In this document: piece by piece, positions 1 through 32,137 of the stretch
Layout of the letters: each line of letters starts with the position of its first letter
How positions within the stretch are numbered: position 1 is the stretch's first letter
Origin: a virus
Length of the DNA: 32,137 nt
Reading direction: 5' to 3' (one strand)
Virus record (IMG/VR): IMGVR_UViG_3300044858_002526
Coordinates: 1-32,137 of that record
Position numbers and translations under genes: made by a program
The notes under the pieces: model-generated
Database searches by the model: none
The model's input: the letters and a program-made list of their open reading frames with translations, nothing else
Told to the model about the DNA's origin: nothing

Positions 1-125
1 TGTTGTCTTAATGCAACAACTCTTGGATCAGTTTCTCCAAATTGTTGAGATAATTTTAATGCTTCAAATTCAGCCTCTTTAATAGCCTGTTTTAATTCTC
101 TGATAGAATTTACAGCCTTATCCTG
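1..125. repeat. Terminal overlap, left copy (circular contig)
   Basis: These 125 bases are repeated at 32013-32137 with a single difference (T at 118, C at 32130). Both copies lie inside the tape-measure coding frame, which stays open through the end of the window and continues here. This is what a circular or circularly permuted molecule looks like when linearised. A true terminal repeat at a packaging end is less likely because it would cut a gene. Confidence 0.93.
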
Positions 126-164
126 ACCTCCTATATTTATCTGTAAATTTAATTGCTCTGCCAT
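1..164 (-). CDS. Tape measure protein, N-terminal part (runs across contig junction)
   Basis: This is the 5' part of the tape-measure gene. The ATG at 164-162 shares its A with the TAA stop of the upstream tail-tip gene (TAATG), a typical coupled start. The protein begins MAEQLNLQINIGGQDKAVNS and continues as a charged helix (IRELKQAIKEAEFEALKLSQ) up to base 1. Through the terminal overlap it joins the frame at 32012-30524, giving one 1,653-bp gene of 550 residues. The N-terminal pattern of a short beta strand followed by long amphipathic coiled coil is usual for phage tape measures. Confidence 0.85.
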   Translation of the reverse strand, partial: MAEQLNLQINIGGQDKAVNSIRELKQAIKEAEFEALKLSQQFGETDPRVVALRQ

Positions 165-2233
165 TAGAATGTTTTTTCAATTGCCTTTAATAAAGAAACT
201 TTTGTTGTTGTATAATCCATAGGGTTATAACCTTCAATTGTATTAATCCTAAAAAGAACACCATCAATCCAGATTAATTTCCCAAAGTCAAGATTATAAA
301 TATCCATTGTATTCAATAAAACATTGCAGGTTAATAGCTTACTGTCTTTGTCTGTGATCTCAGCCATATAATCTGAATAGTATGCATTGAATAGGTTAGT
401 TGTTGGATAACTTGTTGCTGTAAAGAAAATCTCTTTTGGTGCTCCGAAATTTATATCATTAGTTGGATTATATGGATTGTCTAAATGACCTACATATGTA
501 TAAGTTGTAACCTGATTTAATATATCATTATTTCCATTTTTTATTTTATATGCAGTTCTTCCATTTATATACCTTGCCTGAAAAATTCTGATATTGAAAT
601 CCATTGATTCCTCAACTCTGTTATTTCCTGCAGTTGATCCAACTTTATAAATTGCAGGATATATCTTATCAGTACCTGTTGCCTGATATAATGGACTCGC
701 ACTAAATATCACCTCAGTAGTGTCAGTATCTTTAACAAAATCAAATTCAGTATCAAATATCCTATCACCATAACCCTCTGAGTATTTCTTTCTATAGTTT
801 TCATTATACAAATCATTATCCTGCTTAAACTTAAATTGATAATATCTGGCATTGATTTCACTCATTGGTTTAATGCTCATTGGTTTTGATCTATCAATTT
901 TGTTTGTCCAATCTTCTGTAGCACCGCTATAAAAATCAATATATGGTTTTATAATTATTTTCTTTTCTTCTACAGGATCATCATAAACATAAAGATTAAA
1001 CATTTTGCAAATTGATAAAAAGAAATCTCTCTGGAAAATACCCTGAGGCAATTGTTTATCAAATTGAATTGTTTCATTGTAATTTATAGGTACATCTGTA
1101 ACGGTTGCTGTATTAACTCGCAAATAACCTGAACTGATTGAGTATTGAGTTGCTGCAGATGATACATAAACATCTATGTAATCGTTAGTATTTAGTGTTA
1201 CAGAATATTCTTTATATATATTAAAATATCTGGGCAGATAGGAAACAGGAAATATATCAGATGCAACCTCTAATCCATTAACTCGAATTGATACAGTTAC
1301 ATCATAATAATTACCCATGCCATCCATTTGCACATCTAAAAACTCTCCATATAATTCTGCAACTATTGTGCAAGGCAAAGCAGATGCACCATTGTATCTA
1401 TATGAATTACCGACCAATGTAAAGTTACCTGCTGTGACAACTGTAAAATCTGGGTAATTATCTGTTGTATAAGTTGCAGCAACTGCATTTGCTAAAAATG
1501 CCTGTGTAGTTGAATTGGATAAAACCTTTCTATTTGTAGGAATTACAAGTCTATCAAATAAAGAATTGCTCAAATATGAGAAATCCCAAGTATAACCAGA
1601 TTGAATCCTAATCTTTTCAAGCATTTCTTTAACCTTGAAACATGGTCTAAATGCTCTGAAATCAAAATCAACCTTATTTGTACTCACATTCCCTATGTCA
1701 ATTAAGCCATAAAGAATTGGACTTCCTGAAACAGGTACAGATTGATCTAAAATATTTGTGGTATTCCATGCCTCATTATATTCACTATATATAGGATAAC
1801 CTCCACCAGAAACATTTGCCAAGTCCTCTAATCTTTTGTTTCCTAAAGCTGAAATAAAGCCTCCTAATTCACCGAAAACTGCACATTGATATTCTATTGC
1901 TGATCCATCTTTAACGATCTCTAATAGCCTTAAAACGCCTTTAAATATCTGTATTTTATCAATGAATATCCTACAGTTTGCAACCTTAGATGCATTGAAG
2001 TTATATCCCACGTTAGGCTGATCATTATCTGTGATATTGGCATTTCCTAAATCGAATACAAAACCAAATATTTTATTGTTATTGGCAGTACCTGTGATAT
2101 TGATCGTTTTAGAAAAGGAAGTATTTTTACTACCAAAATCCTGAATGTCATCAATGGCATACTGAAACTCAGTTGAAATCTCATCAACCAAATCCAACCT
2201 ATTATCTTCAATATAAATCTCTGTTGATATCAT
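164..2233 (-). CDS. Tail-tip / tail hub protein
   Basis: A 689-residue protein. The N-terminus (MISTEIYIEDNRLDL, then a SKTINITGTANNNKIFG stretch) resembles the large tail-tip protein of Bacteroidota siphoviruses: a short strand, an Asp-rich loop, then a segment describing an insertion or fusion of beta domains. The rest is mostly predicted beta structure with many Tyr, Asn and Asp residues. Its start overlaps the stop of the 402-residue gene by 4 bp, and its stop overlaps the tape-measure start. Position next to the tape measure and size argue for the hub or tail-associated protein that closes the tube. No enzymatic motif was seen. Confidence 0.6.
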   Translation of the reverse strand: MISTEIYIEDNRLDLVDEISTEFQYAIDDIQDFGSKNTSFSKTINITGTANNNKIFGFVFDLGNANITDNDQPNVGYNFNASKVANCRIFIDKIQIFKGVLRLLEIVKDGSAIEYQCAVFGELGGFISALGNKRLEDLANVSGGGYPIYSEYNEAWNTTNILDQSVPVSGSPILYGLIDIGNVSTNKVDFDFRAFRPCFKVKEMLEKIRIQSGYTWDFSYLSNSLFDRLVIPTNRKVLSNSTTQAFLANAVAATYTTDNYPDFTVVTAGNFTLVGNSYRYNGASALPCTIVAELYGEFLDVQMDGMGNYYDVTVSIRVNGLEVASDIFPVSYLPRYFNIYKEYSVTLNTNDYIDVYVSSAATQYSISSGYLRVNTATVTDVPINYNETIQFDKQLPQGIFQRDFFLSICKMFNLYVYDDPVEEKKIIIKPYIDFYSGATEDWTNKIDRSKPMSIKPMSEINARYYQFKFKQDNDLYNENYRKKYSEGYGDRIFDTEFDFVKDTDTTEVIFSASPLYQATGTDKIYPAIYKVGSTAGNNRVEESMDFNIRIFQARYINGRTAYKIKNGNNDILNQVTTYTYVGHLDNPYNPTNDINFGAPKEIFFTATSYPTTNLFNAYYSDYMAEITDKDSKLLTCNVLLNTMDIYNLDFGKLIWIDGVLFRINTIEGYNPMDYTTTKVSLLKAIEKTF

Positions 2234-3438
2234 CTAAACTGTGAGTTTAAGTATTTACTAACCTCAATGTCTATCTCAAAATTAAATAGTTTGTCTGCAC
2301 TCTCAACCTTATATTGATAGCTTGTACTTGAAATTGTCACAGGGAAATATGCACCTTGTACCTCAATATAACATATTGAACTCGCAACCAATTGAGCCAA
2401 CCATGTATAATCCTGTTCATTTACCCAATCAGATATTAAATGGAATCTGTCTTTATGTTGTATTGCATAGTTCAAAGCAGTTTCATTATACCTATTGTAT
2501 GAGTCAACGTTTTTCATCTGGTTGCCTGATAATTGCCAATCATTTCTCCTGTATGAACTCCTCTGAAACTCGCTGCTTCGCCTATTGACCAAAGCAAATT
2601 TCATTGTGTCCCAACCGCCAAGCCTATTCAAGAAATGCAGGTTATATTGCTTATATTTTGGATAGCATTTTTGTCTGAACTTCAAAACTCTTGAAACAGC
2701 TAAACCTCTTTTTATATAGAAATTATATCCGTAAGTAGAGTTAGTGATTATTTCACTACCTGCCCATTCATTAACATGAGCAGCCTGTAAATTAAACAGA
2801 TTCATTTCACCTGCCAATGTGATGCTTCCGCTAACTGTATTTAATATTGAACCTCCCTCATTAACAACCTCAACCCATGCTGAATATTGACCGCCTGTTT
2901 TCTTGAAATATGTTGCATAAAAATTATCACCATATTCAATTCCAATATTTTCAGCATCTCTTTCAGTCAGCCAATCATCACTAAAATTCTCAATCAAAAG
3001 ATTATCATAATAGTTAGATAATACCAATGGAGTATTATCGTTGATTGCAAGAATATCCGCAAACAATGGTGGATAGTAATTGTAGCTGCTAAACTCACCA
3101 GATGCCATGTTTCGAGTGATCGTACCTGTCACCTCCTCACCTACAGCAACATTATAAGTGACCTTTAATTTGTCATTAGATGCCACCAGAATTGAATTAC
3201 CAGATGGCTCAAAGTAGTTTGTAACGTATGCCCTGACAATTGGTGATGCATTGAAAATTCCAACACTACCAGAGGGATCAGGGAAAACTTTTACTGTGCT
3301 AACGATATTTCCGTTCACCCTTACATCGTATATAAACTTAAAGTTAGTAGTTCCTGAGTTTGTTGATGTTGAAACAAACCACAAATCATCATGTAGTGAT
3401 GCATATGCTGCAGGACTATCTGTTATTGTTATTGCCAT
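2230..3438 (-). CDS. Tail protein, probable distal-tail (Dit)-like component
   Basis: A 402-residue, beta-rich protein starting MAITITDSPAAYASLHDDLW, with several Tyr/Asn-rich strands and a central basic stretch (VNRRSSEFQRSSYRRNDW). It has no signal peptide or membrane segment. It is translationally coupled on both sides (23-bp overlap upstream, 4-bp overlap downstream) and sits between a neck-like protein and the tail hub, which suggests a distal tail or tip-ring subunit. The family is recognisable as a recurrent tail protein of Bacteroidota phages, but the exact role is inferred from position. Confidence 0.5.
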   Translation of the reverse strand: MAITITDSPAAYASLHDDLWFVSTSTNSGTTNFKFIYDVRVNGNIVSTVKVFPDPSGSVGIFNASPIVRAYVTNYFEPSGNSILVASNDKLKVTYNVAVGEEVTGTITRNMASGEFSSYNYYPPLFADILAINDNTPLVLSNYYDNLLIENFSDDWLTERDAENIGIEYGDNFYATYFKKTGGQYSAWVEVVNEGGSILNTVSGSITLAGEMNLFNLQAAHVNEWAGSEIITNSTYGYNFYIKRGLAVSRVLKFRQKCYPKYKQYNLHFLNRLGGWDTMKFALVNRRSSEFQRSSYRRNDWQLSGNQMKNVDSYNRYNETALNYAIQHKDRFHLISDWVNEQDYTWLAQLVASSICYIEVQGAYFPVTISSTSYQYKVESADKLFNFEIDIEVSKYLNSQFR

Positions 3439-4108
3439 ATTCTTGTCTGATTTGAATTAAAATATCTGCACCTAATGCAGTTTCAACAGCATCTTTAAAA
3501 TCCTGATTAAATATTTTGTTAACTGCTCTGTCAAAATAATAAGTTGCTCTTATACCATCTCTCTTAATTTTTGATGAAATTGCAAAGCTGAGTTTTCTTC
3601 GACTTGCAGCCTCGTCAACCATTTTACTAAGTTTCCTCCGTTTTTTTTGGACTTTGCTTAGATCAACCCTATCTGCAGTACCTTTATTCCTTGCATTTCT
3701 TAACCATTTTAAAATGGATATTGCCATTAAATAATTAGGTCTTGGTGATTTAAAAGAATATTTACCACTATTTTTATTGGGCTTTGCTTTTGGACCTCCT
3801 ACACCTTTAACACCCTTATTTATAAAATCATAATACTTCATTTGTTTTGAGCCTATTGGATAACCTACACCCAAAACATAATTAGTTCCTTCCTGATATA
3901 CTTGAGGAGCAGATACATCTGCCAAACCTCCTGATGCTATTGATCCAGACTTTTCCAGATTTCTCCTTATGGTATCATTGAACTCTAAACCTGCAGCAAA
4001 AAGAATCTGCTCCAATACAGAAAATTTTTCAGGATCAATCTTTTGATATTGACCTGAAAATCTGCTCAGGAATTGCTCTTTAATAAATTGTGCCTGTGCT
4101 CTATTCAC
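3416..4108 (-). CDS. Neck / tail-completion-like protein
   Basis: About 230 residues from a GTG at 4108. It has a basic middle (KVQKKRRKLSKMVDEAASRR) and a C-terminal part (FDRAVNKIFNQDFKDAVETALG) ending with an Asn-rich tail, reminiscent of HK97 gp10-type tail completion proteins. An in-frame ATG at 4180 would add 24 residues, but that extension (MIHPAFLGGVFYSRYF) is translated from the terminator hairpin at 4153-4172, so I prefer the later start; the choice is not certain. It overlaps the next tail gene by 23 bp. The function is inferred from family resemblance and location. Confidence 0.45.
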   Translation of the reverse strand: MNRAQAQFIKEQFLSRFSGQYQKIDPEKFSVLEQILFAAGLEFNDTIRRNLEKSGSIASGGLADVSAPQVYQEGTNYVLGVGYPIGSKQMKYYDFINKGVKGVGGPKAKPNKNSGKYSFKSPRPNYLMAISILKWLRNARNKGTADRVDLSKVQKKRRKLSKMVDEAASRRKLSFAISSKIKRDGIRATYYFDRAVNKIFNQDFKDAVETALGADILIQIRQEYGNNNNR

Positions 4109-4144
4109 AATTATAAATGAGCTAAATCTGGGAAAATATCTGGA

Positions 4145-4172
4145 ATAAAAAACCCCGCCTAAAAAGGCAGGG
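4145..4172 (-). terminator. Rho-independent terminator T1 inside tail operon
   Basis: On the minus strand the stem CCCTGCC / GGCGGGG (7 bp, one G-U) encloses the loop TTTTTA and is followed by TTTTTTATT. It lies just past the 77-residue gene ending at 4195. It is nearly identical to T2 at 27704-27725. Because essential tail genes follow, it is likely to be leaky. Confidence 0.75.
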
Positions 4173-4194
4173 TGAATCAACCGCTATGAAAAAA

Positions 4195-4428
4195 CTATTG
4201 TAACTGAATTAAAACTTTCTTTAATAACAAATAAGGTACTGTGCTGATATAAGTATGATTTCCAACATGAATTTCTGTATATTCAATTCCATCCCTTACA
4301 TATGGCAGGATCACATCTATATTGCAGAAATATGCCATCACTCTATCTAAATCATCCCAATTAAAGTCCATATCTAAATCTTTGAGCATTCGTGTTGTGT
4401 CTGAATGATATAAGATTTCTATTTCCAT
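4195..4428 (-). CDS. Small unknown protein after tail chaperone
   Basis: A 77-residue protein (MEIEILYHSDTTRMLKDLDM...). Its ATG directly follows the TAA of the chaperone T frame with no spacer, so it is probably translated by reinitiation. It is acidic in the first half and ends with a hydrophobic Leu-rich helix (PYLLLKKVLIQLQ). A terminator hairpin comes 23 bp after its stop. The location suggests a tail-assembly accessory protein. I do not recognise the family. Confidence 0.6.
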   Translation of the reverse strand: MEIEILYHSDTTRMLKDLDMDFNWDDLDRVMAYFCNIDVILPYVRDGIEYTEIHVGNHTYISTVPYLLLKKVLIQLQ

Positions 4429-4662
4429 TTATCCGTTCTTTTTAAAATCTCTTTCTGCTTTTAGATATGCCAGAGTGTTAAGGTAATGAATTATTGGTAA
4501 TTCATACGCTTCTGTAACTGTGATATTTTCGTGGTCGGCAACAGTTTTGGTGCAATATTGCCATCCATAATATTCAGCAAATCTGCTACCACCTTTTCTG
4601 GGTTGATCACTCCCTTGTTGATCATCTCCGCTATCAAATAACCCTTTGAAACCTCCATCCAA
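4429..4662 (-). CDS. Tail assembly chaperone, T-like extension (-1 frame)
   Basis: This frame overlaps the last 172 bp of the 219-residue chaperone gene and lies in the -1 frame relative to it. It is open from the T9 run at 4679-4687 to the stop at 4429. It has no ATG, only a TTG at 4662 without a recognisable RBS. It encodes a hydrophilic Gly/Asp/Gln linker (GLFDSGDDQQGSDQPRKGGS) and then a compact helical segment (FAEYYGWQYC, YELPIIHYLNTLAYL). This is the pattern of the lambda G/GT pair, in which the T part exists only as a frameshift fusion. The fusion would be about 240 residues. Confidence 0.6.
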   Translation of the reverse strand: MDGGFKGLFDSGDDQQGSDQPRKGGSRFAEYYGWQYCTKTVADHENITVTEAYELPIIHYLNTLAYLKAERDFKKNG

Positions 4663-5150
4663 TTTCTGTAGACTTGATAAAAAAAAACAACGGAATGATA
4701 AACATCTACAAATCTTGCCTCTAACATATCCTGAGAATATTCCTCATGTTTGGCTGCATCATATTTATCAAGCCTCCAACCAAAGAAAGTCTTTTTCATT
4801 GGATGCACTAATGATGCTGCTATTTTATGCAGGTTAGGGATTAAGTCCTGTGAGAATGTTTTGCTTTCAATATATCTGGCTGCATTAATCTTTCTAAGAT
4901 CATAAATGCATTTATACCTGCGTTTATTTATGGTTATATAGTTAACAGCCTTGCCTGTTATATCTTCATCCAGAAATCTAAGTTTTTCTCTTTCTTTATT
5001 GAACTCTGCAACAGTCAGAGAATCAACTTGCATCTCACCCCAACCATTTATTATTGCAATAAGTTTACTATCTCTTTCAATAGATTCCTTTTCCTCTCTT
5101 GCTTTTACAATTTGTTGAAATTGAAAAACGTTTATATCATTCCATGTCAT
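4491..5150 (-). CDS. Tail assembly chaperone, G-like
   Basis: A 219-residue protein starting MTWNDINVFQFQQIVKAREE, a helical, charged N-terminus, with later features (FLDEDITGKAVNYITINKRRYKC) seen in tail assembly chaperones of Bacteroidota phages. Its ATG lies at the stop of the preceding small membrane gene. It contains an in-frame slippery heptamer T TTT TTT at 4686-4680 and overlaps a -1 frame that stays open to 4429. Such chaperones coat the tape measure before tube polymerisation. Here the tape measure is three genes further on rather than the next gene. Confidence 0.55.
   Translation of the reverse strand: MTWNDINVFQFQQIVKAREEKESIERDSKLIAIINGWGEMQVDSLTVAEFNKEREKLRFLDEDITGKAVNYITINKRRYKCIYDLRKINAARYIESKTFSQDLIPNLHKIAASLVHPMKKTFFGWRLDKYDAAKHEEYSQDMLEARFVDVYHSVVFFYQVYRNWMEVSKGYLIAEMINKGVINPEKVVADLLNIMDGNIAPKLLPTTKISQLQKRMNYQ
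4679..4687 (-). other. Slippery sequence for -1 frameshift (T9 run)
   Basis: Nine T in a row on the coding strand. In the frame of the 219-residue gene they read GTT TTT TTT TAT, so the canonical heptamer T_TTT_TTT sits at 4686-4680 in the correct register. A -1 slip leads to TTA TCA AGT and onward in the frame that is open to 4429. Codons 1-157 would join 83 further residues. Confidence 0.6.
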
Positions 5151-5257
5151 CAGTAGTGAATTTTATCATACCATTCTGTGAATGCTCCATAAATACCGAT
5201 TAAGACAATAGGTAAAAATATCATCACAGATATTGGAAACCAAATGACCTTAGCCAA
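5150..5257 (-). CDS. Small single-span membrane protein
   Basis: A strongly hydrophobic stretch (VIWFPISVMIFLPIVLIGIY) followed by a short polar tail (TEWYDKIHY) marks one membrane span. The start is uncertain. A TTG at 5257 overlaps the XRE stop by 8 bp and gives 35 residues. An ATG at 5350 would give 66 residues but overlaps the XRE gene by 101 bp in another frame. The stop touches the start of the tail chaperone. Function unknown. Confidence 0.45.
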   Translation of the reverse strand: MAKVIWFPISVMIFLPIVLIGIYGAFTEWYDKIHY

Positions 5258-5456
5258 CCACTTGAGTTGTGTCAGTAATGTTGATTGATACCTCTTTGCC
5301 CATTGCTGAGAAAATTTTTGTGATGACTGAAAGTCTGGGTGGATTGCCATTTTCAATACGATTAATTGAAACAAAGCTGATGCCTGATTTCTCAGCCAAT
5401 TGTTTCTGGGTTAGGTTTTGCTCTTGTCTTGTTTTCCTTAGTAGTTCTCCTATCAT
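5250..5456 (-). CDS. XRE-family HTH transcriptional regulator
   Basis: A 68-residue protein that is almost entirely one Cro/C1-type helix-turn-helix: LLRKTRQEQNLTQKQLAEKSGISFVSINRIENGNPP, with the usual Gln/Lys in the turn and the RIENG motif. It has no dimerisation or peptidase domain. Its start overlaps the previous gene's stop by 4 bp (ATGA). It sits in the short block just before the tail genes, downstream of the promoter-like site at 5654-5661, so it may control the late operon or its own promoter. No integrase accompanies it, so a lysogeny repressor role has no support. Confidence 0.85.
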   Translation of the reverse strand: MIGELLRKTRQEQNLTQKQLAEKSGISFVSINRIENGNPPRLSVITKIFSAMGKEVSINITDTTQVVG

Positions 5457-5638
5457 ATCTCTGTTTGTTTGATTATTTCAACTTTTTTCTCTCCCTTATT
5501 CGCTACAGCAAACTCATACATTTCAATTGCCTTTTCCTCATTTGTTACCATTGATCCTGTAACGTATTTGTCATCTATTGTAATGAAATACGTTGAGTGT
5601 CCTGCAAAGTCTGTTTCTTTGATTAATTCGATTTTCAT
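5453..5638 (-). CDS. Small unknown protein, first gene of XRE operon
   Basis: A 61-residue protein (MKIELIKETDFAGHSTYFITIDDKYVTG...) built as beta-beta-alpha-beta, ending with a short charged strand. It resembles a small protein common in phage genomes, with a Gly-His turn and a conserved Asp-Lys-Tyr-Val strand, but no function is known to me. It is preceded directly by a Bacteroidota -7 element at 5654-5661 and overlaps the XRE regulator by 4 bp. Confidence 0.65.
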   Translation of the reverse strand: MKIELIKETDFAGHSTYFITIDDKYVTGSMVTNEEKAIEMYEFAVANKGEKKVEIIKQTEI

Positions 5639-5653
5639 AATAAGTGGTTTTTA

Positions 5654-5684
5654 CAAATATAAATAAACTTTTAATTGTAACCTA
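5654..5684 (-). promoter_or_regulatory. Promoter P4 (Bacteroidota type)
   Basis: TATATTTG at 5661-5654 on the minus strand fits the -7 consensus TAnnTTTG. The -33 box, 19 bases upstream, is weak (TAGG). The bases after the -7, TAAAAAC, also follow the -7 at P2 and P5 (last base aside), and CCACTTATTATG around the start codon recurs at P1. Confidence 0.6.
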
Positions 5685-5970
5685 ATTGTTCTTTAACATT
5701 ATCTTGTTCTCTATGTCTTGCTCGGTAACTTGCTCCCCTTAATTCAGGTTGTTCTTCCTGTATCTTTTGCCTTGACCTTCTGATTGATTCAGGGTTGGAT
5801 AACTTACCTTCCGAAAATACTTTGAGCATTTCAAAAGCAGTTGATTTGTCTTTGCCTTGTGTGACTAATTCTCGCCACCATATATTCGCTATCAAAGCCT
5901 GATCGTTATCCCTTAAATGCTCTTTGTTTGTGAGCAAGTCAATTATGACATCTTTGTTGTGTAGTTTCAT
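5671..5970 (-). CDS. Small unknown protein, possible nucleic-acid-associated
   Basis: A 99-residue, charged, mostly helical protein. A conserved-looking block LSNPESIRRSRQKIQEEQPELRG is followed by a basic tail (YRARHREQDNVKEQLG). This block recurs in small proteins of other phages, but I know no assigned function. It has no membrane segment. Its ATG overlaps the stop of the 28-residue membrane peptide by 4 bp (ATGA). Confidence 0.65.
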   Translation of the reverse strand: MKLHNKDVIIDLLTNKEHLRDNDQALIANIWWRELVTQGKDKSTAFEMLKVFSEGKLSNPESIRRSRQKIQEEQPELRGASYRARHREQDNVKEQLGYN

Positions 5971-6053
5971 AAACAGTAATTGTCTTGCATTAAACCAATA
6001 ATGATTGCTCCGATAATCAAAGCTAAAATTAAATTTAAGTTTTCCTTTTTCAT
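5967..6053 (-). CDS. 28-residue single-span membrane peptide
   Basis: ATG at 6053 and TGA at 5969-5967 encode MKKENLNLILALIIGAIIIG plus LMQDNYCL. It has two Lys at the N-terminus, a 16-residue hydrophobic helix and a short polar tail. The start is 4 bp after the previous stop (6058), and the stop overlaps the next ATG as ATGA, so it fits the operon exactly. It could be a membrane anchor, a host-interaction peptide or a small holin-like factor. Confidence 0.55.
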   Translation of the reverse strand: MKKENLNLILALIIGAIIIGLMQDNYCL

Positions 6054-6057
6054 TTTA

Positions 6058-6351
6058 TTATTTTTTAGTGGTTAAATAAAAACTTCCACAAGCATTATGA
6101 ATATAATACCCAACAAAGTTTTGATCTTCATATGCTCTACAATAATCTCTTGAATGACCTACAAACCATGCACCTTTAATGCCGAATGTGTGATCTGTAT
6201 TAACTGTTTCTTTTTCTGCAATTTCAAATTGATCTTCAATGAATCTAATTCCGTCAACCATGCCATCAAATGATGATTGAACTTTTACATAAATTTTACC
6301 TTCATTCTTTCTGATGAAACTTTTAACTGTTGCTTTTGTAATCTTTTTCAT
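6058..6351 (-). CDS. Small unknown protein behind promoter P3
   Basis: A 97-residue protein starting MKKITKATVKSFIRKNEGK, a basic helix, followed by a mixed alpha/beta part with aromatic residues (GAWFVGHSRDYCRAYEDQNF). The N-terminal pattern is recurrent in small proteins of Bacteroidota phages and plasmids, without a known function. It is the first gene after the consensus promoter at 6372-6402, so it is probably strongly or early expressed. Confidence 0.7.
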   Translation of the reverse strand: MKKITKATVKSFIRKNEGKIYVKVQSSFDGMVDGIRFIEDQFEIAEKETVNTDHTFGIKGAWFVGHSRDYCRAYEDQNFVGYYIHNACGSFYLTTKK

Positions 6352-6371
6352 ATTTGGTTGTTTTGATACAT

Positions 6372-6402
6372 CAAAGATAAACCTTTTTTTATATCCACCA
6401 AA
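6372..6402 (-). promoter_or_regulatory. Promoter P3 (consensus Bacteroidota type)
   Basis: On the minus strand, TTTG (6402-6399), 19 bases, then TATCTTTG (6379-6372). This matches the Bacteroidota consensus TTTG-N19-TAnnTTTG exactly. It lies in the 69-bp gap between the terL stop (6421) and the next gene (start 6351) and gives a leader of roughly 15 nt. No terminator hairpin was seen after terL. Confidence 0.8.
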
Positions 6403-6420
6403 TATTTTTTAAACTTTTTT

Positions 6421-7572
6421 TTAAAGAAAATTGTATTTTCCTGAACCTGCTTTGAAATTCATATTGTGCCATGCCAAAGCCAAAGCCATAACACAGTCAT
6501 CATGAAATCCTGAAGGTGCAGAATATTTAACCCCTGATGCTGTATATTGATACTCAAATACCTCTAATTCGTTGACAATCAAACCGGTAGGATATCCAAT
6601 GCGCCCTGTTTGGATAGCTGTTTGAAGCCCGACCATTAACTGTTGTTTGCTATTTTGGGTAAATTTCAAGCCATTTATGATCAGTCCTGCTCTTTGAAGG
6701 TCTTCGAATATCGGGTCACCAACCCCTGTAGAATCGATTATAATGGGCTTTTTAGGCAGTTTTAGTATCTCTTGCTTGGTACTATTCCAATCCTTTTGAA
6801 ACCGGCTAAAAAAGGCTGTATTGCCTTCAGAATCCAATCCTATTATTACTGTATAGTCATATGACTTGGCAAGGTCTATCCCGAACACTACAGGCTCTCG
6901 GTTGCTCATTGGTCGAATACAGTTTCTTATATATTCGTTCCCGAATGGATTGGCTGCGTTTTCCATTGGATTCGCCATGTACTCCTGTTCGAATACAGCA
7001 GCAGGTAACTGACTTTTGGCATCTTCTATTTCATCCCGATCTATGTATGGGTTATCGTATGTAGTATATTTAAAACTCGCCCAATCTTTTTCGCCCCCTT
7101 TATTGAATAGGCTATAAAAGAAATTTTGCCCTCTTGGGGTGCTCAAGAACATTGCCCAACCTTTATAGTCTGTTAAGGTAGGTCTGATTGAATTAAGCCA
7201 TCCGTTTTCTAAATCTGAAATGAAAGCTGCCTCATCTATTATAACCCCATGAAACTTTCGACCTCGTAAACCATCTAACCTTTCCCCTGTAAAGAACTCA
7301 ACTGATCCACCATTCGGAAAGTCAATCTTTAAATCTGATTGGTTTTTTGGGTAAGGTAGGGCATTGCCTAACTTATTAAAGAATACTTTTGCAAGTTTAT
7401 ATGTAGGGGTTATGTATGCAAGATTCTGACCAAAACAGGCAGTCTTTATAATCTTAATCAGACATAGTTCACTCTTGCCGAATCTTCGACCGCACATAAG
7501 CACATTAAACCTTGCTTGACTTTCAAGAATAGGTTTTTGATTAATATGTGCAGCAGAAAACTCAATTCTCAT
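6421..7572 (-). CDS. terL: Terminase large subunit
   Basis: A 383-residue packaging motor and nuclease. Walker A is CGRRFGKS (27-34), and Walker B is GVIIDE (109-114, catalytic Glu 114) followed by AAF. The coupling motif is FLSTPRG. The C-terminal RNase H-like nuclease has FGIDLAKSYDYT (first Asp), PIIIDSTGVGD (second acidic motif) and HDDCVMALALA (third). Both halves appear complete although the protein is at the short end for the family. Its start overlaps the small subunit stop by 4 bp. It uses the procapsid portal at 25485-27293 as its docking partner. Confidence 0.95.
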   Translation of the reverse strand: MRIEFSAAHINQKPILESQARFNVLMCGRRFGKSELCLIKIIKTACFGQNLAYITPTYKLAKVFFNKLGNALPYPKNQSDLKIDFPNGGSVEFFTGERLDGLRGRKFHGVIIDEAAFISDLENGWLNSIRPTLTDYKGWAMFLSTPRGQNFFYSLFNKGGEKDWASFKYTTYDNPYIDRDEIEDAKSQLPAAVFEQEYMANPMENAANPFGNEYIRNCIRPMSNREPVVFGIDLAKSYDYTVIIGLDSEGNTAFFSRFQKDWNSTKQEILKLPKKPIIIDSTGVGDPIFEDLQRAGLIINGLKFTQNSKQQLMVGLQTAIQTGRIGYPTGLIVNELEVFEYQYTASGVKYSAPSGFHDDCVMALALAWHNMNFKAGSGKYNFL

Positions 7573-7949
7573 AATATTGATTTGCCTTCAACAAATACGA
7601 TCTCAACCTTATTATCTGTGTTGATGTCCATTTGTTCTTTCGGCTTACCATATACTCTTGTCAGTAATGTTTCAAGTGAATAAAGGCTTCCTTTTTCTAA
7701 ACTCTTTCTCATTGCGTGTGCAACTGTTTTTTCAAGTACTGTCGCCTGTGGGTTATCCCATACAGCTTTAAGTTCCTCAATAGTCATTGACATCATTGCC
7801 TGAATGCTATCGTTTATTTCGGATAGCTTATATCCTTGCTCTTTTAAAAGACTTACATACTTTCTTGGCCTACCTTTTGGATTACCTGACTCGCCTTTTT
7901 CCCAATTATTTATAACACCACCATGTTCTTGTTCGATTCTCTTTGCCAT
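7569..7949 (-). CDS. terS: Terminase small subunit
   Basis: A 126-residue protein. The N-terminal WEKGESGNPKGRPRKY is the Asn-Pro-Lys-Gly-Arg-Pro signature seen in a family of small terminase-like proteins. A helical middle follows (SMTIEELKAVWDNP, LEKTVAHAMRKSLEKG), then VYGKPKEQMDI. It recognises the phage DNA for packaging. It overlaps terL by 4 bp (ATGA) and starts 2 bp after the ABC/GNAT gene stop. Confidence 0.85.
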   Translation of the reverse strand: MAKRIEQEHGGVINNWEKGESGNPKGRPRKYVSLLKEQGYKLSEINDSIQAMMSMTIEELKAVWDNPQATVLEKTVAHAMRKSLEKGSLYSLETLLTRVYGKPKEQMDINTDNKVEIVFVEGKSIL

Positions 7950-7951
7950 TG

Positions 7952-9022
7952 TTATGCCATTGTTTTTAATTCAAATGATGCTGTTATTCTATCATGACTA
8001 CCTGTGCTTGTTAGAACACCAGTTTGTGGAGTTTTTCTTCCAATTCTTGTACATGACCATTTATTATCTTTTTTCAATCCATATATTAAACTTGGAGAAG
8101 AAGTAAGTATATTAAATCTATATTTATTTTTTTTATAATATTCGCCTATCATATTCAAAAATTTTAAACCAAATCCAGCACCTTGATAGTCAGGCAATAC
8201 AACTAATCTATGTACTTTCTTCATATTTGTAACTTTTGGATGTGGTAAATGTAAAACAGAAAGGAAACCTGCTATATTATCGTTTATTGTAGCAATATAA
8301 ACATTTGCAGCATTGTTGTGTGTGTGACTCAAATAGTGATGCTTTGCAAACATTTTCCATATTGTTTTATCGTTTGTACTGAATATCTCGAATTTGATGT
8401 CTGGTCTATTTTTTTTTTGCCCTTCGCATTTACGAAAGGTCATTGTATCTGTATCAAATACCCAATCAGGTAACAACCAATCTTCAACATCAAAATGACA
8501 AGTTACAGCTATAAACTTTTTTTTAGTTTTTCTGATTGCCTTTTGCATTGCAAATGATCCTATTTGTGCAACATTTCTATCAACTACACTTGTAAATTCA
8601 TCAAATACAAATAACTCTTTATCAGATAATATTGCATTTGCTAAATCAACTCGCATCTTTTGTCCATTACTCAAAACTGAATAAGGTTTTAACCAACTTG
8701 GTGGACTGCTAAATCCTACAGAATTGAATGCTGATGTTATTTGTTCGACAGAACAACTTTCAGGCATATCATCCAATACTGTTTCTTTATTATATTCAAA
8801 ATTTGATATATATGATTCAGGAAATAATTGTTTTGCAATTGTTGTTTTACCTGTTCCACTTTTACCTACTATTAATCCAATTTGCCAATTATCATCAATG
8901 TCAATACTTCCTTTAAATTGTTCAATTATATGTTCACTCTGTAAATCGAATTTACCGATTACCGATGCAACCCTAAATGTTTTTTTAGGCTTTGTTTCTT
9001 TTATAATGTCAAAAGTCGGCAT
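7952..9022 (-). CDS. ABC ATPase fused to GNAT domain (Mom-like candidate)
   Basis: A 356-residue fusion. The N-terminal ABC ATPase carries Walker A GKSGTGKT (53-60), signature LSNGQ (117-121), Walker B FVFDE (138-142), D-loop SVVD (145-148) and H-loop His176. It has no membrane domain and no permease neighbour, so it is not a transporter. The C-terminal half (from about 210) is a GNAT acyltransferase fold with HYLS (229-232), the strand HRLVVLPDY and the cofactor loop QGAGFG (280-285). The start overlaps the ParB-like gene by 22 bp, and terS follows 2 bp later. A role in DNA base modification, like Mu Mom, is inference; an RNA or protein target is possible. Confidence 0.8.
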   Translation of the reverse strand: MPTFDIIKETKPKKTFRVASVIGKFDLQSEHIIEQFKGSIDIDDNWQIGLIVGKSGTGKTTIAKQLFPESYISNFEYNKETVLDDMPESCSVEQITSAFNSVGFSSPPSWLKPYSVLSNGQKMRVDLANAILSDKELFVFDEFTSVVDRNVAQIGSFAMQKAIRKTKKKFIAVTCHFDVEDWLLPDWVFDTDTMTFRKCEGQKKNRPDIKFEIFSTNDKTIWKMFAKHHYLSHTHNNAANVYIATINDNIAGFLSVLHLPHPKVTNMKKVHRLVVLPDYQGAGFGLKFLNMIGEYYKKNKYRFNILTSSPSLIYGLKKDNKWSCTRIGRKTPQTGVLTSTGSHDRITASFELKTMA

Positions 9023-9525
9023 TCGTAACCCATTTCAATTAACTTGTTATATTTCTGTTCTTGCTCAATTTCATCTTTACAAACAACTTCAATTCTGAAT
9101 GATGTTTTAATTTTTTCACTTAAATCATCAGGTTCTTCCATTGGTTTGAATAATGGAATATCCAATCCCCATTCTGTTAATTGTTCAGCATCCCATTGAT
9201 TTGCTATGCTTTCCCAATCCCATTCACCAAATCCAACATTATCCTTTATGATAAATTCTTTCTGCTGTTCCTCTGTTAAACTCGAAGCCTTTATAATAGG
9301 CAGTTCTTTTAATCCTGCTTCCTTACAAGCCTTTAAACGCATATTACCTCCCAATACTACCATATCATCATTAACAACGATTGGTCTTATATTGAGCATC
9401 TGTGGGAACTCCTGAATGCTTTTAACAAGTTTCTTGAACTTGTCATCCTTTATGATTCTTGGATTGTTTGGGTTGGGTTTAATTTCCCCTACCCTGACCA
9501 CGATAATTTCGTTCTTTTCTGTCAT
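9001..9525 (-). CDS. ParB-like N-terminal domain protein
   Basis: About 174 residues from the ATG at 9525 (MTEKNEIIVVRVGEIKPNPN). The PNPNNPR motif, a KLVKSIQEF helix and GGNMRLKACKEAG (the G-x-x-R loop) define the ParB/sulfiredoxin-type NTP-binding fold. A C-terminal segment (EWDWESIANQWDAEQLTEWG) is typical of the phage ParB-like proteins found with methyltransferases and terminases. There is no DNA-binding helix-turn-helix of plasmid ParB and no ParA, so partitioning is unlikely. An upstream TTG at 9570 would add 15 residues read from the overlapping tiny gene and is rejected. It is coupled to the ABC/GNAT gene. Confidence 0.88.
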   Translation of the reverse strand: MTEKNEIIVVRVGEIKPNPNNPRIIKDDKFKKLVKSIQEFPQMLNIRPIVVNDDMVVLGGNMRLKACKEAGLKELPIIKASSLTEEQQKEFIIKDNVGFGEWDWESIANQWDAEQLTEWGLDIPLFKPMEEPDDLSEKIKTSFRIEVVCKDEIEQEQKYNKLIEMGYECRLLTL

Positions 9526-9607
9526 GTTTATTGAATGATTTCTGTGCTTTGCCTTTCTTTCGTTTACCAAAGGTAACTTTTATTTTATCCTGTGATCCTT
9601 TTTTCAT
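9479..9607 (-). CDS. Tiny highly basic protein (42 aa)
   Basis: ATG at 9607-9605 overlaps the previous stop (TAATG), and TAA is at 9481-9479. The product begins MKKGSQDKIKVTFGKRKKGK and ends HDRKERNYRGQGRGN. It is extremely basic, with a C-terminal YRGQGR motif that I recognise from small proteins of Bacteroidota phages. It overlaps the start of the ParB-like gene by 47 bp in another frame. Binding of nucleic acid is plausible from the charge alone. Confidence 0.65.
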   Translation of the reverse strand: MKKGSQDKIKVTFGKRKKGKAQKSFNKHDRKERNYRGQGRGN

Positions 9608-9735
9608 TAGTCAATCCATTTACCATGTTTTCTCAAATGCCAAAATCTGTGGCTCAATACTTCGATAATTAATTGCCAGAAAGTATCTGTTTCATATACT
9701 CCTGCTTCAACTTCTAATCTAAATTTAGGTTTCAT
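9607..9735 (-). CDS. Tiny protein (42 aa) after methyltransferase
   Basis: ATG at 9735 comes 1 bp after the methyltransferase stop (9737), and TAA is at 9609-9607, sharing its last A with the next ATG. The product is MKPKFRLEVEAGVYETDTFW followed by QLIIEVLSHRFWHLRKHGKWID: a short beta hairpin and one amphipathic basic helix. Perfect tiling between neighbours supports translation. Function unknown. Confidence 0.55.
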   Translation of the reverse strand: MKPKFRLEVEAGVYETDTFWQLIIEVLSHRFWHLRKHGKWID

Positions 9736-9736
9736 A

Positions 9737-10267
9737 TTACATTAATTGATAAATCTTTGACCATTCAGTTGGGAGTGGTACGTTTTTGTGTATTCTGTAC
9801 CCTAACTTAAAAAAGAAATCATCCCACTCTTTTTGTTCTTTTACGTTTATATGCCCCCACATTTCATCATTGGCAGTTTTTTCACTTGTACTGCTAAACA
9901 GAATCCATATTGGATTTATATGCTGAAAAATGCCTTTTATTTCATCATCAGTCATATGTTCTGCTGTTTCAATGAACATTAATATATCTGTTTTTGGTAG
10001 TTTATTCACTACCTTTAATTCAGGCAAATTTGCCTTTAAATAATCTTTGTGAGCCTTGAACTTCTCGAATGCATAAACCTCAAAACCATGCTCAATAGCT
10101 GCCTTTGAATATGCTCCAACTCCACAGCCATAATCCAGAATCTTTGATCCATATCCATTTAATTGAGCAACAGTATTTTTTGCCAACTCCATGAATGCAG
10201 GATTATCTAAGCTAATCCCCATTTTTAATTCTGTTTCCAGAAATTCTTTGTCAGTACATTTTGCCAT
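9737..10267 (-). CDS. Class I SAM-dependent methyltransferase
   Basis: A 176-residue protein. Motif I is ILDYGCGVGAYS (residues about 43-54), followed by the acidic end of strand 2 (FEVYAFE). The motif IV region DILMFIETAEHM is of the type seen in small-molecule or cap methyltransferases, not the DPPY/NPPY of DNA adenine enzymes or the PCQ of cytosine-C5 enzymes. It therefore may not methylate DNA bases directly; the substrate is unknown. Its start overlaps the HNH gene by 17 bp. It lies in the same tight block as the ParB-like and ABC/GNAT genes. Confidence 0.85.
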   Translation of the reverse strand: MAKCTDKEFLETELKMGISLDNPAFMELAKNTVAQLNGYGSKILDYGCGVGAYSKAAIEHGFEVYAFEKFKAHKDYLKANLPELKVVNKLPKTDILMFIETAEHMTDDEIKGIFQHINPIWILFSSTSEKTANDEMWGHINVKEQKEWDDFFFKLGYRIHKNVPLPTEWSKIYQLM

Positions 10268-10517
10268 AAATTTCGATAAATCTGTGATGTGTTTGTTTTA
10301 GTAATTCTGTGTATTCTTTTTTGTCACCATACTTTTCATGGCACATTCTGCAGACTGCCATCAGGTTTTCGATCTTGTCTTTGTCTTTGCTGCCACCCAT
10401 CCCCCGACAATCAATATGATGAATGTCAACAGCTTTGTTACCGCATACTTCACAGCCAATGAAATCATCAACTCCATATCCGAAATATTTCATGTATATC
10501 TGTGTATGTTTTTTCAT
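10251..10517 (-). CDS. HNH endonuclease
   Basis: An 88-residue protein with zinc knuckles CEVCG (residues about 23-27) and CRMCH, the catalytic VDIHHID core and the closing N-x-x-x-x-C-x-x-C-H (ENLMAVCRMCHEKYG). It is a stand-alone HNH domain. Such proteins act with the terminase in many phages, but here eight genes and about 2.7 kb separate it from terL, so recombination or restriction-type nicking is equally possible. It is not flanked by intron-like sequence. Its start overlaps the metalloprotease stop by 4 bp. Confidence 0.9.
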   Translation of the reverse strand: MKKHTQIYMKYFGYGVDDFIGCEVCGNKAVDIHHIDCRGMGGSKDKDKIENLMAVCRMCHEKYGDKKEYTELLKQTHHRFIEIYGKMY

Positions 10518-10786
10518 AGTGAGCCATCTTGCATTGGTATATCCTCTTTGTCATCTATCTTTCTATACTTTTCATGCCAAAGAGTATTTGTCAAAGTTAT
10601 ACTTTTATTTACAATTTCCTCCTCTGTATCAACAGGATAAAGTAAGTGCAAACACTCATGGACTAATATTTCTAATGCTTTTTTCCCTTTGAGAGTTGCA
10701 TCTAACTCAACAAAACCAGAACTGTCTGAGAATCCCCAGACTTTATGTTTGCCAAGTTTGCGATATTTAACTTTAATTCTGTTCAA
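10514..10786 (-). CDS. HExxH mini-metalloprotease-like protein
   Basis: A 90-residue protein. The helix EILVHECLHLLYP carries a zincin HExxH motif (HECLH), and about ten residues later come acidic residues (TEEEI) that could supply the third ligand. An N-terminal two-strand part (KVKYRKLGKHKVWGFSDSSG) precedes it. This short layout is found in many phages as a putative metallopeptidase of unknown target. It has no signal peptide, so it acts inside the cell. It overlaps the previous gene by 14 bp and HNH by 4 bp. Confidence 0.7.
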   Translation of the reverse strand: MNRIKVKYRKLGKHKVWGFSDSSGFVELDATLKGKKALEILVHECLHLLYPVDTEEEIVNKSITLTNTLWHEKYRKIDDKEDIPMQDGSL

Positions 10787-10964
10787 CTTTCATTTCCAAT
10801 AAATCAGGTCTTTCCAAATCTGACAAATCTATTTTATGATTACCTCGCACCTTTGCCAATGCCCTTCTATAAATTTCCTCTTTCTTGTACAACTCCTGCA
10901 TTTTATTAATCAAATACACTTCCTGTTCTTCGATGCTCATTTTATTTACTTTTTTTGGTAACAT
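10773..10964 (-). CDS. Small coiled-coil protein
   Basis: A 63-residue, very charged helical protein (MSIEEQEVYLINKMQELYKK...YRRALAKVRG) ending with an acidic tail. An ATG at 10964 shares its A with the exonuclease stop; a second ATG lies 8 codons later. It has no membrane segment and no recognised family. Its overlap with the metalloprotease gene suggests coupled translation. Confidence 0.6.
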   Translation of the reverse strand: MLPKKVNKMSIEEQEVYLINKMQELYKKEEIYRRALAKVRGNHKIDLSDLERPDLLEMKVEQN

Positions 10965-11719
10965 TATTTGTCAGTTTTTCTGTGGAATTTATAACAAGTT
11001 TTACATTGATAAATTATTTTTTTAACTCCTGATGCTGTTGTTTTCCTTTGTTGAATGATAAGATCATCTGATCCACATTCAGGGCAACTTCCTCTGTCAG
11101 CACCAAAAATAACACCATAATGACTTTTGGGCTCAATATGGTTATTCAAATGTTTAAAAACCTTTTCTAAAAGTACCACATCCTGTTTGCAATACTTTAA
11201 CATCTTTTCCATTGCCACAAGATCATTATCCAAAAGTATTGATTTCCACAAATCAAACTCAGTCTTAATCTTTTTACCTATTCCCAAATAACTCGCAATG
11301 TAATTGAGCCTATTCGAGTTAAATCTAAACTTTGACCTCGCAACCTTTAATGTATCAATAGTTGTATATGTTGGAAACATATCAATACCATGAAATAAAC
11401 ATCTTGTCCTAATCCATGCCAAATCAAATTTATCCCCATTATGCCCAATTAATTCAGTTGCCTGATTAGCGACCTCAATAAATTGCTGCAGCATTTTTTT
11501 GTCATCCTGCTTTTTATCCCAATTCAATCCATAAACTTGCTTTTCCTCCTCCCACTTATAACAAATACAAATGATTGCTCTTTCTTTTATAATATTCGAG
11601 TAATCAATGTTTTGTTTATATCCTGCTGACCAGAACACACCCAAATTGGGTGAGGTTTCACAATCAAAAAATAACCGCCTACGTTTTGTCGGCATAAGGT
11701 ATATATTTTGTTTTGCCAT
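10964..11719 (-). CDS. DnaQ-like 3'-5' exonuclease with C-terminal Zn ribbon
   Basis: A 251-residue protein. Exo I is FFDCETSP (Asp19, Glu21), Exo II is the GHNGDKFDLAWI segment, and Exo III is YCKQDVVLL (Tyr-x-x-x-Asp), so it is a DEDDy-type ribonuclease H-like nuclease. After the catalytic domain comes a zinc ribbon: SCPECGSDD, about 20 residues, then YQCKTCYKFH. The phage has no DNA polymerase, so this is a free nuclease for recombination, host DNA degradation or proofreading in trans. The start may be the ATG at 11695 (MPTKRRRLFFDCET), which overlaps the endolysin by only 17 bp instead of 41. Confidence 0.85.
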   Translation of the reverse strand: MAKQNIYLMPTKRRRLFFDCETSPNLGVFWSAGYKQNIDYSNIIKERAIICICYKWEEEKQVYGLNWDKKQDDKKMLQQFIEVANQATELIGHNGDKFDLAWIRTRCLFHGIDMFPTYTTIDTLKVARSKFRFNSNRLNYIASYLGIGKKIKTEFDLWKSILLDNDLVAMEKMLKYCKQDVVLLEKVFKHLNNHIEPKSHYGVIFGADRGSCPECGSDDLIIQQRKTTASGVKKIIYQCKTCYKFHRKTDK

Positions 11720-12149
11720 TTTCCTTTATGGCTTTCAATACCTGTTTCCTCTGCTGCCCATTTGATTTGTAACTAACATGAACCCAATCAGGTTCTGTAT
11801 TATTCCCAAATTCGTAAATGAGCTGATCAAAGTTAAGTTTATTTTTTATAAAATTAAAAATTTCTTTATTCGTTAATGAAGTGCCTTGCATATCAATATC
11901 AATTGCCTCACCTGTACTATGCTGTGAGTTTGTTGCACCTCCAATAGCTGCATTTAATGATTGACTCCTATAACCTGAACTTATACGTATAGGCTGCCTG
12001 AAATTTGCACGTATAGGTTCAAAAACATTTTCTGCCAACTTTTTAAGATTAGCAATATGTTCCTCAGTTGGCATATTTGAAATGCCTCTCCGTTTAGCTG
12101 ATTCACTCCTGATGACCTCAGCCAATTCAAGATGTTCACTCAGTTTCAT
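11679..12149 (-). CDS. Endolysin, peptidase M15 family
   Basis: A 156-residue protein of the M15 D-Ala-D-Ala carboxypeptidase / L-Ala-D-Glu endopeptidase type. The motifs are ISSGYRSQSLNAAIGG, then SQHSTGEAIDID (zinc His and Asp), and near the C-terminus DWVHVSY (second zinc His). It has no signal peptide, so it needs a holin to reach the periplasm. Its start overlaps the small membrane protein at 12146-12331 by 4 bp (ATGA), and another small membrane gene lies just before that, forming a holin-holin-endolysin set. Confidence 0.9.
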   Translation of the reverse strand: MKLSEHLELAEVIRSESAKRRGISNMPTEEHIANLKKLAENVFEPIRANFRQPIRISSGYRSQSLNAAIGGATNSQHSTGEAIDIDMQGTSLTNKEIFNFIKNKLNFDQLIYEFGNNTEPDWVHVSYKSNGQQRKQVLKAIKENGKTKYIPYADKT

Positions 12150-12331
12150 TTCTTAAATATTTTCTCTGCTGTTGTAAGCCCTAAATATCCTGCACCAATA
12201 AAGGCAATTGAAGTAACCAAAACATCCCCACCTCTGTGAAACAATTCAGCACAAAGACTGACTGTGCAGACAAATCCGCACAATCGCTTCATGCTCAATC
12301 TGTTATTATCTTCGGTGAAGAATTCTCTCAT
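12146..12331 (-). CDS. Holin-like small membrane protein A
   Basis: A 61-residue protein. A charged N-terminus (MREFFTEDNNRLSMKRLCG) precedes two hydrophobic segments (FVCTVSLCAELF and VLVTSIAFIGAGYLGL) and a basic end (AEKIFKK). The layout matches small holin-like proteins of Bacteroidota phages that start with a FFxEDN motif. It sits between a second tiny membrane gene and the M15 endolysin, with 4-bp overlaps on both sides. The holin assignment comes from topology and position. Confidence 0.65.
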   Translation of the reverse strand: MREFFTEDNNRLSMKRLCGFVCTVSLCAELFHRGGDVLVTSIAFIGAGYLGLTTAEKIFKK

Positions 12332-12486
12332 TTCTTTTTCTCGCTTCTAATTTTGTAAACGTTATAAACAATAGTTGTTAAACCCACACCGATAGTCACT
12401 ATGTTGCCCATCTCTGATAAAGTAACGTTTGCAAATATGTTTGTCAGGATTGTGGCAAAGCACATTCCAATACTATTTTTGTCCAT
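12328..12486 (-). CDS. Holin-like small membrane protein B (52 aa)
   Basis: ATG at 12486 and TGA at 12330-12328. The product begins MDKNSIGMCFATILTNIFAN, continues with a GNIVTIGVGLTTIVYNVYKI segment and ends RSEKKK. It has one or two membrane spans and a basic cytoplasmic tail, as in class II/III holins. It overlaps the upstream gene's stop by 14 bp and the next gene's start by 4 bp (ATGA), so it belongs to the operon. It may be the holin, with its neighbour as antiholin, or the reverse. Confidence 0.65.
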   Translation of the reverse strand: MDKNSIGMCFATILTNIFANVTLSEMGNIVTIGVGLTTIVYNVYKIRSEKKK

Positions 12487-12895
12487 CTTTTATTTCTTGT
12501 AATTTACGTTGAGCCCATTCAATTCCTGCCTGACCGCCCCATGCATCTACAGCTAAACCTCCACAACCTTTTGAATATGGCACATCCTTATACTGCAAAT
12601 GCCTTGCAAAGGCTGCCATTCTCGCTATCGTATCCCTTGTGATGTTTTCTTTTCTTGCTAATTGGTATGCTCTGGCTTTTCCTACAGGAGTTAGGCATGA
12701 TCCCCATCCATTTTTTTCTGCCCAATCTATTGCTCTTTTTGCTGCGTTAACTGCTGATTGTGGATAATCATTGTAACTGTCTGCCATTGCAACCCTTATT
12801 GCTGCCCATGCTCTGTGTGCTTTTTCCTCTGAATCGTAAATACATGATCCGTTACCAATTCTGTATTTTCCGTTTGAGCATTTTATAACAGGCAT
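12473..12895 (-). CDS. Small phage protein with WGG-type domain
   Basis: A 140-residue protein. The N-terminal IKCSNGKYRIGNGSCIYDSEE-type hairpin with two Cys is followed by a helical domain: QSAVNAAKRAIDWAEKNGWG, VGKARAYQLARKENITRDTI, MAAFARHLQY, and a closing DAWGGQAGIEWAQRKL. This series (paired Ala-rich helices, RHxxY, then WGG near the C-terminus) is a free-standing or fused domain found in many phages, often near head or portal genes. Its activity is unknown to me. It follows the glycosyltransferase directly. Confidence 0.6.
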   Translation of the reverse strand: MPVIKCSNGKYRIGNGSCIYDSEEKAHRAWAAIRVAMADSYNDYPQSAVNAAKRAIDWAEKNGWGSCLTPVGKARAYQLARKENITRDTIARMAAFARHLQYKDVPYSKGCGGLAVDAWGGQAGIEWAQRKLQEIKDGQK

Positions 12896-13888
12896 TTAGA
12901 TCAGTTTACTATAAATGCTGTTTCTTTTAATATTTATCTCTTTGAAATTGTAATTCTTTTGGCAGTATTCAAAAAGCTGCTGCCCTAACTCAACTCGCAT
13001 CTGTGGATCGTTTAACAAATTCTTTATATGCTTATACCAATCAGATTGTTTTTTAACGTATAATACAGGCAGATTTTTATATGGATCAACATCAGAAACT
13101 ATAGCAGGATTTTTCTTTGCTGCAGTTTCTAAAACCTTGAGATTGCTTTTCATGCCATTAAACTTTGACTCAACCAAAGGAATCAAACTCACATCAGAAT
13201 CAGCATAGGCAGCCATATATCTCTCAATAGGTGAATATCTGTAAATATGTGTGTCAAGTTTCCTACCTGCAGAAAAATAATAGCACATATTATTCCATAC
13301 TTCACCCTCGCTTTCATTATAACCTGCAATGACCATTTTAACATTCTCTCCCATTAATCTCTTGACAGGCTCTTTTATAATCTTCAAATCTTTTTCATGT
13401 GTTCCTGATCCTGACCAAAACAATCTGAGTTTATCCGATTCGATTTTATTGTCCAGAAACTGCTCCTCTCCGTATGGCAAAGAATTAGGCAGTATCTCTA
13501 TATTCTGGTTATATTGATAGATTGCATCTGCAAGTCTTTCGTGAGTGCAAGTGCATAAATCCGCAATCTTAATATACTGCAGAATTTTGTCTGTTATGTT
13601 ATTTGCCTCATATCTATTGTAAAGAATATGAGTTGGATCAAGTTGCCAATAATCATCATTGTCAACAACTAATTTAAAGCCATATTTATTTCTCCAATCA
13701 ATGATCTGCTGAATGCTTATATCAGCCAAGAATCTGTTCATAACAAATATATCAAATCCCTGACTAACTATTTCCTCACTTAGTGTGTCAGTTACCAAAC
13801 AGTAATCTTTCTGCATATGCACCAAAGGCAGCATAATCCTATGGTATCCTACACCTGAAAACTTTGAGGTTATTGCAAGTATTCTCAT
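12896..13888 (-). CDS. GT-B glycosyltransferase (GT1/GT4-like)
   Basis: A 330-residue protein. The N-terminal Rossmann half begins MRILAITSKFSGVGYHRIMLP and contains VVDNDDYW. The C-terminal half has the strand RLFWSGSGTHEKDL, VKMVIAGYN and the donor-site block SNLKVLETAAKKNPAIVSDVDPY, with the Glu of the E-x7-E type region. It lacks signal or membrane segments, so it works in the cytoplasm on nucleotide-sugar donors. Possible targets are phage DNA, virion proteins or host surface precursors. It overlaps the AT-hook protein gene by 4 bp. Confidence 0.82.
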   Translation of the reverse strand: MRILAITSKFSGVGYHRIMLPLVHMQKDYCLVTDTLSEEIVSQGFDIFVMNRFLADISIQQIIDWRNKYGFKLVVDNDDYWQLDPTHILYNRYEANNITDKILQYIKIADLCTCTHERLADAIYQYNQNIEILPNSLPYGEEQFLDNKIESDKLRLFWSGSGTHEKDLKIIKEPVKRLMGENVKMVIAGYNESEGEVWNNMCYYFSAGRKLDTHIYRYSPIERYMAAYADSDVSLIPLVESKFNGMKSNLKVLETAAKKNPAIVSDVDPYKNLPVLYVKKQSDWYKHIKNLLNDPQMRVELGQQLFEYCQKNYNFKEINIKRNSIYSKLI

Positions 13889-14193
13889 TTCTTTGGTCTG
13901 CCTCTCTTTTTAGGTTGTTCTTGTACAGGATCTTGTACAGATTCTTGTACAATTGGCAAATCCTGAACTTGCTCCTGTGGCAAATTAAAATAGTGTGTGT
14001 AAAGTCTTTTGAGCATATCCATAACACAACTGCTGCACCATTTAGTCAGTACAAAGTTTGGATCGAGATATGACCTGTATATATGCTCATACATATTGAG
14101 TAATTGAATATCTAAATTGCGTACATACCCATTTTGGACTGTATGAAAATTACCTATATGTTCCTCCAGATAATCTTTGTGTTCTTGTTTCAT
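13885..14193 (-). CDS. Small protein with C-terminal AT-hook
   Basis: A 102-residue protein. A helical N-terminus (LEEHIGNFHTVQNGYVRNLD, MYEHIYRSYLDP) with a CSSC pair precedes a tail of four-residue repeats (VQDL, VQES, VQDP, VQEQ), and it ends PKKRGRPKK, a classic AT-hook that binds the minor groove of AT-rich DNA. The repeats reflect a 12-bp tandem repeat in the DNA. It may organise phage DNA or act in transcription. It is linked to both neighbours by 4-bp overlaps. Confidence 0.7.
   Translation of the reverse strand: MKQEHKDYLEEHIGNFHTVQNGYVRNLDIQLLNMYEHIYRSYLDPNFVLTKWCSSCVMDMLKRLYTHYFNLPQEQVQDLPIVQESVQDPVQEQPKKRGRPKK
13921..13956 (-). repeat. Three 12-bp tandem repeats with TGTACA palindromes
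   Basis: TGTACA occurs at 13922-13927, 13934-13939 and 13946-13951, exactly 12 bp apart, within TTGTACA repeats. The repeat encodes the VQ[DE]x tail of the AT-hook protein. It may be only a coding repeat, but evenly spaced palindromes could also bind a dimeric protein. Confidence 0.7.
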
Positions 14194-14432
14194 GATAATA
14201 TTTTATAAAGTTTTAAAAATAGCATTCTCATAATTGGTGCTAATGATCCTGCAGTAAACATATAAGCCATGATCTCAGTAATCTCTACAGGCAAAAAATA
14301 AAGTGCTAAGGCAATCCATGCTGCCAAGCAACTCGCACAGTTGAAAGGTTTAAAATCTAATTTCCATTTCTGATCAAATCTGTGTATCTCTACAAAGAAT
14401 ATTGCAAACATTAAAGCTGCGACTATTATCAT
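14190..14432 (-). CDS. Small membrane protein with FNCxxC motif
   Basis: An 80-residue protein with an N-terminal span (MIIVAALMFAIFFVEIH), a polar segment with KPFNCASCLAAW leading into a second span (IALALYFLPV), and a third hydrophobic stretch (AYMFTAGSLAPIMRMLF). The NCxxC at the membrane edge recurs in small membrane proteins of Bacteroidota phages and may bind a metal or form a disulfide. Function unknown; it is not next to the endolysin, so I do not call it a holin. It overlaps its neighbours by 4 bp each. Confidence 0.6.
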   Translation of the reverse strand: MIIVAALMFAIFFVEIHRFDQKWKLDFKPFNCASCLAAWIALALYFLPVEITEIMAYMFTAGSLAPIMRMLFLKLYKILS

Positions 14433-14638
14433 GGCTCAATTGTTTTATCTATATTATAATTACTTTCCTCTAAAACATTAATAACTCTAATCATAGAATC
14501 TTCAATCTGTGATCTAATTTCAGAAACATTAAATTTTCTAATTAAATCTGTTTCTTGATCAGGCTTTCTTAACAATTTTATATCAATGTCTGCACAAAGC
14601 AAAGCACATAAATTTCTGATTGTAATTTTATTATTCAT
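14429..14638 (-). CDS. Small unknown helical protein
   Basis: A 69-residue protein (MNNKITIRNLCALLCADIDI...) with two Cys in the first helix and an amphipathic second half (SEIRSQIEDSMIRVINVLEE). It has no membrane segment or known motif. It is joined by 4-bp overlaps to the sigma-like gene upstream and the membrane protein downstream, so it is almost certainly translated with them. Confidence 0.55.
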   Translation of the reverse strand: MNNKITIRNLCALLCADIDIKLLRKPDQETDLIRKFNVSEIRSQIEDSMIRVINVLEESNYNIDKTIEP

Positions 14639-15117
14639 TTCCTAATCAGTTTTTTTAATTCGTTTTTAGTCTGGTTTAAAGTTCTTATTATACTCATGTA
14701 TGGTATGCCTGTCTGTCTGCTTAACTCCTTTGCGTTACATTTAAACTCAAAAGCATAGAGCCTTAATATTTCCTTTTGATACCAATAAAGTCCCTCAATA
14801 TGCTGCATCACATTTTCTGAAATATCAACCTCAACCTCATCAATCTTTTCTATTGGTTGCCATTCTACAAAATCCCTGTACTTTTTAAAGAACTTTTTAT
14901 CTGTTGACTGAACCAGATTCAGCATGATCCTTACCATGTAAAATCTGATCTGTTTTCTTTCATATAACTCAATAACTTTCTGATCTTCAAGTTCAGCCAG
15001 AATCAGAAATACTTCACTTTTCAAATCATCCTGCAACTCTACAGGATGCATTTTCTTAATAGCCTGATTTACCTCCTCGCTATTCCACAGCTCAGTTAAT
15101 ATTCCGTTTTTGTCCAT
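14635..15117 (-). CDS. Sigma-70-like (ECF-type) transcription factor
   Basis: A 160-residue protein. The N-terminal part (DDLKSEVFLILAE, then IRFYMVRIMLNLVQSTDKKFFKKYRD) resembles sigma region 2. The C-terminal helix-turn-helix (CNAKELSRQTGIPYMSIIRTLNQTKNELKKLIRK) resembles region 4 and is preceded by a YWYQKEILRLYAFE helix. Small sigma-like proteins of this size occur in many Bacteroidota phages. It could direct host RNA polymerase to late promoters; the late genes show few consensus housekeeping promoters, which fits. It overlaps the VRR-NUC gene by 22 bp. Confidence 0.7.
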   Translation of the reverse strand: MDKNGILTELWNSEEVNQAIKKMHPVELQDDLKSEVFLILAELEDQKVIELYERKQIRFYMVRIMLNLVQSTDKKFFKKYRDFVEWQPIEKIDEVEVDISENVMQHIEGLYWYQKEILRLYAFEFKCNAKELSRQTGIPYMSIIRTLNQTKNELKKLIRK

Positions 15118-15455
15118 TTCTGCAAAATTGGATTTTTACCTTGCTGTATACAGATGTATGCTATCCCTCCACAATCAATAACATCGTTCAGTCTTTGAGT
15201 TTGTTCTTTACTTAACCTATCGCCTATTTTTTTAACCTCTATTGCAACATATAATCCTAATTGATTATATCCTTGCAAGTCTGCCCATCCTTTCTCTATT
15301 GTTCCTTTTCTCCTCCTGACAGGTATATTGTTGACTCTGTTCAGCCTCATACCCAATCTTTCCCCTTCTGCCTTCGCCCATTTTGTTAGGTCGGATGCAG
15401 TCAGTTCTTTGGATGATTCCGCAATGTGGGCAGTCTGTTTTACCTGTTTTGCCAT
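15096..15455 (-). CDS. VRR-NUC domain nuclease
   Basis: A 119-residue protein. After a Lys/Glu-rich N-terminus come RRRKGTIEKGWADLQGYNQ (catalytic Asp), LYVAIEVKK (Glu and Lys of the PD-(D/E)xK core), LSKEQTQRLNDVIDCGG and a final strand YICI. The order GW-x-D, IEVK, Q is the VRR-NUC pattern, a small nuclease that cleaves structured or junction DNA. The first 13 residues (MAKQVKQTAHIAE) lie within the overlapping Zn-ribbon gene and may not be part of the conserved domain. Confidence 0.85.
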   Translation of the reverse strand: MAKQVKQTAHIAESSKELTASDLTKWAKAEGERLGMRLNRVNNIPVRRRKGTIEKGWADLQGYNQLGLYVAIEVKKIGDRLSKEQTQRLNDVIDCGGIAYICIQQGKNPILQKWTKTEY

Positions 15456-15501
15456 TATGAATCGTAACTGTATAAAATTTAAAACAATGTTTACACTTCA
15501 T
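15265..15501 (-). CDS. Zn-ribbon small protein overlapping VRR-NUC
   Basis: A 78-residue frame starting 4 bp after the previous gene's stop (15506). Its first third is a convincing zinc ribbon, MKCKHCFKFYTV followed by TDCPHCG (CxxC, about 16 residues, CxxC). The remainder (MGEGRRGKIGYEAEQSQQ...) lies in the frame opposed to the VRR-NUC coding sequence and looks like a by-product. Either two genes overlap by 191 bp, or a +1 shift joins the ribbon to the nuclease. Confidence 0.5.
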   Translation of the reverse strand: MKCKHCFKFYTVTIHNGKTGKTDCPHCGIIQRTDCIRPNKMGEGRRGKIGYEAEQSQQYTCQEEKRNNRERMGRLARI

Positions 15502-15505
15502 AAAA

Positions 15506-16177
15506 TTAGATTAATTTATTGAAATATTCAGCAACTGCCATTCTCCTACAGGCTAACTCCATCTGTTCATCATCTTCTAAAAATTCATTCATTTCTTTTC
15601 TTTCTTTGTGGGATGCATATTGATATTGTTTTCTAATTGCCTCCTCTGTTCTTTTCAAAGTACCTTCAAAGTCAGTAACTATTCCTCTTTTGTGGATAAT
15701 ATTAAAACATTTTAAACCCATAAAAATATGATTCCAATCTTTATGCTTTTTGTAAATATCCAAAGACATCTTCAAAATTTCATCATCATCAATATTTGCA
15801 GGTGCTAATTGTTTTTGTGGTTCAATCTTTTCTTCTAATCTGTATTTATAAGCCCATCTTGCATAACTGGTCATCATTCTGGAAAGATATAATGCTGAAA
15901 AGTTTTGATAGGTTTCAGGATTTTCATCCAATTTATCTTTTATCATCAATTCAAAGGCAAGTTCAAATTCACCTATTGGTAATTGTGCATAATCAACTTT
16001 TACCATTTGACTCATATATTTCATTTCAAATTCAGATGGTAATCTATCCCCCTTAACTCCCAATAGGATCATAGCCTTTGTAAGTATTTCAAGTATTTCT
16101 TGAGTTGAGCAGTCCATAAGTCTGGGAGTTTTCTTCGCTGCCAATAGAATTTTTGATTCGTTCATACCATTGCTCAT
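15506..16177 (-). CDS. Replication-associated helical protein, possible helicase loader
   Basis: A 223-residue, nearly all-helical protein. The N-terminal block KKTPRLMDCSTQEILEILTKAM and the stretch PIGEFELAFELMIKD, then YQNFSALYLSRMMTSYARW, resemble a recurrent protein following the initiator in Bacteroidota phages. It ends with a charged helix pair. Its position directly after the replication initiator-like gene and the lack of any phage helicase suggest loading of the host helicase, but no loader motif proves it. It overlaps the previous gene by 89 bp, or by less if a later start (16165 or 16117) is used. Confidence 0.5.
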   Translation of the reverse strand: MSNGMNESKILLAAKKTPRLMDCSTQEILEILTKAMILLGVKGDRLPSEFEMKYMSQMVKVDYAQLPIGEFELAFELMIKDKLDENPETYQNFSALYLSRMMTSYARWAYKYRLEEKIEPQKQLAPANIDDDEILKMSLDIYKKHKDWNHIFMGLKCFNIIHKRGIVTDFEGTLKRTEEAIRKQYQYASHKERKEMNEFLEDDEQMELACRRMAVAEYFNKLI

Positions 16178-16826
16178 ATTGTTCTTTTTTAGTTTTAGGT
16201 GATTTAAAGTTATTGTTAAAGTTAGAATTATTTATCCAAACAGCTAACATTTTTTGTTTCCAATTTTTTACAGGTTTCCCTTTGGAATCTTTCCAATCAG
16301 CCACATCATAATACTCAAATGCCTTTTTTGCTGCTTCTATTGTACTGCCTTTTTCTAAAAAATAATCTTCAACCTCAGAAATTGATGGCTTTTGTACACA
16401 CTTAGTATTTTGTATTAAATTAGTCTTTTGTAATACATTAGTATTTAGTATATGAGCACTTTCACCGAACTCGGTAATTTCCGAAGTCGGGTTTTCCGAT
16501 TCTCGGTTTTTCTCTATCTCGGCAGGTATATCATAAACAACATGGTTCCAACCTACAAACCTTCCTGTCTTTTGATCATGAACCTTTACAGATAAAATAT
16601 ATCCTTTTTTTTGCAGGTTTTTAAATGACTTGTCAATTGATCCTTTTTTATCAGGTAAACTATTGTATAAATTTTGCTTATATATTACCCAATCTGAAGG
16701 CAATGATAAAAGGTAACTTAATAAACCTTTATCTTCAAGTGACAAATCTTTTGACTTAATCACTTCGTTTGGCAGAGTGGTAAACCTTTCGGTTGTTCTG
16801 CTTTTTACTATTTGTCCTGTATTCAT
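16089..16826 (-). CDS. Replication initiator-like winged-helix protein
   Basis: A 245-residue protein from the ATG at 16826. The N-terminal part (FTTLPNEVIKSKDLSLEDKGLLSYLLSLPSDWVIYKQNLYNSLPDKKGSIDKS, then LQKKGYILS) is the winged-helix of phage replication proteins of the O/DnaD-associated type. The C-terminal half (SEVEDYFLEKGSTIEAAKKAFEYYDVADWKDSKGKPVKNWKQKMLAVW) resembles a DnaD/DnaB2-like tail that contacts DNA or the helicase. An upstream ATG at 16871 would add 15 residues read through a strong hairpin, so I prefer 16826. The gene has its own promoter and a hairpin leader. Confidence 0.7.
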   Translation of the reverse strand: MNTGQIVKSRTTERFTTLPNEVIKSKDLSLEDKGLLSYLLSLPSDWVIYKQNLYNSLPDKKGSIDKSFKNLQKKGYILSVKVHDQKTGRFVGWNHVVYDIPAEIEKNRESENPTSEITEFGESAHILNTNVLQKTNLIQNTKCVQKPSISEVEDYFLEKGSTIEAAKKAFEYYDVADWKDSKGKPVKNWKQKMLAVWINNSNFNNNFKSPKTKKEQYEQWYERIKNSIGSEENSQTYGLLNSRNT

Positions 16827-16828
16827 AA

Positions 16829-16875
16829 ATAAAAAACCCAACGGGATTGGAAGTGGCTTTTCCGCACCCATTGGG
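16829..16875 (-). promoter_or_regulatory. Hairpin leader / attenuator before replication gene
   Basis: On the minus strand CCCAATGGG (16875-16867) pairs over nine bases with CCCGTTGGG (16845-16837) and is followed by TTTTTTAT running straight into the ATG at 16826. It has the form of a terminator, yet the coding start is three bases beyond. It may attenuate transcription or hide the ribosome site. Confidence 0.6.
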
Positions 16876-16897
16876 ATAGTCTTAAATATTTTATAAA

Positions 16898-16918
16898 TGA
16901 TGAAGCCACCATCATTTT
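16898..16918 (-). other. Small hairpin in leader of replication gene
   Basis: AATGATG and CATCATT form a 7-bp perfect stem around a 7-base loop (GTGGCTT on the minus strand). It lies between the -7 box at 16921-16928 and the large hairpin, so it would sit at the 5' end of the transcript. Confidence 0.5.
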
Positions 16919-16920
16919 TA

Positions 16921-16950
16921 CAAAGATAATAAAATTAAATTAATTGCAAC
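16921..16950 (-). promoter_or_regulatory. Promoter P2 for replication gene
   Basis: On the minus strand GTTG (16950-16947), 18 bases, then TATCTTTG (16928-16921), matching TTG-N18-TAnnTTTG. It overlaps the 3' end of the DnaA-IV gene (stop at 16935). The -7 is followed by TAAAAA, as at P4 and P5. The start codon is about 95 bases downstream, leaving a long leader with two hairpins. Confidence 0.65.
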
Positions 16951-17360
16951 TTTGAATCTATTAATATTTTTGCCTGACTGAATTTTTCAGCAAACAATTC
17001 ATCAACATCAACTAAATTTTTGCAGGTCTTAATACTATGCAGGACAGTTGTATGATGTGCTCCTGTACTAACGTGCTCTCCTATATCCTTTAAAGTTAAG
17101 TCTGTATATTGCCTTAAAAAGTAAACTGCACAATGTCTTGCATCCTTTACTCTTTGCCTTCTGGATGCTTCCTGACAATTAGTATTAAACACCTCATTAA
17201 CAATTGATATAATTTCATCTGCAGGTCTACGTTTATGCCTTGCAACTCTTTCAACTACAGGGAAATTGTCCAATAATTTTTCAAGTTTGCTAATCATTTC
17301 ATAATGATCTTTGATGAGAGTTTGTATAGATAATCTCGTAATATTTTGTTCTTGTTTCAA
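16935..17360 (-). CDS. Free-standing DnaA domain IV-like protein
   Basis: A 141-residue protein. After a helical N-terminus, residues about 46-120 follow the DnaA DNA-binding domain closely: ADEIISIVNEVFNTN, QRVKDARHCAVYFLRQY, TLKDIGEHV, and the signature STGAHHTTVLHSIKTC, corresponding to GRDHTTVLHA in DnaA. It has no AAA+ ATPase domain, so it cannot melt DNA by itself. It can bind DnaA-box-like sites, perhaps to start phage replication, block host initiation or regulate transcription. It is coupled to the SSB-tailed gene (4-bp overlap). Confidence 0.88.
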   Translation of the reverse strand: MKQEQNITRLSIQTLIKDHYEMISKLEKLLDNFPVVERVARHKRRPADEIISIVNEVFNTNCQEASRRQRVKDARHCAVYFLRQYTDLTLKDIGEHVSTGAHHTTVLHSIKTCKNLVDVDELFAEKFSQAKILIDSKLQLI

Positions 17361-17587
17361 AATGGTAAATTTTCGGTTTCTGAATTAGGTTTATCTTCTC
17401 TTATTTTGTCATATATGACATAAAACTCATTTCCATATTTGTCCAATTTTTTAGATAAAAAACAAACATACTTTTTATATGATTCTGCATCTTTAATGGC
17501 AAGTTCAAGGTAATCACCGTTTTTGCCTTTCTTTTTTGTTAGGTAGATTCCTTTAGCGAAGTTCGGTTTCTGTGAGTTCTGTTCCAT
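17357..17587 (-). CDS. Small protein with SSB-like C-terminal tip
   Basis: A 76-residue protein. A compact beta-rich part (AKGIYLTKKKGKNGDYLELAIKD, NEFYVIYDKI) could form a small OB-like fold. The tail EDKPNSETENLPF ends with the hydrophobic pair after acidic residues that bacterial SSB uses (usually DDDIPF) to recruit partners. It may bind single-stranded DNA, or mimic the SSB tip to contact host repair and replication enzymes. It lies between small genes in the replication block. Confidence 0.55.
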   Translation of the reverse strand: MEQNSQKPNFAKGIYLTKKKGKNGDYLELAIKDAESYKKYVCFLSKKLDKYGNEFYVIYDKIREDKPNSETENLPF

Positions 17588-17753
17588 TTGTTATTTGATT
17601 TAAAAATTTAGCTTCCTTTGTTGGGTTCATATCCCAATTGTCTAATGTAGTCATCAATTCCTGAAATCTATCTTCTGAATACCAGATATGATGATAGATT
17701 TTAGCAACAATGACCATCCTTTCCTGTGGGGGGAGTTTTTGATAAGAGTTCAT
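17553..17753 (-). CDS. Small unknown helical protein
   Basis: A 66-residue protein (MNSYQKLPPQERMVIVAKIY...) with two Trp (HHIWYSEDRF, LDNWDMNP) and a C-terminal helix. It is not hydrophobic enough for a membrane span. It overlaps the next gene by 35 bp and the previous by 4 bp. No family recognised. Confidence 0.55.
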   Translation of the reverse strand: MNSYQKLPPQERMVIVAKIYHHIWYSEDRFQELMTTLDNWDMNPTKEAKFLNQITNGTELTETELR

Positions 17754-18115
17754 AATATTTGCATTTTTGCTTTTTCAAAACTTATTAAAGTACGAATAGC
17801 ATCAATTTGGTGAACAGCAGCAGAACAAGCCTTTTCAAAACCTGTCTTTAATCTATTCCAATCCTTTGCTTTTGCTTTGATCATCATGTTAAAAGTTGAT
17901 GCTGAGTATTTATCCATTATTTCAAGATTTACTTTGCATTCAATATCAACCACCTCATCTATTTTGTATTGGCATTCAGTCATATATTGCCCTGCCCTTG
18001 TCATTAATACAGATAGATTGTTTAGTCTTTCAATTAATTGCTCAGGATCTTGAGGCAATGGTTGTTCAAGATACTTCAACATTCTCTGATAATGATCATT
18101 GTACTTGTCTAACAT
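17750..18115 (-). CDS. Helical protein accompanying the annealing protein
   Basis: A 121-residue, all-helical protein (MLDKYNDHYQRMLKYLEQPL...; DIECKVNLEIMDKYSAS; SAAVHQIDAIRTLISFEKAK). Long amphipathic helices suggest a helical bundle or coiled coil that works as an oligomer. It directly follows the annealing protein with a 20-bp overlap, so it may be its partner in recombination. I do not recognise a defined family. Confidence 0.6.
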   Translation of the reverse strand: MLDKYNDHYQRMLKYLEQPLPQDPEQLIERLNNLSVLMTRAGQYMTECQYKIDEVVDIECKVNLEIMDKYSASTFNMMIKAKAKDWNRLKTGFEKACSAAVHQIDAIRTLISFEKAKMQIL

Positions 18116-18689
18116 TCTTAATTGTTTTTTTAATGTCTGTTTGTGAATAGTTTAAGCCCATGCTGATCCGGTCTTTGTCCTGAATCTGATTCATTTGCAA
18201 GTTCGATAATGCTTTGTCATACTCAGCCTGTGTTTTGATGGTGCTGATCCTAACTGCCAATTGTTCCTTTTGCCTTTCCTCGTATGTTGTATTTTCAAGT
18301 AAGGTTAACAGGTAAAGTCTGCCTTCCTCATCTATTTCCTCAACTCTATTAACTGCCTTCTGGACTTCATCAGCAGATGCAATGCCTGTATCAATTCCGA
18401 TATTTGCCATTGCACAGGCTCTGCCAACTGCACTCGTTTCAGCATTTTCCAGAGCAGATGTGTGATTAACTTCTCTGTAGTTGTCAGACTCTATTTCCTG
18501 AGCGAGTCCTGTGTAAATGTAATCTCTTTCTGCCCCATGAATTGTCAACTTTGCTTTTACTACCCACATTTTTCTTTCTGGATAATACTGATAATCGCTT
18601 TCAATGTTGTACTCATAATTGTCATTTAGCCATTTGATTCTTTCGTGGACAGGGACATAGTCCTTTCCTTTGATTTTTACTGTGTTCAT
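18096..18689 (-). CDS. Erf/Rad52-type single-strand annealing protein candidate
   Basis: 197 residues from the ATG at 18689 (MNTVKIKGKDYVPVHERIKW). The core includes the strands KMWVVKAKLTIHG and DYIYTGLAQEIE, then EVNHTSALENAETSAVGRACAMANIGID and ASADEVQKAV. The ETSAVGRA block with a following ASADEV is widespread in phage recombination-type proteins related to Erf/Sak. Such proteins anneal single strands in phage recombination. The next genes (helical protein, SSB-tailed protein, DnaA-IV) fit a replication/recombination block. An in-frame TTG-like start at 18737 would overlap the previous gene and is less likely. Confidence 0.6.
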   Translation of the reverse strand: MNTVKIKGKDYVPVHERIKWLNDNYEYNIESDYQYYPERKMWVVKAKLTIHGAERDYIYTGLAQEIESDNYREVNHTSALENAETSAVGRACAMANIGIDTGIASADEVQKAVNRVEEIDEEGRLYLLTLLENTTYEERQKEQLAVRISTIKTQAEYDKALSNLQMNQIQDKDRISMGLNYSQTDIKKTIKNVRQVQ

Positions 18690-18690
18690 T

Positions 18691-18900
18691 TTATGTTGTT
18701 TTAAGTGATTTATTAATTCCCCAAAAAGCACCTGCAAAAAATATGTCTGTTATATCCAATGAATTTAATTCATGTTCAAATATAGCAACAACAGTATTTT
18801 CTGTTTGCACTTCAAATGTAACTTTATCTTTAAATTGATTCTTGATGTATTCCTGTGCGGAAGTTGGGATGTAAAGTCTATTGGTTTTCATATATGCCAT
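18691..18900 (-). CDS. Small unknown early protein
   Basis: A 69-residue protein (MAYMKTNRLYIPTSAQEYIK...) with a basic N-terminus, a beta-rich centre (VTFEVQTENTVVAIFEHEL) and a partly hydrophobic end (FFAGAFWGINKSL). It is the second gene after promoter P1, overlapping the first by 23 bp and ending 1 bp before the annealing protein. Function unknown; a role in early host takeover is possible. Confidence 0.55.
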   Translation of the reverse strand: MAYMKTNRLYIPTSAQEYIKNQFKDKVTFEVQTENTVVAIFEHELNSLDITDIFFAGAFWGINKSLKTT

Positions 18901-19135
18901 TGTTTAAGATGATACAAAGAGAATCCAATGCATTTTGTGAAATAACTTTCAGGTAGTGATGAAACGGAAGTTGACCAAGATCGTGATTGACAAACCAACC
19001 GATTGCTGTTTTGTAAACATCGGCAATGTCATTGTTTTTAATTAATCTGAGAAGTTCCTTTTCTGTTAGGAAACAGTTGATGTAATCGCCACCGATCAGG
19101 TGGTATACATCTGATTTGATGTGTTTTAATTGCAT
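18878..19135 (-). CDS. First early gene, unknown protein
   Basis: An 85-residue protein (MQLKHIKSDVYHLIGGDYIN...) of mixed structure with a central helix (TEKELLRLIKNNDIADVYKT) and a His-rich turn (FHHYLK). No known family. It lies about 20 bases behind the consensus promoter at 19155-19185, with leader ending CCACTTATTATG, so it is probably among the first genes expressed after infection. Confidence 0.65.
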   Translation of the reverse strand: MQLKHIKSDVYHLIGGDYINCFLTEKELLRLIKNNDIADVYKTAIGWFVNHDLGQLPFHHYLKVISQNALDSLCIILNNGIYENQ

Positions 19136-19154
19136 AATAAGTGGGTTTAGGATT

Positions 19155-19185
19155 CAAATATAAACCTTATTTTACAATTAACAAA
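19155..19185 (-). promoter_or_regulatory. Promoter P1, main early promoter
   Basis: On the minus strand TTTG (19185-19182), exactly 19 bases, then TATATTTG (19162-19155). This is a perfect match to the Bacteroidota consensus TTTG-N19-TAnnTTTG. It drives the long early gene block starting at 19135. Confidence 0.85.
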
Positions 19186-19213
19186 ATAAATTTTCAGAAA
19201 AATCCATGCAAAT

Positions 19214-19243
19214 TGTCCTGTAAATATTATAAAAACATGGACA
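19214..19243. other. Inverted repeat with AT-only centre
   Basis: TGTCCTGT (19214-19221) and ACATGGACA (19235-19243) are inverted copies with one bulged base, around a 13-base centre of only A and T. It may be a protein-binding site or a melting element beside the iterons. Confidence 0.4.
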
Positions 19244-19253
19244 TCGTGATCCG

Positions 19254-19286
19254 TTTATCGCTCATTATCGGCTCATTTATCGCTCA
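19254..19286. repeat. Three tandem 11-bp iteron-like repeats
   Basis: TTTATCGCTCA (19254-19264), TTATCGGCTCA (19265-19275) and TTTATCGCTCA (19276-19286) follow each other without spacing. The first and third are identical; the second is the same with one T lost and one G gained. Each holds TTATC, the start of the DnaA box TTATCCACA. They are outside any credible gene and just upstream of P1. Origin or operator function is inference. Confidence 0.65.
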
Positions 19287-19290
19287 GAAA

Positions 19291-19306
19291 GTGCCATTTA
19301 TGACAC
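19291..19306. promoter_or_regulatory. Imperfect palindrome, possible operator
   Basis: GTGCCAT-TT-ATGACAC has 7-base arms with one mismatch, 5 bp beside the iterons. The size and symmetry suit a dimeric regulator such as the small XRE protein, but there is no second copy to support it. Confidence 0.4.
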
Positions 19307-19345
19307 ATTATGTAGTAAGGAAATCAGGGCAAAGCTGACATATGC

Positions 19346-19378
19346 ACTAAAAAAGAAAGCCCCTGTTCCTACAAGGGC
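19346..19378 (-). terminator. Rho-independent terminator T4, end of late operon
   Basis: On the minus strand GCCCTTG and CAGGGGC form a 7-bp stem (one G-U) around TAGGAA, followed by TTTCTTTTTT. The stem overlaps the stop codon of the u-spanin gene. It separates late from early transcription. Confidence 0.8.
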
Positions 19379-19866
19379 AATCTTAACCACCTATTACGAA
19401 TTGCAAAATAAGCAATTAAACTTAACACTAAAATGTAAAACCATCGTTTAAATTTCCTCAAGCTTTCCACCTTTTCTTGAGAGCTTATTAAATCTTTCTT
19501 TAACTTCTCAATCTCTTTATTGTGCTTTTCCTCATGCATTTCGAAATCTTTAATATAGGTTTCCATCTCTTTTTGATGTGCCTTTTTTAAGGATTCGATT
19601 TTAGCAGTATTTTCCTGCGTTTTAATGACCTCTTTTGTTTTGGTGATAGTTTGTACAGGAGGACAGACAAAAGTGAAATTTGAGTCCTTAAAATGAACCA
19701 CAACAGTATCTGGTAAAGATTGTACTGTATCAATGACTAAAACCTCTTTTATCTCCTCTTTGACAGGGAATTTTTCTGCACAGGTTTCCGCAAGTTTTCT
19801 CTCAGAAAGGCATCCTGTTAAGAACAGGCTACAGATCAACAGATTCCTCATCTTGCTTAAATTCAA
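19369..19866 (-). CDS. Unimolecular spanin (u-spanin) candidate
   Basis: A 165-residue protein. A lipoprotein signal (MRNLLICSLFLTGC, lipobox LTGC, Cys 19) is followed by a beta-type region (VLVIDTVQSLPDTVVVHF), a long charged coiled coil (LKKAHQKEMETYIKDFEMHE and LKKDLISSQEKVESLRK) and a C-terminal span (RWFYILVLSLIAYFAI) with a basic end. An outer-membrane lipid anchor plus inner-membrane helix in one chain is the layout of the u-spanin of phage T1 (gp11), which fuses the two membranes at lysis. Its start could be 19866 or 19851. It ends in terminator T4, far from the endolysin. Confidence 0.72.
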   Translation of the reverse strand: MNLSKMRNLLICSLFLTGCLSERKLAETCAEKFPVKEEIKEVLVIDTVQSLPDTVVVHFKDSNFTFVCPPVQTITKTKEVIKTQENTAKIESLKKAHQKEMETYIKDFEMHEEKHNKEIEKLKKDLISSQEKVESLRKFKRWFYILVLSLIAYFAIRNRWLRLPL

Positions 19867-20218
19867 CTCCTGTTAGCCATCCCTGCAAATACACATGAAT
19901 TTCTAAACCTTCTGGGTTGAGTACCTCAATAGGTTTAAATTCAATTTCTTTTTCTGACAATTCTTTGATCTGCTGATTGAGTTTCTTAATAGCATCTTTT
20001 GAAAACTTATAAGCACCCTTTTCATCCAATATTAAGTTTCCTTTATCATCCACAGATGCATTGTCTAATCTTAATTCCTCAAGTTGCTCCTGATAGGAAT
20101 CAATGAAAGGTTTAATCTTGTCATAAATCTTTCTAAGTTTCTTTTGGGTTTTGGTTGACTGATCACCCATGTTTGCTGCCAATAGGTTAGCAGTTAAAAT
20201 TAAATCTTTGTTTTGCAT
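19829..20218 (-). CDS. Small helical late protein
   Basis: A 129-residue protein (MQNKDLILTANLLAANMGDQ...). Its layout of an N-terminal helix, a long charged coiled coil (KKLRKIYDKIKPFIDSYQEQ), a short linker with GNLILDEKGAY, and a C-terminal strand recalls DUF1617-like small phage proteins, though I cannot confirm homology. It follows promoter-like site P5 and overlaps the u-spanin start by 38 bp. The role is unknown, perhaps tail-fibre-related or lysis-related. Confidence 0.6.
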   Translation of the reverse strand: MQNKDLILTANLLAANMGDQSTKTQKKLRKIYDKIKPFIDSYQEQLEELRLDNASVDDKGNLILDEKGAYKFSKDAIKKLNQQIKELSEKEIEFKPIEVLNPEGLEIHVYLQGWLTGVEFKQDEESVDL

Positions 20219-20233
20219 ATAAATATGTTTTTA

Positions 20234-20264
20234 CAAATATATTTAATTTTCTTTAAATGGTAAA
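20234..20264 (-). promoter_or_regulatory. Promoter P5 before last late genes
   Basis: TATATTTG at 20241-20234 on the minus strand fits TAnnTTTG; the -33 position has TTTA (three of four bases). The sequence TATATTTGTAAAAAC is identical to P4. It would give extra transcription of the 129-residue protein and the u-spanin. Confidence 0.6.
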
Positions 20265-20566
20265 GGTGGAGTTATTATTTTGGGATTCAATTGCTCATGC
20301 ATGATTTGATCTAATTGAGCATCTAATTCATTCACATCAATTTTTGCTTCTAACCATCCGCAAACCTGATCAAAAGTCAACTCATCGTATGGAGTAAAAG
20401 ATGCCTCATCAGGTGATTCAAAATATTGCATACCTTGTTTTTGAACAGTATACAGTTGATCTTCATTTTTTTCATAAACTCTTGTCCAATTTACAATTTG
20501 AACAACATTAATCATATCACCTTCTTTAGGCACACATTGCAAAGCATTAATTTCCCAATATTTCAT
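20243..20566 (-). CDS. Small unknown protein after tail fibre
   Basis: A 107-residue protein (MKYWEINALQCVPKEGDMIN...). The first part is beta-rich (VVQIVNWTRVYEKNEDQLYTV), the end acidic and helical with a Pro-rich tail. Small proteins in this position, directly behind the large fibre gene, are often fibre assembly factors or are added to the fibre tip. Nothing in the sequence proves this, and I do not recognise a named family. Confidence 0.6.
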   Translation of the reverse strand: MKYWEINALQCVPKEGDMINVVQIVNWTRVYEKNEDQLYTVQKQGMQYFESPDEASFTPYDELTFDQVCGWLEAKIDVNELDAQLDQIMHEQLNPKIITPPLPFKEN

Positions 20567-20583
20567 ATTAATTTTATTTTATA

Positions 20584-23500
20584 TTATCTAATCATAACAG
20601 TTAACTCAATTGTTACATATGTGCTTGAGTTCATATTTACTATAATTGTATTTCCACTTCCTGTAACAGATTGTAAAGATCCTGTTGTAGCTGAAATGTT
20701 ATTATAAGATGCAGTCGACCATGTTCCTGTTGCACTTTTACCAATATAAAACTCTCTTACTTCTACAGTTCCTCCTGCTCCCAAAAAACAACATCTGCCA
20801 ATAACAGCCCAAGAGTTACCATTTACTAATGCAACTTGAGGGAATTGAGCAGGAAGGTTAATTGTTTCTGATGAAGATGGACCATATATTAAAACTTTTT
20901 TACCATGATAACCACTGCTTAATGATGATCCATATTCAGTTCTTACAAAACCACTATCAGGATGAATGCTTAAAAATGTTGTTCCACCATTATTTGCAAT
21001 ATAATACAATGAATTACTATCAACACCTTTTCTCCAAGTATAAGAACCTGCACTTCTGCTCATTCTCATAACATCACCATTGGTTCCTGATTGCAATGAA
21101 ACATCCAATGGTACAGCAGGATTATCAACATTAACACCTAATCTACCATTAGCCATTCTATAATAAACAAAAGGAAATGCAGATGCACTATTAAGATATA
21201 CAGAAAATGCAGGAATACCATTCCATGCCAATCTATGGAATTGACCTGCAACTGCTTCTCCGCTATTTACAAACCCATCAACAGTACCATAAAATCTTGA
21301 AACTTTATCTGAATCAAAAGATGCATGAGTTCTTGCTGTTCCGTTATTATCTAATATAAAAGACATTGCTGATGCATATCCACCTGTAGTTTGTGAACCT
21401 ATTGCTCTCAAATTAATTCTTGAAAGACCTCCTGAATATGTACCATCAACACCAAAACCACTTGAATATGATGCAACAGAACCTGTTTTAACAAATAATG
21501 ATGATCCTGATGTTGATAATGAATCACCAATAAATAAACCTGCTGTCGAATGAGCAGCAAGAGTTAATCCAACTGTATTTGTTGCAATAATATTTCCTGA
21601 TGATTTTATTCTGAGCCTATCAATATTATTTCTTGTTAAATACAAATCGTGATTTGTTGATGTACCCAAATAACCATCTCCTGTTTCAACATTTACTCCA
21701 AAATTATTTGTACCTGAGTTACTTGTTACAAAGAAATATGTTCCTGTAACTGCTTGACTAAATGTTGCAATCCCTGTTGTATAGTCCATTTGCAATACAT
21801 TTGCAGAACCAACAGAGAATGCAAGTCTATTTGTAGCACTTAAATACATACCATTTGTAGGTATTGTTGATCCTGTAGGTATAAAAGCAGATGCAGTTAA
21901 TGTTGATGAAAATGATCCGCTTGTACCTGATAAAGCACCCGTTAATGTTCCCCCTCCTAATGGCAAATAAGATGTTGTATCAACAATTATTGTACCATCA
22001 CTATTTGAACTTTTTAAGAATCCATTTGAACCATATTGAGGGAATCTAACGACTCCTGTAGATAAAGCATAAATAGTGTCTGTGCTTCCGGGTTGAATTA
22101 CTATTCTTGTTGAAGGTGCAGATGCTACGTTGCTTGTGTTTGGTATTCCAAAAATAGCACCTGAATAAAGTTGTGTTGCACCTGTTGAACTATTCCAATA
22201 GTTACCATAAAATTGTAAATTGAATGATGCCTTTGGAATTGTAAAATCAATATATGAACTGCTTGAGTTCATTAATGAGATTGTACTTTGTGATTGTGTT
22301 GGCAGATATGTATAAATAGTAGAATTTAAAGCAGAGATAGCCATCATATTCCCTATTCCTGATGAATGGAATAAAATAGTTTCTCCACTTCCTCCTCCAC
22401 CCTGATAACCTGTACCAATCACCATTAATTTATCACTCTCTGTCCAATTCCCAAGAGTTTGATTTCCACCTGCAACAATTTTCAAATCAGTAGTTGAACC
22501 ATTGCTTAACATTAATCCCCTTCTGCCTGTAGATGTTGCATCAACATTAGGAGTCCTGAGATAATAATCAGCACCTGTATTCATTCCAAAATATATATGT
22601 GTGCTACCATATATATTGTTATAGAAATAAGAAAGACCTGTTCCTGTTATTTTTACTCTCTCAAGAACACTTCCATTTACATCTTGAGTCCAGAAAGTTA
22701 ATGCACTTGCTGTTGTAGATTCTCTAATTGCATAAATTCCTGCAAAAGGATTTGAAGTTGTTGACAAAATAAATTTAATACCAACACCTGCACCAATGTT
22801 ACCTGAATTTGCTATGTTGTTTCCAATAACTATTCCATCTGCAGCTTGATTCCAAATGTTAGTAAGAACAGTTGTACTAATTAAATCAACTCTTGATGCA
22901 GAATTACCTGTAGTAGAAATATGCAGAGGGTAGTCGGGATTAACTAATCCAATACCCAATCTTGAATTGGTAGCATCCCAAAATAAATTATTGCTGCCTG
23001 TTTGTGTAGTTGTCCCTGTCCAATATGCAACTTGTCCTGCTGATCCTGTTCCTGTCACAGGATTAGTTAAAACAGATTGATATTGTGGTATATTTAAAGT
23101 ATTACCAACTAATGTTGCTGCTCCACTTGTTCCTGTTGTAGTTAATGTTAATGCACCCTGTGCTCCAATATCAGATAAAACCTGTGCTGCTGTTCTGCTT
23201 TTCAATCCTCCACTATCACTAACCAAAAATAAACTTGCTGCGGTTGCAAGAGCTGGTATATTATAGAAAGTAGTAACACCTGTTGTTTCAACATTTATTG
23301 CAAGTGTATCACCATTGTAGATATTAACCTGTCTTTTATTTGAGTTATTAATGCCACCTTGTAATCTTAAATTATCAAATGTTGATCTGATCATGAAATC
23401 AGTACCACTCAAATAAATTTTATTATTGTCGCCACTTGTACCTGAGATAACTAATTCAGTTGATGCAAAAATGTATGGAGCAATTAAATAACCTGTTGAG

Positions 23501-24390
23501 TTATTTATTGTAAAATTTGATGATGAGGTTATTGAACTTGTACTATCAAAATATGCTAACTGATTTGCAGTTCCGCTACCTGTTATACCGCTATCAGTAC
23601 CATTAACCCATGCTGTACCATTGTATTTTAAAACTTGACCATTAGTGGGCGATGATATTGTTACATCACCAAGTTGAGTTAAATTGTAGTCACCCTCTGC
23701 TGCAACAACAGCACCTGTTCTGCCAAATACAGATGTTACAGGTGGAGTATAAACAGTTGATATGCTTTTGCTTTCCCAGAGTCCTGTTGTAGAATTATAA
23801 AATATTCCATCATTATTTGCAGGAGTTTGTGCAGAAACATCATGTATTTCTGATAAATCAACTCCATTTTGAATAGCAACCTCAATAATACCTTCTGTTG
23901 CACTTTCTTTTATTACAATTCCAACATATACTAATCTTGTTGGAGCATATGGTTTCGTTGTTGTAAACCCACCTGCAGTTGAACCTGATAGATAAAGTTG
24001 CGTTCCTGCTGCAATTCCATTTGTATTAGCATCAGTCAATTTACCTGCTATTACCACAAATCCATTTGCAAAATTATCAATATCATTTTCAATCAATCCA
24101 AATGTTTGTGCAGATGTTGCTTCTGCATTAGCCTGAGCCTTTGCAACAGTTGGAATGCCATTGTAAGCACCATTAATATAAACTACAGTTCCCTTTGTTA
24201 AAGTAACTCCTGTTCTGTTAGTAACCTCTGTTTTCAATACTGCACCTGTTCCTGCTGTGCCAATCATGTTAGCAACCTGTAACCATGTAATCTTTTTTAA
24301 TTGTCCTGTAATTGGATTGCCAATAACAGTCAAATCTGATAATACAGGAGAAACGTTTGTACCTAACTGATTTATTTTTTTACTATCCAT
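20584..24390 (-). CDS. Large tail fibre / receptor-binding protein
   Basis: A 1268-residue protein. The N-terminus (MDSKKINQLGTNVSPVLSDL, GQLKKITWLQV) is a virion-attachment start seen in Bacteroidota phage fibres. It is followed by a beta domain (TGVTLTKGTVVYINGAYNG), the collagen-poor fibre motif TSVFGRTGAVVAAEGDYNLTQLGDV, and many Ser/Thr/Gly/Asn-rich repeats. YLPLGGGTLTGALSGTSGS is a typical fibre repeat. It ends with a compact beta domain containing two adjacent Cys (GRCCFLG). No S74-type autoprotease or lyase motif was seen. It most likely binds the host surface. Confidence 0.85.
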   Translation of the reverse strand: MDSKKINQLGTNVSPVLSDLTVIGNPITGQLKKITWLQVANMIGTAGTGAVLKTEVTNRTGVTLTKGTVVYINGAYNGIPTVAKAQANAEATSAQTFGLIENDIDNFANGFVVIAGKLTDANTNGIAAGTQLYLSGSTAGGFTTTKPYAPTRLVYVGIVIKESATEGIIEVAIQNGVDLSEIHDVSAQTPANNDGIFYNSTTGLWESKSISTVYTPPVTSVFGRTGAVVAAEGDYNLTQLGDVTISSPTNGQVLKYNGTAWVNGTDSGITGSGTANQLAYFDSTSSITSSSNFTINNSTGYLIAPYIFASTELVISGTSGDNNKIYLSGTDFMIRSTFDNLRLQGGINNSNKRQVNIYNGDTLAINVETTGVTTFYNIPALATAASLFLVSDSGGLKSRTAAQVLSDIGAQGALTLTTTGTSGAATLVGNTLNIPQYQSVLTNPVTGTGSAGQVAYWTGTTTQTGSNNLFWDATNSRLGIGLVNPDYPLHISTTGNSASRVDLISTTVLTNIWNQAADGIVIGNNIANSGNIGAGVGIKFILSTTSNPFAGIYAIRESTTASALTFWTQDVNGSVLERVKITGTGLSYFYNNIYGSTHIYFGMNTGADYYLRTPNVDATSTGRRGLMLSNGSTTDLKIVAGGNQTLGNWTESDKLMVIGTGYQGGGGSGETILFHSSGIGNMMAISALNSTIYTYLPTQSQSTISLMNSSSSYIDFTIPKASFNLQFYGNYWNSSTGATQLYSGAIFGIPNTSNVASAPSTRIVIQPGSTDTIYALSTGVVRFPQYGSNGFLKSSNSDGTIIVDTTSYLPLGGGTLTGALSGTSGSFSSTLTASAFIPTGSTIPTNGMYLSATNRLAFSVGSANVLQMDYTTGIATFSQAVTGTYFFVTSNSGTNNFGVNVETGDGYLGTSTNHDLYLTRNNIDRLRIKSSGNIIATNTVGLTLAAHSTAGLFIGDSLSTSGSSLFVKTGSVASYSSGFGVDGTYSGGLSRINLRAIGSQTTGGYASAMSFILDNNGTARTHASFDSDKVSRFYGTVDGFVNSGEAVAGQFHRLAWNGIPAFSVYLNSASAFPFVYYRMANGRLGVNVDNPAVPLDVSLQSGTNGDVMRMSRSAGSYTWRKGVDSNSLYYIANNGGTTFLSIHPDSGFVRTEYGSSLSSGYHGKKVLIYGPSSSETINLPAQFPQVALVNGNSWAVIGRCCFLGAGGTVEVREFYIGKSATGTWSTASYNNISATTGSLQSVTGSGNTIIVNMNSSTYVTIELTVMIR

Positions 24391-24392
24391 AT

Positions 24393-24830
24393 TTATTTAG
24401 TTGGGACTTGACACCTATCGTTAATTAATGGTAAAGTTAAAGTAACATCTGCTCTCACACCTGCCAAATAATCTGGATCACCTTCAACAAAATATTCCAA
24501 AGGAATTGTAGTTGGAGCATCCCAAACATTTGCATTATCTCTAATCTGAGCTACAATATCACCGCAAACCTGAGTCATGTCAGATAACACTTCCTGACCT
24601 TCTGTTTCCTGCAATTGCCTATCCATAAAATAAAGACTGAATCTGAACTCAATCTGCTTTGAAAGTATATTTGAACTTTCAAGTGTAATAAACATGGCAG
24701 GATATGTCACATCTTCCTGACTCAAACGATTATAAACCTCACCAAAATAAACGAAATTAATTTGAGCGTGGTTGTTTCCGTAATCTGTCAGAGCCTTTAT
24801 CGTTTGGTTTAGTGTTAGTGTTGTTGCCAT
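24393..24830 (-). CDS. Neck / tail terminator-like protein
   Basis: A 145-residue alpha/beta protein (TIKALTDYGNNHAQINFVYF; YPAMFITLESSN; EVLSDMTQVCGDIVAQIRDN; EYFVEGDPDYLAGVRADVTL; LPLINDRCQVPTK). The order of strands, a long helix and a C-terminal strand resembles tail terminator proteins of the gpU type in Bacteroidota siphoviruses. It lies between the head-tail adaptor and the fibre gene. Role inferred from resemblance and place. Confidence 0.5.
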   Translation of the reverse strand: MATTLTLNQTIKALTDYGNNHAQINFVYFGEVYNRLSQEDVTYPAMFITLESSNILSKQIEFRFSLYFMDRQLQETEGQEVLSDMTQVCGDIVAQIRDNANVWDAPTTIPLEYFVEGDPDYLAGVRADVTLTLPLINDRCQVPTK

Positions 24831-24880
24831 GTTTCTTCAGATAAATCTGCAATTTCTTTTGATTTTTCAAATTAGCTTGT

Positions 24881-25483
24881 TTACTCATAACAGCATGGTG
24901 GATTATCGCCCTGATATATGTATTTAAAATCTTTATAATATTTTTTTCCTCCGCAACAGGTATCATCACCAAGATAAATAGTTGCAGTATAACCATCATG
25001 CTCAGGTCTTACTGTATCAATACCAGAACCTGGATTCAAGTAAAGTGGGAAATTGCCTTTCGATGATTGCTCTTTCAAATACTTAATTAATCTTTGTTTG
25101 TAATATTCTGCTCTGCCTTTATATCTGTTAGCAATATCAATCATGTCCTGCATAGAAGGTGATTCAAAATTCTCACCTGTTTTTCTTAGCAGTCCTTTGT
25201 TATAATATTGGAAACTCAAACCCTGTGGCAATTCACTTAAAACAAAGTTTACTAATGTGTCCACTATATAATCATTCATCAGAGTTATTTCAGCCTGAGT
25301 CAGATTATTGTTATTAATACCATCCTGTAATCTATTGTAAAGAGCAGAACCCAAAGCAGGTAGAATGTATATATCCTGTGCAGCTTTGATTTCTGGCAGG
25401 ATTAATTTTTCATCCACATTGTTGTGCAATCCTGTTCTGTCTTTGATCGTGTCAACCGATATAAAAAGTATGTTTAAACTCAT
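24881..25483 (-). CDS. Head-tail connector / adaptor protein (DUF6712-like)
   Basis: A 200-residue, mostly helical protein (TGLHNNVDEKLILPEIKAAQ; YILPALGSALYNRLQDG; EITLMNDYIVDTLVNFVLSE; IANRYKGRAEYYKQRLIKYL) with a Cys-rich C-terminus (DDTCCGGKKYY ... PPCCYE). It resembles the Bacteroidota phage adaptor family annotated DUF6712, placed directly after the portal gene. Four-helix connectors of this kind sit under the portal. The paired Cys could bind a metal or form disulfides in the virion. Confidence 0.6.
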   Translation of the reverse strand: MSLNILFISVDTIKDRTGLHNNVDEKLILPEIKAAQDIYILPALGSALYNRLQDGINNNNLTQAEITLMNDYIVDTLVNFVLSELPQGLSFQYYNKGLLRKTGENFESPSMQDMIDIANRYKGRAEYYKQRLIKYLKEQSSKGNFPLYLNPGSGIDTVRPEHDGYTATIYLGDDTCCGGKKYYKDFKYIYQGDNPPCCYE

Positions 25484-25484
25484 T

Positions 25485-27293
25485 TTATTTCCTTGTTACA
25501 ATGTTAGAAACCCATTCATGTCTGCAAGATGGTGAATGACTGCCATTAGGCTGAGTCCACCAACCGCCCCTTCTATCCCAAACAGAATATCCTAATCTCG
25601 CACTCATTTGTTCAATCTCACTTCTGGAATACATTTTATTTGCATCCATTAAATATTTACAGAACTCTCTTGAAGGGTGAGTAGCTGAATCTCTTTGACC
25701 TGTAGGTATCCCCTTTTTCCATTCATATGAATATCTGATCAAAAACTCAGTTGTTACAGGTTTTATTTTTTGAACTATTTCAGATATTGGAGCAGTTAAT
25801 TTTCTTTCAATGATTATGTTAGAATCAATACCCTCTCCAATTACAGTTTCCTTAACATCCAAAAAACCTTTATCAACCAAATTATTTATGACTCTTTTTA
25901 TTGAGCCAACATCTTCCCCTAATGTTTCAGCAATAACCTCTGGAGTTATTCTTTTATCTTTAACGATCAAATCCAAAACATTAGATTGTAGTTGAGTTAC
26001 ATCAGCAAATAATTCAACATCACCAAATAAATGCTTAGTTTTCCATACATTGAATTGATCTTTATCTTCACCAAATTCAAAGAATATTTTAAATTCATCA
26101 GCAAAATTTTGAACAGATTGCTGAATAGGTTGCTCAGGTTTTTGATATTTGCTCATATCAATACCAAGTTTCTCAATGATCCACTCTTTTGGAGCTATCT
26201 GCAAAATTGTTGACTCGCTGAACTCAATTCCAACAGGCTCAGTAGCCAATAGTTTCAAATCTTCTACATATCCTGCATAACCTGCCAACATATTGAATGC
26301 AGACTCCAAAAACATTTGCTTACCATTAACGTAAGTATTTTTGAAAATCTCATACCCATCCCTCATTTCAGTCCTTGTCCCCAACTTACCTGCAACCGCA
26401 ATACCAAATATTGATGGAGTTGTAACCTGATGACCGCTAAATATGTTAGTTTGAATCAATTCATCAACCCTACCGAAGTCTTCCTTTGTTAAATCAGACT
26501 GCCCTAAATCATCAACTATTGGTTTTCTGGATGCATCGTTTACAAATGCCAACATATATTTGATACCATCAGCACCTGTATAAGTATTCTTAAACTTATT
26601 GTGTACGACTCTCTGCTCCTCAGGTGAAGGCTCACCATTAGGAAGGGTAATTAACTTACTCGCAGAGAATCCTGTTTTAGCATTGCCTAAAACGTGCTTA
26701 GAAACCTCAATATCGGACTCAATATAGTTAAGAGCACCAAAGTATGATGGCAGGGAATAAACACCGCCATTAGGTCTGTATTCTTTTAAATATAGGATTT
26801 GTTTTCCCTGTGGGTTTTTAGGATTGAATGCAGGATAAACCTCATATTTTTCCTTACTATCTTTCCAATCTTCCTTATACCAGAACTGAGTATTATCTTT
26901 ATTTGTTCTAAATTTAGTATAATCACAATGCCAAATCTCAGAAACCTTTCCGATTCCCCAGATTACCTCTAAGTATGCACCTCCAAAAAGCTCCATATCT
27001 AAGCTAACCTTTCTGGAAAGATCATCCAGACTTTCACTCCTATTTGGGCTATCAATGAAAGGTTGACTTTGCTCACTACCTACCCATCCGTTACCGATAA
27101 TATAGTGAACTTTATTTCTTACAATTGCATTGTGTTTTGCAGATTTATTGAATAGCTCAACCAAATATGTTGGATAATCATTTCTATCCCCATACTGCAT
27201 ATAACCTTCGCCTTTCTTTTCTCTGTACTCAGGTTGTTTAGCCTCTGCAAATTGTACTAAAACGTAGTTTCCTATGTTCTGATTACTTATCAT
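25485..27293 (-). CDS. Portal protein with winged-helix insert and MuF-like C-terminus
   Basis: A 602-residue protein. The first two thirds form a portal core (HNAIVRNKVHYIIGNGW; LDMELFGGAYLEVIW; KHVLGNAKTGFSASKLITLP; FGIAVAGKLGTRTEMRDGYE). It is followed by a predicted winged helix (NVLDLIVKDKRITPEVIAET, KRVINNLVDKGFLDV), and then a C-terminal block (DSATHPSREFCKYLMDANKM; WDRRGGWWTQPNG; SCRHEWVSNIV) like the MuF/SPP1 gp7 minor head protein. The portal forms the DNA channel; MuF parts enter the capsid. It is adjacent to the adaptor and overlaps the preceding gene by 4 bp. Confidence 0.8.
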   Translation of the reverse strand: MISNQNIGNYVLVQFAEAKQPEYREKKGEGYMQYGDRNDYPTYLVELFNKSAKHNAIVRNKVHYIIGNGWVGSEQSQPFIDSPNRSESLDDLSRKVSLDMELFGGAYLEVIWGIGKVSEIWHCDYTKFRTNKDNTQFWYKEDWKDSKEKYEVYPAFNPKNPQGKQILYLKEYRPNGGVYSLPSYFGALNYIESDIEVSKHVLGNAKTGFSASKLITLPNGEPSPEEQRVVHNKFKNTYTGADGIKYMLAFVNDASRKPIVDDLGQSDLTKEDFGRVDELIQTNIFSGHQVTTPSIFGIAVAGKLGTRTEMRDGYEIFKNTYVNGKQMFLESAFNMLAGYAGYVEDLKLLATEPVGIEFSESTILQIAPKEWIIEKLGIDMSKYQKPEQPIQQSVQNFADEFKIFFEFGEDKDQFNVWKTKHLFGDVELFADVTQLQSNVLDLIVKDKRITPEVIAETLGEDVGSIKRVINNLVDKGFLDVKETVIGEGIDSNIIIERKLTAPISEIVQKIKPVTTEFLIRYSYEWKKGIPTGQRDSATHPSREFCKYLMDANKMYSRSEIEQMSARLGYSVWDRRGGWWTQPNGSHSPSCRHEWVSNIVTRK

Positions 27294-27664
27294 TCTCTTA
27301 TTTTATAAGTGTCTGTAGTTGCATACTCAGTAAATACTGTAGATGCCTGATTTAACATCATTATGCCACTTTCCAATTTATTTAATCCTGCAGGATTTGT
27401 ATTTGATGTGCTTGTCTGCTCATAAACATCATATGTCCATTGACCATTTAGGCTGCTGCCAAAATAAGTATTTGTAACAATCTGAAATTTATTATATCTG
27501 TCTTTATATTGACTCACATCAGCAGCATTTAACAATACAAATTTAACCTCAAGATTTGAACTCCTATTGGTAAAGATGAACAAATAATTAGGATTTGACA
27601 ATAACTGTTTCTCAGTTAAAGTTAAATATATATACTGAGTCTGTCCCTTTGTTAACTGTATCAT
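27290..27664 (-). CDS. Small beta-rich structural protein
   Basis: 124 residues from the ATG at 27664 (MIQLTKGQTQYIYLTLTEKQ). It is a mainly beta protein with Asn/Tyr-rich strands (NYLFIFTNRSSNLEVKFVLL; RYNKFQIVTNTYFG; WTYDVYEQTS). A longer frame to 27733 exists, but its extra 23 residues (MNLPCLFRWGIFVN...) come from terminator T2 and are rejected. It lies between the tail tube and portal genes and overlaps the portal by 4 bp, so it is probably a virion protein such as a decoration, adaptor or fibre-attachment subunit. Not recognised. Confidence 0.6.
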   Translation of the reverse strand: MIQLTKGQTQYIYLTLTEKQLLSNPNYLFIFTNRSSNLEVKFVLLNAADVSQYKDRYNKFQIVTNTYFGSSLNGQWTYDVYEQTSTSNTNPAGLNKLESGIMMLNQASTVFTEYATTDTYKIRE

Positions 27665-27696
27665 CAAATATAAATGCAAGAATTGTTGGATATTAA

Positions 27697-27725
27697 CAAA
27701 AATGCCCCACCTAAAAAGGCAGGGC
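27697..27725 (-). terminator. Rho-independent terminator T2 behind tail tube gene
   Basis: On the minus strand GCCCTGCC and GGTGGGGC form an 8-bp stem (two G-U) around TTTTTA, followed by ATTTTTGTT. The core TGCCTTTTTAGG is the same as in T1 at 4153-4172. It probably lowers read-through from the tail tube to the portal. Confidence 0.75.
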
Positions 27726-27751
27726 AAATTCACCTAAAAGCACTATATATA

Positions 27752-28273
27752 TTATGAACCTGCAGTTTGAAGTTGACCTGCAACTGTAGAGTTTACCTCA
27801 GGAGCAAGTTCTGGTTCTTTTGCTGTGAAAGTAAGTGTGTAACCACTTCTGTCACCTTCTGCAGTACCTGATTGAGATGAACCTGCTGTGATGTCAAGTC
27901 CTCTTGTCAATCCCATGTACCAATATTTACCGTTATTGTCTTTGGCTACAGCGACCAAAAGATTCTTGGCAAGTAACAAGATTTCATTTCTTGTATTTAC
28001 TTGAAGTTTATTCAATACAACAGTCAATTCTTGTTGATAAAATATAGTTCCGTTTTCAACAGATGCATTTATATTTTCAACAAAACTTGATGTAGATTTT
28101 ACAAGCTCATATTTGTAGAATCTTTTTCCTGTGTCTTTTGTGAGTGATGTCATAACACCACCTGAAACAGTATAAGATGCCACATCTTGAGATGCCATGA
28201 AGTAAACTTCAACTATGCCACCGAGTGAATCTTTACAATCTAATGTGTAACCTTGTGTTAGAGCACAAGCCAT
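27752..28273 (-). CDS. Major tail tube protein
   Basis: A 173-residue protein. The start MACALTQGYTLDCKDSLGGI, with Cys-Ala-Leu-Thr and a second Cys before Gly-Gly-Ile, is typical of the tail tube family in Bacteroidota siphoviruses. It continues as beta strands with a Gln-Gln-Glu-Leu centre and ends DRSGYTLTFTAKEPELAPEV, a common tube C-terminal strand. It lies directly behind the capsid gene and is bracketed by terminators T3 and T2, fitting an abundant product. It polymerises around the tape measure. Confidence 0.75.
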   Translation of the reverse strand: MACALTQGYTLDCKDSLGGIVEVYFMASQDVASYTVSGGVMTSLTKDTGKRFYKYELVKSTSSFVENINASVENGTIFYQQELTVVLNKLQVNTRNEILLLAKNLLVAVAKDNNGKYWYMGLTRGLDITAGSSQSGTAEGDRSGYTLTFTAKEPELAPEVNSTVAGQLQTAGS

Positions 28274-28299
28274 TTGATTAAGTTTTATTTATTTAAAAT

Positions 28300-28321
28300 A
28301 GGGCAGTTTTTAGGCTGCCCT
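28300..28321 (-). terminator. Hairpin T3 behind major capsid gene
   Basis: AGGGCAG and CTGCCCT form a perfect 7-bp stem with an 8-base loop, followed by ATTTTAAAT on the minus strand. The T tract is weak, so it may be a partial terminator or a 3' stabiliser of the capsid mRNA. It starts 5 bp after the capsid stop codon. Confidence 0.6.
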
Positions 28322-28326
28322 GTTAA

Positions 28327-29280
28327 TTATGCAAGAATAAATCTTACAATCTCATCTGGGAATGCAATATTCACACCCATCTTGAACTCAGATACGAAAC
28401 GTACTTGATCAGCTTCTTTTGCATAGAAGATTTCAAATTTTTCTTCTTCATTCAAAAGGTCTGTTCCCAAGAACAAGTTACTCAATCTCAAAGCATATGC
28501 CTTGTTAGTACCGTTCAAACCTGCAACAGCTACAACTTTGATAGTTGTACCCGGAAGGATAAACTCGCTATCAGCTTTAACATCAATTGAATAATGAAAC
28601 TGATTAGCATCTTTCAATGCAATTGTGTAAGTTCTAAACAAATCTTGACCGCAGAAGATAGTCATATCATCAGCAGCAACAACCTGTGCAGGGATTGCTT
28701 TGTAGATACCATCAAAAATGCTGATCACATTTGCAGAAGTAATGCTTGACAAAGGAGCACCAGAGATGTAAGTTGATGCATTAGCAGCAACAACACCAGA
28801 TGCAGCACCGATCAATTTAACCAAACCATCAAATTTGTTGAGGTTTACGTTAACTGAATCAGTATCACCTTGCCAAAGAGCAGTTTCAAGTTGAGCAGCA
28901 ATTCTTTTAGCTTTCTTTTCAGAAAACTCTTGTTCGAATGGAATGCTGTCATACATTGAACCTGTAGGCAATGCTTTTTGCAAGTACTTAGCCTCAAGGT
29001 CTTTTGGACAAAGAGCTTCGTTTACTTTAATTTTTCCAACAGTCACAGTTCTTTGAGTGAAAGTTGTTGAACCAGATGCAGTAAATCCACAGCTTGAACC
29101 GCTTTGGAAAATTGCGTCTGTGTCCATGATATTGATGGTTTCAGATGATTTAACACCTACCATCACGTTACCTGCACTCTTAATCAAAGATGCAGTTTTA
29201 GCACCAAGCACAGAGGATGTAACCAAAAGTGCTTCGTTCTGTTCTGTGTAATCTGCTAATGCAGAAACGTTAAATGCCAT
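28327..29280 (-). CDS. Major capsid protein (HK97 fold)
   Basis: A 317-residue protein. N-terminal arm (MAFNVSALADYTEQNEALLV), then the strands TFTQRTVTVGKIKVNEALCP, the long spine-helix type region (SEKKAKRIAAQLETALWQGD), a P-domain (SANVISIFDGIYKAIPAQVV) and the A-domain end (LFLGTDLLNEEEKFEIFYAK; FKMGVNIAFPDEIVRF). It has the size and order of the short HK97-type capsid proteins of Bacteroidota phages. It follows the scaffold and protease and ends with hairpin T3. It is probably the most abundant virion protein. Confidence 0.85.
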   Translation of the reverse strand: MAFNVSALADYTEQNEALLVTSSVLGAKTASLIKSAGNVMVGVKSSETINIMDTDAIFQSGSSCGFTASGSTTFTQRTVTVGKIKVNEALCPKDLEAKYLQKALPTGSMYDSIPFEQEFSEKKAKRIAAQLETALWQGDTDSVNVNLNKFDGLVKLIGAASGVVAANASTYISGAPLSSITSANVISIFDGIYKAIPAQVVAADDMTIFCGQDLFRTYTIALKDANQFHYSIDVKADSEFILPGTTIKVVAVAGLNGTNKAYALRLSNLFLGTDLLNEEEKFEIFYAKEADQVRFVSEFKMGVNIAFPDEIVRFILA

Positions 29281-29286
29281 TTTGTT

Positions 29287-29868
29287 TTAGTTTTTAGAGT
29301 TTAAAATTGCGTGTCTGTATTTATTAAGTCTTTCAAACTTAATGTCTTTTGTAGCTTCAAATTTGAATGATTGTGGCTTTTCAATTGGATCAGCCTGAGG
29401 CATTTTTGTAACCTCCTCAATCAAATCAACTACCTGTGAAAAACCTTGCTTAGATTTATCTTCAATTGAAGATACCTTAGCATTTAAGGCTTCGATTAAT
29501 CCGTTCAACTCAGAAATTTTTGCAGCAAATTCTGCAGCCATTTCCTCCATTTTTTTGTCTTTCTTTGCTTCAACTTCAACTTCTGGCATATCAGCCTCTG
29601 GTTTTTCTGCAGCTTCGATTTCAGTAATCTTGCCATCTAAAACAGAGATTTGTGAACCATCAGCGAGTTGATGATCACCATCAGGTGCAAATGAACCATC
29701 TTCAAGTTTAACCTCACCGCCTATTTCAAGAGATGAAATCATAACCTTAGTACCATCTGCAAGTTGATATTCAGCAAAATCTTGTTTTGCTTCCTCAACA
29801 GGTTTTTCCTCCTGTGGCATATCTTCGAATAATGCCCTAATTTTTAGGATTGCCTCTTTTGCGTTCAT
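29287..29868 (-). CDS. Scaffolding protein
   Basis: A 193-residue, strongly acidic protein. The N-terminal half has repeated short strands with Gly-Asp turns (YQLADGTKVMIS, LEDGSFAPDGDHQLADGSQI). The C-terminal half is a coiled coil (KKMEEMAAEFAAKISELNGL; LNAKVSSIEDK), ending with a basic segment (FKFERLNKYRHAIL) that may bind the capsid subunit. The position between protease and capsid, acidity and coiled coil are the hallmarks of a phage scaffold. The paired LADG repeats are unusual and may be the site cut by the protease. Confidence 0.75.
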   Translation of the reverse strand: MNAKEAILKIRALFEDMPQEEKPVEEAKQDFAEYQLADGTKVMISSLEIGGEVKLEDGSFAPDGDHQLADGSQISVLDGKITEIEAAEKPEADMPEVEVEAKKDKKMEEMAAEFAAKISELNGLIEALNAKVSSIEDKSKQGFSQVVDLIEEVTKMPQADPIEKPQSFKFEATKDIKFERLNKYRHAILNSKN

Positions 29869-29897
29869 ACTTTATTTTTAAATGTTAATGAATACGT

Positions 29898-30488
29898 TTA
29901 TTTATCACTTATGGCAGATAAAATTTTCTTTATCTGATCCAACATCTCTTGATCCTTGCTCTTTGTTTTGCTATATTCAAAGACTCCCTCAACAGAAAAT
30001 CCTTTGACTTCACCGTTCTTTACCTTTTGCCATGTTTCATCATCTTCAACCTTAAAGCTGCCAAACCATGAACCATCAGGAGCATCTTCAAAACCTTTCA
30101 TCGGTGCAATCCCTCTTTCCTGATCTGATATAAAACTCTCGAACATAACCACACCATCAACCTTTTGTGATGGATCATGATTAACATTCACATTTGCCTG
30201 ATATCCTTTTTTAAAAAACTTTTGAGCAATCTTGAAAATAGTATCCTTACTAAACATAACATAGTAATCACCATGAGTAGCATCACTCCTAAAAATTGGA
30301 GTATCAGCCAACATGAGAGCACCACTAATGATACGCTTTTCCTCAGAAGATATTTCAAACTTATACTTTTCTTTAAATGCATTCCAATTTCTTTGGATCG
30401 CAGGTCTGTCAACTAATGCCACAAAGTTCACCTCTGCATCATCATTGATATCATCGTTGATCTTGAGTTCAAATATTGGTAATTCCAT
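29898..30488 (-). CDS. Prohead maturation protease (XkdF-like)
   Basis: A 196-residue protein. The N-terminus (MELPIFELKINDDIN, VNFVALVDRPAIQRNW) matches the XkdF-like serine protease family. The candidate catalytic His lies in VNVNHDPSQKVDG and the Ser in VKGFSVEGVFEY, followed by an Asp/Lys-rich tail (KTKSKDQEMLDQIKKIL). It would cut the scaffold and perhaps the capsid N-arm during maturation. It is placed directly before the scaffold and capsid genes, as usual. Confidence 0.8.
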   Translation of the reverse strand: MELPIFELKINDDINDDAEVNFVALVDRPAIQRNWNAFKEKYKFEISSEEKRIISGALMLADTPIFRSDATHGDYYVMFSKDTIFKIAQKFFKKGYQANVNVNHDPSQKVDGVVMFESFISDQERGIAPMKGFEDAPDGSWFGSFKVEDDETWQKVKNGEVKGFSVEGVFEYSKTKSKDQEMLDQIKKILSAISDK

Positions 30489-30523
30489 GTCTATAAATGT
30501 TTATTTTATTGAATATTATCAAC

Positions 30524-32137
30524 TTAACCGAATCTGGCTCTTTGTCTAATTGCCTGTATTCTTTGTTGACTTGTAGTCATATCAGTTTCAATTACATAGG
30601 CTCTGATTGCCTGATTTCCAAGTGCATTGATTGTTTCCTGATTTAATGCAGTCAAATTTGCTGTTGGCAATGCAGGTGCTAATGGTGCTTGACCTGTTGG
30701 AGTTGGAAAACTCAAAGCACCTCCACCTTTTACTGTAGCCAATGTTTGCTTTGCCTTCGCTGCTGCTGTTAAAATAGCAAGTACTTGTGTTGAATAGAAT
30801 AATGGGAATGCAAATGGTGCAGCAGGACCAGTTCCTTTTGCTCCTTCTTGTGCAATTGCTAAACCTCTTGTATATCCATTAGCAACATCTAAAGCAATAC
30901 TTGCAAGTGCAGCAGCTTTTCCTAAAGCAGTTCCCCTATCAAATAAAAATCCAACAGCATTAACATAGTTTTGTGCTATTTGGAATTTCATTTCTTCAGC
31001 AGCTTCTTTTGCTTTTACATCTTTTTCATAAAGGAATTTTTGTAGTTCAACCTCAGCCTCAGTTTGATCATATGCCTTTTGAGCCTGTGCAACTTGCCAA
31101 TCAAAATATTCCTGATCTTTCTTTTTCTTTTCATCAATCAAAAACTTCTGCAACTCTATCTCTGCATCACTTTGTGATTTTAATGTACCAATATGTTTAA
31201 CAAATTCATCATACTCATCCATTCTCCTTTTCTCTCTCTCTTGCTTAATCTTCATATTCTTTTCCTGCTCTCTCCTAACCTCCTCATTTGTAAGAACTGT
31301 TCTTTGAGTCAACAACTCCTGCTGCCTATCATATTCCTCATCAGTTAGTTTGCCATTAACTTTAAATTTATTCTCAATAAAAGCAAGTTCATTATTTATC
31401 TGCTTAACCCTTTCTTCGTAAATTTCCTTTTCTTTATTGCCCTGAGATTGTAAAATTTTAATCCTATTTTCAGATGCCTTATTTGATTTATCAATTGCAA
31501 TTGCCCATCTATCCAAATCCCTTTCTGCCTCACTTGTTAAACCTAAAAAGTCTGTAACTGCGTTACTTATTTTTGTGAAATATTCTGCTGCCTTACTTAG
31601 AAATGGTAGTGATGAACTAACAGCTTTTTTAAGACTCTCCCAATTGGTGGCAATAGCACCAATAATTATTGAGATAGGTAAAAACAATCCAGAACTAAAA
31701 ACAAATGATAATCCTTTGAATGCTTGAGTAACACCGCCTCTAACTATTGCAGCCAAGTTTACAAATGCATCCTTTGCCTGTAAAAGCCCCTCTAATCCCT
31801 GAGCAAGTGCAAGTGCTGATTGAACTCTCAAAAGTTGCTTTTCTAACTCCTTAGATTCAGAGCCGAATAATCCGATAGCACCCTGAGCAGCAGCAAATCC
31901 AGATGCAATACCTTGTATACCTTTTGCAATTGCAGGGAAAGCACCTGCACCCTTAGCGAAGTTTGCAGTAGCCTCTGCACTATCTTGAATAGTATCTTTT
32001 AACCCACCAATCTGTTGTCTTAATGCAACAACTCTTGGATCAGTTTCTCCAAATTGTTGAGATAATTTTAATGCTTCAAATTCAGCCTCTTTAATAGCCT
32101 GTTTTAATTCTCTGATAGAATTTACAGCCCTATCCTG
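30524..32137 (-). CDS. Tape measure protein, main part (5' end lies at 1-164)
   Basis: The frame is open to the window end and continues at 125-1, so the in-frame TTG at 31831 is not a real start. The protein is rich in Ala, Lys, Glu and Gln. It has a hydrophobic segment (GLFLPISIIIGAIA), a long coiled-coil middle with repeated LQKFL-type stretches, and a second hydrophobic Ala/Gly-rich part near the C-terminus. That mix marks tape-measure proteins, which set tail length and are ejected with the DNA. At 550 residues it is short; at about 1.5 angstrom per residue the tail would be near 80 nm (inference). It lies directly after the tail-tip genes and before the prohead protease. Confidence 0.82.
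   Translation of the reverse strand, partial: QDRAVNSIRELKQAIKEAEFEALKLSQQFGETDPRVVALRQQIGGLKDTIQDSAEATANFAKGAGAFPAIAKGIQGIASGFAAAQGAIGLFGSESKELEKQLLRVQSALALAQGLEGLLQAKDAFVNLAAIVRGGVTQAFKGLSFVFSSGLFLPISIIIGAIATNWESLKKAVSSSLPFLSKAAEYFTKISNAVTDFLGLTSEAERDLDRWAIAIDKSNKASENRIKILQSQGNKEKEIYEERVKQINNELAFIENKFKVNGKLTDEEYDRQQELLTQRTVLTNEEVRREQEKNMKIKQEREKRRMDEYDEFVKHIGTLKSQSDAEIELQKFLIDEKKKKDQEYFDWQVAQAQKAYDQTEAEVELQKFLYEKDVKAKEAAEEMKFQIAQNYVNAVGFLFDRGTALGKAAALASIALDVANGYTRGLAIAQEGAKGTGPAAPFAFPLFYSTQVLAILTAAAKAKQTLATVKGGGALSFPTPTGQAPLAPALPTANLTALNQETINALGNQAIRAYVIETDMTTSQQRIQAIRQRARFG
32013..32137. repeat. Terminal overlap, right copy
   Basis: Matches 1-125 at 124 of 125 positions. The one difference changes a codon from AAG (left copy) to AGG (right copy), Lys to Arg, about 16 residues into the tape-measure protein. 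It could be population variation or a base error near the contig end. With the overlap merged, the genome is about 32,012 bp. Confidence 0.93.

What the first reader, a model, noticed from the sequence alone, without database searches (positions are those of the whole stretch)
16935..17360. Stand-alone DnaA DNA-binding domain in a phage without helicase or polymerase
The protein keeps the DnaA domain IV signature (HHTTVLHSI) but has no AAA+ domain. Together with the winged-helix initiator and a loader candidate it suggests recruitment of the host replisome, or seizure of host DnaA boxes to stop chromosome replication. The repeats at 19254-19286 are possible targets.
Basis: partly seen in the sequence, partly recalled or inferred. 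Interest (0 to 1): 0.5.

Follow-up and report, generated by a model that had tools for sequence, protein, structure and literature searches.

The report
Stand-alone DnaA-type DNA-binding phage protein
This phage carries only the DNA-gripping end of the bacterial replication starter DnaA, with one key contact residue changed, inside its own replication-start operon; such proteins are common in phages, but I found no report of a test of what they do.

Summary
ORF 16935-17360(-) is a 141-aa protein with one DnaA domain IV (PF08299, 48.9 bits; DnaA-IV fold) and no AAA+ part. The genome is probably complete (125-bp end overlap). No helicase or polymerase was found in 37 ORFs scanned, including every one of 200 aa or more.

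Sixteen IMG/VR relatives were found through this gene. An initiator gene follows it in all 17 genomes, but in four N-domain forms. The two main forms carry different internal repeats, so the phage origin probably lies there; DnaA-IV does not follow the swap.

The signature is altered. Base-contact Asp433 is His in 17 of 17 family members but Asp in 33 of 33 full-length DnaAs. DnaA boxes are not enriched. Seizure of host boxes is therefore unlikely; a private-site accessory initiator or regulator is likelier. Stand-alone DnaA-IV is widespread in phages (41 further clusters; cultured examples), so the kind is known but apparently untested.

The repeats at 19254-19286 are not DnaA-IV-specific. 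They overlap a 29-bp palindrome like those before bacterial DUF4172-Fic genes. It recurs in phages mostly lacking DnaA-IV (74 of 80 contigs) and Fic (38 of 39 tested). This is the most novel lead.

The parts
16935..17360 (-). stand-alone DnaA domain IV protein, 141 aa; HTH domain = residues 48-112; predicted N-terminal helix 9-31
16089..16871 (-). initiator candidate: HTH_36 winged-helix N-domain (Pfam match under its cut-off, clear PHROG matches to phage initiators and a DnaD-like loader); the N-domain is exchanged in 7 of 17 genomes
16459..16507 (-). origin-like repeats (ACCGAG/TTCGG words) inside the initiator gene
16389..16449 (-). AT-rich repeats (ACTAAT...ATTACAAAA), possible unwinding stretch next to the repeats
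15506..16177 (-). helicase-loader candidate by position only; best match a PHROG of unknown function (E 4e-5)
17357..17587 (-). small conserved gene of the same operon, unknown function
17553..17753 (-). small conserved gene of the same operon, unknown function
17750..18115 (-). small conserved gene of the same operon, unknown function
18096..18737 (-). largest gene of the operon upstream of DnaA-IV; matches PHROGs of unknown function; ERF-like annealing protein is my reading from recall
19155..19185 (-). Bacteroidota-type promoter (TTTG-N19-TATATTTG) of the replication operon, such a promoter matched in 7 of 12 loci; the promoter consensus is recalled, not looked up
19247..19275 (-). 29-bp imperfect palindrome TGAGCCGA...CGGATCA overlapping the repeats; arms match at 8 of 11 positions

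Best explanation
The protein is a phage-encoded, sequence-specific double-strand DNA binder made of one DnaA domain IV plus an N-terminal helix. It most likely acts as an accessory factor in starting phage DNA replication. It would bind private sites on phage DNA and help the initiator (whose gene contains the probable origin) and the loader candidate place the host's helicase and polymerase. Shown here: domain, fold, lack of AAA+, conserved operon place, origin-like repeats that change with the initiator form, changed D433, no enrichment of DnaA boxes. Inferred: that it binds DNA, that its sites differ from the DnaA box, and that it acts in initiation.
For: Domain and fold. In the window and all 16 relatives an initiator gene lies within about 0.6 kb downstream; the relatives were found through DnaA-IV itself, so only the order, not the presence, is evidence. 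The initiator gene carries internal repeats that change with its N-domain: in 12 of 17 genomes compared, TCGG/CCGA words number 8-13 per gene in 7 of 7 of the main HTH_36 form and 0-1 in 5 of 5 of the DUF1376 form; CATATG numbers 0 and 4-6. No helicase or polymerase found in 37 window ORFs. In 41 clusters of other stand-alone DnaA-IVs, 146 of 157 listed neighbour ORFs were scanned: DnaB-like helicase 7, primase/helicase 6-7, overlapping sets. Among 140 ORFs more than 2.5 kb away no such family is in the 25 shown. Of seven cultured-phage genes three stand beside or one gene from an annotated replication protein or a DUF1376 protein: Tenacibaculum phage Gundel_1, Polaribacter phage P12002L, Rhizobium phage RHph_N28_2. 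For Gundel and Harreka the authors report, for replication, only 'a DNA replication protein' (PMC8776804, passages).
Against: The gene does not vary with initiator or repeat type: it is 98-99% identical between the window and the DUF1376-type L003 and L017, so no dedicated partnership is visible. No binding site was identified. The distant-ORF control has shorter proteins (mean 157 against 207 aa) and shares one ORF with the near set; only the top 25 families are shown, and initiator matches occur in it too (phrog_428 in 2, phrog_6251 in 1). In four of the seven cultured phages the annotated neighbours are hypothetical proteins, a methyltransferase or the like. The HTH alone would equally suit a transcription regulator.
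Confidence: 0.45

Rival explanations
1. Transcription regulator: the DnaA-type HTH has been reused to control phage promoters, as in GafA, the activator of the Rhodobacter gene transfer agent, whose N-terminal DNA-binding part resembles DnaA domain IV.
For: GafA precedent, and small DnaA-like genes beside short gafA in Hyphomicrobiales (PMC9638019, passages). A weak sigma-70/ECF-like protein is encoded 1.8 kb away in the same direction (14635-15117, E 0.0026, 17.4 bits under a cut-off of 42.9). The protein does not co-vary with the initiator form.
Against: No sigma-like or omega-binding part in the protein itself. Neighbourhood with replication genes in other phages. The only strongly confined intergenic motif is shared with phage contigs without DnaA-IV.
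Confidence: 0.27
2. Host takeover: the protein occupies host DnaA boxes and stops chromosome initiation, freeing the replisome for the phage.
For: Most contact residues are kept (R399, H434, T435, H439 by the list in PMC7561715; R407 and T436 as contacts are recalled). Another prophage protein is reported to bind DnaA (YfdR, PMC4776307, search listing only).
Against: D433, a base-specific contact (PMC7561715, passages), is His in the whole family but Asp in 33 of 33 full-length DnaAs; R432 is also lost. DnaA boxes are not enriched in the phage: 4 against 7.2 expected in the window, 23 against 31 in 13 loci, so a shared specificity has no visible use on the phage genome.
Confidence: 0.15
3. One reading: the protein binds the 11-bp repeats at 19254-19286 and autoregulates its own operon.
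For: The repeats share TTATC with the DnaA box, lie next to the operon promoter, and the core TGAGCCGA occurs 15 times in 2,240 bp of this region in 11 loci and 0 times in 169,093 bp elsewhere (the word was chosen from this region, and two pairs of loci are near-identical). 6 of 80 contigs with the palindrome, but 0 of 38 control contigs, have a DnaA-IV.
Against: 74 of 80 contigs with the palindrome show no DnaA-IV. None of 75 loci (up to about 10 kb each) with other stand-alone DnaA-IVs has it. In bacteria it stands before DUF4172-Fic genes.
Confidence: 0.08

Closest known systems
Stand-alone 'DnaA' genes of cultured phages (Polaribacter P12002L, Tenacibaculum Gundel_1, Olleya Harreka_1, Pelagibacter HTVC034P, Rhizobium RHph_N28_2, Microcystis Mae-JY35, Bradyrhizobium ppBjS10J-1)
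   Same: single DnaA domain IV in a 141-191 aa protein, three of seven beside or one gene from annotated replication or DUF1376 genes
   Different: too distant to be found with the window protein at E 0.01; D433 is kept in all seven, His here
DnaA, chromosomal replication initiator (full length)
   Same: domain IV fold and R399/R407/H434/T436/H439
   Different: no AAA+ domain III and nothing resembling domain I; D433 is His; loop changes
GafA of Rhodobacter capsulatus
   Same: DnaA-like HTH outside DnaA, in a phage-like element (passages)
   Different: GafA has a central part and a C-terminal sigma-like part; this protein has neither
Lambda-type replication modules (initiator with repeats inside its own gene, followed by a loader)
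   Same: repeats and AT-rich stretch inside the initiator gene; lambda layout recalled
   Different: an extra DnaA-IV gene precedes the initiator; loader not recognisable by sequence
Operators of DUF4172-Fic-winged-helix proteins (CccR/SoFic/CbFic2 type), for the repeats only
   Same: the 29-bp palindrome TGAGCCGAWTA-N7-TAWTCGGCTCA of the phage family is the one in front of some such genes in Bacteroidota; CccR represses its own promoter through inverted repeats (PMC9755527, passages)
   Different: no Fic gene in the phage; CccR's own repeats differ in sequence and spacing

Membership tests
Bac_DnaA_C (PF08299) domain | profile score above the curated cut-off | tested here: met
   48.9 bits, cut-off 31.5
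DnaA initiator | AAA+ ATPase domain III | tested here: not met
   141 aa, no AAA+ match; the first 47 residues have no match above a cut-off
DnaA initiator | base-contact residues R399, P423, D433, H434, T435, H439 | tested here: not met
   R, K, H, H, T, H in the five family members aligned; P423 is Lys also in 26 of 33 full-length DnaAs, D433 is Asp in 33 of 33
DnaA initiator | binds TTWTNCACA boxes | not testable with these tools
   needs purified protein; boxes not enriched in the phage
Stand-alone phage DnaA-IV proteins | short phage ORF with DnaA-IV only | tested here: met
   141-144 aa in the window and all 16 relatives; 75 distant loci have ORFs of 95-225 aa, two of them cut by a contig end
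Stand-alone phage DnaA-IV proteins | neighbourhood of replication genes | tested here: met
   initiator downstream; other clusters; not met in four of seven cultured phages
GafA-type activator | DnaA-like HTH joined to a sigma-like C-terminal part | tested here: not met
   protein ends about 30 residues after the HTH
Lambda-type initiator module | origin-like repeats inside the initiator gene | tested here: met
   that they are an origin is inferred
Lambda-type initiator module | helicase loader downstream | tested here: inconclusive
   15506-16177 matches only PHROGs of unknown function
DUF4172-Fic regulatory unit | Fic gene downstream of the palindrome | tested here: not met
   no Fic in the window record

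The most novel reading that the evidence does not exclude
The repeats beside the replication promoter are not replication-protein sites but copies of the operator that bacterial DUF4172-Fic-winged-helix proteins (AMPylating autorepressors) use in front of their own genes. Unrelated phages (contigs of 28-65% G+C), nearly all without a Fic gene, carry this operator, often in intergenic control regions. They would thus put a promoter under the control of a host AMPylating regulator, or titrate it, much as some Alphaproteobacteria phages use host CtrA sites, proposed to time lysis.
Probability: 0.3. Interest if true: 0.72.

Novelty: new member of a known kind. Interest (0 to 1): 0.42.

Why it matters
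Stand-alone DnaA-IV proteins are widespread in phages and are labelled 'DnaA', yet I found no test of their function. The recurrent D433-to-His change (this family and 11 of 41 other clusters) is a concrete hint that phages evolved private binding sites, which one binding assay could settle. The exchange of the initiator's N-domain together with its repeats points to the phage origin before any experiment. The side result, a Fic-type operator carried by many phages without Fic, would link host AMPylation regulators to phage gene control.

Tried and rejected
Stand-alone relatives in the phage collection by the window protein alone: 10 records matched. The three that I read (L031, L032, L033) are full-length chromosomal dnaA genes, so contaminating host DNA; the other seven were not read. 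Of 7 plasmid records with a match, four are annotated as dnaA at that place and three have no annotation there. No relative in bacterial genomes by two peptide patterns: 15 stretches matched, none confirmed. A DnaA-box cluster: not found. The TTATC similarity of the repeats to the DnaA box looked attractive and was given up. The FastTree holds the family together (0.99) apart from full-length DnaAs, but deep branches are weak, so the number of captures stays open. A literature search with motif letters found 188 papers; the 40 listed looked unrelated by title. No functional study of a stand-alone phage DnaA-IV appeared, in an open-access library only. My first count had only two initiator forms, from 12 of 17 genomes; the check found two more.

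Full report
What is there. The minus-strand ORF 16935-17360 starts at a TTG that overlaps the stop of the preceding gene. It encodes 141 residues. Residues 48-112 match Pfam Bac_DnaA_C at 48.9 bits, above the curated cut-off of 31.5; in the Protein Data Bank by sequence only DnaA chains match. The AlphaFold2 model (10-sequence alignment, mean pLDDT 76, five models between 42 and 76) matches DnaA-DBD structures first (3pvp, 1j1v). There is no AAA+ domain. The first and last 125 bases of the window agree with one mismatch, so the 32-kb genome is probably complete. Pfam scans of 37 window ORFs, every one of 200 residues or more included, found no helicase or polymerase, only an exonuclease, a VRR-NUC nuclease, an HNH nuclease, ParB-like and other genes. 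Host and habitat are not told by any search; the promoter type and the related phages point to Bacteroidota.

The family. Sixteen IMG/VR loci carry close relatives, 72-99% identical, all 141-144 residues long. Two peptide patterns in genome contigs gave none. In the 12 gene tables that were fully visible the gene sits between the same small genes and an initiator gene (the tables of four loci were cut). The motif HHTT is present in all 17 sequences.

The changed contact. I aligned five family members, 41 representatives of other stand-alone clusters, seven cultured-phage proteins and 33 full-length DnaAs (30 from unnamed Bacteroidota genomes, three). R407, H434 and T436 are kept in all 86. D433 is Asp in 33 of 33 full-length DnaAs, 7 of 7 cultured-phage proteins and 30 of 41 clusters, but His in 5 of 5 family members and in 11 of 41 clusters; R432 is also lost in the family. 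D433 is listed among residues of base-specific recognition (PMC7561715, passages). So the scaffold and the minor-groove arginine R399 are kept while part of the major-groove reading is altered. Canonical DnaA boxes are not enriched: 4 against 7.2 expected in the window and 23 against 31 in 13 loci.

How common it is. Five of these are the family itself; the other 75 all lie in ORFs of 95-225 residues, two of them cut by a contig end, and fall into 41 clusters. By contrast every match printed for 198 Bacteroidota genomes lies in a frame of 466 residues or more (the list was cut). Cultured phages have such genes too, in six of seven annotated as DnaA or replication initiation (the Bradyrhizobium one is 'hypothetical protein'). 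The kind is therefore known to annotators (P12002 phages: PMC4615864, passages). I found no functional test.

Neighbourhood. For the 41 clusters I scanned 146 of 157 listed neighbour ORFs (up to three downstream, one upstream): DnaB-like helicase in 7, primase/helicase in 6-7 (overlapping sets), O-like or other initiators in 2-3 each. Among 140 ORFs more than 2.5 kb away these helicase and primase families are not in the 25 shown; initiator families are (phrog_428 in 2, phrog_6251 in 1). The distant ORFs are shorter (mean 157 against 207 residues) and one ORF is in both sets, so the contrast is indicative only.

Where the origin probably is. The initiator gene downstream exists in four forms over 17 genomes: the window's HTH_36 form in 10, DUF1376 in 5, another HTH_36 domain in L008 and Lin1244_N in L011, where a GIY-YIG-like gene (MUG113/T5orf172) stands in between. 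The C-terminal part is shared in all forms read except L006. In 12 of the 17 I compared repeats: the main HTH_36 form carries 8-13 TCGG/CCGA words and no CATATG (7 of 7); the DUF1376 form carries 4-6 CATATG and 0-1 TCGG/CCGA words (5 of 5); elsewhere in the loci these run at 2.0 and 0.36 per kb. Both repeat blocks are followed by an AT-rich stretch. Repeats that change with the DNA-binding domain next to them are what an origin inside the initiator gene predicts. DnaA-IV stays 98-99% identical across the two forms, so it is not tied to one origin. The repeats of L008 and L011 were not examined.

In 11 loci the word TGAGCCGA occurs 15 times in 2,240 bp of this intergenic region and never in 169,093 bp elsewhere (the word was picked from the region). 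In 11 of 12 loci there is a 29-bp palindrome of the form TGAGCCGAWTA-N7-TAWTCGGCTCA with arms matching at 8-10 of 11 positions; in the window it is imperfect, at 19247-19275. Whole-contig searches found a DnaA-IV in 6 of these 80 contigs, one of them this family and two of them under the curated cut-off, and in 0 of the 38 control contigs. Many contigs are fragments, but 35 of the 80 exceed 30 kb. None of the 75 other stand-alone loci, mostly up to 10 kb long, contains it. So it is not a DnaA-IV-specific site, though 6 of 80 against 0 of 38 leaves a weak association open.

What the palindrome resembles. Among 198 Bacteroidota genomes four have it, and in three of these it stands immediately before a DUF4172-Fic gene; in the fourth it does not. 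A protein search with one of these Fic proteins in 395 genomes gave 39 genomes with matches at E 1e-60, and 30 loci were fetched. The palindrome stands before the five closest homologues (51% identity or more) and before none of the 24 others in which the frame was found; one locus gave no frame. Three of the five are the genes that led to the search, so two of two are independent. Further homologues have variants of it, including TGAGCGATAA (L445), the other word of the window's repeats, which occurs twice in the region and nowhere else in the window. CccR, a protein of this architecture, represses its own promoter through inverted repeats, of other sequence and spacing (PMC9755527, passages; PMC10628234, passages). 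Fic genes were absent from 38 of 39 palindrome contigs searched and from the window and five relatives (41 of the 80 contigs were not searched for Fic). A use of host-regulator sites by phages has a precedent in CtrA; that paper found no such uneven spread for DnaA sites (PMC9437464, passages).

Verdict. The most likely role is an accessory initiator, or a regulator, acting at private sites in a host-replisome-dependent phage. Seizure of host DnaA boxes is possible but disfavoured. The repeats point elsewhere, to a Fic-type operator.

Noticed in passing
19247-19286 and the same region in relatives; L141-L220: A 29-bp palindrome (TGAGCCGAWTA-N7-TAWTCGGCTCA) recurs in many unrelated phage contigs, often intergenic and near genes that I read from recall as NinG, Q-type regulators and lysis genes, and in front of bacterial DUF4172-Fic genes.
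   Followed up: partly
16089-16871 in the window; L003, L004, L006, L008, L011, L013, L017: The initiator gene exchanges its DNA-binding N-domain (two HTH_36 types, DUF1376, Lin1244_N), in the two main forms together with its internal repeats, while the rest of the operon stays.
   Followed up: partly
L011:2103-2639: A gene with MUG113/T5orf172 (GIY-YIG-like) matches is inserted between DnaA-IV and the initiator gene in one relative.
   Followed up: no
14635-15117: A 160-aa protein with a weak sigma-70/ECF match (E 0.0026, under the cut-off): a possible transcription factor.
   Followed up: no
19286-19308 and relatives: A second conserved element, roughly GTGTCATAAA-N-GCACTTT, an inverted repeat upstream of the palindrome, also in L145.
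   Followed up: no
L014, intergenic region about 2.1 kb upstream of its DnaA-IV gene: The letters look like the 3' end of a tRNA (GGGTTCGAGTCCCACACCGCC) in the control region of one relative; read by eye only.
   Followed up: no
7952-9022: One protein joins an ABC-type ATPase part and a GNAT acetyltransferase part; it matches a PHROG of unknown function along nearly its whole length.
   Followed up: no
25485-27293: The portal protein has weak winged-helix (MarR/HTH_24) matches, under their cut-offs, in its C-terminal third.
   Followed up: no
phage collection records MT835859, MT835965, OR844989: Records labelled phage contain full-length chromosomal dnaA; the neighbourhood was read in two, with dnaN- and recF-like genes (named from recall) beside dnaA in one.
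   Followed up: yes
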